A stretch of 64,000 nucleotides of DNA from Gallionella sp. (GTDB lineage Bacteria; Pseudomonadota; Gammaproteobacteria; Burkholderiales; Gallionellaceae), in NCBI GenBank assembly GCA_028689145.1, contig JAQTWT010000006.1, forward strand, positions 1-64,000. Reading direction: 5' to 3'. Position 1 is the stretch's first letter, and every line of letters begins with the position of its first letter. The notes below the pieces were generated by a model. That model saw only the letters and a program-made list of their open reading frames with translations, had not been told where the DNA came from and made no database searches. This document shows positions 1 to 64,000 of this stretch, one piece after another. Made by a program: the position numbers and the translations under genes.

Positions 1-2
1 AG

Positions 3-44
3 GAAGAGGATGAACGGTACGACCAGATGAGACTAGGGCTGTAG
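3..44 (+). CDS. C-terminal tail of a truncated gene (left window edge)
   Basis: An open frame enters from the left edge and ends at TAG (42-44), giving the last 13 residues EEDERYDQMRLGL. The stop lies at the foot of the first of three hairpins, which fits the end of a real gene. Too little is present to name a family, and chance reading is possible. Confidence 0.35.
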   Translation, partial: EEDERYDQMRLGL

Positions 45-118
45 CCGCCTTGGGCGGCTCACGGTTTAATGGCCCCTTTGAGGGGCTCACCCAATAAGCC
101 TCCGGCTTTGCCGGAGGT
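43..118. repeat. Three consecutive GC-rich hairpins
   Basis: Three short perfect stems follow each other: AGCCGCC/GGCGGCT (43-59), GCCCC/GGGGC (72-86) and CCTCCGGC/GCCGGAGG (99-117). The first two are each followed by CTCAC. There is only a weak T-run afterwards. They could act as a terminator cluster for the gene ending at 44, or be the structured end of a mobile element or a small RNA. Confidence 0.5.
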
Positions 119-451
119 CATTTAACTCGCCAGCTTTGCCAAGCCATGACACATGGCCGGATTATGCTACGCAACCGTCAAGAAGTCAGCTGAACTTACG
201 TGATCGGCTCGATCCGTTAAAAAATAACCCTACTCAATTTCTATATAACGTCATGCTTGATCTGGGCTATGATTGAACCGGTATTTTTGAATATCAGGCA
301 TCTGAAAAATACTACTCTGCGACAGGTGTCTATTGGGCATTCGTTTTTTATCGGGAGGCTCTCTGGACGATATAGATGGCAAAGTAATGGAAATTTTTCC
401 AACGTTGTGCGGGAAGCATGGCTGCACCATAAACAGGCTGTATAGGCTGCA
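119..451. other. AT-rich intergenic region, no supported gene
   Basis: This stretch is clearly more AT-rich than its surroundings. It contains only short open frames (for example 257-445) without family resemblance or a convincing ribosome-binding site. It presumably carries the promoter of the sensor gene that starts at 452; I could not pick out a clear -35/-10 pair. Confidence 0.4.
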
Positions 452-3400
452 ATGAAATCGTATTTCACAATCCGCTCGCAGTTGTTGGCACTTGTCGCGG
501 CGATCGCGCTGCCGATGATCGCTATGCTGGTGCATTCGATCTACGACAACGCGCAGCAGCGCATCGTCGAGGCTAAATCCACCGCGCATATGCTCGCCGT
601 GGTCGCCTCTTCCGATGTAGATCGCGTGCTGATCGCCAACCGTGATTTTCTGGTGCAGATGTCGAAGCGGATGCTGATCCGCAAGATGGATGTGCAACAC
701 TGCGATCAGGTATTGTGGGATTTTCGCGAGTTGTTCCCGAAATCCGCGAACATGACGGTGATCGACATGCACGGAACGGCGATCTGTTCCGCGGTGCCGC
801 AGCCGGGCGGCAAGCCGGTATCGGTCGCCAATGCCCCTTGGTTCAAAAAGTCGCTTGCCGGGGACGGTTTCGTGGTGAGCGATCCTTTCTTCGGCCCCAT
901 CACCGGCAGATGGGTGACGGTGCTGACCTACCCGATCCGCGATGAGCGGGGCAACAAGATCGGTTTTCTCGGTCTGCCGCTCGATCTGGCATTGTACGAA
1001 CCAAACCTTTCCAATGCGCCGCTGATGCCGGGCACAACCGTGGGTATCATCACCGCGGACGGCACATTCCTGTGGCGCAATCTTGATACCGAAAAATGGG
1101 TGGGAAAAAATCTCAAAGATAACCGGACCATGCAAAATCTGATGGCCGGAATGGAAGGTGAAATGGAGGGGATCGACGGTGTTCCCCGCTTCTATGATGT
1201 GCACCCGGTAAAGGGCGCGAAGTGGTACGCGTATATCGGTATCCCTACCAGCGTCGTCCATTCGCAACTGCGTGTCACGCTGATCAGAAATGCATTGCTG
1301 GGCTTGTTCAGTCTGGCGATCATTCTGGGTGTGGCATGGTGGATCGCGCGCAGGATATCCCGCCCGATTGGTGCGCTTGCATTGGCTTCCCGTGCGGTTC
1401 GGAAGGGTTATCAGGAGGTCAGGGCAGAGCTGGATGGGCCACCGGAAATTATCGAAGTGGCGCAGGAATTTAACGAAATGCTTAATGTCCGCTTGCAATC
1501 TGAAGCGGCGCTGCGCAGCAGCGAAGCCAATCTGTCCGAAGCGCTCAAGATCGCCCGTATGGGTCACTGGGAATATGAGGTGGCCGGCGACGAGTTCATC
1601 TTCAACGATCAATATTATTCGTTGCATCACACCAGCGCCGGGCAGATGGGCGGTTACCGTATGCGTTCGGCAGAGTTTGCCAAGCGGCTGATGCACCCGG
1701 ACGATGCGCATCTGATCGGTGAACATATCGGTCTGGCATTAAAGGCGAACGATCCGAATTTTTACGCGCAGGTCGAAGCGCGGATAGTCTGCACCGACGG
1801 CGAAATCCGCTGGGTGCTGGCGCGCTTCAAGATCGAAAAAGACGCGCAAGGTGTCACTACCCGGCTGGTCGGTGCCAATCAGGATATCACCGAACGCAAA
1901 CTTGCCGAACAGACCCAGAAGCGGCTGAATCGCGCGCTCAAGTTGTTGAGCGATTGCAATATGGCGCTGGTGCATGCTGTGGAAGAACACAGCCTGCTGT
2001 CCGAGATCTGCCGGCTGGTGGTCGAGCGGGGCGACTACATGATGGCCTGGGTGGGCTTTGCCGAGCATGATGCGGAGAAGTCGGTGCGTCCCGTTGCGCA
2101 GTATGGCGATGAGCGGAATTATCTGGCCAATGTGGATATATGCTGGGCCGATACCGAGCATGGCCGGGGGCCGACGGGCACCGCAATCAGAACGGGGATG
2201 ACGGATGTCAATCAGGATTACCTGACCAATCCGCGCATGGCGCCGTGGCGGGATGCCGCGCTGGCGCACGGTTATCACTCCAGCATTGCATTGCCGTTGT
2301 CCAATAAGAAATATGTATTGGGTGCCCTTACAATTTATTCTGCCGATCCCGATGCGTTCGGCGAGGAAGAAGTCAGGTTGCTGGAAGAGTTGGCCAACGA
2401 TCTGGCGTATGGTATCGGCACGTTGCGTACCCGGGCCGAGCATGCAGCCGCAGAGAAACAGCTGGAGTTTCTCGCGCATCACGACATCCTGACCGGCTTG
2501 CCCAACCGCCTGCTGTTGCGCGACCGTTTCGATCAGGCGGCAGCACAGGCGGATCGCGATCATTCCGGTGTCGCGCTACTGTTCCTCGATCTGGATAACT
2601 TCAAACAGGTCAACGACACGCTCGGCCACAATTACGGCGACCAGTTGCTGGTGCGCGTGGTGGAACGTCTGCACGGCTGTCTGCGCGAGGCCGATACCAT
2701 CAGCCGACAGGGCGGCGACGAGTTCATCGTGTTGCTGCCCCATGTACGCGATCTGGCTGTCATCGGCGGCATCGCCAATAGCATTATCGAGGCTTTTGCC
2801 GAACCGTTCGAGATCGAGAGTTATTCGATCAATACCACTTTCAGTATCGGGGCCAGCCTGTATCCGGACGATGGCAGGGAATTCGACATGCTGCTCAGGA
2901 ATGCGGATACCGCGCTTTATCAGGCCAAGGATAGCGGTCGCGACACCTACCGCTTCTTCTCCGAAAAGATGAATATCGACGCGCAGGAGCAGTTGCATCT
3001 GCAGGGGCAATTGCGCAATGCGCTCAAGAATCAGGAATTCAGGTTGCACTACCAGCCGCAGATCGACATCGGCAGCGGCCGGATCATCGGTGCGGAAGCG
3101 CTGGTGCGCTGGCAGCATCCGGAGCTGGGAATGATCCCGCCGGGCAAGTTCATCCCGCTGGCGGAGCGCACCGGCCTGATCGTTCAGATAGGCGAATGGG
3201 TGCTCAACGAAGCCTGCCGGCAAGCGCAGCTTTGGCGCGCAAACGGCCAGCCGCTGGTGATGGCAGTCAACCTGTCCGCATTGCAATTCAAGCGCGGCAA
3301 CCTGATTGAAACCGTGGCCGACGCGCTCAAGCAATCCGGTCTGCCCGCCGACCAGTTGGAGCTGGAGTTGACGGAATCCATCCTGTTGCAGGATGTCGAT

Positions 3401-3757
3401 GTCGCGATCAGTACCTTGCACAGCCTGACAGAGATGGGCGTGAAGCTCTCCATCGACGACTTCGGCACGGGTTATTCCAGCCTCTCCTATCTGAAGCGGC
3501 TGGCCGTGAACAAGCTAAAAATCGACCAATCCTTCGTGCGCGATATGACCGGAGATCCGGATTCCGCGGCCATCGTCAAAGCGATCATCCAGCTGGGGCA
3601 TACCCTGCAACTGACGGTCATCGCCGAGGGCGTGGAAACCGATACCCAGCTGGCTTTCCTGCGCAACTACGGCTGCGATGAAGTACAGGGGTATTTTTAT
3701 AGCCGCCCGGTTCCTGCGGCCGAGTTCGTTAAATTGCTTGAAAAAGCGGCGACCTGA
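452..3757 (+). CDS. Membrane-bound Cache-HAMP-PAS-GAF-GGDEF-EAL protein (c-di-GMP turnover)
   Basis: This 1101-residue inner-membrane sensor should make and/or degrade cyclic di-GMP. In order it shows a transmembrane helix (about 10-27), a periplasmic Cache-type sensor region (about 35-275), a second helix (about 282-300), HAMP, a PAS/PAC segment (about 355-485), a GAF-like region, GGDEF and EAL. The GGDEF motif is intact (754-758). The EAL domain has EAL at 882-884 plus [21 protein letters not shown] and EGVE, so both activities look possible; EAL proteins often dominate in such hybrids. The start ATG has only a weak AGG upstream. A porin gene begins 1 bp after its stop, suggesting one transcript and a shared substrate. 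The domain calls are firm, the signal sensed is unknown. Confidence 0.93.
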
Positions 3758-3758
3758 C

Positions 3759-5045
3759 ATGAAGGCTAAACTCGGTGCGGTGTTGTTGGCAATTTGCTGT
3801 TGCCCGGCCCAAGCTTCCAATTGGCTTGGGTTGCAGGGCAACGAGGCACCCGATGCGCCGATGTTCAGGGTGTTCGGTTTCGTCCAGCCTACCTACACCT
3901 ACATTGATGCCAAACCGATATCCGGCCTGCAGGGAGCATCCGCCGCTCATAACGGCAAATACACCGCGCTCAACCTTAACTGGCCGAATCTGGAACATCC
4001 GCACCAGTTCCAGATACTGCGTGCCGGGCTGGGCGCACGCGGCAAGCTCAGCGACGAGATCAATTATTTTCTCGCGCTCGATGCCGGACAGAACGGCACC
4101 ACCTATTACCACGACGTGATGCTGACCGACGCATCGCTGACCTTCAACTTCATTCCCAGTGCGCGCATCCGTGCCGGACTGTTCAAGTTGCCGACCGGCG
4201 AAGAGGCAATGCAGGCGGTCAACACTTCATCGCCCTATATATATAACTCCAACGCGGTGCTCTATATGCTGGTGGGTTTGCCGGTGCAGTCCAACGGGGC
4301 GGTCAGCGCCACCAGTGTTTCCAGCGCGAATCTATCCAGCGGATTTTCCGGTTACCGGGATTGGGGAGTGCAGGTCTATGACTGGTTCAACCGGGGACAG
4401 TGGGAATACTCCTATGCCGCGATGGTTTCCAACGGCGACGCGATCAACCATCCCCGCGACAGCGATAGCCGCAAGGATCTGACCCTGCGCTTTCAGGCAT
4501 CCTATCTGCTCGGCGGTAAGGGACCCAACCGCGAAGATGTCAGCGCTTTCGTGTGGCGGCAGAAGGGCGCGCGATTGTTCGGTACGCAGCATTACGGGAT
4601 GGTGCGCGAAGGTGCGGGGCTCAAATATTTGCAGGGAAAATACCATGCCTCGGCGGAATATTTGCGCGCCGACGGCATGATGGTCGGCGGACAGACCCCG
4701 CCGTTTGTTGGACAGCCGTTCGCGGTGGGCGTAAACGAAAAAGCCAGTGGCTGGTATGTGGAGGGCGGCTGGCGTTTCATGCCGCAATGGGAAGTTGATC
4801 TGCGTTACGACTATCTGGATTTCCTGACGCAAAATCTGGCCAATGAACGCGAGTTCGATACCGTCACGCTGGGTGTCCAATACTTCGTTACGCCGGCTAT
4901 CCGCACCATCGTTAATTACGAATGGCGCAGTATGAAAGTTACCAACCCCGCCGCGAGTCCAGCCGGAGCATTGCGCAACAACGCGCAAACCATCGCCGGA
5001 AATCTGGGCGACCGCGCCAGCGTGCAACTGACTTGGTCGTTTTAG
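3759..5045 (+). CDS. Outer-membrane porin-like protein
   Basis: The 428-residue product starts with a signal peptide (MKAKLGAVLLAICCCPAQAS). It is rich in alternating aromatic beta-strand sequence and ends in Phe after a strand (SVQLTWSF), as expected of a beta-barrel recognised by the BAM complex. The general look is that of porin/phosphate-selective-porin-like proteins, but the substrate cannot be read from the sequence. I chose the ATG 1 bp after the upstream stop because the signal peptide begins there; an in-frame ATG at 3678 would bury it. Tight coupling to the c-di-GMP sensor gene suggests co-expression. Confidence 0.75.
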   Translation: MKAKLGAVLLAICCCPAQASNWLGLQGNEAPDAPMFRVFGFVQPTYTYIDAKPISGLQGASAAHNGKYTALNLNWPNLEHPHQFQILRAGLGARGKLSDEINYFLALDAGQNGTTYYHDVMLTDASLTFNFIPSARIRAGLFKLPTGEEAMQAVNTSSPYIYNSNAVLYMLVGLPVQSNGAVSATSVSSANLSSGFSGYRDWGVQVYDWFNRGQWEYSYAAMVSNGDAINHPRDSDSRKDLTLRFQASYLLGGKGPNREDVSAFVWRQKGARLFGTQHYGMVREGAGLKYLQGKYHASAEYLRADGMMVGGQTPPFVGQPFAVGVNEKASGWYVEGGWRFMPQWEVDLRYDYLDFLTQNLANEREFDTVTLGVQYFVTPAIRTIVNYEWRSMKVTNPAASPAGALRNNAQTIAGNLGDRASVQLTWSF

Positions 5046-5079
5046 TTGGGTGCATTTGAAAGTGCTGGTAATGCTATAG

Positions 5080-5137
5080 GTAGCGTGCGCTGTGCGCACG
5101 ATTTTGGTTGTGTTGTCGTGCGCACAGCGCACGCTAC
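5080..5137. repeat. REP/BIME-like inverted pair, family A copy 1
   Basis: GTAG is followed directly by the hairpin CGTGCGC-tg-TGCGCACG, then a short spacer and the mirror-image hairpin ending in CTAC. Near-identical copies lie at 38954 and 52401. The GTAG-plus-hairpin layout matches REP sequences recognised by RAYT enzymes. It lies downstream of the porin gene and could also slow or end transcription. Confidence 0.8.
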
Positions 5138-5182
5138 GCGCTGATAACCGCTATTTTCTAAACCTTCAAACTAAAAGCCCGT

Positions 5183-5306
5183 CCGCAGATTACACAGATT
5201 AACGCAGATTTTAATGCGCTGGTCAGCGAGGGCGGACGTACTTAAAGGATAGGGTATTTGCATGATGGTCTGTTTCTTAATCTGCGTGAATCTGCGTAAT
5301 CTGCGG
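5183..5306. repeat. Inverted repeat of 'ATCTGCG' units
   Basis: CCGCAGATTAC at the left end is mirrored by GTAATCTGCGG at the right end, with further CAGATT/AATCTG units inside. The whole is an imperfect 124-bp palindrome between the porin and YebC-type genes. It lacks the GTAG foot of the other families. No coding potential was seen. Confidence 0.65.
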
Positions 5307-5415
5307 AAAAATGTTTTACAGGTTTAAGATTGATCCCTTACCGCACTTGAGGCAAGATGCGTGCGGGCTTCGTGCCCAACAGACTTTGTCATAACCAACC
5401 AACAAGAGAACCGAT

Positions 5416-6117
5416 ATGGGCGCACAGTGGAAAGCCAGACACAAAGAAGTCGCAGCGAATGCCAAGGGTAAGATTTTCGGCAAACTATCCAAGGAAATCA
5501 TGGTCGCCGCGCGCGGCGGTGCCGATCCGAGCGCCAACTCGCGTCTGCGCTTGGTGGTAGAACAGGCCAAAAAAGTTTCCATGCCTAAAGAAACGCTGGA
5601 GCGCGCCATCAAGAAAGGCGCGGGTCTGCTCGAAGGCGGGGCGAGTCTGGAACGGCTGATCTACGAGGGTTTCGCGCCGCATAAAGTGCCGGTGATCGTC
5701 GAGTGCCTCACCGATAACGTCAACCGCACCTATCCAAACATCCGCGTGTTATTTCGCAAGGGTCAGCTGGGTGCATCGGGTTCCGTTTCGTGGGACTTCG
5801 ACCATGTCGGCATGATCGAAGCGATGCCGAATTCCAAAGATGCGGATGCGGAACTCGCCGCCATCGAAGCGGGCGCGCAAGACTTTGAACCCGCCGACGA
5901 AGGCGCGACGCTGTTTATCACCGATGCCACCGATCTTGATGCGGTGTGCCGCGCGTTGCCCGAGCACGGTTTCACTGTAGCCTCCGCGCAACTGGGCTAC
6001 CGCCCGAAAAATCCGGTCACGCTGGGCGATGCCGAGCGCGAGGAGGTCGAAGCGTTTCTGGAAGCGGTCGATGCGGACGACGACGTGCAAAATGTTTATG
6101 TGGGGCTGGCGGGGTAG
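5416..6117 (+). CDS. YebC/PmpR (TACO1) family protein, YeeN-like branch
   Basis: The 233-residue protein begins [19 protein letters not shown] and carries the family's [31 protein letters not shown] and [13 protein letters not shown] segments over full length. Family members are described as DNA-binding regulators or, more recently, as helpers of translation at difficult sequences. The [11 protein letters not shown] start resembles the shorter YeeN paralogue rather than the ruvC-linked YebC, which fits the absence of ruvABC here. It stands alone between a repeat region and an oppositely oriented gene. Family assignment is firm, function in this organism is not. Confidence 0.9.
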
Positions 6118-6318
6118 GCTGAAATAATTCGTTCCGCGGTATTCTATTCGAGCGCAATATTTCCCCCTGAATTGCCTATGTTGATCTATCGAATGGCTAA
6201 TGGCGCGTCGAAAACAGTTTGGTTTTTATGTTTTCAATTTCATCACCGATGCGCAATAAAACCCAACGGACATCATACGATTAACCGGAATAATATCCTG
6301 GCGGGAGAATAAGTTTGC

Positions 6319-9300
6319 TCAGGGTTTAGTCACCGTGAAAGACCCCTGTCCCCCGGAGCTTCTTACAAAAGTTGCTGTTAACGTATTGCCGTTCAGCGTT
6401 GCCGTCCCGGTAAATATCATCCCGGCAAGATCGAAAGACAGGTTCAAGTTTGTTCCGGTTATCGTGCCGGAGGCAGAGCCGGTGCCTGACTGCGTGTATT
6501 GCACTGCGCATCCGATATCCCAGCGCCATTGGATACCCGCACCACTGGTGCTTCCCGAAAAAGAACTGCCCGTCTGTGTCAGCGTCATGGAAAACGTGCC
6601 GCCATCACTGTACTGGCATCCGTTTGGCCCCGGCCCTGACCATGCCCAAGTACCTGTCCATGTCCCTGTTAGAGGTTGATTTGAATTTACGGTTACGGTA
6701 ACCGGCTGACAATTTTGATTGGCAATCGTATCGACTACGCACAAATTGAAGGTATAGGTACCGGTCTGGGTTGGTGTACCGATGATATTTCCGGTAAACA
6801 CGTCGATGTTGGTATTCAACGGTCGCAAGCCGTACATAAAGGAATCTTGTTGGAAGTGATAAGGGGCAGTCCCGCCGGTTACATTGGCCACAAGCGGCGC
6901 ATCGCATGCCTGATTGACGGTGCAGGTGGCGTTGATCGTGGTTAGTAGTATCCCCACGCCCGTTCCGTTCAGGTTGACGATTAACGGGCTGTTTGCGGCA
7001 TTGCTGGTGATGGTTAACGTGCCGGCTCTGGCCCCGGAAGCTATCGGCGTAAAAATGACGCTGATAGTGCAACTTGAGGCAACATTCAGAAAGGTGCCGC
7101 AGTTGGTGCTATAGGTGTAATCGCCGTTTGCCACAATGTTAAGGTTGAGCGCGCTGCTGCCGGTGTTGGTTAATGTCAGCGGATTGCTTAAGGTTAGCGG
7201 ATAAGGTGCACTGGATAAGCCTACATTTTGCAGGGGGAAGGTCAGTGTTGCCGGGGTGATCGACAGCACGGGGGGCACAAACCCGGTTCCGCTCAGGCTG
7301 ATTGCCGTGGGGCTGGTTGCCGCATTGCTGGTGATGGTCAAGGTGCCGGTTCTTGCGCCGGATGCCGCCGGGGTAAAGGTCACGCTGATGGTGCAGTTTG
7401 CGCCTGCCGCCAGGGTGGCGCCGCAGGTGGTGGTTCTGGCATAGTCGCCGCCCACCGCAATACTGCTGATGTTGAGTGTGCCGTTACCGGTGTTGCTTAA
7501 TGTCACTGTCTGAGCCGCACTGGTCGTACCAAGGTTTTGCGAGGCAAAGGTGAGCGATGCCGGGTTGACCGACACTGCGGGAATATTTTTTGTGAAGGAG
7601 CCGGTCGATGCGGCAGTTCCGACGGCTGTCTGAACCGAGACCGGGCCGGTTGTGGCACCGCTTGGTACGGTGACCGTAATGGTCGTGGCTGTTGCAGCCA
7701 TTACAACCGCCTGCGTTCCGTTGAATTTAACCGTATTGTTACTCGGCGTAGTGTCGAAGTTTGCCCCTATAACGGTGATCGTCTCTCCCGTGGAACCCGA
7801 GGCAGGAACCATGCCGGTTACGGTCGGCGGCGGCATCATTTTTATGATGCGATGGTTCTGTGTTACATACAGACTGTTGCCGTCAGTGGTAATGCCGATA
7901 GGTTGCTGCAGGGTGGTATTAACGGATAAAAAGCTCATGGTGCTCACCGATCCGCTGGCAATCGCGATCTTGCGGATTTTGTGATTGTCGGTATCTGCCA
8001 CATACAGGTTGGTGCCGTCAGCGGTGATGCCGTAAGGAGCATTGAACAGTGCCGCCGTGCCAATGCCATCGGTCGCCCCGATCGTCCCCGAGCCGGCCAG
8101 CGTGGTGACTTCACCGCTGGCAATCACTATCTTGCGGATTTTGTGATTGTAAGTATCCGCCACGTACAGGTTGGTGCCAGTCGTAGTGATGCCGTAAGGA
8201 GTATTGAACGATGCCCCTGTGCCAATTCCATCTGCCGCCCCGACTGTTCCCGAACCGGCCAGCGTAGTGACAGCGCCGCTGGCAATCACTATTTTGCGGA
8301 TTATGTGGTTATAAGTATCCGCCACATACAAATTGTTATTGTCGGTGGTGATGCCGTAAGGAGCATTGAATAACGCCTCCGTACCCGTGCCATCGGTTGC
8401 CCCGATGCTTCCCGAACCGGCCAGCGTAGTGACTTCGCCGCTGGCAATCGCGATCTTGCGGATTTTATTGTTTTCTCCATCGGCCACATACAGGCTGCTG
8501 CCATCGGTAGTGATGCCAAACGGCAATCTGAACGATGCGGATGTGCCCGTGCCGTCCACTGCACCGCCTTCAATTTGCCCTGCCATGGTAGTCACGGCAG
8601 CGCTTGCGGTTACGACCTCACGAATTTTATGGTTGTTAAAATCGGCGACATACAGCTTGGTGCCGTCGGTGGTAATGCCAAATGGCGAGCTGAACAATGC
8701 AGCGCTGCCGGAACCGTCAGCCGCCCCCGCTGTGGCTGATCCAGCCAGGGTGGTCATATTGGGGATATAGACCAATTCATTGCCTTGTATCGCTCCCCCC
8801 ATCAGCCCGGTAATAAGTTTCAGGTTGCTGACTTGACCTCCCGATACTTCGGCAAACGCCCCTCCGGGTTGCGCAAGATACGATTGCACTTCGAGAATCG
8901 TGTTACCGGTGAGGCGAATTCGTGGCCGGGTGCCCGATGCGACCTGGGCGCCAAGCGCTGCTTCAACCTGGGCGGATGACACGACCTGAGCGCCGCCGGG
9001 TGGCAGGGATGCGATCAAAGTCCCGCTATTTACAGCGATTCCGCTGGTGCCGTCAATAAGCGCCACACCGACCGGTGTGGCAGTCGGGCCCGTGTTGATT
9101 ACACGCAAATAGCTGATATAGCCGGAACCGGCATCGACTGCCGGAATATAGGTGCGGATATCGACCGAGGTGCCGCTGGCCGCATTGGACATTTCGTTAA
9201 GTGCGCCTCCCGGTTGCAGCAAAAAGGATTGCACGGCAAGCATCACCGGGGCGCTGATGCGAATTCTGGGGCGGGCACTGGCCGAAATATTGATACCCAG

Positions 9301-10278
9301 CGCCGCTTCCACCTGCGATGACGAAAGGCTGGTTGCGGCTGCGGCGGGCAGCGATGAAATGAGAACCGCAGAGGAGCCGACGATGCCGGTCATGTCATCG
9401 ATTAGCGCTGCGGTCACCTGTGCTGCAATTGTTCCGTCATTAATTACCCTGATGAAAGTCGTATAGCCAGTCAGTGCAGCCGGCACATAGTTGCGCACAT
9501 CAACGGTGCTGCCCGACTGGCCGGATGAGTGATTGGTGAAAGAGCTGTCCGGCTGGAGCAAATATGTCTGTACCTCCAACTGCGAGTTGGTACCCGTAAC
9601 TTTGATTCTGGAGCGCTCGTCCACTGCGATGGGAGCACCCAGTGCGGCCTCGATTTCGGTCGCCGAGTAGGAAATGGCCGCGCCGGCGGGTAGCGAAGCG
9701 TTCAAGGTTCCGTCTGCTCCCGTCAGCCCCGTGGCCGGATCGACTCTGGCCACGGTAACCGGTGTGGCGGCCGTCCCGCTGTTGACGATGCGCAGGTAAC
9801 TCAAATAGCCTGCCGTTGCCATTGCGGCGGGTACGTAGTTGCGGATAATTACGGCGGATGCACTGCCCAGTGCGTCCGATATTTCAGTAACAGATCCGCC
9901 CGGTTGTGCCAGATACGATTGGGATTCTATTGCCGTGTTGGCGGTAATACGGATACGGGGGCGATCGATGGCCGACAGGGTGATTCCCATGGCAGCCTCT
10001 ACCTGTTCCGCCGTGTAGGTGACTGCGGCGTTAGCCGGCAGAGATGCCGTGAGCGTGCCGGTAGCCCAGGCCAGACCGGATAACCCGTCGATAGCGGTCA
10101 CCGTGACCGGGGTCGCAACGCTGCCCTTGTTGATTATTCGCAAGTAGCTGACATAGCCGCTGCTGGCCGATGCCGCTGGAACATAAATGCGTATCTCAAT
10201 TTGCTCGGTTGCAATTGAGCTGGATGTCTGGAAAAACAAGCCAAATATGACGAAAAAGAAAACGGTGAGTGAACGCAT
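6319..10278 (-). CDS. Large secreted repeat protein: four N-terminal repeats, NHL propeller, IPT/TIG, ASPM-type Ig-like domains
   Basis: The 1319-residue product has a signal peptide (residues 1-23). Four repeats of about 110-115 residues follow (about 27-490), each with YVPAA, GYxSYLRIxNxG, ASLP, VEAALG, RPRIRI and QSYLAQPGG-type motifs. Six NHL blades come next (about 505-815), with recurring GITTDGxxLYVAD and NHKIRKI. Then come an IPT/TIG domain (about 825-910), two choice-of-anchor-D-like Ig domains (SLTFxxQNxG, GTLTITSNA), a putative Ig domain and a Gly/Thr/Ser-rich C-terminus. There is no clear membrane anchor or sortase signal. AAGGTG precedes the ATG. It is probably an extracellular or surface protein for binding or adhesion. 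The N-terminal repeats are not a family I can name. It is transcribed alone. Confidence 0.85.
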   Translation of the reverse strand: MRSLTVFFFVIFGLFFQTSSSIATEQIEIRIYVPAASASSGYVSYLRIINKGSVATPVTVTAIDGLSGLAWATGTLTASLPANAAVTYTAEQVEAAMGITLSAIDRPRIRITANTAIESQSYLAQPGGSVTEISDALGSASAVIIRNYVPAAMATAGYLSYLRIVNSGTAATPVTVARVDPATGLTGADGTLNASLPAGAAISYSATEIEAALGAPIAVDERSRIKVTGTNSQLEVQTYLLQPDSSFTNHSSGQSGSTVDVRNYVPAALTGYTTFIRVINDGTIAAQVTAALIDDMTGIVGSSAVLISSLPAAAATSLSSSQVEAALGINISASARPRIRISAPVMLAVQSFLLQPGGALNEMSNAASGTSVDIRTYIPAVDAGSGYISYLRVINTGPTATPVGVALIDGTSGIAVNSGTLIASLPPGGAQVVSSAQVEAALGAQVASGTRPRIRLTGNTILEVQSYLAQPGGAFAEVSGGQVSNLKLITGLMGGAIQGNELVYIPNMTTLAGSATAGAADGSGSAALFSSPFGITTDGTKLYVADFNNHKIREVVTASAAVTTMAGQIEGGAVDGTGTSASFRLPFGITTDGSSLYVADGENNKIRKIAIASGEVTTLAGSGSIGATDGTGTEALFNAPYGITTDNNNLYVADTYNHIIRKIVIASGAVTTLAGSGTVGAADGIGTGASFNTPYGITTTGTNLYVADTYNHKIRKIVIASGEVTTLAGSGTIGATDGIGTAALFNAPYGITADGTNLYVADTDNHKIRKIAIASGSVSTMSFLSVNTTLQQPIGITTDGNSLYVTQNHRIIKMMPPPTVTGMVPASGSTGETITVIGANFDTTPSNNTVKFNGTQAVVMAATATTITVTVPSGATTGPVSVQTAVGTAASTGSFTKNIPAVSVNPASLTFASQNLGTTSAAQTVTLSNTGNGTLNISSIAVGGDYARTTTCGATLAAGANCTISVTFTPAASGARTGTLTITSNAATSPTAISLSGTGFVPPVLSITPATLTFPLQNVGLSSAPYPLTLSNPLTLTNTGSSALNLNIVANGDYTYSTNCGTFLNVASSCTISVIFTPIASGARAGTLTITSNAANSPLIVNLNGTGVGILLTTINATCTVNQACDAPLVANVTGGTAPYHFQQDSFMYGLRPLNTNIDVFTGNIIGTPTQTGTYTFNLCVVDTIANQNCQPVTVTVNSNQPLTGTWTGTWAWSGPGPNGCQYSDGGTFSMTLTQTGSSFSGSTSGAGIQWRWDIGCAVQYTQSGTGSASGTITGTNLNLSFDLAGMIFTGTATLNGNTLTATFVRSSGGQGSFTVTKP

Positions 10279-10723
10279 GGCAGCACCTTTTCAATAGGTT
10301 ATTTGGTTCTATGCTTTGTAGTTACTCTCCCATTTAATGGGTGAATTGAGAGGTCGTTAAGAAATAATACTGACTAAATACAAGCTTGGGAAAGCCAGTG
10401 TTTGATTACAACGACATCACCGGTGTGCCTTTAGATTCTGCTTTAATTGCCTCTGCTCAGACTATAGGCTTTTCTAAAATAAAAAGCGACCCATCAGAAA
10501 ATTGACGCACTTCGCCCGACCACGTATATTTCGATGTTATGAAAATGCAACCTTTCGCCTGTTCCGCATCAACCATCGCCAAGCGACTGTGGCTAGCCCC
10601 GCTAGCCCACTGCCGCAGCGCGCTCCTGTTTTAATCTTTCGTTTTTTAACCGGGCAACTGCGGGTCTGACCGCGTTGCTCCAGCCGATGACCCGCACTCG
10701 CCACACTCCGGGGTCTTAACATC
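10279..10723. other. 445-bp divergent intergenic region
   Basis: This gap separates the divergently transcribed repeat-protein and EamA genes and must hold promoters for both. It is AT-rich next to the repeat-protein gene and GC-rich next to the exporter gene. Only short frames occur (a 31-codon frame from about 10538 and a minus-strand frame 10537-10725), neither with family resemblance. No repeat element was recognised. Confidence 0.45.
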
Positions 10724-11647
10724 ATGGCAAGTTATATACGCGGTATTTTCGGCAATCGGGACGTGTTGCTCGGTGTGATCTTCGCGCTGCTTGCGGCAGT
10801 CGGGTTTTCGGCCAAGGCGATTCTGGTCAAGCTGGCGTATCTCGACAGCGTGGATGCGGTGACGCTGCTGGCGTTGCGCATGGTGTTTTCGGTGCCGTTC
10901 TTCATCGGCGTGGCGCTGTGGGTTAAACGGCAACATGCCGAGCCGCTCAATGCGCACGACCGGATGCTGGTATTGGGGCTGGGTTTGATCGGCTACTACT
11001 GTTCCAGCTTTCTCGATTTTCTCGGGCTGCAATACATCTCCGCCGGGCTGGAACGCCTGATTTTGTTTCTCTACCCGACCATGACGGTGCTGCTCGCGGC
11101 ATTGCTCTACCAGCGCGCTATCGGCAGGAAGGTCATCGCGGCGATGGCGTTGAGTTATGCCGGAATCGCTTTGGTATTCATGCACGACATCGGCGTGAAG
11201 GAGGGCAGCGTGGTGCTGGGCGCAGCGCTGGTGTTCGCCAGCACCTTGTCTTACTCGATCTATCTGGTGGGCGCCGGGCATACCATCGCGCGCATCGGCA
11301 GCATGCGCTTCACCGCTTACGCGATGCTGGTGGCGAGTGTCGCCAGTCTGTTGCAGTTCGTCGTGTTGCGCCCGATGAGCGCGCTCGACCTGCCGTTGCG
11401 CGTGTATGAATTTTCCATCGCGATGGCGATCTTCTCCACGGTGTTGCCGGTGTTCCTGCTGTCTTTCGCTATCCGCCGCATCGGCTCAGGCAGTGCCTCG
11501 CTGATCGGCACCGTCGGGCCGGTCAGCACCATCTATATGGCATATCTGTTTCTGAACGAGAGCATATCGTTGTTGCAGATCGCCGGTTCGTCGCTGGTGC
11601 TGGTTGGTGTGCTGATTATCAGCCTGAACAGCCAGCGGGTAGGTTAA
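10724..11647 (+). CDS. EamA/DMT-family inner-membrane transporter
   Basis: The 307-residue product is almost entirely hydrophobic, with about ten predicted membrane helices in two halves of five. That is the duplicated EamA layout of drug/metabolite exporters (RhaT/YdcZ-like). Recognisable stretches are AKAILVKLAYL in helix 1 and GLQYISAGLERLILFLYPT in the middle of the first half; the second half has the GSASLIGTVGPV segment. The family exports amino acids, nucleosides or other metabolites; the substrate here is unknown. The neighbouring genes give no clue. Confidence 0.85.
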   Translation: MASYIRGIFGNRDVLLGVIFALLAAVGFSAKAILVKLAYLDSVDAVTLLALRMVFSVPFFIGVALWVKRQHAEPLNAHDRMLVLGLGLIGYYCSSFLDFLGLQYISAGLERLILFLYPTMTVLLAALLYQRAIGRKVIAAMALSYAGIALVFMHDIGVKEGSVVLGAALVFASTLSYSIYLVGAGHTIARIGSMRFTAYAMLVASVASLLQFVVLRPMSALDLPLRVYEFSIAMAIFSTVLPVFLLSFAIRRIGSGSASLIGTVGPVSTIYMAYLFLNESISLLQIAGSSLVLVGVLIISLNSQRVG

Positions 11648-11775
11648 AGCCGATACGGGGTAGCAGGGGTAGCTGAAATTCAGGCGCTTTTCTGTATATT
11701 GATGACCGCCGCAACCGCCTGTATGATGCACAGCATATTGCACGAAATTCTGTAACCTATCTACAAGGAGACATC

Positions 11776-12066
11776 ATGGGGATTTCTGTACGCGATGTGG
11801 TGGCGTTTTCTCAGGCGCGCGCCAATCTTTCCGATCTGGCCGAGCAGGTCAAGGCCGGGGCGGAGAAAATCATCACCAAAAACGGTGAGAGTTATGTCGC
11901 CTTGATTGATTCAGACCGGCTTGATTACTACCATCGTCTGGAGCGCGAACGCATTCATCTGTTACTGCTTGATGAAGTTGAAAAAGGGCTGGATGACGTG
12001 GCGGCTGGCCGGGTGAAGGATGCGCGCCAAACTATCCAGCGGCTCAGGCGGCGGCGCGCAGCCTGA
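11776..12066 (+). CDS. Phd/YefM-family antitoxin
   Basis: This 96-residue protein has the N-terminal VVAFSQARANLSDLAEQVKAG segment, followed by IITKNGESYVALIDSD, the typical Phd/YefM DNA-binding fold. The C-terminal charged helix would wrap the toxin. AAGGAG lies 5 bp before the ATG. It is followed 12 bp later by a RelE/ParE-type toxin gene, the usual antitoxin-first order. As known for the family, it likely represses its own promoter alone and with the toxin. Confidence 0.88.
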   Translation: MGISVRDVVAFSQARANLSDLAEQVKAGAEKIITKNGESYVALIDSDRLDYYHRLERERIHLLLLDEVEKGLDDVAAGRVKDARQTIQRLRRRRAA

Positions 12067-12078
12067 GCCGGGGTAACC

Positions 12079-12456
12079 GTGGCAAAAAAAGTTACGATCA
12101 GGCTTACCGCCAACTTCGAGCGCAACCTTGAGGCGATAGAGGTATTTCTGGATGAGGCGGATTCACACCAAGCTTATGACCGCCTGCTGGATGATCTGGC
12201 CAATACCTTGATCCCAAACCTTGAGCAGTTTCCGGCAATGGGTCGGCTTTTTCTTGAGCGGCCAGTGTGCTCGGTTGAAGTGGCGAATGTCCTTGAACGT
12301 TTGCAATCAAAGTTGCGCGGCGGTGAATTGCGCGAATATTTGTTTGCCGATTACCTGGTGTTATATGCGCAGTTTGGCGAGCAAATTCATTTGCTGTCGA
12401 TCAAACACCATCGCCAGCTTTCATTCGATTTTCAATCGCTGTGGCCGAGAAATTGA
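12079..12456 (+). CDS. RelE/ParE-superfamily toxin
   Basis: The 125-residue product starts with GTG and reads KVTIRLTANFERNLEAIEVFL, then a helical region. It ends in a beta-strand part (EYLFADYLVLYAQF, IHLLSIKHHRQLSFDF) that resembles the RelE/ParE core, where the IHLLSIKHHR strand carries the basic residues near the active or binding site. Relatives either cleave mRNA on the ribosome or poison gyrase, and the sequence alone does not settle which. It forms a two-gene unit with the antitoxin upstream. Confidence 0.82.
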   Translation: MAKKVTIRLTANFERNLEAIEVFLDEADSHQAYDRLLDDLANTLIPNLEQFPAMGRLFLERPVCSVEVANVLERLQSKLRGGELREYLFADYLVLYAQFGEQIHLLSIKHHRQLSFDFQSLWPRN

Positions 12457-12499
12457 TGCGCTCCATACGAACACTTAACTACACTTCGGGAGAAATACC

Positions 12500-12886
12500 A
12501 TGCGCATACTTCACACCATGATCCGCTGCGGCGATCTGGATCGCTCCATCGATTTTTATACCAATGTGCTGGGCATGCAGCTGCTGCGCCGCAAGGATTA
12601 TCCGGAGGGGAAATTCACGCTGGCGTTTGTCGGCTATGGCGACGAGAGCGAGCAGGCCGCGATTGAGCTGACTTACAACTGGGGCGTAGACAGCTACGAG
12701 ATGGGCAGCGGCTTCGGTCATGTCGCCATCGAGGTGGACGATGCTTATGCCGCCTGTGATGAGATCAAGCGGCGCGGCGGAACGGTGACCCGCGAGGCGG
12801 GGCCGATGAAAGGCGGGACAACGGTGATCGCGTTCGTCTGCGATCCGGACGGCTACAAGATCGAGCTCATCCAGAAGAAGAGCTGA
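12500..12886 (+). CDS. gloA: Lactoylglutathione lyase (glyoxalase I)
   Basis: This 128-residue enzyme turns the methylglyoxal-glutathione hemithioacetal into S-lactoylglutathione. It carries the family landmarks [28 protein letters not shown]-like [17 protein letters not shown] and [10 protein letters not shown]. The four metal ligands expected of the bacterial Ni-type enzyme are present: His5, Glu in IELTYN, His in GFGHVAI and Glu in KIELI. The length matches the family norm. GGGAG precedes the ATG. No glyoxalase II gene lies nearby. Confidence 0.95.
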
Positions 12887-12914
12887 TTCGGCAGGCCGGG
12901 CTATCCGGGGAGAG

Positions 12915-12980
12915 CCGTTCGCCCTGAGGTATCGAAGGGTATCTCGGTGTGAGAGGGCTTCGATACCTCAGCCTGAACGG
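12915..12980. repeat. Inverted repeat, family E copy 1 (CCGTTCGCCCTGAG type)
   Basis: CCGTTCGCCCTGAGGTATCGAAGG at the left is mirrored by CTTCGATACCTCAGCCTGAACGG at the right. Related units lie at 22687 and 62255. It fills the gap between the convergent gloA and folD genes and may serve as a two-way terminator. Confidence 0.65.
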
Positions 12981-12987
12981 ATTTTAG

Positions 12988-13845
12988 TTATTTACCGCTT
13001 GCCGTCCGTTCCGCCGCTTGCACGGTGTTGGCCACCAGCATGGTGATGGTCATCGGGCCGACACCGCCGGGAACCGGGGTAATCCAGCCGGCAACTTCCT
13101 TCGCCGAATCGAAATCCACGTCGCCGCACAGTTTGCCGTCGGCCATACGGTTGATGCCCACGTCGATTACCGCCGCGCCGGGTTTGATCATGTCGCCGGT
13201 GATCATCTTCGGCTTGCCGGTCGCGACCACCAGAATGTCGGCATCGCGGGTGAACTTGGCGAGATCGACGGTTCTGGACGTGCAGATGGTGACGGTGGCG
13301 TTCTGTTGCAGCAGCATCAGCGCCATCGGTTTGCCGACGATGTTGCTGCGCCCGATCACCACGGCGTGTTTGCCTTCGATGGACACGCCGCTCTTTTCCA
13401 GCAGCTTCATCGCACCGTAGGGGGTGCACGGGGCGAAGCGCATGTTGCCGGTGGTCAGCGCGCCGACGTTGAGCGGATGGAAACCGTCCACGTCCTTGTC
13501 AGGGCTGATCGCTTCCAGTACCTTGCTGCTGTCGATGTGTTTCGGCACCGGCAGTTGCACGAGAACACCGTGTATCTTCGGGTCGGCGTTCAGTTCGGCG
13601 ATCTTTGCCAGCAGCGTGGCTTCGGGCGTGTCGGCGGACATGACGACGTGCTCGGAGTGCAGGCCCAGTTCGGCGCAGGCCTTCACCTTGTTGGCGACAT
13701 ATACCTTCGAGGCAGGGTCTTCGCCGACGATGATGACCGCCAGCCCCGGCGTGATGCCGCGCGCTTTCAGCGCATCGGCGCGTTCCTTCCACTCGGCGCG
13801 CACCTGCTGGGCGATGGTCTTTCCGTCAATGATCTGTGCTGTCAT
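12988..13845 (-). CDS. folD: Bifunctional methylenetetrahydrofolate dehydrogenase / methenyltetrahydrofolate cyclohydrolase
   Basis: The 285-residue enzyme interconverts 5,10-methylene-, methenyl- and 10-formyl-tetrahydrofolate with NADP. Visible landmarks are the [13 protein letters not shown] segment containing the catalytic Lys, the VQLPVPKH signature, [11 protein letters not shown], and the Rossmann motif [17 protein letters not shown], ending in [12 protein letters not shown] chose the ATG at 13845, which has GGAG about 7 bp upstream and starts MTAQIIDGK as in relatives; the frame stays open further upstream but has no support. It lies 16 bp downstream of ppa on the same strand. Confidence 0.96.
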
Positions 13846-13861
13846 GTTTTGCTCCTGTCCG

Positions 13862-14404
13862 TTATTTACCTGTGGATTTTTGCTTGTAGCGCTCAAGGCC
13901 ATTCATGATTTCCGCGTGGGCTTCCGGAATGCCCTGCCAGCCCTTGATCTTGACCCACTTGCCCGGTTCCAGCGCTTTGTAGAGTTCGAAGAAGTGCTTG
14001 ATCTGCTCCAGCGTGATCTCCGGAAGATCCAGATAAGTTTTGACGTTGTGGTACAGCGGCGTCAGTTTGTCGGTGGGTACCGCGACGATCTTTGCATCGC
14101 CGCCGCCTTCGTCTTCCATGCTCAGCATGCCGACCGGGCGGCAGGGGATAATCGCGCCGTGCACGATAGGGAATTGCGTGACTACCAGCACGTCCACCGG
14201 ATCGCCGTCGTCAGCGATGGTTTCAGGGATGAAGCCGTAATTGCAGGGATAGCGCATCAACGAACCGATGAAACGATCCACCACCAGTACACCGGATGTT
14301 TTATCCACTTCGTACTTGACCGGGTCGGCGTGTTTTGGGATTTCGACAATGACGTTGCATTCGTGGGGCAGATTGTCACCGGGGCGGACGTTTAACAGAC
14401 TCAT
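13862..14404 (-). CDS. ppa: Inorganic pyrophosphatase (family I)
   Basis: The 180-residue cytoplasmic enzyme hydrolyses pyrophosphate to phosphate. The Mg-binding signature [10 protein letters not shown] is intact, as are [28 protein letters not shown] and the KWVKIKGW segment near the C-terminus. Length fits bacterial family I enzymes. It is transcribed ahead of folD and is divergent from a pyrophosphate-type phosphofructokinase, so two genes of PPi metabolism share one control region (14405-14542). Confidence 0.96.
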
Positions 14405-14542
14405 GAGGCTTCCTTGTGGTTAGTAAAGTCCGCAATTATAAGCGATGCCGGGTGATGCTGCGAAGCTGTAATAAGTTTAGAATATGGCGGGTTCAGAATG
14501 TTAATTGGAATGCTAACGAGTTCAATTCAGGGAGATGACGCT

Positions 14543-15736
14543 ATGGCAACGCAAGGGAAATTAATCGGCAAGATGGTGATCGGCCAATCGGGCGGCCCTA
14601 CCGCAGTGATCAACCAGTCTTTGGTCGGCGCGGTGCTGGCTGCGCGCAAGCACTCCGGCATCACCGGTATCCTCGGCGCGCGGCACGGTATCGCCGGGAT
14701 CATGAAGGGAGAATTCATCGACCTGACCACGCAGAGCGTCGAGCAGCTCGAGCTGGTCGCCACGACTCCGGCGGCGGCATTGGGTTCGGTGCGCCTCAAG
14801 CCCGGCAAGGCGGAATGCGAGAAGGTGTTCGAGGTGTTCAGGAAAAACGATGTGCGCTATTTCTTCTACATCGGCGGCAACGATTCGGCCGAGACCGCGC
14901 ACATCATCGCCGAGATGGCGAAGGAAGCAAATTACGATTTCTGTACCGTACATATTCCCAAGACCATCGACAACGATCTGAAAGTCACCGACCACTGCCC
15001 CGGTTTCGCATCCGCCGCACGCTTCGTGGCGCTGGCCTTCATGGGCGACGACCGCGACAACCGCGCGCTGGAAGGCATCAAGGTCAATGTGGTGATGGGG
15101 CGCAGTGCCGGATTCCTCACGGCTGCATCCGCACTGGCGCGTCAGGCGGAAGGCGACGGGCCGCATCTGATCTACCTGCCGGAGCGCGTGTTTGATATTG
15201 AAAAATTCAAGCAGGACGTGCGCGATGCCGTGGCGAAATATGGCCGCTGCGTGATCGCCGCATCGGAAGGTATCACCGACAAGGACGGCAACCCGATCTC
15301 GACCAGCGGCGAGCGCGACTCGCACGGCAACATTCAACTGTCCGGCTCGGGTGCGCTGGGCGACACGCTGGCGGCGCTGGTCAAGGAGGCGTTTCCCGGA
15401 CAGAAGGTGCGCGTGCGCGCCGATACTTTCGGCTACCTGCAACGTTCTTTCCCCACCATCATTTCTCCGGTGGATGCCAAAGAAGCGCGCGCGGTCGGCG
15501 ACTTTGCGGTGAACCACGCCGCCGCAACCGGCATGCCCGGCTCGGTGGCGATTCGCCGTCTGAGCAGCCAGCCGTATGCCAGTGAGTGTTTCATCACGCC
15601 GTTATCAACCGTGGCAAAAGTCGCCACCGAGATGAAGGACGAATACATCAATGCGGCGGGCAACGATGTGACGCAGGCATGGATCGATTATGTCGCACCG
15701 CTGGTGGGCGAGTTGCCGAAGATGGGGCGGCTGTAG
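14543..15736 (+). CDS. pfp: Pyrophosphate-dependent 6-phosphofructokinase
   Basis: The 397-residue protein should phosphorylate fructose 6-phosphate reversibly, using PPi rather than ATP. Two sites separate it from ATP enzymes: GGND (111-114) where ATP enzymes have GGDG, and PKTIDND (139-145) where they have PGTIDND. The phosphate loop GQSGGPTAVIN is near the N-terminus. AGGGAG lies 8 bp before the chosen ATG; an in-frame ATG at 14498 lacks such a site. A reversible PPi enzyme would serve both glycolysis and gluconeogenesis in an autotroph. Cofactor use is inferred from motifs. Confidence 0.9.
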   Translation: MATQGKLIGKMVIGQSGGPTAVINQSLVGAVLAARKHSGITGILGARHGIAGIMKGEFIDLTTQSVEQLELVATTPAAALGSVRLKPGKAECEKVFEVFRKNDVRYFFYIGGNDSAETAHIIAEMAKEANYDFCTVHIPKTIDNDLKVTDHCPGFASAARFVALAFMGDDRDNRALEGIKVNVVMGRSAGFLTAASALARQAEGDGPHLIYLPERVFDIEKFKQDVRDAVAKYGRCVIAASEGITDKDGNPISTSGERDSHGNIQLSGSGALGDTLAALVKEAFPGQKVRVRADTFGYLQRSFPTIISPVDAKEARAVGDFAVNHAAATGMPGSVAIRRLSSQPYASECFITPLSTVAKVATEMKDEYINAAGNDVTQAWIDYVAPLVGELPKMGRL

Positions 15737-15778
15737 GGGGATTTGGTTTTATCTGAATTCCCTGTTAACCACAATATT

Positions 15779-15878
15779 CCCTCCCCCTTGCAGGGGGAGG
15801 GCTAGGGAGGGGGTAGAAATTATGTACATTTCACTACTTCTACCCCCATCCTAACCTTCCCCCTGCAAGGGGGAAGGG
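15779..15878. repeat. Palindromic repeat, family C copy 1 (CCCTCCCCC...GGGGGAGGG)
   Basis: CCCTCCCCCTTGCAGGGGGAGGG at the left is itself a hairpin; the mirror hairpin CTTCCCCCTGCAAGGGGGAAGG is at the right, with GGGGGTAGAAA/CTTCTACCCCC between. A close copy lies at 19292 and a variant inside folC at 35450. It sits between the convergent pfp and dnaJ genes. Confidence 0.75.
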
Positions 15879-15885
15879 ACATTCA

Positions 15886-15909
15886 GGGCGCGATGAATCG
15901 CGCCCCTAC
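15886..15909 (-). repeat. Single REP-like hairpin, family D
   Basis: Read on the minus strand it is GTAG followed by GGGCGCGAT-tc-ATCGCGCCC. The same unit opens the longer element at 56415. It adjoins the family C repeat downstream of dnaJ. Confidence 0.7.
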
Positions 15910-15946
15910 AAGGTTGCTTGCCCTTTGAGGTGAAATAACTTCGGAA

Positions 15947-17086
15947 CTAAGTCCCGAAGAAATCCTTCACTTTATCCATCCATGATTTGGCGCGCGGGTT
16001 GTGGCGGTCGTTATCGGTGGCATTGATCGCTTCAAACTCGCGCAACAATTCCTTTTGCCGTTCGGTCAGGCTTACTGGCGTTTCCACGATGACATGGCAA
16101 TGCAGGTCGCCGTGGCTCGCACTGCGAACCCCTTTGATGCCCTTGCCGCGCAAACGGAAGATTTTGCCGCTTTGCGTTTCGGCGGGAATCTTGATGCTTG
16201 CCACACCGTCCAGCGTGGGAATCTCGATTTCGCCGCCCAGCGCGGCGGTGCTGAAACTGATCGGCATTTCGCAATGCAAATCGTTATGGTCGCGCTGGAA
16301 CACCGCGTGCGGCTTGGTGTGGATCACCACATACAGATCGCCGGGAGGCCCGCCGTTCACACCATGCTCGCCTTCGCCGGACAGCCGGATACGGTCGTCG
16401 TTGTCCACGCCGGGCGGGATTTTTACCGACAGTGTTTTGTGTTTCTTGATGCGTCCGTTGCCGTTGCAATCCTTGCACGGCGAGGAGATCATTTTGCCGC
16501 TGCCGTGGCAGCGCGGGCAGGCCTGCTGGATCGAGAAAAACCCCTGCTGCATGCGCACCTGACCATGACCGCCGCAGGTGGTGCAAGCGGTCGGGCTGGT
16601 GCCGGGCTTGGCACCGCTGCCCTTGCAGGTTTCGCATTCCGCCATGACCGGCACGCGAATCTGTGTTTCGGTGCCGCGTGCGGCCTGCTCCAGCGTGACT
16701 TCCATGTTGTAACGCAGGTCGGCACCGCGATGCACATTGCTGCGCCCGCTGGCACCGCCGCGCCCGCCGCCGAAGATGTCGCCGAAGATGTCGGAGAAAT
16801 CGAAACCCTGTGCGCCCGCACCGCCCGCGCCGAACGGACTGCCGCCGCCCATGCCGCCGGCTTCGAACGCGGCATGACCATACTGGTCGTAAGCCGCGCG
16901 CTTTTGCCCGTCGCTCAGCGTCTCATAGGCTTCCTTGGCTTCCTTGAAGTGTTCCTCCGCCTTCGGGTTGTCCGGATTGCGGTCGGGATGATGCTTCATC
17001 GCCAGCTTGCGATAAGCCTTTTTGATTTCATCGTCCGAGGCATCGCGATTGACACCGAGGACTTCGTAGTAGTCTTTTTTGCTCAT
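15947..17086 (-). CDS. dnaJ: Chaperone DnaJ (Hsp40)
   Basis: The 379-residue co-chaperone stimulates DnaK ATP hydrolysis and hands over unfolded clients. It has the J domain with HPD ([11 protein letters not shown]), the Gly/Phe-rich linker (about 75-120), and four zinc-binding CxxCxGxG repeats ([32 protein letters not shown]). The C-terminal substrate-binding domains follow. All canonical parts are present and the length is normal. It is the last gene of the grpE-dnaK-dnaJ series, separated from dnaK by a 150-bp repeat-containing gap. Confidence 0.97.
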
Positions 17087-17096
17087 AGCCGTGAAA

Positions 17097-17236
17097 GGAT
17101 TGAGGAGCGAGGATCGAGTTGCCTAGTGGCTCTCTGCTCCGTGCTCCTCTTTCTTTGCTCCTAACTTGATCCCGTTATAACCGGAAAAAGGATCGAAGAG
17201 CGAGACTGGTTTCGCTCGATCCTCAATCCTCGTTCC
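17097..17236. repeat. Inverted repeat, family F copy 1 (GGATTGAGGAGCGAGGATCGAG)
   Basis: The 22-bp unit GGATTGAGGAGCGAGGATCGAG lies at 17097-17118 and its inverted, slightly diverged copy at 17215-17236. Inside, GGATCGA.AGCGA pairs with TCGCT.CGATCC. It occupies the whole dnaK-dnaJ gap and may attenuate read-through into dnaJ. A second copy spans the truA-trpF junction near 30205-30400. Confidence 0.65.
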
Positions 17237-19177
17237 TTACTTCTTGTCTTTTACTTCGGTGAACTCGGCATCCACCACATCGCCTTCGTCCTTCTTGTGG
17301 TCGGCGCATTGTTCGCCCGGCTCGCAGGTTCCGCAGCCGCCTTCCTGTGCTTTGGCCTGTTCGGCGGCGTACATCTTCTCGCCCAGTTTCTGTGCGGCGG
17401 TCGCCAGCGCTTCAGTCTTGGCTTCGATGGCTTCCTTGTCGTCGGCCTTCACCACTTCTTCGGCTTCCTTCAGGGCGGCTTCGATCTTGGCCTTCTCGTC
17501 CGCGTCCAACTGATCGCCATACTCTTTCAACGATTTGTTGGTGGAGTGGATCAGCGAGTCCAGTTGATTGCGCGCTGTCACCAGTTCCAGCGACTTGCGG
17601 TCATCTTCGGCGTGGACTTCGGCATCGTTCACCATGCGCTGAATTTCCGCTTCGCTCAGGCCGGAGCTGGCCTGAATCTTGATCTTGTTTTCCTTGCCGG
17701 TGGCTTTGTCTTTCGCCGACACGTGCAGGATGCCGTTTGCATCGATGTCGAAGGTCACTTCGATTTGCGGCATGCCGCGCGGTGCGGGCGGGATGTCGGA
17801 CAGGTTGAATTGCCCCAGACTCTTGTTGCCGGAAGACACTTCACGCTCGCCTTGCAGCACATGAATGGTCACCGCGTTCTGGTTGTCGTCGGCGGTGGAG
17901 AATACCTGCGATGCCTTGGTCGGGATGGTGGTGTTCTTCTTGATCAGTTTGGTCATCACGCCGCCCATGGTTTCGATACCCAGCGACAGCGGGGTCACGT
18001 CGAGCAGCAGCACGTCTTTCACCTCGCCTTGCAGCACGCCGCCCTGGATCGCCGCGCCAACCGCCACGGCTTCGTCCGGGTTTACGTCCTTGCGCGGCTC
18101 TTTGCCGAAGAACGCTTTCACTCTTTCCTGCACCAGCGGCATACGGGTCTGACCGCCGACCAGAATTACGTCGGCGATGTCGGTATTGGAAACGCCCGCG
18201 TCTTTCATCGCGATCTTGCATGGCTCGATAGTGCGTGCGACCAGATCATCCACCAGGCTTTCCAGTTTGGCGCGGGTGATTTTTACCGCCAGATGTTTCG
18301 GGCCGGAAGCATCCGCCGTGATGTAAGGCAGGTTCACTTCGGTCTGTTGCGCTGAAGACAATTCGATCTTGGCTTTTTCCGCCGCGTCTTTCAGGCGTTG
18401 TAGCGCCAGCATGTCTTTCTTCAGGTCGATGCCGCTTTCCTTCTTGAATTCTTCCACCAGGAATTCGATCACGCGCATGTCGAAGTCTTCGCCGCCGAGG
18501 AAAGTGTCGCCATTGGTGGACATCACCTCGAACTGGTGCTCGCCTTCGATCTCGGCGATGTCGATGATGGAAATGTCGAACGTGCCGCCGCCCAGATCGT
18601 ACACCGCGATCTTGCGGTCGCCTTCCTGCTTGTCCAAGCCGAAAGCCAGCGCGGCTGCGGTCGGTTCATTGATGATGCGTTTTACTTCCAGCCCGGCGAT
18701 ACGGCCGGCATCCTTGGTGGCCTGACGCTGGCTGTCGTTGAAATAGGCGGGAACGGTGATGACCGCTTCGGTGACCGGTTCGCCCAGATAGTCTTCGGCG
18801 GTCTTCTTCATCTTCGCCAGCACTTGCGCGGAAATTTCCGGTGCGGAAATATCCTTGTCGCGCACCTTGATCCAGGCGTCGCCGTTCTTGGCTTTGACGA
18901 TGCTGTACGGCACCATGGCGATGTCTTTCTGCACCATCGGCTCTTCGAAGCGGCGCCCGATCAGGCGCTTCACGCCATACAGCGTGTTCTTCGGGTTGGT
19001 TACCGCCTGACGCTTGGCCGGTGCGCCGACCAGCACTTCGCCGTCTTCCATGTAAGCGATGATGGACGGCGTGGTGCGCGCACCCTCGGCGTTCTCGATC
19101 ACCTTGGTCTTGCCGTTTTCCATGATGGCGACGCACGAGTTGGTGGTGCCCAAGTCAATACCGATAATTTTTCCCAT
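17237..19177 (-). CDS. dnaK: Chaperone DnaK (Hsp70)
   Basis: The 646-residue ATP-driven chaperone has the full ATPase domain ([18 protein letters not shown] at the start, [23 protein letters not shown]), the linker [19 protein letters not shown], the substrate-binding domain and the helical lid. The C-terminus keeps [12 protein letters not shown] but is preceded by an unusual cysteine-rich stretch, [15 protein letters not shown], with C-x2-C-x5-C-x2-H spacing. Most DnaK tails are Gly/Ala-rich and cysteine-free, so a metal- or redox-responsive role is conceivable. A sigma32-like promoter lies 63-90 bp upstream, in addition to read-through from grpE. Confidence 0.98.
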
Positions 19178-19239
19178 GATGCTTTTCCTTTCAATATGAA
19201 TATGTAAAAGTCAAAATTCTGTTGCTGCCTCGCCGTTCA

Positions 19240-19267
19240 AAATGAGGGCGGTGCTTGGTATTTCAAG
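19240..19267 (-). promoter_or_regulatory. Sigma32 (heat-shock) promoter of dnaK
   Basis: On the minus strand CTTGAAA (19267-19261) is followed after 13 bp by CCTCATTT (19247-19240). This matches the sigma32 consensus CTTGAAA / CCCCATNT in 7 of 7 and 7 of 8 positions where defined. The dnaK ATG is about 60 bp downstream. Confidence 0.7.
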
Positions 19268-19291
19268 TGCCACTTGTTCTGCTTCTTGATT

Positions 19292-19396
19292 CCTTCCCCA
19301 TTAAGGGGGAAGGTTAGGATGGGGGTGAAATCGTTGAGTTACAGTGGAATCGAGTTTCTACCCCCACCCTAGCCCTCCCCCTGCAAGGGGGAGGGG
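19292..19396. repeat. Palindromic repeat, family C copy 2
   Basis: CCTTCCCCattaAGGGGGAAGG and, at the other end, CCCTCCCCCTGCAAGGGGGAGGGG form two hairpins in mirror order around GGGGGTGAAA / TTTCTACCCCC. It is the same element as at 15779. It lies in the grpE-dnaK gap, upstream of the dnaK promoter. Confidence 0.75.
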
Positions 19397-19401
19397 AGTT
19401 G

Positions 19402-19950
19402 TTATTCCTTACCCTTAGCCACCATCACCAGCGCCGGGCGCAGCACGCGGTCGTTCAGCGCATAACCCTTCTGCATCACGCTGACCACGGTATTGGCGGG
19501 CTGGTCGCTGTCCAGCATGCCGATGGCCTGATGTTTGTGCGGGTCCAGTTTCTCGCCGAGCGGGTTGATCTCGCTGATGTTGAACTTTTCGAACACGCCG
19601 GACAATTGCTTGAGCGTCAGTTCCATGCCGCTCTTGAAACTCTCCACGGTTGCGGTTTCCACCGCCAGCCCGGCTTCCAGGCTGTCTTTCACCGCCAGCA
19701 TTTCGTTGGAAAAGCGCTCCACGGCGAATTTCTGCGCCTTGCTGATGTCGTCAGCCGCGCGGCGGCGGATATTCTCGCCCTCGGCCTTGGCGTACATCCA
19801 CGCGTCATAGTGTTCCTGTCCCTTACGCTCGGCTTCCTTGAGCATCTCTTCGAGGCTGGGTATGACTTCCGCCGCGTTGGCGGCGGAAGGTTCTGCACCG
19901 GCCGGGGTGGTTTGGGGTTCGGTCTGCTGGTTGCTTCCGTTCTGTTCCAT
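19402..19950 (-). CDS. grpE: Nucleotide exchange factor GrpE
   Basis: The 182-residue homodimeric factor releases ADP from DnaK. A disordered acidic/Gln-rich start (about 1-30) is followed by the long coiled-coil helix ([40 protein letters not shown]) and a beta domain with [25 protein letters not shown] and [23 protein letters not shown]. The frame is open upstream for another 270 codons, but only from this ATG is it GrpE; that upstream part overlaps the MFS gene on the other strand. It is first in the grpE-dnaK-dnaJ cluster. No hrcA gene adjoins. Confidence 0.96.
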
Positions 19951-19983
19951 GCTATATCTATCTCCGTGTTTCGACTCGCAGCT

Positions 19984-20011
19984 AGTTTGGGGCGAAGTTT
20001 CTGTTTTCAAG
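19984..20011 (-). promoter_or_regulatory. Sigma32 (heat-shock) promoter of grpE
   Basis: On the minus strand CTTGAAA (20011-20005) is followed after 12 bp by CCCCAAACT (19992-19984), close to the sigma32 consensus CTTGAAA / CCCCATNT. The grpE ATG lies about 34 bp further on. It is in the gap shared with the divergent MFS gene. Confidence 0.7.
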
Positions 20012-20073
20012 AGCAGAAGCAAAATTATTTTTGCGGCGTGAGATAATACGCACCGTTCTGCAGCCGTCCTGTC

Positions 20074-21243
20074 ATGTCCAACACCAAGAACTACCACTGG
20101 CGCATCGCCGGATTCTATTTCTTCTATTACGCCTTCATCGGGATGTTCGCGCCCTATTGGAGTTTGTATCTTCAATCCATTCACTTTAATGCGATAGAAA
20201 TTTCCATCCTGATGTCGATACAGCCGGTGATGCGGATGATCGCGCCGAATTTGTGGGGCTGGCTGGCCGACCATACCGGCAAGCGCCTGTTGGTGGTGCA
20301 GATTGCCGCGACCTTGAGCGCGCTGTTCTATCTGGGGGTGTTTGCCACTACCAGTTTCTGGGGCTTGCTGCTGGTGCTGGGATTGATGAGCTTTTTCTGG
20401 AGCGCGTCTATCCCGCTGGTCGAAGCCACCACGCTGACTTACCTCGGCAAGCATGCCGCGCGCTACGGGCGCATCCGCTCGTGGGGTTCGGTCGGTTTCA
20501 TTGTTGCCGTGGTCGGGCTGGGGTTTGCTTTCGATTACATCGCGATCGGTTGGCTGTTGTGGGCCGGGCTGTTCATCATGTCCGGCATCCTGTTTTTTTC
20601 GCGGCTGATACCGCATACCGAAGTGCCGAAGCATCACACCGACCATCAGCCGATCAAACGCATCCTGTTGAGACCGCCAGTGCTGGCGTTGTTCGGCGCG
20701 TGTTTCCTGATGTCCGTCGCGCACGGTCCTTACTACACGTTTTACTCGATTTATCTGGTCGAGCACGGTTACGCCAAAAGTGCGGTGGGCGGACTGTGGG
20801 CGCTCGGCGTGATCTGCGAGATCGGCGTGTTTTTTGTGATGCCCTGGCTGGTGCGGCGCTATGGCTTTGTGCGCATTCTGGTGGCCAGTTTTGCGCTGGC
20901 GGTGCTGCGCTTCATGCTGATCGGCTGGGGGGTGGATTTCCTGTTGTTGCTACTCGTCGCGCAAGTGCTGCATGCCGCGACCTTCGGCTCATACCACGCC
21001 GCCTCGGTGGGGTTGGTGCATGAGTTCTTTCAGGGGCGGCACCAGTCCAAAGGCCAAGCCATGTTCGGCAGCCTCACCTTCGGCGCGGGCGGCATGCTGG
21101 GCGGACTGGCCAGCGGCCCGATCTGGCAGCATTACGGTGCCAGCGTGCTGTACTCGTGCAGCGCGGGTATGGCTTTGGCCGGCATGCTGCTGATGTGGTG
21201 GGCGCTGCACAACATGGCGGAAAGCAGGCCTGCTGTGGCATAA
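20074..21243 (+). CDS. Major facilitator superfamily transporter (LacY/HcaT-like)
   Basis: The 389-residue integral membrane protein has about twelve helices in two halves. The first loop carries the MFS signature [14 protein letters not shown], and [19 protein letters not shown] follows as in the phenylpropionate-permease/MFS_1-like group. Relatives import sugars or aromatic acids by proton symport; the substrate here is unknown. The stop lies 30 bp before leuC on the same strand, so co-transcription with the leucine genes is possible. It is divergent from grpE. Confidence 0.85.
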
Positions 21244-21273
21244 TTGCGCGCTCTAAAAAAGCGAAACGATGAT

Positions 21274-22677
21274 ATGGGCGCGCAAACTCTTTACGACAAA
21301 CTCTGGAATGCTCACGTGGTGCGGCAGGAAGCCGACGGCACCGCGTTGATTTATATCGACCGCCATCTGGTGCATGAAGTGACCAGCCCGCAGGCCTTCG
21401 AGGGCCTGAAGCTGGCCGGGCGCAAGCTGTGGCGTACTGCTTCGATCCTGGCGGTGGCCGACCACAATGTACCGACCACCGGACGGGCACAGGGCATCGC
21501 CGATCCGATTGCGCGCCTGCAAGTTGATACGCTGGACAGCAATTGCGCCGAGTACGGTGTGAACGAATTCAAGATGAACGACGTGCGTCAGGGCATCGTG
21601 CATGTGATCGGGCCGGAGCAGGGCGCGACCCTGCCGGGCATGACGGTGGTATGCGGCGATTCGCATACCAGCACGCACGGCGCATTCGCCGCGCTGGCGT
21701 TCGGTATCGGCACTTCGGAAGTCGAGCATGTGATGGCGACGCAATGTCTGCTGATGAAAAAATCCAAAGCCATGCTGGTGCTGGTGGATGGTGCGCTGGG
21801 CAAGGGCGTGACCGCCAAGGACATCGCGCTGGCGGTGATCGGCAAGATCGGCACGGCGGGCGGTACCGGTTATGCGATTGAGTTCGCGGGTAGCGCGATC
21901 CGCGCCTTGTCGATGGAAGGTCGCATGACGTTGTGCAACATGGCGATCGAAGCGGGCGCGCGCGCCGGCATGATTGCGGCGGACGATACGACGGTTGATT
22001 ACCTCAAGGGTCGCCTGTTTGCGCCGCAGGGCGAGTTGTGGGGCAAGGCGGTGGCTTACTGGAACACGCTGCACAGCGACGACGGCGCGCGGTTCGATGC
22101 GACAATCCAGTTGGACGCCTCACAGATCAAGCCGCAAGTGACTTGGGGCACTTCGCCGGAGATGGTGGTGGCGGTGGATGGGCGTGTGCCCGACCCTGCG
22201 ACCATGAGCGATGCGGTGAAGCGCGAGGGCGCGGAGCGCGCCTTGCTTTACATGGGCCTGAAGGCGAATACTCCGATCACCGAGATTAACATCGACAAGG
22301 TGTTCATCGGTTCCTGCACCAATGCGCGCATCGAAGATATGCGGGCTGCGGCGGTGGTGGCGAAGGGCAAACATGTCGCGGCGAATGTGAAGCTGGCGAT
22401 GGTGGTGCCCGGTTCCGGTTTGGTGAAACAGCAGGCCGAGAGTGAAGGGCTGGACAAGATTTTTATCGCGGCGGGTTTCGAGTGGCGCGATCCGGGTTGC
22501 TCGATGTGTCTGGCGATGAACGACGACCGGTTGTCGCCGGGCGAGCGTTGCGCCTCGACTTCCAACCGCAACTTCGAGGGGCGGCAGGGGCAGGGTGGGC
22601 GTACCCATTTGGTGAGTCCGGAGATGGCAGCGGCGGCAGCAATCGCCGGGCATTTCGTGGATGTAAGTTTGAGCTAA
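21274..22677 (+). CDS. leuC: 3-isopropylmalate dehydratase large subunit
   Basis: With LeuD this 467-residue subunit isomerises 2-isopropylmalate to 3-isopropylmalate in leucine synthesis. It is an aconitase-family protein; the three [4Fe-4S] ligands are Cys348 ([13 protein letters not shown]), Cys409 and Cys412 ([10 protein letters not shown]). [28 protein letters not shown] is complete. The start [16 protein letters not shown] matches relatives; a nearby upstream in-frame start adds ten unsupported residues. A small lipoprotein gene separates it from leuD. No leuA is in the window. Confidence 0.97.
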
Positions 22678-22686
22678 CCGCTCACC

Positions 22687-22726
22687 CGTTCGCCCTGAGC
22701 TTGTCGAAGGGTGGTTCGACAAGCTC
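22687..22726. repeat. Inverted repeat, family E copy 2
   Basis: CGTTCGCCCTGAGCTTGTCGAAGG is followed by GTGGTTCGACAAGCTC, so GAGCTTGTCGAA pairs with TTCGACAAGCTC. Related units lie at 12915 and 62255. It lies between leuC and the lipoprotein gene. Confidence 0.65.
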
Positions 22727-22819
22727 TGATAAAGCAACTAAGTTTTGACTAAGCACGATAACCCCATGCTAAGTCACTACTTAACCACGAACGGATTTAT
22801 GATTTTTAAGGAGGCGATG

Positions 22820-22939
22820 ATGAAAGCGATTTCTTTGTTGTTGGCGGTATTGTTTCTGGCGGGTTGCAATACCGTGGAAGGTATCGGCAAGGACCTGAAA
22901 AAGGGCGGCGAGAAACTCGAAAAGGCCGCGAGCAAATAA
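22820..22939 (+). CDS. Entericidin A/B-like small lipoprotein
   Basis: This 39-residue product starts [30 protein letters not shown]. It has a short signal peptide, a lipobox LAGC and a Lys/Glu-rich amphipathic tail, the pattern of entericidins. AAGGAGG lies 5 bp before the chosen ATG (a second ATG 3 bp earlier is too close). Its stop codon overlaps the leuD start (TAATG), so translation is probably coupled. Entericidins are envelope lipoproteins linked to stationary-phase lysis in E. coli; the reason for its place among leucine genes is unknown, though the same arrangement is known in other betaproteobacteria. Confidence 0.85.
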
Positions 22940-23571
22940 TGCAAAAATTTACCTTACTCGATGGGTTGGTCGTGCCGCTGGATAGAGCCAACGTGGATAC
23001 CGATGCGATCATCCCGAAGCAGTTTCTGAAATCGATCAAGCGCTCCGGCTTCGGCCCGAATGCGTTCGACGAATGGCGTTATCTGGATCACGGCGAACCG
23101 GGCATGGATAATTCCAAGCGCCAGATCAATCCGGATTTTGTGCTGAATCAGCCGCGTTATCAGGGTGCGCAGGTTTTGCTGGCGCGCGAGAATTTCGGTT
23201 GCGGCAGCTCGCGCGAACACGCGCCTTGGGCGCTGGAAGACTACGGCTTGCGCGTCATCATCGCGCCGAGCTTCGCCGACATTTTCTTCAATAACTGCTT
23301 CAAGAACGGTTTATTGCCGATCCGATTGGCTGCTGAACAAGTTGATACGCTGTTCAAGGCGGTGGAGGCCAACGTCGGCTACAAGCTCAAGGTCGATCTG
23401 GAGCAGCAGACCATCAGTGCGCCGGACGGCACGGTCTATAAGTTCGAAGTGGAAGCGTTCCGTAAGCATTGCCTGCTGAACGGTCTGGACGACATCGGCC
23501 TGACCTTGCAGCATGTCGGCGAGATTAAGGCTTACGAGGCGAAGCATCAGGCGGCGCAGCCTTGGCTGTAG
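22939..23571 (+). CDS. leuD: 3-isopropylmalate dehydratase small subunit
   Basis: The 210-residue swivel subunit partners LeuC. It has [16 protein letters not shown] near the start, the [16 protein letters not shown] signature and [17 protein letters not shown]. Length is standard. The ATG shares bases with the stop of the lipoprotein gene upstream, which fixes the start. A REP-like pair separates it from leuB. Confidence 0.97.
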
Positions 23572-23584
23572 GTCTGAAAAATAT

Positions 23585-23661
23585 GTAGGTTGGGTTAGCG
23601 CGTAGTGCGTAACCCAACATTGCGCGTTGGGTTACGCGATGAAGCCGCTAACCCAACCTAC
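23585..23661. repeat. REP/BIME-like inverted pair, family B copy 1
   Basis: GTAG is followed by the hairpin GTTGGGTTA...TAACCCAAC, and the mirrored unit closes with GTTGGGTTA...TAACCCAAC-CTAC. The same element lies at 33049. It fills the leuD-leuB gap, ending 10 bp before the leuB ribosome-binding site. Confidence 0.8.
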
Positions 23662-23682
23662 GGGTGTAGAGAAAGGAAATTT

Positions 23683-24747
23683 ATGAAAATCGCAGTTTTA
23701 CCCGGTGACGGGATTGGTACGGAGATCGTGGCGCAGGCCGTCAAGGTGCTGGAAGCGTTGCGCAGCGACGGTTTGAAGATTGAGCTGGAATACGCGCATA
23801 TCGGCGGCGCGGGTTACGACGCGGCGGGTGATCCGTTCCCGGCTGCGACCGAAAAGCTGGTGCTGGCATCCGATGCGGCCTTGCTCGGCGCGGTGGGCGG
23901 TTATCAATATGACACACTGCCGCGCGAACTGCGTCCGGAAAAAGGTTTGCTGCGCATCCGCAAGACTCTGAACGCGTTTGCCAACCTGCGTCCGGCGATG
24001 GTGTATCCCGAGCTGGTCAACGCATCTTCGCTCAAGCCGGAACTGGTGTCCGGTCTGGATATCATGATTTTGCGCGAACTGACCGGCGACATTTATTTCG
24101 GCCAGCCGCGCGGCATCCGCACGCTGGAAAACGGTGAACGGCAGGGCTTCGATACCATGCATTACAGCGAGTCGGAGATTCGCCGCGTGGCGCATGTCGG
24201 TTTTCAGATTGCGATGAAAAGAAACAAAAAAATGTGCTCGGTAGACAAAGCCAACGTGCTGGACACCAGCATGTTCTGGCGCGAGATCGTCACCGACGTG
24301 GCGAAGGAATACCCGCTGGTCGAGCTGTCGCACATGTACGTGGATAACGCCGCGATGCAACTGGTGCGCGCACCGAAACAATTCGATGTGATCCTGACCG
24401 GCAATATTTTCGGCGACATTTTGTCGGATGAAGCCTCGATGCTGACCGGCTCGATCGGCATGTTGCCGTCGGCATCGCTGGACGCGAACAACAAGGGCTT
24501 GTACGAGCCGTGCCACGGTTCCGCTCCGGATATCGCGGGCAAGGATATCGCCAATCCGCTGGCGACGATTCTGTCGGTGGCGATGATGATGCGCTACACC
24601 TTCGCGCGCGAAGACATTGCGCAGCGTATCGAAGCAGCGGTGCGCAAGGTGCTGCAGCAGGGACTACGCACCGGCGACATTTACGAGCCCGGAATGCAGA
24701 AGATCGGCACGATCGCGATGGGCGATGCGGTTGTCGCAGCCCTTTAG
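23683..24747 (+). CDS. leuB: 3-isopropylmalate dehydrogenase
   Basis: The 354-residue NAD enzyme oxidises and decarboxylates 3-isopropylmalate. It shows [18 protein letters not shown] at the start, the substrate-binding [14 protein letters not shown], the catalytic [14 protein letters not shown], and the NAD-site [27 protein letters not shown] lies 5 bp before the ATG; the frame continues upstream into the repeat and that part should not be included. It is followed 39 bp later by asd. Confidence 0.97.
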
Positions 24748-24786
24748 CGTGAAACTTGTCATGCTCGTTTTAAGGATAAGGAAAAT

Positions 24787-25890
24787 ATGAAAGTAGGTTT
24801 GATTGGCTGGCGCGGCATGGTGGGCTCGGTGCTCATGCAGCGCATGCGCGAAGAAAGGGATTTCGACCTGATCGATCCGGTGTTTTTTACCACCTCCAAT
24901 GTCGGCGGTACCGCGCCATCCGAAAGCCGTGGCGTGCCGCTGAAAGATGCCTACGATCTGGGCGAATTGGCTGCGATGGACACCATCATCTCCTGCCAGG
25001 GCGGCGACTACACAACGGAAATGTTCCACAGGCTGCGCGCATCCGGATGGCAGGGTTACTGGATCGATGCCGCTTCCACGCTGCGCATGGAAGAGGACGC
25101 GGTCATTATCCTTGACCCGGTGAATCTTGGTCTTATCAAGAAATCGCTGGCGAACGGCGGCAAGAATTTTATCGGCGGGAACTGCACCAACAGCATCCTG
25201 CTGATGGGTTTGGGCGGTTTGTTTCATGCGGGGTTGGTGGAGTGGGTTTCGTCGATGACCTATCAGGCGGCATCCGGTGCCGGCGCGCAGAACATGCGCG
25301 AGTTGCTTAACCAGATGGGCGTGGTCTATTCCTCGGCGGCCGATCTGTTGGCCGATCCCAAGTCGTCCATACTTGAAATCGATCATCGCGTGACCGAGAA
25401 GCTGCGCTCCTCCGATATGCCGACCGAGAATTTTGGCGCGCCGCTGGCTGGCAGCCTGATTCCGTGGATAGACAAGCAACTCGACAACGGCCAGTCCAAG
25501 GAGGAGTGGAAGGGGCAGGCCGAGGTCAACAAAATATTGGGCACGGCCGAGCGCATCCCGGTGGACGGTCTGTGTGTGCGTATCGGTGCGATGCGCTGCC
25601 ATAGTTTGGCGTTGACGCTCAAGCTCAAACGGGATGTGCCGTTAAACGAGATTGAAGCGCTGATCAAGGGTGGCAATCCTTGGGTTAAGTTCGTGCCTAA
25701 CCAGCGCGAATTATCCGTGCGGGAATTGACCCCGGTTGCGGTGACCGGCAAACTGGACGTAGCGGTCGGGCGGGTGCGCAAGATGGAGTTGGGGCCGGAA
25801 TTCGTGAGCGCCTTTGTTTGCGGCGACCAGCTGTTGTGGGGCGCGGCGGAACCGTTGCGGCGCATGTTGCGTATTTTGCTTGACCGTTGA
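24787..25890 (+). CDS. asd: Aspartate-semialdehyde dehydrogenase
   Basis: The 367-residue NADP enzyme reduces aspartyl phosphate to aspartate semialdehyde, the branch point to lysine, threonine and methionine. It has the dinucleotide motif [14 protein letters not shown], the catalytic Cys133 in [13 protein letters not shown], and the [17 protein letters not shown] segment with substrate-binding Arg and His. Its length equals the enterobacterial enzyme. It follows leuB and precedes fimV, the usual betaproteobacterial order. lysC (58355) and dapA (42611), also in this window, belong to the same pathway. Confidence 0.97.
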
Positions 25891-25958
25891 TGGGTTCGAA
25901 TCTATGGGTGGACAGCGACAATGCGCGTTGAATAGCGTGCAGATTGCAGAAATTTTGA

Positions 25959-25986
25959 TTGCGAAATACCTCAATTAAGACATAAT
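25959..25986 (+). promoter_or_regulatory. Possible sigma70 promoter of fimV
   Basis: TTGCGA and CATAAT are separated by 16 bp in an AT-rich gap between asd and fimV. The pair is a modest match to TTGACA/TATAAT and would give a leader of about 75 bases. Confidence 0.35.
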
Positions 25987-26065
25987 GCGAACGATATTAT
26001 GAGCTTGTGCTTATAACTCTATGATGTTATTTTATATTATCTATAAATAAAACGAAGGTGATAGC

Positions 26066-28753
26066 GTGCGAAAGTCACTACTGAAACTGCTCGGGGTCGT
26101 TGCTGCTTTAACACTGTCCACATGTGTTTCCGCCGTTGGTATGGGCGGAATCAATGTGGTTTCCGCTTTGGGGCAGCCGCTGAAAGCCAGCATCGAATTG
26201 GTGGCAGTCAATAAGGCCGATAAAGCCAGCCTGATAGCGCGTCTGGCTTCATCCGATGCCTATAAGGGCGCGGGGCTGGAGTATCCGTTCGACAACAAAT
26301 TCAAGTTTCAGATCGAGACTCGCGCGAATGGCGAGTTGTATCTCAATGTGAGCAGCGCGCAACCGGTCAACGATCCTTTTGTAAGTATGCTGGTTGAGTT
26401 GACTTGGGCTTCGGGCAGGTTATTGCGCGAATATACTTTCCTGCTTGATCCGCCCGGTTATGTTCCCGAACAGGCGAAGCCGGCGGAAGTGCAAACTTTT
26501 GCGCCCGCAGTGCAGTCCGCACCCGCAGTTCAACCTGCGCCGGAAGAAGCCGAACCGGTTGGGCAGGCTGCTGCAGTTGAAAGCCAGCCTATAGCGCAGC
26601 CAGCAGAACAGCAGCCGGCGCAACAGGAAGAACAGCAGCCCGCTGAAAAAACGGTTGAGGCTACGGCGGAAAAATCTCTAACGCCGACACCGGTCAAGCG
26701 TGCCGATACCGGATTGGCCAAAAAAGATTTCGCTGTAAGCAATATTACCGTGCAAAGCGGCGACACATTAAACGCCATTGCGATGCAAAACAAACCGTCC
26801 GACGTGAGTCTGGAACGTATGCTGGTTGCGCTGTATCGCGCCAATGCCGATCAGTTTGACAGCAAAAACATGAATCGCATCAAGGCCGGCAAGATTTTGC
26901 GTATGCCCGACCAGAACGAGTTGATGGGAGTGGCTCAGTCGGAGGCGGCAAAAGAAATTCGCGCGCAGACGGCGGATTGGAATGCCTACCGGCAAAAACT
27001 GGCCGGTGCCGCCACTACCGCAAAACAGCCGCAGGAATCACAGCAAGTGGCCACCGGCAAAATCGCCAGTTCGGTTGCCGACAAGGCTCCGATTGCCAAA
27101 GAATCCGCCAAAGAGGTATTGAAATTATCCAAGGGTGAAGCACTGGGAGACAAGGCCGCCACCGGTGCTGCAGGCAAGACTCCATCCGCGCAAGATAAGA
27201 AGAATGCCGCGCGTGAAGATGCGATTGCCAAGGATAAAGCTCTGAAAGAAGAGCAGACTCGCGCCGCCTTGCTGGAAAAGAACCTCAAGGATATGCAACG
27301 CCTTGCCCAGTTGAAAGCCGAGGCTGCGGCATTGCTGCAATCGCAATCTGCCAGCGCTGTGACCAGTGTTCCCCTGAGTGCGGTTTCGAGTGTTGTCGCG
27401 GCCAGCGAGGTTCAACCTGCAGCGGTTGCACAGCCGGAACCGAAAGTAGTTGTACCTCCACCACCGCCACCTTCTCTGCTGGATCAGATTATGGGCAACC
27501 CGATTTATCTGGCCGGCGGAGCGATAGCTTTGCTTGGTTTAGCGGGTGCCGGTGTGGCGCTGAGCCGCCGTCGTAAGAAAACATTTGCTGCTGAAACCAA
27601 GGATGCGGGTGCGCAAACCGGTCATATCTCGGTACCGGTTGCACCGTCTCCCGAAACGGGCGATTTCACCAGTGCGGCAGCGGCGACCAGTGTTGCCGCA
27701 AGTACGCAGCAGGATGATGTAGATCCGCTTACCGAAGCGGATCTGTTCCTGAACTTTGGTCGTGATGTGCAGGCGGAGGAAGTGCTGAAGGATGCTTTAC
27801 GCAATATGCCGGGCGATCATCGTATCCATCTTAAACTGCTGGGTATCTACGCCAATCGCAAAGACACGAAGTCCTTTGCAGCTATTGCGCGCCAGTTGCA
27901 GGATTCCGGCGATGAAGAAGCATGGCAGCAGGCCGCCGCAATGGGGCGCAAGCTGGAACCGAATAACCCGATGTATGGCGGCGGAACCATTGAGGATGCG
28001 GATAGCGCGACCATGCAAACCGCCGCGCTCGATGCCACGCCGGACTTTGTCTTGGACGATACCCCAGTGGAACCGGAAGTACCTGCTGCCGACGTGGATT
28101 TTGATTTGGGTGATGCAGACAAGACCGCGATTTTGACACCTGAGGATATTGCTGCGGTTCAGTCGGAATCGATGGACTTTGATGTCACCTCCACTAATCC
28201 TTCGCTGGTTGCACCGATGGCGACGGATTTTGATGTGGAGTCATCGGAATCAGCGGCCAGCGCACCAACCGAGATGGATTTTGATATCAGTGCGATAGAT
28301 GCAGCAATACCGGCAGCCGAAGTGCAAGCTGAAGCGCCATCCGCGGATATGGATGATCTGGTATTTGATGTTACTTCGACTCAGCCGGCTATCGCGGAGG
28401 AAGAAGTGAAACCCGCTGAACCTGCAGCAGAAGAGCCGTCCGACGAAGACGGTATGGCATTTACGCTGGACTTCCCGGTTGAAGAAGCGAAGCCTGCGCC
28501 GGCTGCACAACCGGCCGAAGTCGGTTTGGGCGGTATCAACCTGAACTTCGACGATGCGGCAACGCCAAGTGCAGCCGCTCCGGAAGTCAAGGATGAGCAC
28601 TGGCATGAAGTCGCAACCAAGCTTGATTTGGCCAAGGCCTATCATGAAATGGGCGATGCCATCGGTGCGCGCGAAATCCTCGAGGAAGTGTTGCGCGAGG
28701 GTGACGAGGGACAGCGTGAAGTAGCCCAGTCCCTGCTCGATCAGATCGGTTGA
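26066..28753 (+). CDS. fimV: FimV-family cell-pole / peptidoglycan-associated protein
   Basis: The 895-residue product resembles FimV/HubP, a polar organiser needed for type IV pilus twitching. It has a signal peptide, the FimV N-terminal domain (GGINVVSALGQPLKASIEL), a Pro/Ala/Gln-rich linker, a LysM motif (about 230-282, ITVQSGDTLNAIA), a charged coiled-coil-prone stretch and a membrane helix (IYLAGGAIALLGLAGAGVAL) followed by RRRKK. A long acidic cytoplasmic part ends with the FimV C-terminal TPR-like domain (DLAKAYHEMGDAIGAREILE). Translation starts at GTG with GAAGGTG 6 bp upstream. No pilus genes are adjacent. Confidence 0.92.
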   Translation: MRKSLLKLLGVVAALTLSTCVSAVGMGGINVVSALGQPLKASIELVAVNKADKASLIARLASSDAYKGAGLEYPFDNKFKFQIETRANGELYLNVSSAQPVNDPFVSMLVELTWASGRLLREYTFLLDPPGYVPEQAKPAEVQTFAPAVQSAPAVQPAPEEAEPVGQAAAVESQPIAQPAEQQPAQQEEQQPAEKTVEATAEKSLTPTPVKRADTGLAKKDFAVSNITVQSGDTLNAIAMQNKPSDVSLERMLVALYRANADQFDSKNMNRIKAGKILRMPDQNELMGVAQSEAAKEIRAQTADWNAYRQKLAGAATTAKQPQESQQVATGKIASSVADKAPIAKESAKEVLKLSKGEALGDKAATGAAGKTPSAQDKKNAAREDAIAKDKALKEEQTRAALLEKNLKDMQRLAQLKAEAAALLQSQSASAVTSVPLSAVSSVVAASEVQPAAVAQPEPKVVVPPPPPPSLLDQIMGNPIYLAGGAIALLGLAGAGVALSRRRKKTFAAETKDAGAQTGHISVPVAPSPETGDFTSAAAATSVAASTQQDDVDPLTEADLFLNFGRDVQAEEVLKDALRNMPGDHRIHLKLLGIYANRKDTKSFAAIARQLQDSGDEEAWQQAAAMGRKLEPNNPMYGGGTIEDADSATMQTAALDATPDFVLDDTPVEPEVPAADVDFDLGDADKTAILTPEDIAAVQSESMDFDVTSTNPSLVAPMATDFDVESSESAASAPTEMDFDISAIDAAIPAAEVQAEAPSADMDDLVFDVTSTQPAIAEEEVKPAEPAAEEPSDEDGMAFTLDFPVEEAKPAPAAQPAEVGLGGINLNFDDAATPSAAAPEVKDEHWHEVATKLDLAKAYHEMGDAIGAREILEEVLREGDEGQREVAQSLLDQIG

Positions 28754-28771
28754 TCGGAAGCTGTATCATGG

Positions 28772-28803
28772 CGGCGGCTCAGTATTGGGCCGCCGTTTTC
28801 TTT
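28772..28803 (+). terminator. Rho-independent terminator after fimV
   Basis: GGCGGC (28773-28778) pairs perfectly with GCCGCC (28789-28794) across a 10-base loop and is followed by TTTTCTTTT. It sits between the fimV stop and the next start. Confidence 0.7.
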
Positions 28804-28814
28804 TGGAGTAAAGA

Positions 28815-29429
28815 TTGCAATTCCATCCCGCCGCGCAAATCCTGACCTGGTGTCTGCTGGTCGCCTCGCTGCAATTCCTGTCAGTCGGAATGTTGCTGGT
28901 ACCCGCCAGTTTGGTGCTGCTGTGCGCGTTTGTCGTATCCCGACACAAACTCATCCAGTTGTTGCGCCGCACCCGCTGGATCATGCTGTCGTTGTTGCTG
29001 ATCTACGCTTACAGCACGCCGGGGCAGGCGTTGTCGGAAGCGTTCGGCATGTTCAGCCCGAGCCGCGAGGGGCTGGCCGATGGTCTGCTGCAGCTGGCCC
29101 GCCTGCTGGCGGCGCTGGCAGGGCTGGCGATCTTGCTGGAGCGTCTGCACCGTCAGAAGTTGATCGCCGGACTGTATACCCTGTTTGCACCGTTGCAATG
29201 GGTGGGATTGTCGCGCGAACGTTTCGCGGTGCGGCTGGCGTTGACATTGCATTATGCCGAGGCGGCGATGCTGCGCGGCGGGCATAGCTGGCAGGATGCG
29301 CTGCGCGGTCTGTTTGAGCCGCACGGCGAAACCACCCGGCATATGGAATTGCAGCTGTACCGTTTTGCGCTGGGCGATGTTTTGCTATTGGGTGTCGCTT
29401 CGCTGATGTTATGGCTGGCTATCAGATGA
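28815..29429 (+). CDS. CbiQ/EcfT-like integral membrane protein
   Basis: The 204-residue hydrophobic protein has about five membrane helices and resembles the transmembrane (T) component of energy-coupling-factor and cobalt transporters. The segment ERLHRQKLIAGLYTLFAPLQWVGLSRERFAVRLALTLHYAEA corresponds to the cytoplasmic coupling region. No ATPase (CbiO/EcfA) or substrate-binding gene adjoins, so it may be a stand-alone homologue with another role. It appears to start at TTG, supported by GGAGTA upstream, and ends 10 bp before truA. Confidence 0.65.
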   Translation: MQFHPAAQILTWCLLVASLQFLSVGMLLVPASLVLLCAFVVSRHKLIQLLRRTRWIMLSLLLIYAYSTPGQALSEAFGMFSPSREGLADGLLQLARLLAALAGLAILLERLHRQKLIAGLYTLFAPLQWVGLSRERFAVRLALTLHYAEAAMLRGGHSWQDALRGLFEPHGETTRHMELQLYRFALGDVLLLGVASLMLWLAIR

Positions 29430-29439
29430 GAATTGCGCC

Positions 29440-30285
29440 ATGAGGATAGCATTGGGTCTCGAATACGACGGCAGACCGTATTGCGGCTGGCAGAGCCAGC
29501 CCGACGGGTTGACGGTGCAGGACATGCTGCAACGCGCGTTGAGCCAAATCGCCGGTGAGCCGGTCCCGGTTGTTGCGGCGGGGCGCACCGACACAGGGGT
29601 ACATGCGCTGGAACAGGTGGTGCACTTCGATACTCCGGTCGAGCGTCCGCTGACTGCCTGGGTGCGCGGTGTGAACGCGTTGCTGCCGGACAGTATCGCG
29701 GTGCGCTGGGCGCATCCGGTGCCGGACGAATTTCATGCGCGTTTTTCCGCGCACGGGCGCAGCTACCGCTATCTGCTGATCAACCGCGCCACGCGCAGCG
29801 CGATACATGCCGGCAAGGCGGGCTGGTTTCACGCGCCGCTGGATGTAGCGGTGATGCAGGATGCCGCGCGCTGTTTGATTGGAGAGCATGATTTCAGCGC
29901 GTTCCGCGCCTCTGAATGCCAGGCCAAATCCCCGGTCAAAAATTTAACGCAACTGGAGATTACCCGGCAAGGCGAACAGATTATTTTCGATTTGAGCGCG
30001 GGCGCGTTCCTGCACCATATGGTGCGCAACATCGTCGGTTGTCTGGTGTACGTCGGCAAAGGAAAATACCCGCCGGACTGGCTGGCGGGAGTATTGGCCA
30101 GCCGCGAGCGCAGTCTGGCCGCGCCGACCTTCGCGCCGGATGGCTTATACTTGCGCCGTATCAAATACGAAGCCAAGTGGGGATTGCCGCAAAGACAGGA
30201 TCAGGGATTGGGGAGCGAGGATCGAGTGAAAAACGGAACGGCGGATTTTCCTGATCTTTTATCGTCGTTCCACGAGCTTGATTGA
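29440..30285 (+). CDS. truA: tRNA pseudouridine(38-40) synthase, with repeat-derived C-terminal tail
   Basis: TruA converts U38, U39 and U40 in the tRNA anticodon stem to pseudouridine. The catalytic Asp lies in AAGRTDTGVHALEQVVHF; LEYDGRPYCGWQ at the start and GAFLHHMVRNIVGCLVYVGKG later are intact. Family members usually end shortly after the segment corresponding to YLRRIKYEAKWGLP (near 30188). Here about 31 further residues (RQDQGLGSEDRVKNGTADF and beyond) are encoded by the dispersed family F repeat, so the tail is probably an insertion-caused extension. Confidence 0.95.
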   Translation: MRIALGLEYDGRPYCGWQSQPDGLTVQDMLQRALSQIAGEPVPVVAAGRTDTGVHALEQVVHFDTPVERPLTAWVRGVNALLPDSIAVRWAHPVPDEFHARFSAHGRSYRYLLINRATRSAIHAGKAGWFHAPLDVAVMQDAARCLIGEHDFSAFRASECQAKSPVKNLTQLEITRQGEQIIFDLSAGAFLHHMVRNIVGCLVYVGKGKYPPDWLAGVLASRERSLAAPTFAPDGLYLRRIKYEAKWGLPQRQDQGLGSEDRVKNGTADFPDLLSSFHELD

Positions 30286-30400
30286 GGATTAAAGAATGGG
30301 GTTGAAAATGGATGAGCTGGATGATGGTGGTGTTGCGGCGCGAAGCAAGGAAGCGGCGAGAGGGTTGCCTCAATCCTCGATCCTCGATCCTCGATCCTCA
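30205..30400. repeat. Inverted repeat, family F copy 2, spanning the truA-trpF junction
   Basis: GGATTGGGGAGCGAGGATCGAG (30205-30226) is mirrored by CTCAATCCTCGATCC with extra tandem CCTCGAT units at 30369-30400. The outer units match the dnaK-dnaJ repeat at 17097. It contributes the truA tail and the bases just before the conserved part of trpF. Confidence 0.65.
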
Positions 30401-31054
30401 GTAGTGACGCGCATCAAGATTTGCGGCATCACCCGTGAGGAAGACATGCTGGCCGCCGTGCGCAGCGGCGCGGATGCCATCGGGCTGGTGTTCTATGAAA
30501 AAAGCCCGCGCCATGTCGGCATCGCGCAAGCCGCGCAACTGGCTGCCGCGCTGCCGCCGTTCGTCTCGGCTGTCGGCCTGTTCGTGAACGCCAGTGCCGA
30601 AGCAGTGCGCGAGGTATTGGCCGCTGTGCCGCTGGATATACTGCAATTCCACGGCGATGAATCGCCGGAATATTGCGCGCAATTCGGCAAGCCCTATCTC
30701 AAGGCGATCCGCGTCAAAGCGGGGGTGGATTTGCTACAATGCGCGTCCGATTTTCAGACGGCCAAGGGCTTGCTGCTGGATGCTTTTGTGGAAGGCACGC
30801 ATGGTGGTACGGGTGCTGTTTTCGAATGGTCGCTGATACCAGAAGAATTACGCTCTCGAATAATCTTGTCCGGCGGATTGGATTCAAGCAATGTAGGCGT
30901 TGCAATAACGGTTGTGCATCCTTATGCGGTGGATGTGTCCAGTGGAGTGGAGTCGGGCGGCGTAGAGGCAGGCAAAAGAATCAAGGATGCGGCGAAGATC
31001 GAAGCATTCATCAACGAGGTTAAAAGAGTAGATGCAAAGCAAACAGATGTATAA
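30296..31054 (+). CDS. trpF: Phosphoribosylanthranilate isomerase
   Basis: TrpF catalyses the Amadori rearrangement of phosphoribosylanthranilate in tryptophan synthesis. The conserved barrel starts at [14 protein letters not shown] (catalytic Cys in KICG) and includes [21 protein letters not shown] (catalytic Asp) and [10 protein letters not shown]. Two starts are possible. ATG 30296 has GAGG 8 bp upstream and gives 252 residues with a 36-residue repeat-rich lead. GTG 30404 gives a standard-length 216-residue protein but has no visible ribosome-binding site. I list the longer one with reserve. The gene overlaps trpB by 23 bp. Confidence 0.9.
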
Positions 31055-32243
31055 CTACCCGGATAGTACCGGCCACTTTGGCCAATTCGGTGGCACCTAC
31101 ATGGCCGAGACGCTGATTCCGGCAGTGGAGGAGCTGAGCCGGGAGTATTTGCGCTATCGCGACGATCCAGAATTCAAGGCCGAATTTGCCTACGAATTGA
31201 AACATTACGTCGGGCGTCCCAGCCCGGTTTATCACGCCAAACGTCTGTCCGAGAGTTTGGGCGGCGCACAAATCTATTTGAAACGCGAAGACCTGAACCA
31301 TACCGGCGCGCACAAGATCAACAACGCCATCGGCCAGGCTCTGCTGGCCAAGCGCATGGGCAAGAAGCGTGTGATCGCCGAGACCGGCGCGGGCATGCAC
31401 GGCGTGGCGACTGCGACGGTGGCGGCGCGTTTCGGCATGGAGTGCATCGTGTATATGGGCGCGGAAGACATCCAGCGTCAGGCAGCCAACGTGTTCCGCA
31501 TGAAGCTGCTGGGCGCGACCGTGGTGCCGGTGGAAAGCGGTTCCCGAACGCTCAAGGATGCGTGCAACGAAGCGATCCGCGATTGGGTCACCAACGTCGA
31601 AAGTACCTTCTACATTTTCGGTACGGCGGCGGGGCCGCATCCGTACCCGATGATGGTGCGCGACTTCCAGTGCGTGATCGGCAACGAAGCCAAAGTGCAA
31701 ATGCCCGAGATGATCGGCCGCCAGCCGGATGCGGTAATCGCCTGCGTCGGCGGCGGTTCCAATGCCATCGGCCTGTTCTATCCCTATATTGAAGAAAAGA
31801 ACGTGCAGATCATCGGCGTGGAAGCGGGCGGTCACGGTATCGCCAGCGGCAAGCATGCTGCGCCGCTCACCGCGAATGCCAAGGTCGGGGTGCTGCACGG
31901 CAACAAGGTGTATCTGATTCAGGACGAGAACGGCCAGATTATCGAGACACATTCCATCTCCGCCGGGCTGGATTATCCCGGTGTCGGCCCCGAGCATTGC
32001 CTGCTGAAAGACATGGGGCGCGCGCAATACGTCGCGATCAACGACGACGAAGCGCTGGCCGCATTCGATGCGCTGTGCCGTTTTGAAGGCATCATCCCCG
32101 CGCTGGAGTCCAGTCACGCAATCGCGCATGCGATCAAGATCGCGCCGACGATGAGCAAGGATAAGGCGCTGCTGGTGAATCTGTCCGGTCGCGGCGACAA
32201 GGATATGAATACTGTGGCGACGTTGAAGGGGATCACGCTATGA
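31032..32243 (+). CDS. trpB: Tryptophan synthase beta chain
   Basis: The 403-residue PLP enzyme condenses indole with serine. The PLP lysine is Lys95 in [20 protein letters not shown], and the phosphate-binding loop [13 protein letters not shown] is intact, as are [20 protein letters not shown] and [16 protein letters not shown]. It overlaps trpF by 23 bp and trpA by 4 bp (ATGA), so translation of the three is likely coupled and the alpha-beta complex made in balance. Confidence 0.98.
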
Positions 32244-33040
32244 GCCGCATCCAAGCAACCTTCGACAAACTCAAGCAACAGCAGCGCAAGGCGCTGATCC
32301 CGTTCATCACCGCGGGTGATCCGTCGTTGCAGCTCACTGTGCCGTTGATGCATGGTCTGGTGGAGGCGGGGGCTGACGTACTCGAACTGGGCGTGCCGTT
32401 CTCCGACCCGATGGCGGACGGCCCGACCATCCAGCGTGCTTCCGAGCGCGCGCTCAAGCATGGCATGTCGCTGCGCGGCGTGCTGGCGATGGTGGCGGAG
32501 TTCCGCACACAGGATGCGACCACCCCGGTGGTGCTGATGGGCTACGGCAACCCGATAGAGGCGATGGGCTGGGAGGTATTCGCCAAGCGCTGTGCAGAGG
32601 TGGGCGTGGACGGCGTGCTGACGGTGGACTTTCCGCCGGAAGAAAGCCACGACGCATTCGAGCATTTGCAGGCGCACGGTATCGATCCGATCTTCCTGCT
32701 GGCACCGACCACCAACGATGCGCGTATCCAGCAAGTCGCCAAACTGGCGCGCGGTTACGTGTATTACGTTTCGCTGAAAGGCGTGACCGGCGCGGGCAAC
32801 CTCGACCTGTCCGCCATCGAGCAAAAGCTGCCGCAGTTGCGCAAACACATCAAGCTGCCGATCGGCGTGGGTTTCGGCATCCGCGATGCGGCGACCGCGC
32901 TGGCGGTGGCGAAGTTGTGCGACGGCGTGGTGGTGGGCAGCCGCATCGTGCAGGAAATCGAGGATTCGACCGAACAGAGTGTGGTTGGCAATGTGAGTAA
33001 ACTGGTCAAGGAATTAAGGTTGGCTGTGGATAAGGCCTGA
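32240..33040 (+). CDS. trpA: Tryptophan synthase alpha chain
   Basis: The 266-residue TIM barrel cleaves indole-3-glycerol phosphate and passes indole to TrpB. Catalytic Glu lies in [20 protein letters not shown] and catalytic Asp in [23 protein letters not shown] and [10 protein letters not shown] are also present. It overlaps trpB by ATGA. trpE, trpG, trpD and trpC are not in the window. Confidence 0.98.
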
Positions 33041-33048
33041 AAAATAAT

Positions 33049-33123
33049 GTAGGTTGGGTTAGCGGCTTCATCGCGTAACCCAACATTGCAAACGTTGGGT
33101 TACGCTACGCTAACCCAACCTAC
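33049..33123. repeat. REP/BIME-like inverted pair, family B copy 2
   Basis: GTAG plus a GTTGGGTTA...TAACCCAAC hairpin, mirrored and closed by CTAC, matches the element at 23585 with a different spacer. It lies between trpA and accD. Confidence 0.8.
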
Positions 33124-33157
33124 GACAGGCCGTAGATCAAGCCTGGAAGGAGAAAAT

Positions 33158-34039
33158 ATGAGCTGGTTTCAAAAATTATTGCCGCCCAAGATTAAACGCC
33201 GCGACGGCGATGCGAAGAAGAATGTGCCGGAAGGCCTGTGGAGCAAGTGCCCGTCATGCCAGTCGGTGCTGTACCACTCCGACCTGGAAAAGAACCAGAG
33301 CGTCTGCCCGAAGTGCCAGTACCATCACCGCATCAGCGCGCGCACCCGCCTCGATCTGCTGCTGGACGGCGAGAGCCGCTTCGAGATCGGTGCGGAAGTG
33401 CTGCCGATCGACACGCTCAAATTCAAGGACAGCCGCAAGTATTCGGAACGCCTGATCGCATCCAAGAAAAGCACCGATGAAGACGATGCGCTGGTGGTGA
33501 TGCAGGGCAGCATCCATGCGGTGCCGGTGGTGGTTGCGGTATTCGAATTCGATTTCATGGGCGGCTCGATGGGCTCGGTAGTCGGCGAGCGTTTCGTGCG
33601 CGGCGTGCAGATCGCGCTGGAACAAAAATGCCCGTTCATCTGCTTCGCCGCCAGCGGCGGTGCGCGTATGCAGGAAGGGTTGTTGTCACTGATGCAGATG
33701 GCCAAGACCTGCGCGGCGTTGACGCAACTCAGCCAGGAGCAGCTGCCGTTTATCTCCGTGCTGACCGACCCGACCATGGGAGGCGTGTCCGCCAGCTTCG
33801 CCTTCATGGGCGATGTGGTGATCGCCGAACCCGGCGCGCTGATCGGCTTCGCCGGTGCACGCGTGATCCAGCAGACGGTGCGCGAAACCCTGCCGGAAGG
33901 CTTTCAGCGCGCGGAATTCCTGCTCGAACACGGTGCGGTGGACATGATCATCGACCGACGCGAAATGAAGAACCAACTGGCGACGCTGATTACGCTGCTG
34001 ACCAAACAGTCGGCGGTGGCAGAGATTGAGGCGGCTTAG
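33158..34039 (+). CDS. accD: Acetyl-CoA carboxylase carboxyltransferase subunit beta
   Basis: This 293-residue subunit, with AccA, moves the carboxyl group from biotin to acetyl-CoA to form malonyl-CoA for fatty acid synthesis. The N-terminal zinc ribbon has Cys31, Cys34, Cys50 and Cys53 (CPSC, CPKC). The crotonase-like core has [27 protein letters not shown] and [23 protein letters not shown] lies 5 bp before the ATG. The frame extends upstream into the REP element and was not followed. Confidence 0.97.
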
Positions 34040-34041
34040 AA

Positions 34042-34177
34042 GCTGCCATTAAAATTGCTGCGGAGGGCATCTGCGGCGTTGCGCGGTACTCGCAATCCTC
34101 ATGTACCTTGTGTACATTCCGGTTGCTGCGTTCCGTGCGCCTTGCATCCCTCCCTCCTCGCGAATTTTTCTGGCAGC
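34042..34177. repeat. Long imperfect inverted repeat between accD and the next gene
   Basis: GCTGCCATTAAAATTGC at the left mirrors GCGAATTTTTCTGGCAGC at the right, with GAGGG/CCCTC and CATGTACC-ttg-TGTACAT at the centre. It forms an imperfect 136-bp palindrome. No open frame of note. Confidence 0.6.
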
Positions 34178-34189
34178 GTCTGAAGTGAC

Positions 34190-34221
34190 GTAGGGTGGTT
34201 GCGCTGCCTTATCCATCCTAC
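34190..34221. repeat. Short GTAG...CTAC inverted repeat
   Basis: GTAGGGTGG at the left and CCATCCTAC at the right frame a 32-bp imperfect hairpin, resembling a decayed REP unit. It lies 33 bp before the small membrane-protein gene. Confidence 0.5.
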
Positions 34222-34254
34222 AAAAACTAAACTTATCCGTTGAGGGCATTTCTC

Positions 34255-34689
34255 ATGTCAGAGACTCAAGAGGCCGTATTCGAACAATTCAACAAGAAAA
34301 TTAGCGACTTTAAGTCCAACATTCAACAGTATCACTCGGCATTGAATGATGAGGGTATCTGGCTCTTTCTTTCTACTCTTGGCTGCTGGGGCATTCCTGA
34401 TAGCAGATTTAAGTTTGTTGCTTTCGTAATAACTCTATTCCTGTTTCTCTGGAGGGTACAAGAACGGCGGAGAGAAAAACGATCATTTTCTAATGTTATT
34501 AACTCGTTAAAGGATGAGATTCAATCACATCTCCAGGAGAATGAAGTTTTTCGTGATGCCGCTCTTCATAGATTGGATCAATTGAGCAAGAAGCAGCTAT
34601 CGTTGGCTAGCGTGACAAGAAGCGCATTACCTTTTGTTGTTGCTTGGATTTTCTTCGGTATTTCATTCGCTTACCTATTCACATGGTAA
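34255..34689 (+). CDS. Hypothetical membrane protein with two helices
   Basis: I do not recognise this 144-residue protein. It shows an N-terminal soluble helical part, a hydrophobic segment (FKFVAFVITLFLFLWRV) followed at once by RRREKR, a charged helical stretch of about 60 residues with coiled-coil character, and a C-terminal membrane helix (ALPFVVAWIFFGISFAYLF). GAGGG lies 8 bp before the ATG. Its codons are clearly more AT-rich than the flanking accD and folC genes, and palindromic repeats lie on both sides, suggesting late acquisition. Confidence 0.6.
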   Translation: MSETQEAVFEQFNKKISDFKSNIQQYHSALNDEGIWLFLSTLGCWGIPDSRFKFVAFVITLFLFLWRVQERRREKRSFSNVINSLKDEIQSHLQENEVFRDAALHRLDQLSKKQLSLASVTRSALPFVVAWIFFGISFAYLFTW

Positions 34690-34754
34690 GCGAGCGTAGG
34701 GCGCACTAACCAACGGGCTTTGCGCCGAATGTATTATCTTGATGAACGATGAAT

Positions 34755-34778
34755 GGGCGTATAGACATACGCCCCTAC
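34755..34778 (-). repeat. Single REP-like hairpin
   Basis: On the minus strand GTAG is followed by GGGCGTAT-gtc-TATACGCCC?-type complementary arms (GGGCGTAT / ATACGCCC). It ends 6 bp before the folC start. Confidence 0.65.
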
Positions 34779-34783
34779 GATAA

Positions 34784-36169
34784 ATGCCCTCTACTCTGGC
34801 CGACTGGCTAAGCTACCTCGAATCGCTGCACCCCAAGACCATCGCGCTCGGTCTGGAGCGGGTGGTGCAGATCAAACAGCGGCTAAATCTCCAGCCTGAT
34901 TTTCCCATCATCACGGTCAGCGGTACCAACGGCAAGGGTTCGGTGTGCGCGATGCTGGAAAGCATCCTGCACGCCGCCGGATACCGCGTCGGCTGCTATA
35001 CCTCGCCGCATTTGCTGCATTACAACGAGCGGGTGCGCATCAATAAACAGCAGGCCGGCAATGCCGAGTTGTGCGCGTCGTTTGCGCAGATCGAGCAGGT
35101 GCGCGATGACACCCCGTTAACTTATTTTGAATTCGGCACGCTGGCGGCGATGCAGTGTTTTATTTCTCATAAGGTGGATATCGCGATCCTTGAAGTGGGG
35201 CTGGGCGGCAGGCTGGATGCAGTGAATGTGTTCGACAGCGAGTGTGCGGTGGTGACCAGCGTGGACATCGATCACACCGATTATCTCGGCGACACGCGCG
35301 AGCAGATCGCGTTCGAGAAGGCCGGAATTTTTCGCAAAGGCTGCGTGGCAATTTGTGCAGATGCGGATGTGCCGCAGGCGTTACGGAATCATGCGTGGCA
35401 GGTTGGTGCAGAATTGTGGTGTATCGGCAGCGAGTTCGGATTTCAACTTCCCTCCCCCGTAGGCGGGGGAGGGAGCGAGGGAGAGGGTAGTGGCGACGAA
35501 GCACACACTATTGCCATCTCACAGACCCTCTCCCTAGCCCTCTCCCGCGAGCGTGAGAGGGGACAAATTCAACAGCAATGGAACTATCGCGGCAAAGTCG
35601 GCGCGCGCAATGCCTTGCCCTATCCGGCGTTGCGCGGTGCGTTCCAGTTGCATAACGCCAGCGCCGTGCTGGCGGCGCTGGATGTGCTGAAGGAAAAATT
35701 GCCGGTGAGCATGGAGGCAGTACGGCGCGGGCTGGTGGAAGTACAACTGGCGGGGCGTTTCCAGCTGGTGCCGGGCAGACCGACGCTGATTCTGGATGTG
35801 GCGCACAACCCGCATGCGGCGCGTTCGCTGGCGCAAAATCTCGCCGGTTTGCCGCCTTGTCCGCACACTTACGCGGTGTTCGCGATGCTCAAGGACAAGG
35901 ACATGGCGGGGGTGGCGGCGGCGCTCGATGCGCAGATCGACACCTGGCTGGTGGCGGGTATCGCCGCGCCGCGCGGCGCGGCGGTCGGGGAGCTGGCGCA
36001 GGTGCTGCGGGACAGCGGTGCGCGCGGCGAGATCAAGACCTTCCATAATGTCGGCGAAGCATTGCGTTATGCCTATAACGCGGCAGGTGAAAATGATAGA
36101 ATCGCGGCCTTCGGATCGTTCTACACGATCGCGGAAGTGATGGCAGAAAAAAATTTAGAGGTTCGCTAA
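34784..36169 (+). CDS. folC: Dihydrofolate synthase / folylpolyglutamate synthase with an in-frame repeat insert
   Basis: FolC adds glutamate to dihydropteroate and extends folate polyglutamate chains. The ATP loop SGTNGKGSVCAMLESIL, the YTSPHLLHYNERVRIN segment, VGLGGRLDAVNVFD and DHTDYLGDTREQIAFEKAGI are intact, as is LDVAHNPHAA. The 461-residue length exceeds the usual 420-435. Residues about 223-260 (from LPSPVGGGGSEGEG to ALSRERERG) are encoded by a palindromic element at 35450-35562 that keeps the frame open. The insert falls between GSEFGFQ and QWNYRGK, a variable loop, so the enzyme may still work. dedD follows 3 bp later. Confidence 0.94.
   Translation: MPSTLADWLSYLESLHPKTIALGLERVVQIKQRLNLQPDFPIITVSGTNGKGSVCAMLESILHAAGYRVGCYTSPHLLHYNERVRINKQQAGNAELCASFAQIEQVRDDTPLTYFEFGTLAAMQCFISHKVDIAILEVGLGGRLDAVNVFDSECAVVTSVDIDHTDYLGDTREQIAFEKAGIFRKGCVAICADADVPQALRNHAWQVGAELWCIGSEFGFQLPSPVGGGGSEGEGSGDEAHTIAISQTLSLALSRERERGQIQQQWNYRGKVGARNALPYPALRGAFQLHNASAVLAALDVLKEKLPVSMEAVRRGLVEVQLAGRFQLVPGRPTLILDVAHNPHAARSLAQNLAGLPPCPHTYAVFAMLKDKDMAGVAAALDAQIDTWLVAGIAAPRGAAVGELAQVLRDSGARGEIKTFHNVGEALRYAYNAAGENDRIAAFGSFYTIAEVMAEKNLEVR
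35450..35562 (+). repeat. Palindromic element (family C-like) inserted in frame within folC
   Basis: CCCTCCCCCGTAGGCGGGGGAGGG forms a hairpin at the left. CCCTCTCCC.GCGAGCGTGAGAGGGG forms one at the right, with GGGAGAGGG and CCCTCTCCC pairing between them. The layout equals the intergenic family C elements at 15779 and 19292. All codons across it are sense in the folC frame. Confidence 0.8.
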
Positions 36170-36172
36170 AGC

Positions 36173-36904
36173 ATGGCAAAACAGCAGACAGACAATGAAC
36201 TGAATCTCAAACGCAAAGCGCGCCGCCGCCTGATCGGTGCGGTGGCGCTCACGCTGGCAGTGGTGGTGGTGCTGCCGATGGTACTGGACAGCGAGCCCAA
36301 GCCCAGCGGAAAAGACATTGATCTGCGTATTCCGGCTCCCGACAAGGTCGGCGAGTTTGTGCCGGGTATCGCGGCTTCGGAAGTGGCGGGGACATTGCCG
36401 TTGGCTTCCGCTGTCGCGGCTGTTCCGGCTGCGACAGCCGTATCCGCTGTGGCGCAGGCTGAGATAGCGAATCCGCTTGCAGCACCAAGCGTTCAACCTG
36501 CCGCTGCCAGCGCAGCGCGGAATGAAGTGCAGGGTAAGATACAGCAGCCTGCCAATAAACAAGCGGAAGCCAAGGCTGCGGAAGCAAAAACGCCAGAACC
36601 CAAAGCGATAGAACCCAAAGCGGTTGAATCAAAAACTGCGGAAGCCAAAAGCGCAAAAACACAGGACAAAGCGGATGCCGTCGACAGTTTTGTCGTGCAG
36701 GTCGGCGCGTATTCCAGCGCCGCGACCGCTAAGCAGGAGCTGGACAAGCTGAAAAAATGGGGTTTCAAAAAGGCTTACACCGAAAAAGCCGGCGACAAGA
36801 TGCGGGTGCGCGTCGGGCCATATGCGGAGCGCGACAAGGCCGAGCAAGTGCGCCGTATGCTGGAAAAACACGGTATTCACCCGGTAGTCGCCAATAGTAA
36901 ATGA
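36173..36904 (+). CDS. dedD: SPOR-domain protein (DedD-like)
   Basis: The 243-residue product has a short cytoplasmic start (KRKARRR), one membrane helix (LIGAVALTLAVVVVLPMVL), a long Ala/Pro/Lys-rich periplasmic linker and a C-terminal SPOR domain (about 168-243, DSFVVQVGAYSSAATAKQEL ... KMRVRVGPYAERDKAEQV). SPOR domains bind denuded septal peptidoglycan, and DedD helps cell constriction. It starts 3 bp after folC and overlaps cvpA by ATGA, the classical folC-dedD-cvpA-purF order. Confidence 0.9.
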   Translation: MAKQQTDNELNLKRKARRRLIGAVALTLAVVVVLPMVLDSEPKPSGKDIDLRIPAPDKVGEFVPGIAASEVAGTLPLASAVAAVPAATAVSAVAQAEIANPLAAPSVQPAAASAARNEVQGKIQQPANKQAEAKAAEAKTPEPKAIEPKAVESKTAEAKSAKTQDKADAVDSFVVQVGAYSSAATAKQELDKLKKWGFKKAYTEKAGDKMRVRVGPYAERDKAEQVRRMLEKHGIHPVVANSK

Positions 36905-37398
36905 GCGGGTTTGATACCGCGGTAGCGGGGATATTGCTGGTTTCATTATTGCTCGGTTTGTGGCGCGGTCTGGTTTATGAGGTTTTATCGCTGCTGGGTT
37001 GGCCGATCGCGTTTGTGTTGAGCCGGATGTTTGCCAATGATTTTGCGCCGTTGCTGCCGATAGAGCAGGAAACAGCGCGCGTCGCGGTGGCTTATGCGGC
37101 GGTGTTCATCGCGGCGTTGATCGTGTGGGGCGTGCTGGCATGGTTGTTTTCCAGGCTGGTGAAAGCGGCGGGATTGGGTTGGCTGGACAGGATGCTGGGC
37201 GGCTTCCTGTTCGGGTTGTTGCGCGGCGTGCTGGTGATACTCGTGCTGGTGTGGTTGGCCGGGATGACGGATATTCCGGAGCAGCCGTTCTGGCGCAGCG
37301 CGAAGACCAGCAAGACGGCGGAAGATGTCGCGCTGCTGGCCAAAGTGTGGTTGCCGGACAATATCGCGCGGCGCATCCGTTACGGTGCTCGCAGTTAA
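36901..37398 (+). CDS. cvpA: CvpA family inner-membrane protein
   Basis: The 165-residue protein has four membrane helices and family hallmarks GFDTAVAGILLVSLLLGLWRG, RLVKAAGLGWLDRMLGG and GLLRGVLVILV. In E. coli it is needed for colicin V production and bile tolerance, though its molecular role is unclear. It overlaps dedD by 4 bp and precedes purF by 26 bp. Confidence 0.93.
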   Translation: MSGFDTAVAGILLVSLLLGLWRGLVYEVLSLLGWPIAFVLSRMFANDFAPLLPIEQETARVAVAYAAVFIAALIVWGVLAWLFSRLVKAAGLGWLDRMLGGFLFGLLRGVLVILVLVWLAGMTDIPEQPFWRSAKTSKTAEDVALLAKVWLPDNIARRIRYGARS

Positions 37399-37424
37399 GT
37401 AGTTAATTTTTGGGATAGTGAATC

Positions 37425-38942
37425 ATGTGCGGCATTCTCGGAGTGGTTTCACAAATACCGGCTAACCAGTTGTTGTATGACGGCCTGCAAGTCCTGCAGC
37501 ATCGCGGTCAGGATGCCGCCGGCATCGCCACGCTGGACGGGCATACTTTCCATCTGCACAAGGATAACGGTCTGGTGCGCGACGTGTTCCGCACGCGCAA
37601 CATGCGTGCCTTGAAGGGCAACTCTGGCATCGCGCATGTGCGCTATCCGACTGCCGGTTCCGCGGTCGATCACAACGAGGCGCAGCCGTTCTATGTGAAT
37701 TCGCCGTTCGGCATCGTGCTCGGGCATAACGGCAATTTGACCAATGCCGAAGAGCTGAAAAAACAGTTGTTTGTCGACGACTTGCGCCACGTCAATACCA
37801 ATTCGGATTCCGAGGTGTTGCTCAATGTGCTGGCGCACGAGCTGCACTCCAAATCGAAGGGGATGCGCCTCGATGTGCCGATTATTTTCTCGGCGGTATC
37901 CGGCGTGCATCAGCGTTGCCGCGGAGCCTATGCGGTGGTGGCGATGATCGCAGGCTACGGCCTGCTGGCGTTCCGCGACATTTACGGTATCCGTCCGCTG
38001 GTGATCGGCGTGAACGAGACCGCGCAGGGCCCCGAATATCTGATTGCGTCGGAGAGCGTCGCGCTGGATACGCTGGGCTTCAAGTTCCTGCGCGATGTCG
38101 CGCCCGGCGAGGCGGTGTTTGTGGATTTTCACGGCAAGCTGTACAGCCAGCAATGCAGTGACAAGGCCAAACTGAATTCCTGTATTTTCGAATATGTGTA
38201 TTTTGCGCGGCCCGATTCGGTGATTGACGGCGTATCTGTATATGAAACGCGTCTGTCGATGGGCGAATATCTTGCCGATAAATTGAAGCGCCAGTGGACC
38301 GATGTGCAGATCGACGTGGTGATTCCGATTCCCGATTCCAGCCGCCCCAGTGCGCTGCAACTGGCGAACCGTCTGAATATTCCGTTCCGTGAAGGCTTCG
38401 TGAAGAACCGTTACATCGGGCGCACCTTCATCATGCCGGGGCAGGCGATGCGCAAGAAATCGGTGCGCCAGAAGCTGAACGCCATCGGTGTCGAATTCAG
38501 GGGCAAAAACGTGCTGCTGGTGGATGATTCCATCGTGCGCGGCACCACCAGCCGCGAGATCGTGCAGATGGCGCGCGATGCCGGCGCGCTGAAGGTATAT
38601 TTCGCTTCCGCCGCGCCGCCGGTGCGCTTCCCCAATGTATATGGCATCGACATGCCGAGCCGCCACGAACTGATTGCGACCGGGCGCAGCGATGAGGAAA
38701 TCTGCCGCGAGATCGGCGCGGATCTCCTGATCTATCAGGATCTGGATGATCTCAAGGCGGCAGTGCGCAAGATCAATCCTGCCATCACCGATTTTGATGC
38801 GTCCTGCTTCGATGGCAATTACATCACCGGCGACATTACGCCTGCCTATCTGAACGCGATAGAAGCGTTGCGCGGCGGTGGCAAGCCGGTGGACGACGAC
38901 CAGATGGAACTGGATCTGGCGATCAACGGGGCTTCTATGTAA
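37425..38942 (+). CDS. purF: Amidophosphoribosyltransferase
   Basis: PurF catalyses the first committed step of purine synthesis, forming phosphoribosylamine from PRPP and glutamine. After Met removal the glutaminase nucleophile is the Cys of [22 protein letters not shown] and HNGNLTN belong to the Ntn domain, and [21 protein letters not shown] is the PRPP loop. Length (505) is normal. A family A repeat pair separates it from metZ. Confidence 0.97.
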
Positions 38943-38953
38943 GCGTGACGGCG

Positions 38954-39009
38954 TAGCGTGCGCTATGCGCACGATATAGTTTTGATTCGTGCGCATAGCG
39001 CACGCTACA
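38954..39009. repeat. REP/BIME-like inverted pair, family A copy 2
   Basis: GTAG plus CGTGCGC-ta-TGCGCACG, a short spacer, and the mirrored hairpin ending in CTAC. The loop dinucleotide differs from copies at 5080 and 52401 on both arms, keeping the palindrome (TATGC/GCATA in place of TGTGC/GCACA), a sign of compensatory change or gene-conversion-like copying. Confidence 0.8.
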
Positions 39010-39048
39010 TATCGGTTGAGTGCATGTATTTAAAATTTAGAGAACAAT

Positions 39049-40221
39049 ATGAGCGAACCAAAGTACCAACCTGAAACGCTGGCGGTACGCGCGGGCACGC
39101 TGCGCAGCCAGTTCGGTGAGCACAGCGAAGCGCTGTTTCTGACTTCCAGCTTCGTATTTGAAAATGCCGCACAGGCTGCCGCACGCTTTATCGGCGAGCA
39201 GCCGGGCAACATCTATTCGCGTTTCACCAACCCGACCGTGACGATGTTCGAGGAGCGGCTTGCCGCGATGGAAGGCGCGGAGCAATGCGTCGCCACCGCA
39301 TCCGGCATGTCGGCGATATTGGCGTGCGTGATGGGGGTGCTGAAGACGGGCGACCACATCGTTGCTTCGCGCAGTTTGTTCGGCGCGACGGTCAATCTGT
39401 TCAACAACATCATCAAGAAATTCGGCGTGGAGACGACTTATGTTTCCGCCACCGATGTGTCCGAATGGCAGGCGGCGGTGTGTCCGAATACCCGGCTGTT
39501 TTTTCTGGAAACGCCGTCCAATCCGCTCACCGAAATTTCCGACATCGCCGCAATTGCTGCGGTGGCGAAGAGCAGCGGCGCCTTGCTGGCGGTGGACAAT
39601 TGTTTCTGCACGCCGATCCTGCAACGCCCGTTGGAACTGGGCGCAGACATCGTGATCCACTCGGCGACCAAATATCTGGACGGGCAGGGGCGCGTGCTGG
39701 GCGGTGCGGTGCTGGGCAGCAGGAAGAATATGGAAGGCGTGTACGGTTTCCTGCGCACCGCCGGACCGACCATGAGCGCATTCAACGCCTGGGTGTTCCT
39801 GAAGGGTATGGAAACGCTGAAAATTCGCATGGACGCGCACAGCGCCAATGCGCGGGAACTGGCGCGCTGGCTGGAAGCACAGCCGAATGTGGCGCGGGTA
39901 TTCTATCCCGGTCTGCCGTCGCATCCGCAGCACGAGTTGGCAATGCGCCAGCAGAAAACCGGCGGCGGTATCGTGTCGTTCGAGGTTCAGGGCGGGAAGG
40001 ATGCGGCGTGGCGCGTAATCGACAACACGCGGATGATCTCCATCACCGCCAATCTGGGCGATACCAAGACCACCATCACCCATCCCGCCAGCACCACCCA
40101 TGCACGCATTACGCCGGAAGCGCGCGCCGCAGCTGGCATTAGCGACGGCCTGATCCGTATCGCGGTGGGGCTGGAAGCGGTCTGCGATATCCAGGCCGAC
40201 CTGCGCGGGCTGAATCTCTGA
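39049..40221 (+). CDS. metZ: O-succinylhomoserine sulfhydrylase
   Basis: This 390-residue PLP enzyme forms homocysteine directly from O-succinylhomoserine and sulfide. It belongs to the Cys/Met-metabolism fold-type I group: YSRFTNPTVTMFEERLAAMEG, the PLP lysine Lys208 in HSATKYLDGQGRVLGGAVLG, and LGDTKTTITHPASTTHARI. The MetZ label rests on resemblance and on its place after purF, as in pseudomonads and betaproteobacteria; cystathionine gamma-synthase is the main alternative. Its stop overlaps the next start by 1 bp. Confidence 0.93.
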   Translation: MSEPKYQPETLAVRAGTLRSQFGEHSEALFLTSSFVFENAAQAAARFIGEQPGNIYSRFTNPTVTMFEERLAAMEGAEQCVATASGMSAILACVMGVLKTGDHIVASRSLFGATVNLFNNIIKKFGVETTYVSATDVSEWQAAVCPNTRLFFLETPSNPLTEISDIAAIAAVAKSSGALLAVDNCFCTPILQRPLELGADIVIHSATKYLDGQGRVLGGAVLGSRKNMEGVYGFLRTAGPTMSAFNAWVFLKGMETLKIRMDAHSANARELARWLEAQPNVARVFYPGLPSHPQHELAMRQQKTGGGIVSFEVQGGKDAAWRVIDNTRMISITANLGDTKTTITHPASTTHARITPEARAAAGISDGLIRIAVGLEAVCDIQADLRGLNL

Positions 40222-40712
40222 TGGATGTGCTGGCTGCACAGCTCGGCGGCGTACTCAAGGCGCACGGGCTGCTGCTGGCGACGGCAGAATCCTGTACCGG
40301 CGGCGGTGTGGCGCAGGCCATCACCGAAATCTCCGGTAGCTCCGGCTGGTTCGAGCGCGGTTTCGTCACTTATTCCAATCTGGCCAAACAGCAGATGCTG
40401 GGCGTGAACGAAACCACGCTCAAGGAACATGGGGCGGTGTCCGAGGCGGTGGTGCGCGAGATGGTGTCGGGTGCGCTGGCCAACAGCGTTGCGCAAGTGG
40501 CTCTGGCGGTAAGCGGCATCGCCGGGCCGGACGGCGGCACGCCGGGCAAACCGGTTGGCACGGTGTGGTTCGCCTGGGGGATCAAACAGGGGCTAACTTA
40601 TGCGCAGCGCCACCAATTTGGCGGCAGCCGCGCCGAGGTGCGCGCACAGGCGGTGCGTATTGCGATGCAGGGCGTGCTCAACTTGCTGGATAGGCGTGTA
40701 GAGACGGCCTGA
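40221..40712 (+). CDS. pncC: CinA-family nicotinamide-nucleotide amidohydrolase
   Basis: The 163-residue protein matches the C-terminal CinA/PncC domain, which deamidates nicotinamide mononucleotide to recycle NAD. Typical segments are LLATAESCTGGGVAQAIT, GSSGWFERGFVTYSNLAKQQML, and VSGIAGPDGGTPGKPVGTVWFAW. There is no N-terminal molybdopterin-binding half, as in stand-alone PncC. The ATG overlaps the metZ stop. It lies just upstream of recA, a frequent neighbour. Confidence 0.93.
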   Translation: MDVLAAQLGGVLKAHGLLLATAESCTGGGVAQAITEISGSSGWFERGFVTYSNLAKQQMLGVNETTLKEHGAVSEAVVREMVSGALANSVAQVALAVSGIAGPDGGTPGKPVGTVWFAWGIKQGLTYAQRHQFGGSRAEVRAQAVRIAMQGVLNLLDRRVETA

Positions 40713-40720
40713 AATAAAAA

Positions 40721-40738
40721 ATAGAACGATCGTTCTAT
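40721..40738. promoter_or_regulatory. LexA operator of recA, non-canonical GAACG-NN-CGTTC type
   Basis: ATAGAACGATCGTTCTAT is a perfect 18-bp palindrome with the core GAACGATCGTTC (40724-40735), 56 bp before the recA ATG. It is not the CTGT-N8-ACAG box of most betaproteobacteria. It fits the GAACG-NN-CGTTC LexA box reported for Sideroxydans, Gallionella and relatives, which resembles the Bacillus box. Confidence 0.82.
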
Positions 40739-40793
40739 ACAAATGCAAATTGATGTGCCACAATCCTGCATCATTTCTTGAAAGGGGATCGTA

Positions 40794-41895
<1,102 letters not shown>

Positions 41896-41912
<17 letters not shown>

Positions 41913-42372
41913 GTTAAGCCTGCGCGCGCGCGCCTTGCAATATCTGGCAAGGCGCGAGTACAGCCGCGCCGAGTTGCACGACAAGCTGCAGCGTTACGTG
42001 CAGGCTGATGAAGATTCCGAGCAATCGCAGTCCGTTGAGCTGGAAGTACTATTGGATGATTTGACGGCGCGAGGCTGGTTGTCGGATACACGTGCCGCGA
42101 CGCAATTGCTGCATGCCAAACGCAGTCGATTCGGCACGCAACGCATCACCCATGAATTGCGCCAGAAGGGCATCTCTGAAGAGTTGATCGGTGCCGCCTT
42201 GCCAGAGTTGAAAGAAAGTGAACTGGCGACCGCGCGGGAAGTGTGGCAAAGAAAGTTCGGGGTGTTGCCGCAGGACGACAGGGAAAAAGCCAGACAAATG
42301 CGCTTTCTGCAATCGCGCGGTTTTGGTTTCGACGTGATTTTTCAGGTAATACGCCCAATTAAGGATATCTAG
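41896..42372 (+). CDS. recX: Regulatory protein RecX
   Basis: RecX caps RecA filaments and limits RecA activity. The product shows the family's three-helix repeats: [63 protein letters not shown] and [19 protein letters not shown]. From GTG 41896 it has 158 residues, a normal size, and overlaps recA by 17 bp. An in-frame ATG at 41833 would lie deeper inside recA and add 21 residues. Co-transcription with recA under the same operator is expected. Confidence 0.92.
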
Positions 42373-42544
42373 CGCTAAGTCCGACTGTTCCGGTCATGCT
42401 AACTTGCGGCAATAGGACACCTCTTTCTGCTGTCGCCTGAACCATCAGCATTCAGCTTTCCGGTTATCCGCTGGCACAGTAATGGTTCGTCCAGCATGTT
42501 GCGGGTACAAATATGCGCCTTTTATTTCTTTTTCATCCCGCCCT

Positions 42545-42572
42545 TTGGGGTGTCGCCGTATTACGGTAGAAT
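42545..42572 (+). promoter_or_regulatory. Possible sigma70 promoter of dapA
   Basis: TTGGGG and TAGAAT are separated by 16 bp and lie 38 bp before the dapA ATG, in a 238-bp gap after recX that holds no other recognisable feature. Confidence 0.4.
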
Positions 42573-42610
42573 GCCTGCTTTGTTTTTGCTGGCAAGGAAA
42601 TGGGAGCCAA

Positions 42611-43492
42611 ATGATCAAGGGCAGTATTGTTGCAATCGTCACACCGATGCATGAGGACGGCAGTCTCGATCTGACGGCGTTTCGCGCGTTGATCGATTTC
42701 CATGTCGGGCAGGGCACGGACGGGATCGTGGTGGTCGGCACGACCGGCGAATCGCCGACCGTGGATGTGGAAGAGCATGAAATGCTGATCCAGGTTGCCG
42801 TCGAACACTCCGCCGGGCGAATTCCCGTCATCGCCGGAACCGGTGCAAACTCGACCAGAGAAGCGATAGAGCTGGCGGCATTCTCGAAAAAGGCCGGCGC
42901 GGACGCTTCGCTGTCGGTCGTCCCCTATTACAACAAGCCGACCCAGGAAGGTTTGTACCAGCATTTCAAGGCCATCGCCGAGGCGGTGGATATGCCGCAC
43001 ATCCTGTACAACGTGCCGGGGCGCACCGTTGCCGACATGAGCAACGATACCGTACTGCGTTTGGCGCAGATTCCCAATATTGTCGGCATCAAGGACGCGA
43101 CCGGCAATATCGAACGCGGCAGCGATTTGTTGCAGCGCGCACCGGAAGGCTTCGCGGTTTACAGCGGCGACGATGCCAGCACGCTGGCACTGATGCTGCT
43201 CGGCGCGCATGGCACGATCTCGGTGACGGCGAATGTCGCGCCCAAACTGATGCACGAGATGTGCGTAGCCGCCTTGAACGGCGAGGTCGCCAAGGCGCGT
43301 GAAATCAATTTCAAACTGCTCGGGTTGCATCGCCATCTGTTTGTCGAAGCCAATCCGATTCCGGTAAAGTGGGCGGTGGCGCGCATGGGAAAGATGAAAA
43401 ATGCGCTGCGTTTGCCGCTCACGCCTTTGTCGCTGGGGGCACAGGGTTTGGTCGAGCAAGCCATGCATCAAGCCGGTGTACTTACACATTAA
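42611..43492 (+). CDS. dapA: 4-hydroxy-tetrahydrodipicolinate synthase
   Basis: DapA condenses pyruvate with aspartate semialdehyde, the first step specific to lysine and diaminopimelate. The 293-residue barrel has the Schiff-base lysine Lys161 ([11 protein letters not shown]), [10 protein letters not shown], the catalytic Tyr in [14 protein letters not shown] and the VPGRT loop. The frame is open for 43 codons before this ATG, but relatives start [13 protein letters not shown]. bamC follows 24 bp later, the order also found in E. coli (dapA-bamC). Confidence 0.97.
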
Positions 43493-43516
43493 GCAATATT
43501 GTCGGAGAAAGAATCA

Positions 43517-45037
43517 ATGAAAGTTTTAAATATTGCAGTATTCGGCGTTGTGCTGGTTTCATTGGCAGGATGCAGTGCGATGGGCTTGGGTAGCAAGCGT
43601 ATCGATTATCGCAGTGGCGCGGCACAGGCACCGTCGTTGGAGGTGCCACCCGATCTGACAGCTCCCGGCAGGGATGATCGCTACAGGGTGCCTCAGGGCG
43701 ATGGCGAAACCGTGGCGACTTATTCCGATTACAGCAAAGGCGGAGCGCCTGCAACTCAGGGGCGTGTTACCAGCGGAGTTTTGACTGAGGTGAAAGGCGT
43801 GCGCATGGAGCGCAACGGTGCGCAACGTTGGCTGGTGGTGAGCGACAAGCCGGAAAATGTCTGGTTGGTGGTCAAAGCGTTCTTGCAGGAAAACGGGCTA
43901 ACTATCAAGAGCGAAGATCAGGCGGCCGGTGTGATGGAAACCGATTGGGCTGAGAACCGCGCCAAGATTTCGCAGGGTGGGCTGCGCGGCGTGATTGGGA
44001 AAGTATTTGATAATCTCTATTCGTCCGGTGAGCGGGATCAGTATCGTGTGCGTCTGGAACGCGGCAAGGATGGCACGGATACCGGGGTTTATATCACCCA
44101 TCGCGGCATGGAGGAGGTAGTGTCTGCCGACGGTAATACCTCCAAGTGGCAAGCGCGCGCCAATGATCCGGAGATGGAAACGGTCATGCTGCAGCGTTTG
44201 ATGGTTCGTTTTGGCGGTAGCGAAACTCAAGCGCTCGGCGCTGTAGCTGCCGGAGATACTGCATCCTCGGGTGCTGTCAGGTTGCATGAAATTTTTGACG
44301 GCAGCAATATTATTGTGGTGAACGATACGTTCGACCGGGCTTGGCGCAGGATCGGTCTCGCTATCGAGCGCGCGGGGCTGGTTGTTGAAGACAAGGATCG
44401 GGCCAAGGGTATCTACTACCTGAGACCGGCAAAGGCGGAGACCGGCTGGCTGGATAAGATGCAGTTCTGGAAGGATAGTCAGGATCCCAATACGCGTTAT
44501 CGCGTGAATATCAAAGACGACGGTGCCGCGTGTGAAGTGTCTGTCGTTGATCAGAACGGTGCGACAAGCCAGCAGCTGATTGAGGCGATCTACAAAAATA
44601 TCAATCAGGACGGGAATGGTGGCTCACCGCAATCTTCATCCTCGTCATCGTCAATTTCCGCTATTAATGCAACAGGGGCAGCGGGTACCGCAACCTTGCA
44701 GGGAATTTTTGACGGTAGCAGTGTCATTGTGGTGAACGATGTGTTCGACAAAGCATGGCGCAGAGTCGGGCTCGCTATCGAGCGCGCCGGTTTGCCGGTG
44801 GAATCCAATGACCGGGCCAAGGGCATCTATTTCCTGCAACCCGCTAAAGCCGAAAGCGGTTGGATGGATAAGCTGCAGTTCTGGAAAGACAGCGAAAATA
44901 CCAACGCGCGTTACCGCGTAACTGTCAAAGACGGCGGTCAGGCGTGCGAGGTGTCGGTGACCGATCAGGATGGCGTTAGCGACGATGCCACCAAACAGAT
45001 GATTGAGGCTGTTTACAAAAATATCAACCAGTCATAA
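43517..45037 (+). CDS. bamC: Outer-membrane assembly lipoprotein BamC with an extra C-terminal domain copy
   Basis: BamC is a lipoprotein part of the BAM complex that inserts beta-barrel proteins. The signal peptide ends in the lipobox LAGC. The unstructured BamD-binding stretch (RIDYRSGAAQAPSLEVPPDL, TAPGRDDRYRVP) is conserved, followed by an N-terminal helix-grip domain. The C-terminal helix-grip domain occurs twice: about 44281-44612 and 44691-45034, both with NDxFDxAWRR(I/V)GLAIERAGL, DRAKGIYxLxPAKAE and QFWKDS. A Ser-rich linker joins them. The total of 506 residues exceeds the usual 340-400. The duplication is seen directly, its effect is unknown. Confidence 0.93.
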   Translation: MKVLNIAVFGVVLVSLAGCSAMGLGSKRIDYRSGAAQAPSLEVPPDLTAPGRDDRYRVPQGDGETVATYSDYSKGGAPATQGRVTSGVLTEVKGVRMERNGAQRWLVVSDKPENVWLVVKAFLQENGLTIKSEDQAAGVMETDWAENRAKISQGGLRGVIGKVFDNLYSSGERDQYRVRLERGKDGTDTGVYITHRGMEEVVSADGNTSKWQARANDPEMETVMLQRLMVRFGGSETQALGAVAAGDTASSGAVRLHEIFDGSNIIVVNDTFDRAWRRIGLAIERAGLVVEDKDRAKGIYYLRPAKAETGWLDKMQFWKDSQDPNTRYRVNIKDDGAACEVSVVDQNGATSQQLIEAIYKNINQDGNGGSPQSSSSSSSISAINATGAAGTATLQGIFDGSSVIVVNDVFDKAWRRVGLAIERAGLPVESNDRAKGIYFLQPAKAESGWMDKLQFWKDSENTNARYRVTVKDGGQACEVSVTDQDGVSDDATKQMIEAVYKNINQS

Positions 45038-45070
45038 ATTCGTCGGCAAAAACGTGAATGCACCTTGGTA

Positions 45071-45865
45071 ATGCGCTTTGCTTCGTTGGGTAGCGGCAGC
45101 GAAGGAAACGCGCTGCTGGTTGCAACTGGTGTGAAAAGCTCTTGTCCGGGGGGCGGTCAGACGCAGGTGTTGATGGACTGTGGCTTCGGACTGAAGGATA
45201 CGCTTGCCCGGCTGGCTCGCTTAGGGGTGTCTGCCGAGCAGCTGAGCGGTATTGTTGTCACGCACGAGCACGGCGATCATATCGGTGGAGTGGCGCGGCT
45301 GGCACGCAAATTCAACCTGCCGGTTTGGCTCACTCACGGCACGTTGCACAGTCAGCCGAGTATTTTAGCCGGCATTGCCGATATTCACGAGATCGATCCC
45401 CATCAGCCGTTCATGATTGGTGATATTGAAATTATTCCCTATCCGGTTCCGCATGATGCCGCCGAGCCGGTTCAATTTGTTTTCAATGACGGGATGCGAC
45501 GACTGGGTGTATTGACCGATGCCGGATGCAGTACGGCGCATATCGAGCGCACCCTGAGCGGTTGCCATGCGCTGGTGTTGGAGTGCAATCACGATAGCGA
45601 TATGCTGATGAATGGCGATTATCCGTACAGCATCAAACAGCGCGTGAGCGGGCGTTTCGGGCATCTTAATAATCAGGAGGCCGCCGATATTCTGGGCAGG
45701 CTGGATGTGAGTTGCTTGCAACATCTGGTTGCCGCGCATCTGAGCCGCAAAAACAACACGGAGGCGCTTGCAACACACGCTTTATGCAGTGTACTTGGCT
45801 GTGAGGAAGATTGGCTGTGTGTGGCGACGCAGGAGGATGGGTTTACCTGGCGTGAAATTATTTGA
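45071..45865 (+). CDS. Metallo-beta-lactamase-fold hydrolase (YycJ/WalJ-like)
   Basis: The 264-residue protein has the metal-binding motif THEHGDHIGG and further ligands in VPHDAAEPVQF, LTDAGCST and LECNHDSDML. The start MRFASLGSGSEGNALLV resembles YycJ-type exonuclease/hydrolases of the MBL superfamily. Substrate is unproved; a nuclease role is plausible. I chose the ATG at 45071; a TTG 6 bp earlier is in frame. It lies 33 bp after bamC, commonly its neighbour in betaproteobacteria, and ends at a strong terminator. Confidence 0.85.
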   Translation: MRFASLGSGSEGNALLVATGVKSSCPGGGQTQVLMDCGFGLKDTLARLARLGVSAEQLSGIVVTHEHGDHIGGVARLARKFNLPVWLTHGTLHSQPSILAGIADIHEIDPHQPFMIGDIEIIPYPVPHDAAEPVQFVFNDGMRRLGVLTDAGCSTAHIERTLSGCHALVLECNHDSDMLMNGDYPYSIKQRVSGRFGHLNNQEAADILGRLDVSCLQHLVAAHLSRKNNTEALATHALCSVLGCEEDWLCVATQEDGFTWREII

Positions 45866-45882
45866 ATTTTGGTGGCAGTAAT

Positions 45883-45910
45883 AAAAAAGCCGACTTGCGT
45901 CGGCTTTTTT
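45883..45910. terminator. Bidirectional rho-independent terminator
   Basis: AAAAAAGCCGAC-ttgc-GTCGGCTTTTTT is a perfect hairpin with A-run and T-run on its two sides. It ends both the MBL-hydrolase gene on the plus strand and the small lipoprotein gene on the minus strand. Confidence 0.92.
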
Positions 45911-45929
45911 ATTTGCTTGAAGCAGATGC

Positions 45930-46181
45930 TTACTTCTTGGCAGCAGGTGCAGCGGCAGCAGCAGGTGCGGCGGCAGCAGCAGGTGCGGCTTCAGCAGCAG
46001 GTGCAGCAGGTGCAGCTTCAGCAGCAGGCGCAGCTTCAGCAGCAGGTGCAGCAGGTGCAGCAGGTGCTGCTTCAGCAGCAGGTGCTGCAGGTGCAGCTTC
46101 AGCAGGAGCTTCAGCAGGTTTTCCACCGCAAGCGGTCAAAGCAAGAGCCAACAGAGCAGCAATCAGAGCAGAGTGTTTCAT
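45930..46181 (-). CDS. Small Ala/Pro/Glu-rich lipoprotein
   Basis: The 83-residue product starts MKHSALIAALLALALTACGGKP, a signal peptide with lipobox LTAC. The rest is a low-complexity run of EAAPAAPAA-type units ending in KK. No fold is expected beyond an extended rod tethered to a membrane. The repeated GCAGCAGGTGCAGC DNA could vary in copy number by slippage. The other strand also shows open frames, but those are consequences of the repeat. It is followed by the shared terminator at 45883. Confidence 0.8.
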   Translation of the reverse strand: MKHSALIAALLALALTACGGKPAEAPAEAAPAAPAAEAAPAAPAAPAAEAAPAAEAAPAAPAAEAAPAAAAAPAAAAAPAAKK

Positions 46182-46327
46182 TTTTTTCCTCGGGAGTTTT
46201 AGTTAAAAATCAAAAAAATTTTCGCCTGATTCCAAACGTACCCAAAAAACAGAGGCACGCTCAAAACTAAAGGCCGCATATTCTATCATCTAAGTATGGG
46301 AAATCTAGTGACTTTGCAATATTTTTG

Positions 46328-46819
46328 TTATAACCCGAGCTTTGTGGAAGATACGCCGGGATGGGAAGCAATCCACATTTCCATGAAGCGAGCTTTTAAG
46401 GTGCGCGTATTTTCAGGATCGTGCTGAGCCAGGATGCCCCGCGGGTCGTCAAAATGGAAACGGCGCACATAATGTGATTCGTCCGCGACGGCAAACGGTT
46501 CAGTAATTTGCTGTAAGTTCTGCGGGGTTTGATAAATAGACATGCTGCTGCCGAATTGCTGAAGTAGCATTAGCATACGCGGGCACAAGGTGGCTAAATA
46601 ACGTGTGTCATGAGCCAGTAAAAACAGACGATGGGCAGGGTTGCCCAGCAAAAAACTGCGCAATGTTTGGTAACGTGCTTCAGCGTTGAACCCAAGACCT
46701 TCGAAGTTTTTGTCAAAAAAATACAAATTATGCTGTGCTTGTTGACATAATGTATCCAAGGCGGCGATGTAATCTGCAATGCCGTTGAGCTTGGTATGTA
46801 GCGGTGTATCATCGTTCAT
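46328..46819 (-). CDS. Conserved hypothetical protein (possibly DUF7931)
   Basis: The 163-residue cytoplasmic protein has no signal peptide or membrane helix. Segments such as NLYFFDKNFEGLGFNAEARYQ, FLLAHDTRYLATLCPRMLML and DESHYVRRFHFDDPRG recur in uncharacterised betaproteobacterial proteins and vaguely recall phospholipase-D-like folds. I place it there only by memory of the pattern. It is a lone gene, divergent from the bcp-slyD genes. Confidence 0.7.
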   Translation of the reverse strand: MNDDTPLHTKLNGIADYIAALDTLCQQAQHNLYFFDKNFEGLGFNAEARYQTLRSFLLGNPAHRLFLLAHDTRYLATLCPRMLMLLQQFGSSMSIYQTPQNLQQITEPFAVADESHYVRRFHFDDPRGILAQHDPENTRTLKARFMEMWIASHPGVSSTKLGL

Positions 46820-47006
46820 GATGTACCTCCGATATCTAGTTGGGGCAAATATAGCCGTTAAGATTCAGGTAGTAAAGCGCCAATATACTGCACTGCAGTT
46901 GACCGTTACTGATCCCCATAATTTCCTTTCACAATGCAAACAATTACATTCAAGTGGGCTTGGGGAATTTGTTATTGCAGTTGAACGATGGATATCCCGG
47001 ACACGA

Positions 47007-47035
47007 TTTTGTCCAAGGACAAAAAATCTTATAAC
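47007..47035 (+). promoter_or_regulatory. Possible bcp promoter with overlapping inverted repeat
   Basis: TTTTGTCC-aa-GGACAAAA (47007-47024) is a perfect inverted repeat. It overlaps a potential -35 (TTGTCC), with TATAAC (47030-47035) 15 bp downstream as -10. It could be an operator for the peroxiredoxin gene; the binding protein is unknown. Confidence 0.4.
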
Positions 47036-47078
47036 ACGGCTAAAAAGTGTTTAAAATGCCAGATAGGGGGAAATGCCA

Positions 47079-47558
47079 ATGCAATCTGTCCAGCTTGTCA
47101 TCGGAATGGAAGCTCCGCACTTCGAGTTGCCGGATGCTGATATGGAAACTTTTGTACTCACCTCGCTGCAGGGCAAAAAAAATGTTGTGTTGTATTTCTA
47201 CCCTAAAGATGACACGCCTGGCTGCACCATGGAAGCCAACGAGTTCAGCGAATTTGACGATGATCTGGCCAAGCTGGATACCATCGTGATTGGGATCAGT
47301 CGCGACGATTGTTTGAGCCATGCGTCGTTTCGGGATAAATACGGTTTGTCGGTGCTGCTGCTCTCCGATCCCGATGCGCGCGTTTGTAAACGCTATGGCG
47401 TGATGGTCGAAAAAGAAGTGGACGGACATAAAAAACATGCCATTCAACGCTCGACCTTTGTAATCGATAAGCATGGCAAGCTGCGTTATGTGATGTACGG
47501 CGTTCACGCGCACGGGCATGCGCAAGAAATTTTTAATTTGATCAAGGAGCTGAAATGA
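47079..47558 (+). CDS. bcp: Thioredoxin-dependent peroxiredoxin (Bcp/PrxQ family)
   Basis: This 159-residue enzyme reduces hydrogen and lipid peroxides. The peroxidatic cysteine is Cys49 in YPKDDTPGCTMEANEF. The resolving cysteine found five residues later in E. coli Bcp is Asn here, so it belongs to the one-cysteine type or uses another Cys (DDCLSH or RVCKRYG). AGGGG lies 8 bp before the ATG at 47079; an ATG 6 bp earlier is too close to it. The stop overlaps slyD by ATGA, so the two are co-translated. Confidence 0.94.
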   Translation: MQSVQLVIGMEAPHFELPDADMETFVLTSLQGKKNVVLYFYPKDDTPGCTMEANEFSEFDDDLAKLDTIVIGISRDDCLSHASFRDKYGLSVLLLSDPDARVCKRYGVMVEKEVDGHKKHAIQRSTFVIDKHGKLRYVMYGVHAHGHAQEIFNLIKELK

Positions 47559-48040
47559 AGATTGCCAAAGACACCGTTGTTTCGCTGCGCTACGAATTGT
47601 TCGACTCCGAGGGCGAACTGCTGGAAAAAGTCGAGGATCCGGTCAGTTATTTGCACGGTGGCTACGACGGCATTTTTCCGCTGGTTGAAGAAGCCTTGCA
47701 TGGCAAGAGTGTCGGCGACCAATGTAACGTGAACATGCAGCCAGATGATGCTTTTGGCGAATACGACCATCAGTTGGTTCAGGTCGAGGCGCGCAGCGCA
47801 TTCCCGGCAGATGTCGCGGCCGGCATGCAGTTTGAAGGTGCTCCCGAGAATTCCGACGAAGAAGATTTTCTGCTGTACACCGTTGTCGATGTTACCGACG
47901 ACGAGGTGACGGTGGACGGCAACCATCCTTTGGCCGGAAAGACACTGTCTTTTAATTGCACCGTTACGGGAGTGCGTCCGGCTACAGAAGAGGAACTGGC
48001 GCATGGGCATGTGCATGATGAGGGTGGCTATATCCACTAG
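47555..48040 (+). CDS. slyD: FKBP-type peptidyl-prolyl isomerase, SlyD-like
   Basis: The 161-residue protein combines an FKBP domain (VVSLRYELFDSEGELLEK, LVEEALHGKSVGD) with the inserted chaperone flap (DDAFGEYDHQLVQVEARSAF ... VDVTDDEVTVDGNHPLAGK). It ends in a short His-containing tail (HGHVHDEGGYIH). SlyD proteins catalyse proline isomerisation and carry nickel; the short tail implies weaker metal binding than in E. coli. It overlaps bcp by 4 bp. Confidence 0.94.
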   Translation: MKIAKDTVVSLRYELFDSEGELLEKVEDPVSYLHGGYDGIFPLVEEALHGKSVGDQCNVNMQPDDAFGEYDHQLVQVEARSAFPADVAAGMQFEGAPENSDEEDFLLYTVVDVTDDEVTVDGNHPLAGKTLSFNCTVTGVRPATEEELAHGHVHDEGGYIH

Positions 48041-48096
48041 GCTTGACAGTTTTAGCATGTATGCGTCCATCTGACGGACACTTGGTCTTTGGTGAA

Positions 48097-49131
48097 ATGA
48101 CAAACAGATACACGCAAGACAAGGCGGCCAGCGCCGAGATTCTGAGGCTGATTCTTCAGAAAGCCGCCGGGCATCCGGCCGGGTTTACACCGCCAACTTA
48201 TGCAGTCTGGTATGAATTCCTGACGGGGATTAATCCGCCGCTTAGCGACGCGATGAACGATCTGCTCAAAACCAATGAGCCGATCACCAGCGAAATGACC
48301 CAGGAATTGTTCGACTGCCATATTTCTGAAATTAATCCCAAAGCGCAAAATACTTTCCGGGCGAATCTGCAAAAGGTGCTGGGTAACCTTGCTCAGGTTA
48401 CCGAAACAACCGACGGTGAAACCGGTCGCTTTAGCGCCGGTTTGCAAAAAATCGGGGAAAAACTGGCCGGTGAACTGGATCCCCCCATGCTGCAGCATCT
48501 GGTCGGCGAGATTATGCTGGATACGCAAACCATGCGCAGTTCGGTTGATGCACTGCAGGGCAAGCTGCATGAGAGCAAAGCTGAAATCGAGAAGTTGCAA
48601 CAGGAGCTGCAGAACGCGCGTAGCGAGGCTTTGATCGATCCGATGACCAGTGTGTTAAACCGGCGCGGCTTTGAATCGCAGATCAAAAAACTGGCTGTCG
48701 ATGCCGAGCTGAAGGACAAGAAAGTTGTTTTCATGATGCTCGATATCGACTTTTTCAAGAAAGTGAACGACACCTACGGGCATTTGTTTGGCGACAAGGT
48801 GATCCGCACGATTGCCGAAGTATTAAAGGCCAAGGTGAAGGGGCAGGATTCGGTCGCCCGTATGGGAGGAGAGGAATTTGCCGTACTTTTGCCGGATACT
48901 TCCTTGCAGGGGGCTTTCATTGTTGCCGAACATATCCGTCAGGGAATCGAAAGAGGGAAAATTCGCAGACAGGATAAGCAGGAAGATGTCGGTATCACCA
49001 TTTCCATCGGTATTGCCGAATGCGATGCAAATGGCGACTGGATAGATGCCATGCGCAGAGCTGACGAGGCACTTTATACTTCAAAAAATCAGGGCCGCAA
49101 CCGAACCACGCTATATGTGGCCGCGCCATAG
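48097..49131 (+). CDS. Diguanylate cyclase
   Basis: The product makes c-di-GMP through a C-terminal GGDEF domain with active GGEEF at 257-261 and DIDFFKKVNDTYGHLFGDKV upstream. The first 150 residues form a helical sensor-like region followed by a coiled coil (SKAEIEKLQQELQNARSEAL). There is no membrane helix, so it is cytoplasmic. Start choice is uncertain: ATG 48097 (344 residues, MTNRYTQDKAASAEILRL) looks like relatives, and ATG 48061 is also possible. An RxxD inhibitory site (positions before GGEEF) is not obvious. Confidence 0.9.
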   Translation: MTNRYTQDKAASAEILRLILQKAAGHPAGFTPPTYAVWYEFLTGINPPLSDAMNDLLKTNEPITSEMTQELFDCHISEINPKAQNTFRANLQKVLGNLAQVTETTDGETGRFSAGLQKIGEKLAGELDPPMLQHLVGEIMLDTQTMRSSVDALQGKLHESKAEIEKLQQELQNARSEALIDPMTSVLNRRGFESQIKKLAVDAELKDKKVVFMMLDIDFFKKVNDTYGHLFGDKVIRTIAEVLKAKVKGQDSVARMGGEEFAVLLPDTSLQGAFIVAEHIRQGIERGKIRRQDKQEDVGITISIGIAECDANGDWIDAMRRADEALYTSKNQGRNRTTLYVAAP

Positions 49132-49175
49132 TCAAGCGGTTGTCCACCCGCGCCGTGCAGGGCAATCCGGTAAAT

Positions 49176-51341
49176 CTACACCTGCCGTTGCCAGCGTTTC
49201 AGCAGCAGCGCGTTGCTTACCACCGACACTGAACTTAGCGCCATCGCCGCACCGGCGATTACCGGATTGAGCATGCCCAGCGCGGCGAGCGGGATTCCCA
49301 GCACGTTGTAGGCAAACGCGAAAAACAGGTTCTGGCGAATTTTCCTCAGCGTGGCGTGCGACAGCGAAATCGCATCCGCCACACTCATCAGATCGTTGCG
49401 CATCAGCGTGATATCCGCTGCTTCGATGGCGATATCGCTGCCGCTACGCATCGCGAAGCTGACATCGGCGGCGGCCAGCGCGGGTGCATCATTGATGCCG
49501 TCGCCGACCATGCCGACCAGTTGGCCATTAGCCTTGAACGATTGCACCTGCGCCGCCTTGTCTTGGGGGAGTACTTCGGCGCGAAATTCCGTGATACCGG
49601 CCTGCCGGGCAATCGCCTGTGCGGTGGCCTGATTGTCACCGCTCAGCATTACCACGCGGATGTTCATTGCCGCGAGCCGTGCGACAGCGGCGCAACTGCT
49701 GGCGCGCAACTGATCAGCGAAGGCGATATAGCCCAGCAACGTGCCGTCGCAAGCCAATGCGATTACGCTTTTGCCTTGTTGCTGCAACCCCAGTATTTGC
49801 TGTTCATCGACGGTTATTCCTTCACTGGTGGCGTAGTTGGGCGAGCCGAGCAGATAGCGCTTCCCGTCCACCTCGGCATGCAGGCCGTGGCCGGATAACT
49901 CGCTGATATTCGCATTTTGTGCGGGTGTTATTTGCCGGGATTGGGCATAGTCGAGCAGTGCGCGTGACAGCGGGTGGGTCGAACCTTGTGCCAGCATCGC
50001 GGCGGTTTGCAGAAATTCTGTTGCCGCTACCTCAGGCATCGGCAACACGTCGGTGACGCTCGGCGTGCCATCGGTCAGTGTGCCGGTCTTGTCCACGATT
50101 AATACCGAGAGTTTGTGGGCGCGTTCCAGCGCGGCGGCATCCTTGACCAGAATGCCCGCTTGAGCGGCGCGTCCGGAGGATACGACCAGGGCCGTCGGAG
50201 TGGCTAGGCCCAATGCGCACGGGCAGGATATGACCAGTACCGCCACCGCATTGATCAGCGCGGTGCTGAAGCCGCTGCCCATCAGCCACCAGATCAGAAA
50301 GGTCAGCAGCGCGATGACGACGACTACCGGCACAAATACGGCGGAGATTTGATCGGCAAGTTTCTGGATCGCGGCTTTCGAGCCCTGCGCTTGTTCTACC
50401 AGACGGATGATCGCGGCGAGCTGGGTATGCGCACCGACCGCCAGTGCGCGGCATTTCAACAGGCCATGCCGGTTGGATGTGGCGGCATACACCTTGTCGC
50501 CGGGCTGTTTACTTTGCGGTAGGCTTTCTCCGGTGAGCATGGCTTCATCCAGACTGGATGCGCCTTCCAGCACGATGCCATCGACCGGCACACTTTCGCC
50601 GGGACGCACCAGAAACACATCGTTCACCTGCATCTGTTCGACGGATAGTTCTTGCATTACGCCGTCGCGCTCGACATGCGCCAGCTTTGGTTGCAGGTTA
50701 AGCAGTGCTTCCAGTGCGCTGGAAGCTTTGCCTTTGGCGCGCGCTTCCAGCAACTTGCCGAGCAGCACCAGCGTGATCAGCGTGGCGCTTGCCTCGAAAT
50801 AGATCGGTTGATCCAGATTAAATAACAGCACCGCGCAACTCAGCAAATAGGCCGCGCTGGTGCCGAGCGCGACCAGCACATCCATGTTCGCACCGCCACC
50901 GCGCAGGCTGTTCCACGAGCCGGTATAGAAACGCCGACCGCTCCAGAATTGCACCGGTGTGGCCAGCGCAAATTGCAGCCAGCCCGGTAGCATGGCATGA
51001 ACACCGATGAACATTAGCAGCATCTCGACTAGCAGCGGCACGGTGAGTAACACCGCGATCAAAAATTGCAGCTGTTCCTGACGGTAAGCGGCAGCGCGTG
51101 CCTGTTTCTCGGCGGCAAAATCACGCAGCGGATGCGCGTCGAACCCAGCGCCCTGCACGGCTTTAATCAGGTCTGCAAGCGGGGTTTTATCCGGGTTGTA
51201 GGCGATATGCGCCTTCTCGGTGGCAATATTCACCGTGGCCGCCACTTCCGGCAGTTGGTTCAATACTTTTTCCAGGCGAGCGGAGCAGGATGCGCAGTGC
51301 ATGCCGGTGATTTGCAGATCGGTATGGGTGAGTAATGGCAT
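49176..51341 (-). CDS. copA: Copper-translocating P1B-type ATPase
   Basis: The 721-residue inner-membrane pump exports Cu(I). One N-terminal heavy-metal domain has GMHCASC (Cys16, Cys19). The membrane CPC motif is at 373-375 (ISCPCALGLATPTALV), the phosphorylated Asp417 is in DKTGTLTDG, and SGHGLHAEV and MVGDGINDAPALAAADV complete the ATPase. About eight helices are expected. No CueR or CopZ gene adjoins. The promoter -10 lies only 6 bp before the ATG and there is no ribosome-binding site, so the transcript may be leaderless. Confidence 0.95.
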   Translation of the reverse strand: MPLLTHTDLQITGMHCASCSARLEKVLNQLPEVAATVNIATEKAHIAYNPDKTPLADLIKAVQGAGFDAHPLRDFAAEKQARAAAYRQEQLQFLIAVLLTVPLLVEMLLMFIGVHAMLPGWLQFALATPVQFWSGRRFYTGSWNSLRGGGANMDVLVALGTSAAYLLSCAVLLFNLDQPIYFEASATLITLVLLGKLLEARAKGKASSALEALLNLQPKLAHVERDGVMQELSVEQMQVNDVFLVRPGESVPVDGIVLEGASSLDEAMLTGESLPQSKQPGDKVYAATSNRHGLLKCRALAVGAHTQLAAIIRLVEQAQGSKAAIQKLADQISAVFVPVVVVIALLTFLIWWLMGSGFSTALINAVAVLVISCPCALGLATPTALVVSSGRAAQAGILVKDAAALERAHKLSVLIVDKTGTLTDGTPSVTDVLPMPEVAATEFLQTAAMLAQGSTHPLSRALLDYAQSRQITPAQNANISELSGHGLHAEVDGKRYLLGSPNYATSEGITVDEQQILGLQQQGKSVIALACDGTLLGYIAFADQLRASSCAAVARLAAMNIRVVMLSGDNQATAQAIARQAGITEFRAEVLPQDKAAQVQSFKANGQLVGMVGDGINDAPALAAADVSFAMRSGSDIAIEAADITLMRNDLMSVADAISLSHATLRKIRQNLFFAFAYNVLGIPLAALGMLNPVIAGAAMALSSVSVVSNALLLKRWQRQV

Positions 51342-51346
51342 GTCTG

Positions 51347-51373
51347 ATTATATGCTCACTATGCCCAATGCAA
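51347..51373 (-). promoter_or_regulatory. Promoter of copA placed for a leaderless transcript
   Basis: On the minus strand TTGCAT (51373-51368) and a perfect TATAAT (51352-51347) are 15 bp apart. The -10 ends 5 bp before the copA ATG (51341), putting the expected transcription start at or next to the start codon. Confidence 0.45.
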
Positions 51374-51409
51374 AACGCCCGCAATCCCCTGCGGGCTGGC
51401 GGGCGTTTT
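51372..51409. terminator. Rho-independent terminator between the DUF2892 gene and copA
   Basis: AAAACGCCCGC pairs with GCGGGCGTTTT around a GC-rich loop. It follows the DUF2892 gene on the minus strand, so copA is probably transcribed separately from the genes upstream. Confidence 0.85.
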
Positions 51410-51433
51410 GAGCAGATGCCGCTTTTCGGCGGA

Positions 51434-51628
51434 TCAGTCTTTCTTGGTCGGACAGGTGTTCATGCCCAGCAGCGTATAGGCGGGGCAAAAACCAACGATG
51501 CCGGTCAATAATGGAACCACACCGATCCAGCCCCATACGCCAACCGTTCCGGTGGCAGCCAGAGCGACTAATGCCAAACCGGCGATGATACGAAGTGTGC
51601 GGTCGATACCGCCTGCATTGCATTTCAT
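51434..51628 (-). CDS. DUF2892 / YgaP-like small membrane protein
   Basis: The 64-residue product MKCNAGGIDRTLRIIAGLAL... has two membrane helices and ends in FCPAYTLLGMNTCPTKKD. It matches the DUF2892 group, which occurs alone or fused to rhodanese domains (YgaP). The conserved Cys in FCPAY and NTCP suggest a link with sulfur or redox chemistry. AGGAG lies 7 bp before this ATG; an ATG 6 bp earlier is only 1 bp from it. It is downstream of a Crp/Fnr gene on the same strand. Confidence 0.85.
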   Translation of the reverse strand: MKCNAGGIDRTLRIIAGLALVALAATGTVGVWGWIGVVPLLTGIVGFCPAYTLLGMNTCPTKKD

Positions 51629-51718
51629 TTTCATGCTCCTTGAATATTGTGTGGGTATTCGCAGGATAGGCGAATTGAGTCGGTTTGTCTGTAATAAAAA
51701 TCACACAGGCAGGGTGAA

Positions 51719-52384
51719 TTACAGCTCGGCGAATTTCTTCAGGGCAGATGCGTCGGTGATGCCGATCTGTTCGCGTCCCAGTTTGACCCAGCCCTGATCG
51801 GCAAAGCCCTTGAGCAAGCGGCTGACGATCTCGCGCGCGCAGCCTAATTCGTCTGCAATTGCCTGATGGGTGATATGCAGCGGGGCAGGCTTGCCAACCA
51901 GTAGTGCGGCAAGACGCTGGTCGAGCTTTTGAAAAGCCACGGCGGAAACCAGTTGCATCAGATCGGTTAGCCGTTCGGTGAACAGATTAAAGACGTAACC
52001 GCGAAATACTTCATGTTTGTCCAGCAGTTTATGGAAATTGCCGGGCGGTAGCGCGATCATTTCTACCGCCTGTTCGGTAATGCCGCGCGCCTGATAGCGC
52101 GTATTGCCGAGCAGGCAACTGCTGGTGAGGATGCAGCTTTCACCGGGCAGGATGCGGTACAACTGCAACTCGCGCCCGTTAGCCGAGGCCTTGATGACGC
52201 GGACACTGCCGGATAACAGCAGCGGAAAGCCCTGGCACGGCTGGTTCTCGTCGAATATCACCATGCCTGCCGGGAGTTGCATCAGGTTGGCTGCCGCCTG
52301 CAACTCTTCCAGCTCAGCCGCAGGCAGTTCGCGCAGCATCGGGTATTGCTGCAGCAGACGTTCTTTGATGTCGTTAGTCAGCAT
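51719..52384 (-). CDS. Crp/Fnr-family transcriptional regulator
   Basis: The 221-residue protein has a cyclic-nucleotide-binding-like beta-barrel (about 20-140, GMVIFDENQPCQGFPLLLSG), a dimer helix and a winged helix (THQAIADELGCAREIVSRLLKGF). It lacks the N-terminal four-Cys cluster of Fnr, though Cys residues occur in the barrel (NQPCQGF, GESCILTSSCLLG). This pattern resembles regulators that respond to redox or sulfur signals. Its neighbour on the same strand, the DUF2892 gene, is a likely target. Confidence 0.9.
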   Translation of the reverse strand: MLTNDIKERLLQQYPMLRELPAAELEELQAAANLMQLPAGMVIFDENQPCQGFPLLLSGSVRVIKASANGRELQLYRILPGESCILTSSCLLGNTRYQARGITEQAVEMIALPPGNFHKLLDKHEVFRGYVFNLFTERLTDLMQLVSAVAFQKLDQRLAALLVGKPAPLHITHQAIADELGCAREIVSRLLKGFADQGWVKLGREQIGITDASALKKFAEL

Positions 52385-52400
52385 GGATTAACGAAGCAAC

Positions 52401-52456
52401 GTAGCGTGCGCTGTGCGCACGACAATGTTTGAAATCGTGCGCACAGCGCACGCTAC
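52401..52456. repeat. REP/BIME-like inverted pair, family A copy 3
   Basis: GTAG plus CGTGCGC-tg-TGCGCACG and its mirror ending in CTAC, nearly identical to the copy at 5080. It sits between lysS and the Crp/Fnr gene. Confidence 0.8.
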
Positions 52457-52470
52457 GTCATTGTCCAGCA

Positions 52471-53970
52471 TTACTCCGGCCTCATCTGCGGGAACAAAAT
52501 CACATCCCGGATGCTGGCGCTGTCGGTGAGCAGCATCACCAGCCGGTCGATGCCGATGCCCTGTCCGGCGGTGGGCGGCAGGCCGTATTCCAGCGCGCGC
52601 ACATAGTCGTTGTCTTTGAACATCGCTTCCTCGTCGCCCGCATCTTTCGCCGCGACTTGCGCGTCGAAACGCGCGGCTTGGTCTTCCGCATCGTTCAATT
52701 CTGAGAAACCATTGGCGATTTCGCGCCCGACGATGAACAGCTCGAAGCGTTCGGTGATCGCGGGATTCTTATCGCTGCTGCGGGCCAGCGGCGAGACTTC
52801 GACGGGGTAATCGACGATGAAAGTCGGTTCGAACAGATGTGCTTCGGCGAGCTCCTCGAACAGCGACAGCTGCAGCCCGCCGAGGCCGTCTTCCGGTTTG
52901 TATTTGGCCTTCAGGTCTTCCAGTTCGGCGATCACGAAGTCGCGGTCGTTGAGTTGCGCATCGGTGAATTGCGGATGATATTTCTGGATCGCCTGCACCA
53001 TCGTCAGGCGATGGAACGGCTTGCCCAGATCGAGTTCCTTGCCCTGATAACTGATCAGCGTGGTGCCCAATACCTTTAGTGAAACCTCGCGGAACAGACT
53101 CTCGCTGAAATCCATCAGGTACTGGTAATCGCGGTACGCCTCGTAGAATTCCAGCATGGTGAATTCCGGGTTGTGCCGCGTGGACAGACCCTCGTTGCGG
53201 AAATTGCGGTTGATCTCGAACACCTTCTCGAAGCCGCCCACCACCAGGCGTTTCAGATACAGCTCCGGCGCGATGCGCAGGTACATCTTCATGTCCAGCG
53301 CGTTATGGTGCGTCTCGAACGGCTTGGCCGCTGCACCGCCGGGGATGGAGTGCATCATCGGTGTCTCCACCTCCATATAGCCGTGGCGCACGAAGAAATT
53401 GCGGATTGCCTGAATGATAAGGGTGCGCTTTTTGAACACTTCGCGCGCATCCTCGTTGGTAATCAGGTCGAGATAACGCTGGCGGTATTTTTGCTCCTGA
53501 TCGGTCAGGCCGTGGAATTTTTCCGGCAACGGGCGCAATGCCTTGGTCAGCAAACGCACCTGCGCAACACGTACCGACAACTCGCCGGTCTTGGTTTTGA
53601 ACAGCACGCCTTGCGCGCCGAGGATGTCGCCCAAGTCATAATGCTTGAATGCGTTATGCGCCTCCTCGCCGGTATCGCTGTTGCTGATGAACAACTGGAT
53701 GCGCCCGCTCATGTCCTGCACCGTGGCAAAGCTGGCCTTGCCCATTACCCGCTTCAGCATCATGCGCCCGGCCACCGCGACATGAACCTGCGCGGCCTCC
53801 AGCTCATCATGCGTCTTGTCGCCGAACTCGGCATGCAGGTCGCCGCCCAGATGGGTGCGTGCGAAATCGTTGGGGAAGGCCACGCCGGCCTTGCGTATTT
53901 CGGCAAGCTTGTGGCGGCGTTCTGAAATGATCTGGTTTTCGTCTTGCGGAGTAGTCTGTTCGTTGGTCAT
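52471..53970 (-). CDS. lysS: Lysyl-tRNA synthetase (class II)
   Basis: The 499-residue enzyme has the OB-fold anticodon domain ([18 protein letters not shown]), class II motif 1 ([20 protein letters not shown]), motif 2 ([20 protein letters not shown]) and motif 3 ([18 protein letters not shown]). It charges tRNA-Lys. It begins 15 bp after prfB on the same strand, the conserved prfB-lysS pair. Confidence 0.98.
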
Positions 53971-53985
53971 GATGGTTCTCTAAAA

Positions 53986-55090
53986 TTAAACGCCTTGTTT
54001 CAAACTGGCCGAGATGAAATCGTCCAGGTCGCCGTCCAGGATGGCTTGGGTATTGCCGACTTCGTAGTTGGTGCGCAGGTCTTTGATGCGCGACTGGTCG
54101 AGTACGTAGCTGCGGATCTGGTGACCCCAGCCGATGTCGGTCTTGCCGTCTTCCATCGCCTGTTTTTCGGCGTTGCGTTTGCGCAGCTCTTCTTCGTACA
54201 TGCGCGATTTCAGCATTGCCATCGCTTCGGCGCGGTTGCGGTGTTGCGAGCGGTCGCTCTGGCACTGCACTACGATGCCGGTCGGGATGTGGGTGAGACG
54301 CACTGCCGAGTCGGTTTTGTTGATGTGCTGTCCACCCGCACCGCTGGCTCGATAGGTGTCCACGCGCAGGTCGGCGGGATTGATCTCGACTTCGATTGAG
54401 TCGTCCACTTCGGGATACACGAACACGCTGGAAAATGAAGTATGGCGGCGGTTGCCGGAGTCGAACGGCGATTTGCGCACCAGCCGGTGTACGCCGGTTT
54501 CGGTGCGCAGGTGGCCGTAAGCATAGTCGCCGATCACTTTGAGCGATGCGCCCTTGATGCCCGCAACTTCACCGTCGGATTGTTCCAGCACTTCGACCTG
54601 GAAACCTTTGCGTTCGCAGTAGCGCAGGTACATGCGCAGCAGCATGGAGGCCCAGTCCTGTGCTTCGGTGCCGCCGGAGCCGGACTGGATGTCAACGAAG
54701 CAGTTGTTTGGGTCCATCGGGTGGGCGAACATGCGGCGGAATTCCATCGCCGCAACGCGCTTCTCGATGTCCTGAATGTCGGTAGCGGTGCTGCTCAGAC
54801 TTTCGTCGTCGTTTTCCGCCTTTGCCATTTCAAACAGCTCTGCGGTATCGGCAAGATCTTGCTGGATTTTGCCGAGGCCGAGCACCACGCCTTCCAGCAT
54901 CTTGCGCTCGCGCCCCAGTTCCTGCGCGCGCTTGGCATCCTGCCAGATGGCGGGGTCTTCGGCGAGTTCGCTTACTTCGGTCAGGCGTTCCTGCTTGGTA
55001 TCGAAGTCAAAGATACCTCCGCAATTCGGCGCTGCGCAGATTCAAATCCTGCAGCTGGTTGGAGAGGGCGTTGAGTTGTTCGGCTTCCAT
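53986..55090 (-). CDS. prfB: Peptide chain release factor 2, programmed +1 frameshift
   Basis: RF2 ends translation at UGA and UAA. The 367-residue protein is encoded in two frames. Codons 1-27 (55090-55010, [20 protein letters not shown] ... RRYL) end at an in-frame TGA; reading resumes in the +1 frame at GAC (55008) and runs to 53986. The joined product keeps the stop-recognition motif SPF ([11 protein letters not shown]) and the catalytic GGQ ([12 protein letters not shown]). Reading only the longer frame would miss the first 27 codons and could begin wrongly at an internal Met (54900). It is autoregulated by RF2 supply. Confidence 0.97.
55006..55020 (-). promoter_or_regulatory. RF2 recoding site
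   Basis: On the minus strand GGAGGTATCTTTGAC holds an internal Shine-Dalgarno (GGAGG), 3 bp, the slippery CTT and the stop TGA followed by C. This is the standard prfB frameshift signal. Confidence 0.95.
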
Positions 55091-55124
55091 TTTTTGTCGT
55101 TGTCGCGTGCTTAAAAGGGCGCGA

Positions 55125-56387
55125 TTATAGCGCAAACAGTCCCAATAACACCCCGCAAGCGATTGCGCCGAAGCCGGTAGCGACATGCTTGGCGAGTGTC
55201 TTGCCGCCGATGAAAGCCACCATGCCGAACTTGAACGCGAGGTTGGCAAGGAAGGCGATGGCGATTGCGGTGACGGTCTGGTGTTCGCTCAATTGCCCGA
55301 GGTTGAACAGGCGCAGGCTGGACAGGGTAATCGCATCGACATCGGTCAAACCAGACACCAATGCCACCACATACAAGCCCTGACTGCCGGCGAAATCTTC
55401 CATCCATGCCGAAACCAGCAACACCACCACAAACAGCAAGCCGAAGCCGATGGCGGTATGAAGTTCGGCGGGGTTGGAGGTTTCAGGAATGTAGAGTTCG
55501 GTGGCTTTATCCATTTTGCGCCAGTTGTAAAGCGCGACGAACAGACCGAATACCAATCCGCCCGCCAGCACCGGCAGCAGGCCGGGTAACGCGCCGTAGG
55601 ACACCATGGCGCTGACCACCATCAGGCGAATCACCACCACCATGCTGGCGATGACGATCACCGAGGCGGCCAGGTTGGACATGGCCGGGTTGCTTTTGCC
55701 GTGTTTGGCATAGATCAGCGTGGTCGCGGTGCTGGAAGCAAGTCCGCCAAGGAAGCCGAGCAGCGGTGCGCCGTAGCGGGTTCCCACTACTTGCAGCGCG
55801 GCATAGCCGGTCAGGCTGATGCCGGAAATTAGTACCACCATCAGCCAGGCCTGATGCGGATTGAAGGCATGGTAAGGGCCGTAATCCTGATTTGGCAGGA
55901 TCGGCAGCACGATGAACGTCAGCACCGAAAATTGCAGCACAGCGACCAGATCGCGGCGGGTCATGCTTTGCGAAAAGCCGCGCAGTTCCGGCTTGAAATA
56001 GAGCAGGGCAGTGATGCCTATCGCCAGCATCACGGCGAGCGTGGACAAACCGTACCAGATCATCGCGCCCAGCCCGTAACACAGCAGCAGGGCGATTACG
56101 GTGGTTGTTCCGGGATCGGCTTCGTCCCCCTGAGTGTTGAGATAGGCGGCGATGATCATGCCTGCCACGGCAATCAGGCCGACGATCAGCAGCCAGGGCG
56201 AGCCGAGTTTGGTGGCGAGCAGCGCGGCTAAAGTACCGAACACAGCGACCAGCGCAAAGGTACGCAGCCCGGCTTTGGCCGACGGGTTGCGTTCGCGCTC
56301 CAGGCCGATCAGCAGACCGATCGCGAGGCTGGTGAGAAACTGCGGCAGGGCTTCGATGCCGTTGTTTTGCAGTAAAGCGGTTTCCAT
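55125..56387 (-). CDS. MgtC/SapB-family membrane protein with C-terminal DUF4010
   Basis: The 420-residue protein has about twelve membrane helices. The N-terminal part carries the MgtC/SapB signature (LTSLAIGLLIGLERERN, AGLRTFALVAVFGTLAALLA) and the rest matches the long DUF4010-type fusion. Relatives are linked to Mg2+ homeostasis or ion transport, but the long form is uncharacterised. I chose the ATG at 56387 with GAAGGT upstream, since the longer frame would run into a repeat. It separates recJ from prfB, which are often closer. Confidence 0.85.
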   Translation of the reverse strand: METALLQNNGIEALPQFLTSLAIGLLIGLERERNPSAKAGLRTFALVAVFGTLAALLATKLGSPWLLIVGLIAVAGMIIAAYLNTQGDEADPGTTTVIALLLCYGLGAMIWYGLSTLAVMLAIGITALLYFKPELRGFSQSMTRRDLVAVLQFSVLTFIVLPILPNQDYGPYHAFNPHQAWLMVVLISGISLTGYAALQVVGTRYGAPLLGFLGGLASSTATTLIYAKHGKSNPAMSNLAASVIVIASMVVVIRLMVVSAMVSYGALPGLLPVLAGGLVFGLFVALYNWRKMDKATELYIPETSNPAELHTAIGFGLLFVVVLLVSAWMEDFAGSQGLYVVALVSGLTDVDAITLSSLRLFNLGQLSEHQTVTAIAIAFLANLAFKFGMVAFIGGKTLAKHVATGFGAIACGVLLGLFAL

Positions 56388-56414
56388 GGTGACCTTCGCT
56401 TTTGGTTGGATTTT

Positions 56415-56538
56415 GTAGGGGCGCGATTCATCGCGCCCTGATTCTTCGTAATTCGACGAGGGCGCGATGGCGCTGCATAGCCATTCCACTAACCCATCAA
56501 AAAACGATGGGTAAGTGGCTGGTTAATCTCGCCCCTAC
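56415..56538. repeat. GTAG...CTAC palindromic element, family D, overlapping the recJ stop
   Basis: It opens with GTAG plus GGGCGCGAT-tc-ATCGCGCCC. On the other strand it opens with GTAG plus GGGCGAGAT, pairing distantly with ATCGCGCCC around an inner hairpin CCACTTACCCATCG/CGATGGGTAAGTGG. The minus-strand GTAG provides the TAG stop of recJ. Confidence 0.75.
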
Positions 56539-58229
56539 ACTGCATCCTGCCAATGCCGCACAATGAGTTGCAGGCTCTGGTTGCCATTGTATTCATTGAC
56601 GCTCAGGCTGTACACGGCATGCACTTGTTCGGGTAACGGCTGGTTGTGTCCAAACAGTATCGCTTCGATGGTTATCCCTTGCATGCTTAAACGCAACTTG
56701 AGGTGTTTTTCGCCGACCACGCGCTGGTTTTGCACCGTGAAATCATCATTGAATTGCGGGGCGGGAAAGCCCTGTCCCCATACTTGCTGTTCCAATATAC
56801 GTGCCACTTCCAGCGTCATTTCACCCTGTTTCAGCGCGCCGTCGGTTTCGATGCGTTGCGCGAGATCATCCGCGTCGAGCAATTCGCCGACCACTTTTTC
56901 AAAAGCGGCGACAAACAGATCGAAGTCGGTTTCGGCGATGCTCAATCCCGCTGCTGCCGCATGCCCGCCGAATTTTTTGATCAGTGCGGGATGGCGTTTG
57001 CTGACCATATCCAGCGCGTCGCGCAGATGCAGCCCCGCGATGGAGCGCCCCGAGCCTTTTATTTCCCCGTCGTTGGCGCGTGCAAAGGCGATGGTCGGGC
57101 GATGAAATTTATCCTTGAGACGCGAAGCCAAAATACCGATCACCCCCTGATGCCAGGTTGCGTCGAACAGTGTGAGCGTGAAATTGCCGGAGGGATCGAT
57201 GTTCTCCAGTGCCGCCAGCGCGCTGTCCTGCATGTCCGCCTCGATGCCGCGCCGCTCGCGGTTGAGACTGTCCAATTTTGCGGCAATCTGCGTGGCAGTC
57301 GCCGCATCATCGGCCAACAAACAATTAATGCCCAGACTCATATCATCCAGCCGCCCCGCCGCATTCAGGCGCGGCCCGACGGTGAAGCCCAAGTCCTGGC
57401 TGGAGGCTTTTGCGGGATTCTTTTTGGCTGCCTGCAACAGCGCGTTGATACCCGCACAGGCACGTCCGGCGCGGATGCGTTGCAAACCCTGTTGCACCAG
57501 AATGCGGTTATTTTGATCCAGTTTGACCACATCGGCGACGGTTCCCAAAGCGACCAGATCGAGCAGATTGCCGAGATTCGGTTCCGGCTGAGTAGCGAAC
57601 ACGCCGCGCGAACGCAGCTCGGCACGCAATGCCAGCAACACATAAAACATCACGCCGACCCCCGCCAGATGCTTGCTGGGGAAGGCGCAGCCGGGCTGGT
57701 TCGGATTGACGATGCAGGCCGCATCCGGCAGCGTATCGCCGGGCAGATGGTGGTCGGTGACAAATACCTGCATGCCCAGCCGGTTGGCTTCGGCCACGCC
57801 TTCGACGCTGGCGATGCCGTTATCCACAGTCAGCAGAATATCGGGATGCGACTCGGCAGCGAGGTGGACAATTTCGGGTGTCAGGCCATAGCCGTATTCA
57901 AAGCGGTTCGGCACGATGAAATCGATTTTCGCGCCGAAAGCACGCAAGCCGCGCACCGCCACTGCACAGGCGGTTGCGCCATCGGCATCGTAATCGGCAA
58001 TAACCAACAATCTTTTCTGTGCCGCAATTGCATCGGCCAGCAAACCGGCCATTTGGTGGATATTCTTCAGATCGCCGAACGGCAGCAGCGCGGCCAGAGA
58101 ATTGTCCAGTTGCTGACTATGGGTGATGCCGCGTGCCGCAAATATTTTCGCCAGCGCCGACGAATAGCCGTTGTCGAGCAAATGCTGCACGGCTGACGCG
58201 GGAATGCTGCGCGGGGTGATTTCTGGCAT
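56535..58229 (-). CDS. recJ: Single-stranded-DNA 5'-3' exonuclease RecJ
   Basis: The 564-residue DHH-family nuclease acts in recombination and mismatch repair. Metal-binding motifs are LVIADYDADGATA, LLTVDNGI, FVTDHHLPG, NPNQPGCAFPSKHLAGVGV and the DHHA1 motif GSGRSIAGLHLRDAL ... KFGGHAAAAGL. The C-terminal OB-fold part is present. Its TAG stop is made by the outer GTAG of the adjoining repeat, so the last residues (RHWQDAV) may reflect the insertion point. Confidence 0.97.
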   Translation of the reverse strand: MPEITPRSIPASAVQHLLDNGYSSALAKIFAARGITHSQQLDNSLAALLPFGDLKNIHQMAGLLADAIAAQKRLLVIADYDADGATACAVAVRGLRAFGAKIDFIVPNRFEYGYGLTPEIVHLAAESHPDILLTVDNGIASVEGVAEANRLGMQVFVTDHHLPGDTLPDAACIVNPNQPGCAFPSKHLAGVGVMFYVLLALRAELRSRGVFATQPEPNLGNLLDLVALGTVADVVKLDQNNRILVQQGLQRIRAGRACAGINALLQAAKKNPAKASSQDLGFTVGPRLNAAGRLDDMSLGINCLLADDAATATQIAAKLDSLNRERRGIEADMQDSALAALENIDPSGNFTLTLFDATWHQGVIGILASRLKDKFHRPTIAFARANDGEIKGSGRSIAGLHLRDALDMVSKRHPALIKKFGGHAAAAGLSIAETDFDLFVAAFEKVVGELLDADDLAQRIETDGALKQGEMTLEVARILEQQVWGQGFPAPQFNDDFTVQNQRVVGEKHLKLRLSMQGITIEAILFGHNQPLPEQVHAVYSLSVNEYNGNQSLQLIVRHWQDAV

Positions 58230-58354
58230 GGTGGTATTCTGTTAAAGCATCTCGGATGGTTGGAGTTTAGCAAATCGCAACACCTTACCGTCTCGTTTTT
58301 TTCGGTCAGTTGCGCTAGAATCGCGTCCACTTTTCAAGTTGAGTGTGGACAATC

Positions 58355-59587
58355 GTGGCATTGATAGTACAGAAGTATGGCGGAACTTCGGTCGGCACTC
58401 CCGACCGTATCAAAAACGTGGCGCGGCGCGTCGCAAAATTCAAGGCTCTCGGGCATCAGGTGGTGGTTGTGCTATCCGCGATGAGCGGGGAGACCAACCG
58501 GCTGATCGCGCTCGCCAAGGAAATTCAACAGAATCCCGATCCGCGCGAACTGGATGTTGTGGTATCCACCGGCGAACAGGTCACCATCGGCCTGTTGGCA
58601 ATGGCGCTCAGTGAACTCGGGGTAAGAGCCAAGAGTTATACCGGCGGTCAGGTCAAGATATTGACCGATAGCGCTTTTACCAAAGCGCGCATCGTTTCCA
58701 TCGACGAGCAGAATATCCGCGCCGATCTGGCGAACGGCTGCGTGGTGGTGGTGGCCGGTTTTCAGGGCATGGACGAACACGGCAATATCACCACGCTGGG
58801 ACGCGGCGGCTCGGATACCACCGGTGTGGCAGTCGCCGCCGCGCTGCGCGCCGACGAATGCCAGATTTACACCGACGTGGACGGCGTTTATACCACCGAC
58901 CCGCGTATGGTGCCGGAAGCGCGCCGCCTGAAGAGCATCACCTTCGAGGAGATGCTGGAGATGGCCAGTCTCGGCTCCAAAGTGCTGCAAATCCGTTCGG
59001 TGGAATTCGCCGGAAAATACAAGGTCAAGCTGCGCGTGCTGTCCAGTTTTGAAGAAGACGGCGAAGGCACTCTGATTACTTTTGAGGATAACGACAAAAT
59101 GGAAAAAGCCATTATTTCCGGGATCGCGTTCAATCGCGACGAAGCCAAGATTACCGTGCTGGGCGTACCCGACAAGCCGGGTATCGCCTACCAGATACTG
59201 GGGGCGGTCAGCGATGCTAACATCGATGTGGATATGATCATTCAGAACGTCGGCGTGGACGGCACAACCGACTTTTCCTTTACCGTGCATCGCAACGAAT
59301 TCGCCAAAACCATGGACATCCTGAAAAACAGGGTGCAGCCGCATATCGGCGCGCGCGATGTCATCGGCGACAATAAAGCGGCCAAAGTATCCGTGGTGGG
59401 TGTCGGGATGCGTTCGCATGTAGGCATCGCCAGCAAGATGTTCCGCACCCTGGCCGAGGAAGGCATTAACATCCAGATGATTTCCACCTCGGAAATCAAG
59501 ATTTCCGTGGTTATCGACGAGAAATATCTGGAATTGGCCGTGCGTGTATTACATAAAGCGTTCGATTTGGATCAGGAAGAAGCATAA
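58355..59587 (+). CDS. lysC: Aspartate kinase
   Basis: The 410-residue enzyme phosphorylates aspartate, opening the route to lysine, threonine, methionine and diaminopimelate. It has ALIVQKYGGTSVGTPDRI at the start, the GRGGSDTTGVAVAAALRADECQIYTDVDGVYTTDPR segment and two C-terminal ACT domains for feedback control (ITVLGVPDKPGIAYQILGAV; VSVVGVGMRSHVGIASKMFR). The GTG at 58355 matches the usual first residues; a GTG four codons earlier is possible. Two tRNA genes follow. Confidence 0.97.
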   Translation: MALIVQKYGGTSVGTPDRIKNVARRVAKFKALGHQVVVVLSAMSGETNRLIALAKEIQQNPDPRELDVVVSTGEQVTIGLLAMALSELGVRAKSYTGGQVKILTDSAFTKARIVSIDEQNIRADLANGCVVVVAGFQGMDEHGNITTLGRGGSDTTGVAVAAALRADECQIYTDVDGVYTTDPRMVPEARRLKSITFEEMLEMASLGSKVLQIRSVEFAGKYKVKLRVLSSFEEDGEGTLITFEDNDKMEKAIISGIAFNRDEAKITVLGVPDKPGIAYQILGAVSDANIDVDMIIQNVGVDGTTDFSFTVHRNEFAKTMDILKNRVQPHIGARDVIGDNKAAKVSVVGVGMRSHVGIASKMFRTLAEEGINIQMISTSEIKISVVIDEKYLELAVRVLHKAFDLDQEEA

Positions 59588-59631
59588 TCGTTTGACCTTT
59601 CAGGCCAGTTACATTAATATGCGCGGCCTTC

Positions 59632-59725
59632 GGAGAGGTGGCCGAGAGGTCGAAGGCACGCCCCTGCTAAGGGCGCATACGAGCTTAAACTTGTATCGAG
59701 GGTTCGAATCCCTCCTTCTCCGCCA
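59632..59725 (+). tRNA. tRNA-Ser (GCU)
   Basis: The sequence folds as a class II tRNA with acceptor GGAGAGG/CTTCTCC, a long variable arm, TTCGAATC in the T loop and encoded GCCA end. The anticodon GCT (59666-59668) sits in the stem CGCCC/GGGCG. It reads AGC/AGU serine codons. Confidence 0.96.
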
Positions 59726-59738
59726 AGGTAAATAGTGC

Positions 59739-59815
59739 GCGCCCGTAGCTCAGCTGGATAGAGTACTTGGCTACGAACCAAGGGGTCGGGCGTTCGAATC
59801 GCTCCGGGCGCACCA
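59739..59815 (+). tRNA. tRNA-Arg (ACG)
   Basis: A 77-nt tRNA with acceptor GCGCCCG/CGGGCGC, D arm TAGCTCAGCTGGATAGAG, anticodon ACG (59773-59775) in the stem CTTGG/CCAAG, T loop GTTCGAATC and encoded ACCA. A34 would be edited to inosine to read CGU/CGC/CGA. It lies 13 bp after tRNA-Ser. Confidence 0.97.
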
Positions 59816-59826
59816 GTAAATTCAAA

Positions 59827-59855
59827 GGGTTAGGCAGAAATGCTTAACCCTTTTT
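59827..59855 (+). terminator. Rho-independent terminator after the tRNA genes
   Basis: GGGTTAGGC and GCTTAACCC form a hairpin with an AGAAAT loop, followed by TTTTTCTTT. It begins 12 bp after tRNA-Arg. Confidence 0.85.
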
Positions 59856-59962
59856 CTTTACCTGTAGTCAAAAACGTACCAATTTCCGGTACGTCTTCCA
59901 CTAAGGTTGCAGGCCGACAGTTCACCCATTGCGCCAGATGCTCACTGGACAGGGGTGCATAT

Positions 59963-60076
59963 ATGCATCCACAAAGCATATATCGCGTCTTCTCTGTAAA
60001 AGATCCGCAAGGCAGGCGCTGTTACCACTATGTTCGTTCCCGCACAGATTACCCAATGAAGCTAGCAGAAGATTAA
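59963..60076 (+). CDS. Small hypothetical ORF next to tRNA genes
   Basis: A 37-residue frame starts MHPQSIYRVFSVKDPQGRRC with AGGGG 8 bp upstream and ends KLAED. The frame is open upstream to 59840, but that part overlaps the tRNA terminator. I recognise no family. It may be a real small protein or the worn remnant of a larger gene left by integration at the tRNA locus. Confidence 0.3.
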   Translation: MHPQSIYRVFSVKDPQGRRCYHYVRSRTDYPMKLAED

Positions 60077-60158
60077 AAGAGTAGCGCCTGCTGCAGTTAT
60101 ATATTCATAGGGCACCTAATATACGGCAGGAAGTTTTCAATCAACCTAATCCAAGCAA

Positions 60159-61115
60159 ATGAGAGAAGCTTCGATACGCAACCTACTCGGCCTCGTCACC
60201 GCTTTGTGTGTAATAGGGATACCTATCCAAGCACAAGCCGTCAATGATGGCAAGATCGCAAAGGCCGCAAAAGCGCCCCAAGCAGGCTACATATTTCGCG
60301 ATTGCTCTGGTTGCCCTGAGATGGTGGTGATTCCTCCCGGTGTCTTTAACATGGGCTCGCCGGATTCCGAGGACGGACGGAGCAACGATGAAGAACCGGT
60401 GCATCGGGTCAATATTGCCACCTTCGCCATGGGCAAGACCGAGATCACCCGCGGCCAGTTTGCGGCATTCGCTGACAAAAACAGCTACAGCGCCGGCGAT
60501 AAATGCTCAACGCTTGAAGGCGGCAAAGTCGCGGAGCGCACTGGTGACTGGCGCAAACTCCGCTATGGACAAGAAGACGACTATCCTATCGGCTGTGTCA
60601 ACTGGAACGATGCCCAAGCCTACACGAAATGGCTGTCGCGCAAGACCGGCAAACAATACCGTTTGCCGACAGAGGCTGAATGGGAATATGCGGCGCGAGG
60701 CAATACCACCACGTCACGTTACTGGGGAAATAACCCCGATGAGGCTTGCGCCTATGCGAATGCCGCGGACAAGACGGCGCAAGCACAGATAAAGGGGGCA
60801 TCATCATGGTCGGTGGATAACTGTACGGATGGGTTTGCCTATACCGCTCCGGTAGGCAGCTTCAAGGCTAATGCTTTCGGGCTGAATGACATGCTGGGTA
60901 ACGCGTGGGAATGGACGGCAGACAGTTATCACGATAGTTATAAAGGTGCTCCAGCAGACGGCAGCGCATGGCAGGGAGATGGCGCAAAGCGCGTGCTGCG
61001 CGGTGGTTCATGGAATAACTCACCGCGAAATGTACGCTCGGCTATCCGTAACAGTTACAAGCCTGCGCAACGTTACAGTTTTTTCGGGTTTCGTGTAGTC
61101 AGGAAGCTTCCGTAG
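60159..61115 (+). CDS. SUMF1/FGE-fold protein, exported, lacking the FGE cysteines
   Basis: The 318-residue product has a signal peptide ending near QAQA and one formylglycine-generating-enzyme-type domain: MVVIPPGVFNMGSP, GKTEITRGQFAAFAD, YPIGCVNWNDAQAYTKWLSR, YRLPTEAEWEYAARG, NAFGLNDMLGNAWEWTADSY, RVLRGGSWNNSPRNVRSAIRN and FFGFRVV. True FGEs need a copper-binding Cys pair near the end of the fold. Here the matching segment has none (NVRSA in place of xCRxA), so sulfatase activation is unlikely. It may be a periplasmic structural or ligand-binding relative. It lies 20 bp ahead of the next gene. Confidence 0.85.
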   Translation: MREASIRNLLGLVTALCVIGIPIQAQAVNDGKIAKAAKAPQAGYIFRDCSGCPEMVVIPPGVFNMGSPDSEDGRSNDEEPVHRVNIATFAMGKTEITRGQFAAFADKNSYSAGDKCSTLEGGKVAERTGDWRKLRYGQEDDYPIGCVNWNDAQAYTKWLSRKTGKQYRLPTEAEWEYAARGNTTTSRYWGNNPDEACAYANAADKTAQAQIKGASSWSVDNCTDGFAYTAPVGSFKANAFGLNDMLGNAWEWTADSYHDSYKGAPADGSAWQGDGAKRVLRGGSWNNSPRNVRSAIRNSYKPAQRYSFFGFRVVRKLP

Positions 61116-61135
61116 CGTGATAGGGGATTGTGCAT

Positions 61136-62221
61136 ATGCGACCACATCATGCAAAACCAGCCGGAATGCCTTACGTTAAGCACGATTCAATCTGCTCGGT
61201 TAGTTTTTTTTCAAGTTTGCTGTTAGGTGCGGCCCTGTTTTTTCCATTGCAACTGCTGGGCGCGGAACAACCCGTTTCAAAGTCGCAAGAATCTTTTCCG
61301 CAAATACAAGAACCTACGGTGCAGCCACCACAGTCAGATCGTTTTGATTCCATGGAAGCTCCGCGCAATTATTTGTCAGGAAAGATTACCCAGTTCGCAA
61401 GCGATATTGATCGTTTTTTTGGTGGTGATCGCCATTTCCAAGAGAGTAATCCGAGCGTAATTCAATTTAGTGTCAACAGGGCGGACGGATATGGGGGGGA
61501 TAGTAAATTCGATCTCGCTGCCAAGCTAAATTTGAGATTGCCTGTTACCGAAGGGCGTTTGCGATTGTTGCTGGAAACAGACCCGGAAAAAAACATAACA
61601 TCCGGGCCAACCCCCGCGCCAACACCGACACAAGGTCATACCGTGCTATCCAACAAAGTGGTTGTGCCAAAGAGTGTTGCTTTGGCTGTACGCCTTGTTG
61701 CGGAAGAGGAAAATGCTTGGCATTTTAGTACCGATGCCGGGCTTAAATTTCCTCTTCCAATACAGCCCTTCATGCGCACAAGGGCCAGCTTCTCGGCCCC
61801 GATGGGGCAGTGGCGGCTGAAAGCCGCGGAGTCTGTGTATTGGTTTAACTCACTGGGGGTTGGCGAGACCACCCAGCTTGATCTGGAGCGTATTTTTAGT
61901 CCGCGGCTGCTGTTTCGCGCCTCCAGTAATGCCACGTGGCTAAATGACAAGCGTAATTTCGATTTGCGTCAGGATCTGTCGGTTTATCACACCCTGAATG
62001 ATCGAGCCGCTTTGATGTATCAGGCGAGTGTAATTGGTGTCAGCAATCCGCAACTTCAGGCAACGGAATATGTCATGCTGGCGTTCTATCGTTACCGGTT
62101 GCATCAGAAATGGTTATTTTTTGAATTAACCCCGCAACTGCACTTTCCCAGAGTGAATAACTACCGATCCAGCCCTGCGATCAGCATGCGCTTGGAGATG
62201 CTATTTGACGATTCAAGATAA
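61136..62221 (+). CDS. Hypothetical outer-membrane-type protein
   Basis: I do not recognise the family. The 361-residue product has a signal peptide-like start (VSFFSSLLLGAALFFPLQLLGA), a Gln/Pro/Ser-rich stretch (about 45-75), and then many short strands of alternating polar and hydrophobic residues (KFDLAAKLNLRLPV, GRLRLLLETD, WHFSTDAGLKFPL, WLFFELTPQLHFPR) suggesting a beta-barrel. TAGGGGA precedes the ATG by 8 bp. It follows the SUMF1-like gene by 20 bp, so the two are likely one unit. Base composition is more AT-rich than the core genes. Confidence 0.6.
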   Translation: MRPHHAKPAGMPYVKHDSICSVSFFSSLLLGAALFFPLQLLGAEQPVSKSQESFPQIQEPTVQPPQSDRFDSMEAPRNYLSGKITQFASDIDRFFGGDRHFQESNPSVIQFSVNRADGYGGDSKFDLAAKLNLRLPVTEGRLRLLLETDPEKNITSGPTPAPTPTQGHTVLSNKVVVPKSVALAVRLVAEEENAWHFSTDAGLKFPLPIQPFMRTRASFSAPMGQWRLKAAESVYWFNSLGVGETTQLDLERIFSPRLLFRASSNATWLNDKRNFDLRQDLSVYHTLNDRAALMYQASVIGVSNPQLQATEYVMLAFYRYRLHQKWLFFELTPQLHFPRVNNYRSSPAISMRLEMLFDDSR

Positions 62222-62254
62222 CTAGTGATTCGGCACGAATATGTTTGAAGTTTT

Positions 62255-62294
62255 CCGTTCGGGCTGATGCTTCGACTTCGCTCAGCCCGAACGG
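62255..62294. repeat. Inverted repeat, family E copy 3
   Basis: CCGTTCGGGCTGA at the left mirrors TCAGCCCGAACGG at the right, with GCTTCGACTTCGC between. It is related to 12915 and 22687. It lies in the 670-bp gap before the Crp/Fnr gene. Confidence 0.6.
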
Positions 62295-62341
62295 ATTTCA
62301 AACTTCACTTGGCCGGATAACCCGGCTGCCAATTTAGTGCC

Positions 62342-62417
62342 GTAGGCTGGGGTAAGGCACGAACCCCAGCGTTTGTAATCTCGAAATGCTGGGGTTCGCA
62401 AGCTCACCCCAGCCTAC
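62342..62417. repeat. REP/BIME-like inverted pair, family G
   Basis: GTAG plus GCTGGGGT...ACCCCAGC and, after a spacer, the mirrored GCTGGGGTT...ACCCCAGC closed by CTAC. Only one copy is in the window, but the architecture equals families A and B. Confidence 0.75.
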
Positions 62418-62432
62418 AGCACTGCCCGACAT

Positions 62433-62453
62433 GGTGGGCAGAGCCCACCCTAC
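62433..62453 (-). repeat. Single REP-like hairpin
   Basis: On the minus strand GTAG is followed by GGTGGGC-tct-GCCCACC. It lies 16 bp from the family G pair. Confidence 0.7.
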
Positions 62454-62518
62454 CAAGGCTGCTGATGAATTTGGTGTGACGATCTTGGCATATGGGCGTT
62501 AGTATTTTCCCTAAAAAG

Positions 62519-62588
62519 AGACCCAGCGCGGGATTGCCGTCACTGGGTCTGGAGAGTTCAGGTGCTTATCGGGGGGATTAAACACCTG
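62519..62588 (+). other. Two adjacent hairpins, candidate structured RNA or leader
   Basis: AGACCCAG/CTGGGTCT (62519-62550) and CAGGTG/CACCTG (62559-62588) enclose loops of 16 and 18 bases; the second loop carries a GGGGGG run. No T-run follows, so a simple terminator is less likely. The sequence looks like a small RNA or a long 5' leader upstream of the Crp/Fnr gene; no known riboswitch class is recognised. Confidence 0.4.
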
Positions 62589-62714
62589 CAGGCATTATCT
62601 CTATCCGGCTGGAGAAACTCTGTGTGATAACACACACAAGTTAACAATAATCGCCCACATTCAGCGTCCAAGTATTCTGAAAATTGTTACGCCGATTTTC
62701 GTTGGTCGCGTACC

Positions 62715-62738
62715 CGTATGTTCGTTAGCGTACATACG
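62715..62738. promoter_or_regulatory. 24-bp inverted repeat, candidate operator upstream of the Crp/Fnr gene
   Basis: CGTATGTTCGTTAGCGTACATACG matches its own complement at 20 of 24 positions. A further half-site GTACATAC follows at about 62754. It lies about 150 bp before the regulator start, followed by TATAAG as possible -10, so autoregulation is plausible. Confidence 0.45.
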
Positions 62739-62889
62739 CCATTTAGCGCGACCGTACATACTTAACCCACTAATTGTGCTATAAGAATATACGCTGCGTG
62801 GGCTGACAGGCTGTGGTTTCCCTGTTGGGCTGCTTTTTCGTTTTAACCTGTTGGTTGCATGCTACGGAGCCAGAAAAACAGTTGCTATT

Positions 62890-63654
62890 ATGCCCGCGCG
62901 CCCCATCACCAATCAAAACCAGCTTCTCGCAGCCCTGCCTGCAGAAATATTCGGGCGTATCTCACCGCATTTGGAACTGATCCCGATGCCGCTCGGCCAA
63001 GTCCTCTACGAATCAGGCGGCCAATTACAATACGTCTATTTCCCGACAACCAGTATCGTGTCTTTGCACTACATCATGGAAAATGGTGCATCGGCCGAAA
63101 TCGCGGGCGTGGGTAACGAAGGAGTGCTCGGGATTTCGCTTTTCATGGGGGGCAATACCACGCCCAGCCTCGCCACCGTGCAGACAGCCGGAAATGCGTA
63201 CCGGCTGAAAGCCCGCCTGGTGATGGATGAATTCAACCGCGCCGGACCGATGATGCGTCTGATGTTGCGATATACCCAGGCATTAATTACCCAGACATCC
63301 CAAACCGCGGTCTGCAACCGGCATCATTCGGTGGAGCAGCAACTATGCCGCTGGCTATTGTCAACGCTTGACCGGCTGGGATCGAGCGAATTGATTATGA
63401 CTCAGGAATTGATTGCCGGCATGCTCGGGGTACGACGCGAAGGCATTACCGAAGCAGCCGGGAATTTACAGCGCGCCGGTTTGATCAGATACCGCCGCGG
63501 TCATATCACCGTGCTTGATCGGACCGGACTGGAATCCCGCGTTTGTGAATGCTACGACGTGGTCAAAAAAGAGTTCCGCCGATTGCTCAGCGATGCGGAA
63601 GTTGCCAAGAGTTTGGCGATGAATCAAGCTGCCGGTGCGTCATGGGAACGATGA
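62890..63654 (+). CDS. Crp/Fnr-family transcriptional regulator
   Basis: The 254-residue protein has a cyclic-nucleotide-like barrel (LPLGQVLYESG-like PMPLGQVLYESGGQLQYVYF, IVSLHYIMENGASAEIAGVG) and a C-terminal winged helix (MTQELIAGMLGVRREGITEA). The sequence NEGVLGISLFMGG and the CNRHHSVEQQLCRWLL stretch are typical of a large group of Crp/Fnr regulators often found beside sensor kinases. There is no Fnr-type iron-sulfur cluster. I chose the ATG at 62890 (MPARPITNQNQ); the frame is open 13 codons upstream. A PAS-type sensor gene begins after a repeat. Confidence 0.9.
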   Translation: MPARPITNQNQLLAALPAEIFGRISPHLELIPMPLGQVLYESGGQLQYVYFPTTSIVSLHYIMENGASAEIAGVGNEGVLGISLFMGGNTTPSLATVQTAGNAYRLKARLVMDEFNRAGPMMRLMLRYTQALITQTSQTAVCNRHHSVEQQLCRWLLSTLDRLGSSELIMTQELIAGMLGVRREGITEAAGNLQRAGLIRYRRGHITVLDRTGLESRVCECYDVVKKEFRRLLSDAEVAKSLAMNQAAGASWER

Positions 63655-63680
63655 ACAAAGAAAATGCAGTTGGCATGCTT

Positions 63681-63738
63681 GTAGGTGCGAATTTATTCGC
63701 ACGAACAATAGGTTATGTGCGAATAAATTCGCACCTAC
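63681..63738. repeat. REP/BIME-like inverted pair, family H
   Basis: GTAG plus GTGCGAAT-t-TATTCGCAC, a 14-bp spacer, and GTGCGAATAAATTCGCAC closed by CTAC. It is a textbook pair of mirrored GTAG hairpins, located between the Crp/Fnr gene and the sensor gene. Confidence 0.8.
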
Positions 63739-63835
63739 GAAAGCTGAAAATGCCAGAAAGTTCTTCGTCAACTGCGTTTTTTAGGATGAAAACGATTTTG
63801 CCGGCCCGGATTGATCCGGGCTGCCGGGTGAATAT

Positions 63836-64000
63836 ATGAGTAATAACACCAACCCGCAAGACACGCTACGGATGCAGGCCGAGGCACGATTCGTCCCCGC
63901 ATCCGGGGCTGACGTGGCAACGCGCAATGCCGAAGAACTGCTGCACGAACTACAGGTGCATCAGATCGAACTGAAAATGCAGAATGAAGAGTTGCGCCGT
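63836..64000 (+). CDS. N-terminus of a probable PAS-type sensor protein (cut by window edge)
   Basis: The first 55 codons read MSNNTNPQDTLRMQAEARFV and continue to ELLHELQVHQIELKMQNEEL. The ELLHELQVHQIEL(K/E)MQNEELR segment is a coiled coil that precedes PAS domains in many multi-sensor histidine kinases and GGDEF/EAL proteins. The output domain lies outside the window. Confidence 0.7.
   Translation, partial: MSNNTNPQDTLRMQAEARFVPASGADVATRNAEELLHELQVHQIELKMQNEELRR

Follow-up and report, generated by a model that had tools for sequence, protein, structure and literature searches.

A palindromic repeat carried in frame within folC of a Gallionella genome, and inserts at shared protein positions in its relatives

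How does the gene of a conserved enzyme come to carry, without loss of its reading frame, a palindromic repeat that also lies between genes, and what does the protein make of it? This question is raised by folC in a 64,000-nucleotide stretch of a Gallionella sp. assembly (GCA_028689145.1, contig JAQTWT010000006.1, positions 1 to 64,000; the window). Here, we follow the repeat from folC to its other copies in the genome and to the proteins of related bacteria, weigh the explanations for its presence and compare it with known repeat systems.

The element and its host gene

The folC gene is a single open reading frame of 461 codons (34784-36169). Its product is matched by NCBIfam PRK10846 at 434 bits (cut-off 360) and is a complete bifunctional enzyme that carries both the GTNGKGS and the ligase motifs. 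The element measures 114 bp and spans FolC residues ~222 to 262 (Table 1). The preliminary description had seen in it an in-frame repeat without a stop codon that adds roughly 38 residues. Indeed, the 461-codon frame runs unbroken through 35449-35562, and alignment of the protein core gives an insert of 39 residues, which is missing from the FolC of E. coli and of Yersinia: the alignment with the former breaks at residue 221 and restarts at 265, that with the latter breaks at 218 and restarts at 271. The resemblance claimed for the two intergenic copies in the window is correct for the arm-plus-hairpin layout, both copies being, like the folC element, inverted pairs of units; their hairpin tip is of a different subtype.

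Folded as RNA, the region 35446-35566 reaches -70.4 kcal/mol (z -5.67; 0/200 shuffles as good). A search of Rfam with the element gave no family at the gathering score, the same database finding two tRNAs elsewhere in the window; 22 matches to microRNA families obtained with E-values up to 1 lie far below the cut-offs and were set aside as chance hairpin likeness. The plasmid search returned one partial match of 55 bases, on a Variovorax plasmid.

An AlphaFold2 model of FolC based on 31 sequences (mean pLDDT 80.7) has E. coli FolC (1w78) as its top Foldseek match, with a TM of 0.84/0.94. The pLDDT drops below 50 at residues 224-262, flanked by strands 218-221 and 265-269, and the model predicts that the insert is disordered. 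The new surface loop that had been suggested is plausible on the same model. Another site that recurs below, residue 107, falls between helices 93-107 and 114-128.

Table 1. Coordinates, in the window, of folC, its element and two intergenic copies
Feature	Position	Strand	Basis or remark
folC (bifunctional dihydrofolate/folylpolyglutamate synthase)	34784..36169	+	host gene, intact
Type-A palindromic element within the folC frame: arm-plus-hairpin unit twice, in opposite orientation; +39 residues	35449..35562	+	sequence, fold, alignments
Hairpin 1 including outer pair	35449..35474	+	alignment columns 3-28, 97.2% of cells paired
5' arm of central stem	35479..35488	+	columns 33-42
Element loop	35489..35524	+	57.5% mean identity, 9 orthologs, vs stems ~87%
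3' arm of central stem	35525..35534	+	columns 79-88
Hairpin 2, reading frame differs between orthologs	35538..35561	+	ortholog comparison
Intergenic type-A element, TTGCA-tip subtype, 23-base hairpin	15779..15879	.	sequence
Intergenic type-A element, same arm-plus-hairpin layout, TTGCA-tip subtype	19292..19397	.	sequence

Copies of the repeat across the genome and the search for a mobiliser

The family of the folC element, here called type A, was searched with the hairpin pattern CCCTCNCCCN{2,8}GGGNGAGGG. The 2,744,235-base assembly (G000) holds 83 perfect hairpins and none of the reversed control pattern. Within the class the distribution is patchy, with copies in 56 of 143 genomes (this one included) and a maximum of 110. 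The unit consists of a C-rich arm and a perfect hairpin of 21-26 bases, often as two inverted units; most copies examined are single units with the internal hairpin only. By a loose pattern, a further arm stands on exactly one side in 63/69 copies (32 downstream, 31 upstream), on both sides in three and on neither in three, and the unit is thus polar, arm plus hairpin.

These 69 of the 83 hairpins were drawn in two ways: 50 are the earliest in contig order, and 19 were reached through resemblance or nearness to hits of the folC element. According to NCBIfam and Pfam scans of the spanning open reading frames, 22 conserved genes together hold 26 of them in frame, 18 from the contig-order set and eight from the set of 19. 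The folC case is real, and the phenomenon reaches far beyond the one gene first described. The genes are folC, sucB (two copies), a hybrid histidine kinase, an RlmN-like gene (two), a pepD-like gene, murC, murU, gcvPB, mfd, tilS, a fadB-like gene, an ABC-transporter ATPase (two), cobB, cobQ, cobD, trhP, pgeF, earP, cysH, ribD, polA and mutS (two); for FolC, TilS, the FadB-like protein, CobB, TrhP, EarP and the ABC ATPase, the HMM match on both sides of the hairpin is partly inferred from order. The count leaves aside Mpl, YihY, a glucosamine-isomerase/lactonase-type gene and DUF3024, where the hairpin precedes the start of the matched domain, as well as the probable cases GlnE, a NuoCD-like gene, a filamentous adhesin (two hairpins), an OppC-like gene and a 799-residue frame. 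The census, being a search for open frames, would overlook copies that break the frame; none of five pairs of reading frames flanking type A proved to be a split gene (one of the ten frames had no match).

Inside genes the hairpin occurs in each of its three frames, 14 copies being read as PSPASGRG-like, 3 as LSRLRER-like and 9 as PLPLAGEG-like peptides (chi-square p 0.03, uncorrected). Two further ideas were abandoned. The tip subtype is not tied to location (3/14 TTGCA-tip copies against 23/55 others in genes; Fisher p 0.22), and the signal for a repeat shaped to be free of stops is too weak, the hairpin with 13 bases on each side leaving on average 5.0 of six frames open in in-gene copies, 4.4 in other copies and 4.3 in neighbouring DNA.

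Several copies have repetitive neighbours. At L008, L009, L011, L026 and L028, type A runs into a longer shared flank, GCAAACGAATCGCTGCGCGA, and some copies flanked in this way adjoin a AACGGGCATGGCA palindrome, perhaps as a composite repeat. A long flank that includes CAACACCGCCGGGGGTAGCCCGGCAGCTAGTCACTTTTTCTTGC, another dispersed repeat, is common to L024 and L025, close to the hairpins at C14:341515 and C3:84683. The glnE, RlmN-like and earP genes have type-A inserts together with copies of a second family in or beside them, as if collecting both; copies of that family stand at G000:C2:37626 (L062, inside the glnE frame), C6:129394 and C16:92612. The window also contains a low-complexity tract of 9-base GCAGCAGGT-like units (45922-46137).

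A transposase for type A was sought by gene neighbourhood and was not found. Four Y1_Tnp matches occur in this genome, and its three RAYT-type genes each have their own GTAG repeats on both sides. A type-A hairpin was seen at one of 30 Y1_Tnp loci (L199, ~1.4 kb from the gene), these being drawn from the 52 matches listed, and in none of three further stretches. L073, which stands outside that scan, is a RAYT-type gene with a type-A hairpin ~870 bases away on one side only, within the neighbouring pepD-like gene. A GTAG/CGTC foot lies within 8 nt of 2/69 type-A copies. The window itself has palindrome pairs of GTAGCGTGCGC at 5080-5137, 38953-39008 and 52401-52456, a family that also flanks the RAYT-type transposase gene at G000:C7:219193 (L215). 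Near its end lie a GTAGGCTGG pair (62342-62417) and a GTAGGTGCGAAT repeat (63681), which belong to the families of the RAYT-type genes L073 and L216.

Insert sites in FolC, MutS and PolA of related bacteria

FolC was matched in 38 of 41 genomes searched, 22 of them at genus level (the Gallionella genome itself included) and 16 order-level outgroups. The full element occupies the folC site in three of the former (G000, G015, G016) and in none of the latter, as judged for these by the spacing of two matched blocks; the expectation that most relatives would lack it is thus borne out. The same site contains a half-unit in G001, a short scar in G019 and, in G022, 18 inserted residues of unrelated sequence. 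Comparison of empty and filled sites by eye gave no clean target-site duplication.

For a wider view we took the best 80 of 221 loci encoding related FolC, nearly all from metagenome-assembled genomes (MAGs) and titled mostly Gallionella or Sideroxydans (55 Gallionellaceae, 24 without a family, one Aquabacterium). All 80 keep a single open frame. Analysis covered 79; L173, which failed the motif test and stays outside the tree and the counts, encodes an intact FolC without insert when read separately. Inserts of at least six residues follow core residues 107 (106 in one case), 222 and 398, and there is also a C-terminal tail of six residues; the N-terminus was trimmed before the first conserved tryptophan motif, and the counts cover the remainder. 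With a threshold of at least eight residues, which leaves out inserts of 6-7, and with the insert of L154 shifted one residue earlier by hand, 26/79 loci carry an insert at ~107, 24/79 at ~222 and 2/79 at ~398. Site 107 holds 13 type-A inserts, seven of the GTAGGTCGGG REP, three of the GATTCCCGCC type, one type A with a nested second family, one of the CGTTGCGAGCAAG type and one without family label. Site 222, where the folC element lies, holds 20 type-A inserts, three of type A with the second family nested and one without label (the unlabelled inserts are those of L123 and L151). At site 398, L179 is classed as type A by a loose pattern. Nesting has left the frame unbroken in L106, L127 and L131, and the inserts of L061 and L157 appear composite by eye. 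L035/L142 show a 71-residue in-frame insert near the C-terminus (core 398) with the second family within.

The FolC inserts involve four multi-copy repeat families, namely type A, the second family, the GGATTCCCGCC type and a GTAG REP, plus one insert without repeat evidence. Copies were counted on both strands with mismatches allowed, and control counts were all 0. The second family (ACTAGCCATTCGACTAG, AACTAGCCATTCGACTAGGC) has 37 matches in G000 and 32 in G019; the genome of L106 has 34, that of L127 18 and that of L131 50, figures that may double where the palindrome fits both strands. For the GGATTCCCGCC type the counts are 41 (genome of L167, G188), 8 (genome of L140), 5 (genome of L171) and 3 (G000), and for the GTAG REP they are 41 (G003), 16 (G000), 11 (genome of L108) and 0 (G012). 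The CGTTGCGAGCAAG-type insert (L121/G012, ~107) was dropped as a repeat family, there being no second copy in G012, G003 or G000.

The presence of inserts changes often among these relatives. On a FolC tree of 80 rows (the window and 79 named loci), built by a quick method after removal of the columns bordering inserts and leaving 32 of its 77 inner branches open, site 107 requires at least 24 changes to account for 26 bearers of inserts of ten or more residues, and site 222 at least 16 for 24 bearers, counts that cannot tell gain from loss and that recombination could inflate.

Similar patterns are present in two other proteins. MutS, analysed at 25/25 loci of relatives, has inserts of at least eight residues at five positions, some of type A, some of the second family and some of other kinds. 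PolA (24/25 loci, one having failed the motif test) likewise has inserts of at least eight residues at five alignment positions; those at core 294, 302 and 322 make up a single hot region, in which both type A and the second family occur, and the N-terminal insert and that at 878 hold no recognisable repeat. One PolA insert peptide matches the MutS of G016 and the FolC of G015.

Origin of the insert and comparison with known repeat systems

We consider it highly probable that the folC insert belongs to a family of short, mobile palindromic repeats whose copies are tolerated in protein loops. A type-A copy would have landed in the folC of an ancestor common to several relatives. Such repeats would land widely; frame-breaking copies in essential genes would be lost, and copies that add whole codons and no stop would be tolerated in protein loops and translated as disordered peptide rich in Pro, Gly, Ser and Arg. 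The inserts are thus probably translated as extra floppy loops. The sequences themselves show membership of the repeat family, residence in frame, absence from relatives, repeated gain or loss, the plurality of families, nesting and covariation in the stems; the translation, the exposure of the loop, the retained activity of the enzyme and the transposition step with its enzyme are what we infer.

Why the same positions are filled repeatedly allows for two answers. Because unrelated families hit the same loops, shared positions would reflect what the protein tolerates, along with insertion into earlier repeats, rather than the target choice of one enzyme. An insertion preference for a target sequence or an existing palindrome, which would create hot loops irrespective of the protein, fits the nested insertions in earlier repeats and the composites of L061 and L157; yet several families with different ends share one codon, and both loops fall between secondary-structure elements of the model, and we hold such a preference to be unlikely as the main cause.

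The evolution of the element bears on a second alternative, an old segment domesticated as a functional loop and kept for a role in FolC. Across nine orthologs, 95.4% of cells in the three stems are paired and five stem pairs have changed on both sides, against 0-2 in slid controls (16/500 shuffles reach five). The covariation score is reached by 1/500 shuffles, controls which do not fully remove relatedness, and the number of further pair types is not above shuffles (419/500 reach it). Mean identity is ~87% in the stems and 57.5% in the loop, compared with 77.7% for core DNA of folC and 63% at fourfold sites. Over 11 orthologs, pN/pS is 0.62 in the loop vs 0.26 in the core and pS is 0.28 in hairpin 1 vs 0.51 in the core. 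Four of nine orthologs read the 3' hairpin as LALSxxRER, the other five as a PTPLPxAGEG-like peptide. With stems kept, a drifting loop and the 3' hairpin in two frames, it is the palindrome that persists and not the peptide. The simplest reading is that a DNA-level process, either re-insertion or conversion by other copies, preserves the palindrome, and that the protein asks only for a stop-free multiple of three; the loop pN/pS may reflect some protein constraint. That ratio, the recurrence of the I-S-I/V pattern in the loop peptide of orthologs and the sharing of the element by FolC of several lineages speak for domestication. Loop DNA is, however, about as divergent as fourfold sites, the 3' half is used in two frames, the tree demands 16 or more changes of presence at this site, inserts in MutS and FolC of relatives are matched by the peptide of a PolA insert, and the loop is predicted to be disordered. 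Domestication thus seems quite improbable to us.

Skipping of the insert, by excision from the mRNA or bypass by the ribosome, would yield an enzyme of normal length. The hairpin is extremely stable, a feature of known bypass elements, but a skipped insert needs no open frame and all 80 named loci keep one whatever their insert; moreover, the compensating single-base differences seen across orthologs stay inside the element. We give this reading very little credence. An artefact of assembly or binning, suggested by the predominance of MAGs among the named records, is very unlikely, as the element recurs at the identical codon with diverged flanks in MAGs of independent studies and 21 other genes of the assembly are affected.

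Returning to the mobile repeat tolerated in loops, we put forward a bolder version that is tentative and less likely to be right than wrong. Type A may be an undescribed class of mobile palindrome, neither a REP nor moved by RAYT, with unrelated families using the same loops as safe harbours and DNA-level processes keeping the palindrome near perfect while the peptide drifts and shifts frame. Among the papers listed by our searches, with subscription journals thinly covered, there was no report on such inserts in this lineage, and a search with the hairpin string gave no bacterial-repeat paper among the matches listed, which says little.

Protein-coding palindromes are a recognised and little-tested route by which selfish DNA adds protein sequence, and this lineage is a good place to test how mobile DNA does so. 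Related bacteria provide natural pairs of FolC, MutS and PolA with and without an insert at the same loop, spanning several repeat families and states of decay, and tolerance, translation, decay and domestication thereby become directly measurable. For annotation, such inserts lengthen protein families and could pass for domains.

Among known systems, MITEs such as Correia/NEMIS and ERIC are presented in PMC2229807 as small, non-autonomous and at times fused in frame. Their terminal inverted repeats resemble the two inverted units of the folC element; they differ in that no target duplication is established for type A. REPINs or BIMEs are two REPs in inverted orientation. In them, as in the folC element, a variable loop separates two units of opposite orientation whose arms pair; pairs of this kind, from families other than type A, stand beside the three RAYT-type genes found here. 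Type A differs in unit make-up and foot.

Thauera is a betaproteobacterium. Intragenic GTAG/CGTC REPs are already on record for it and for others, including Thioalkalivibrio and Rickettsia conorii (PMC3733652), which corrects the remark that such elements are rarely noted in betaproteobacteria. The same paper places many of them in DNA repair genes, DNA polymerase I included, with dimers encoding 20-30 residues, and describes two Xanthomonas recB genes struck at about the same site (PMC3733652). The likeness lies in palindromic repeats within genes, DNA polymerase I among them; in contrast, type A is without the foot (2/69) and was not seen flanking RAYT genes, and by the tests run it is not a GTAG/CGTC REP. 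The true GTAG family is present here too, at FolC site 107.

A further parallel is with the Rickettsia palindromic elements (RPEs), described as palindromes of ~100-150 bp in several families, both intergenic and in frame in conserved genes (PMC2229807, PMC10969869); a guanylate kinase with an insert is stated to keep its activity (PMC2229807). The folC element is likewise palindromic, 114 bp long and multi-copy, and type A occurs both between genes and in frame in conserved genes (26/69, 22 genes). Unlike the RPEs, it belongs to another lineage, uses all three hairpin frames, and shares its loops with different families that have struck them repeatedly across related species. The likeness is one of layout and behaviour, and the parallel with the protein-coding palindromes of Rickettsia drawn from the outset is well supported as a way of working.
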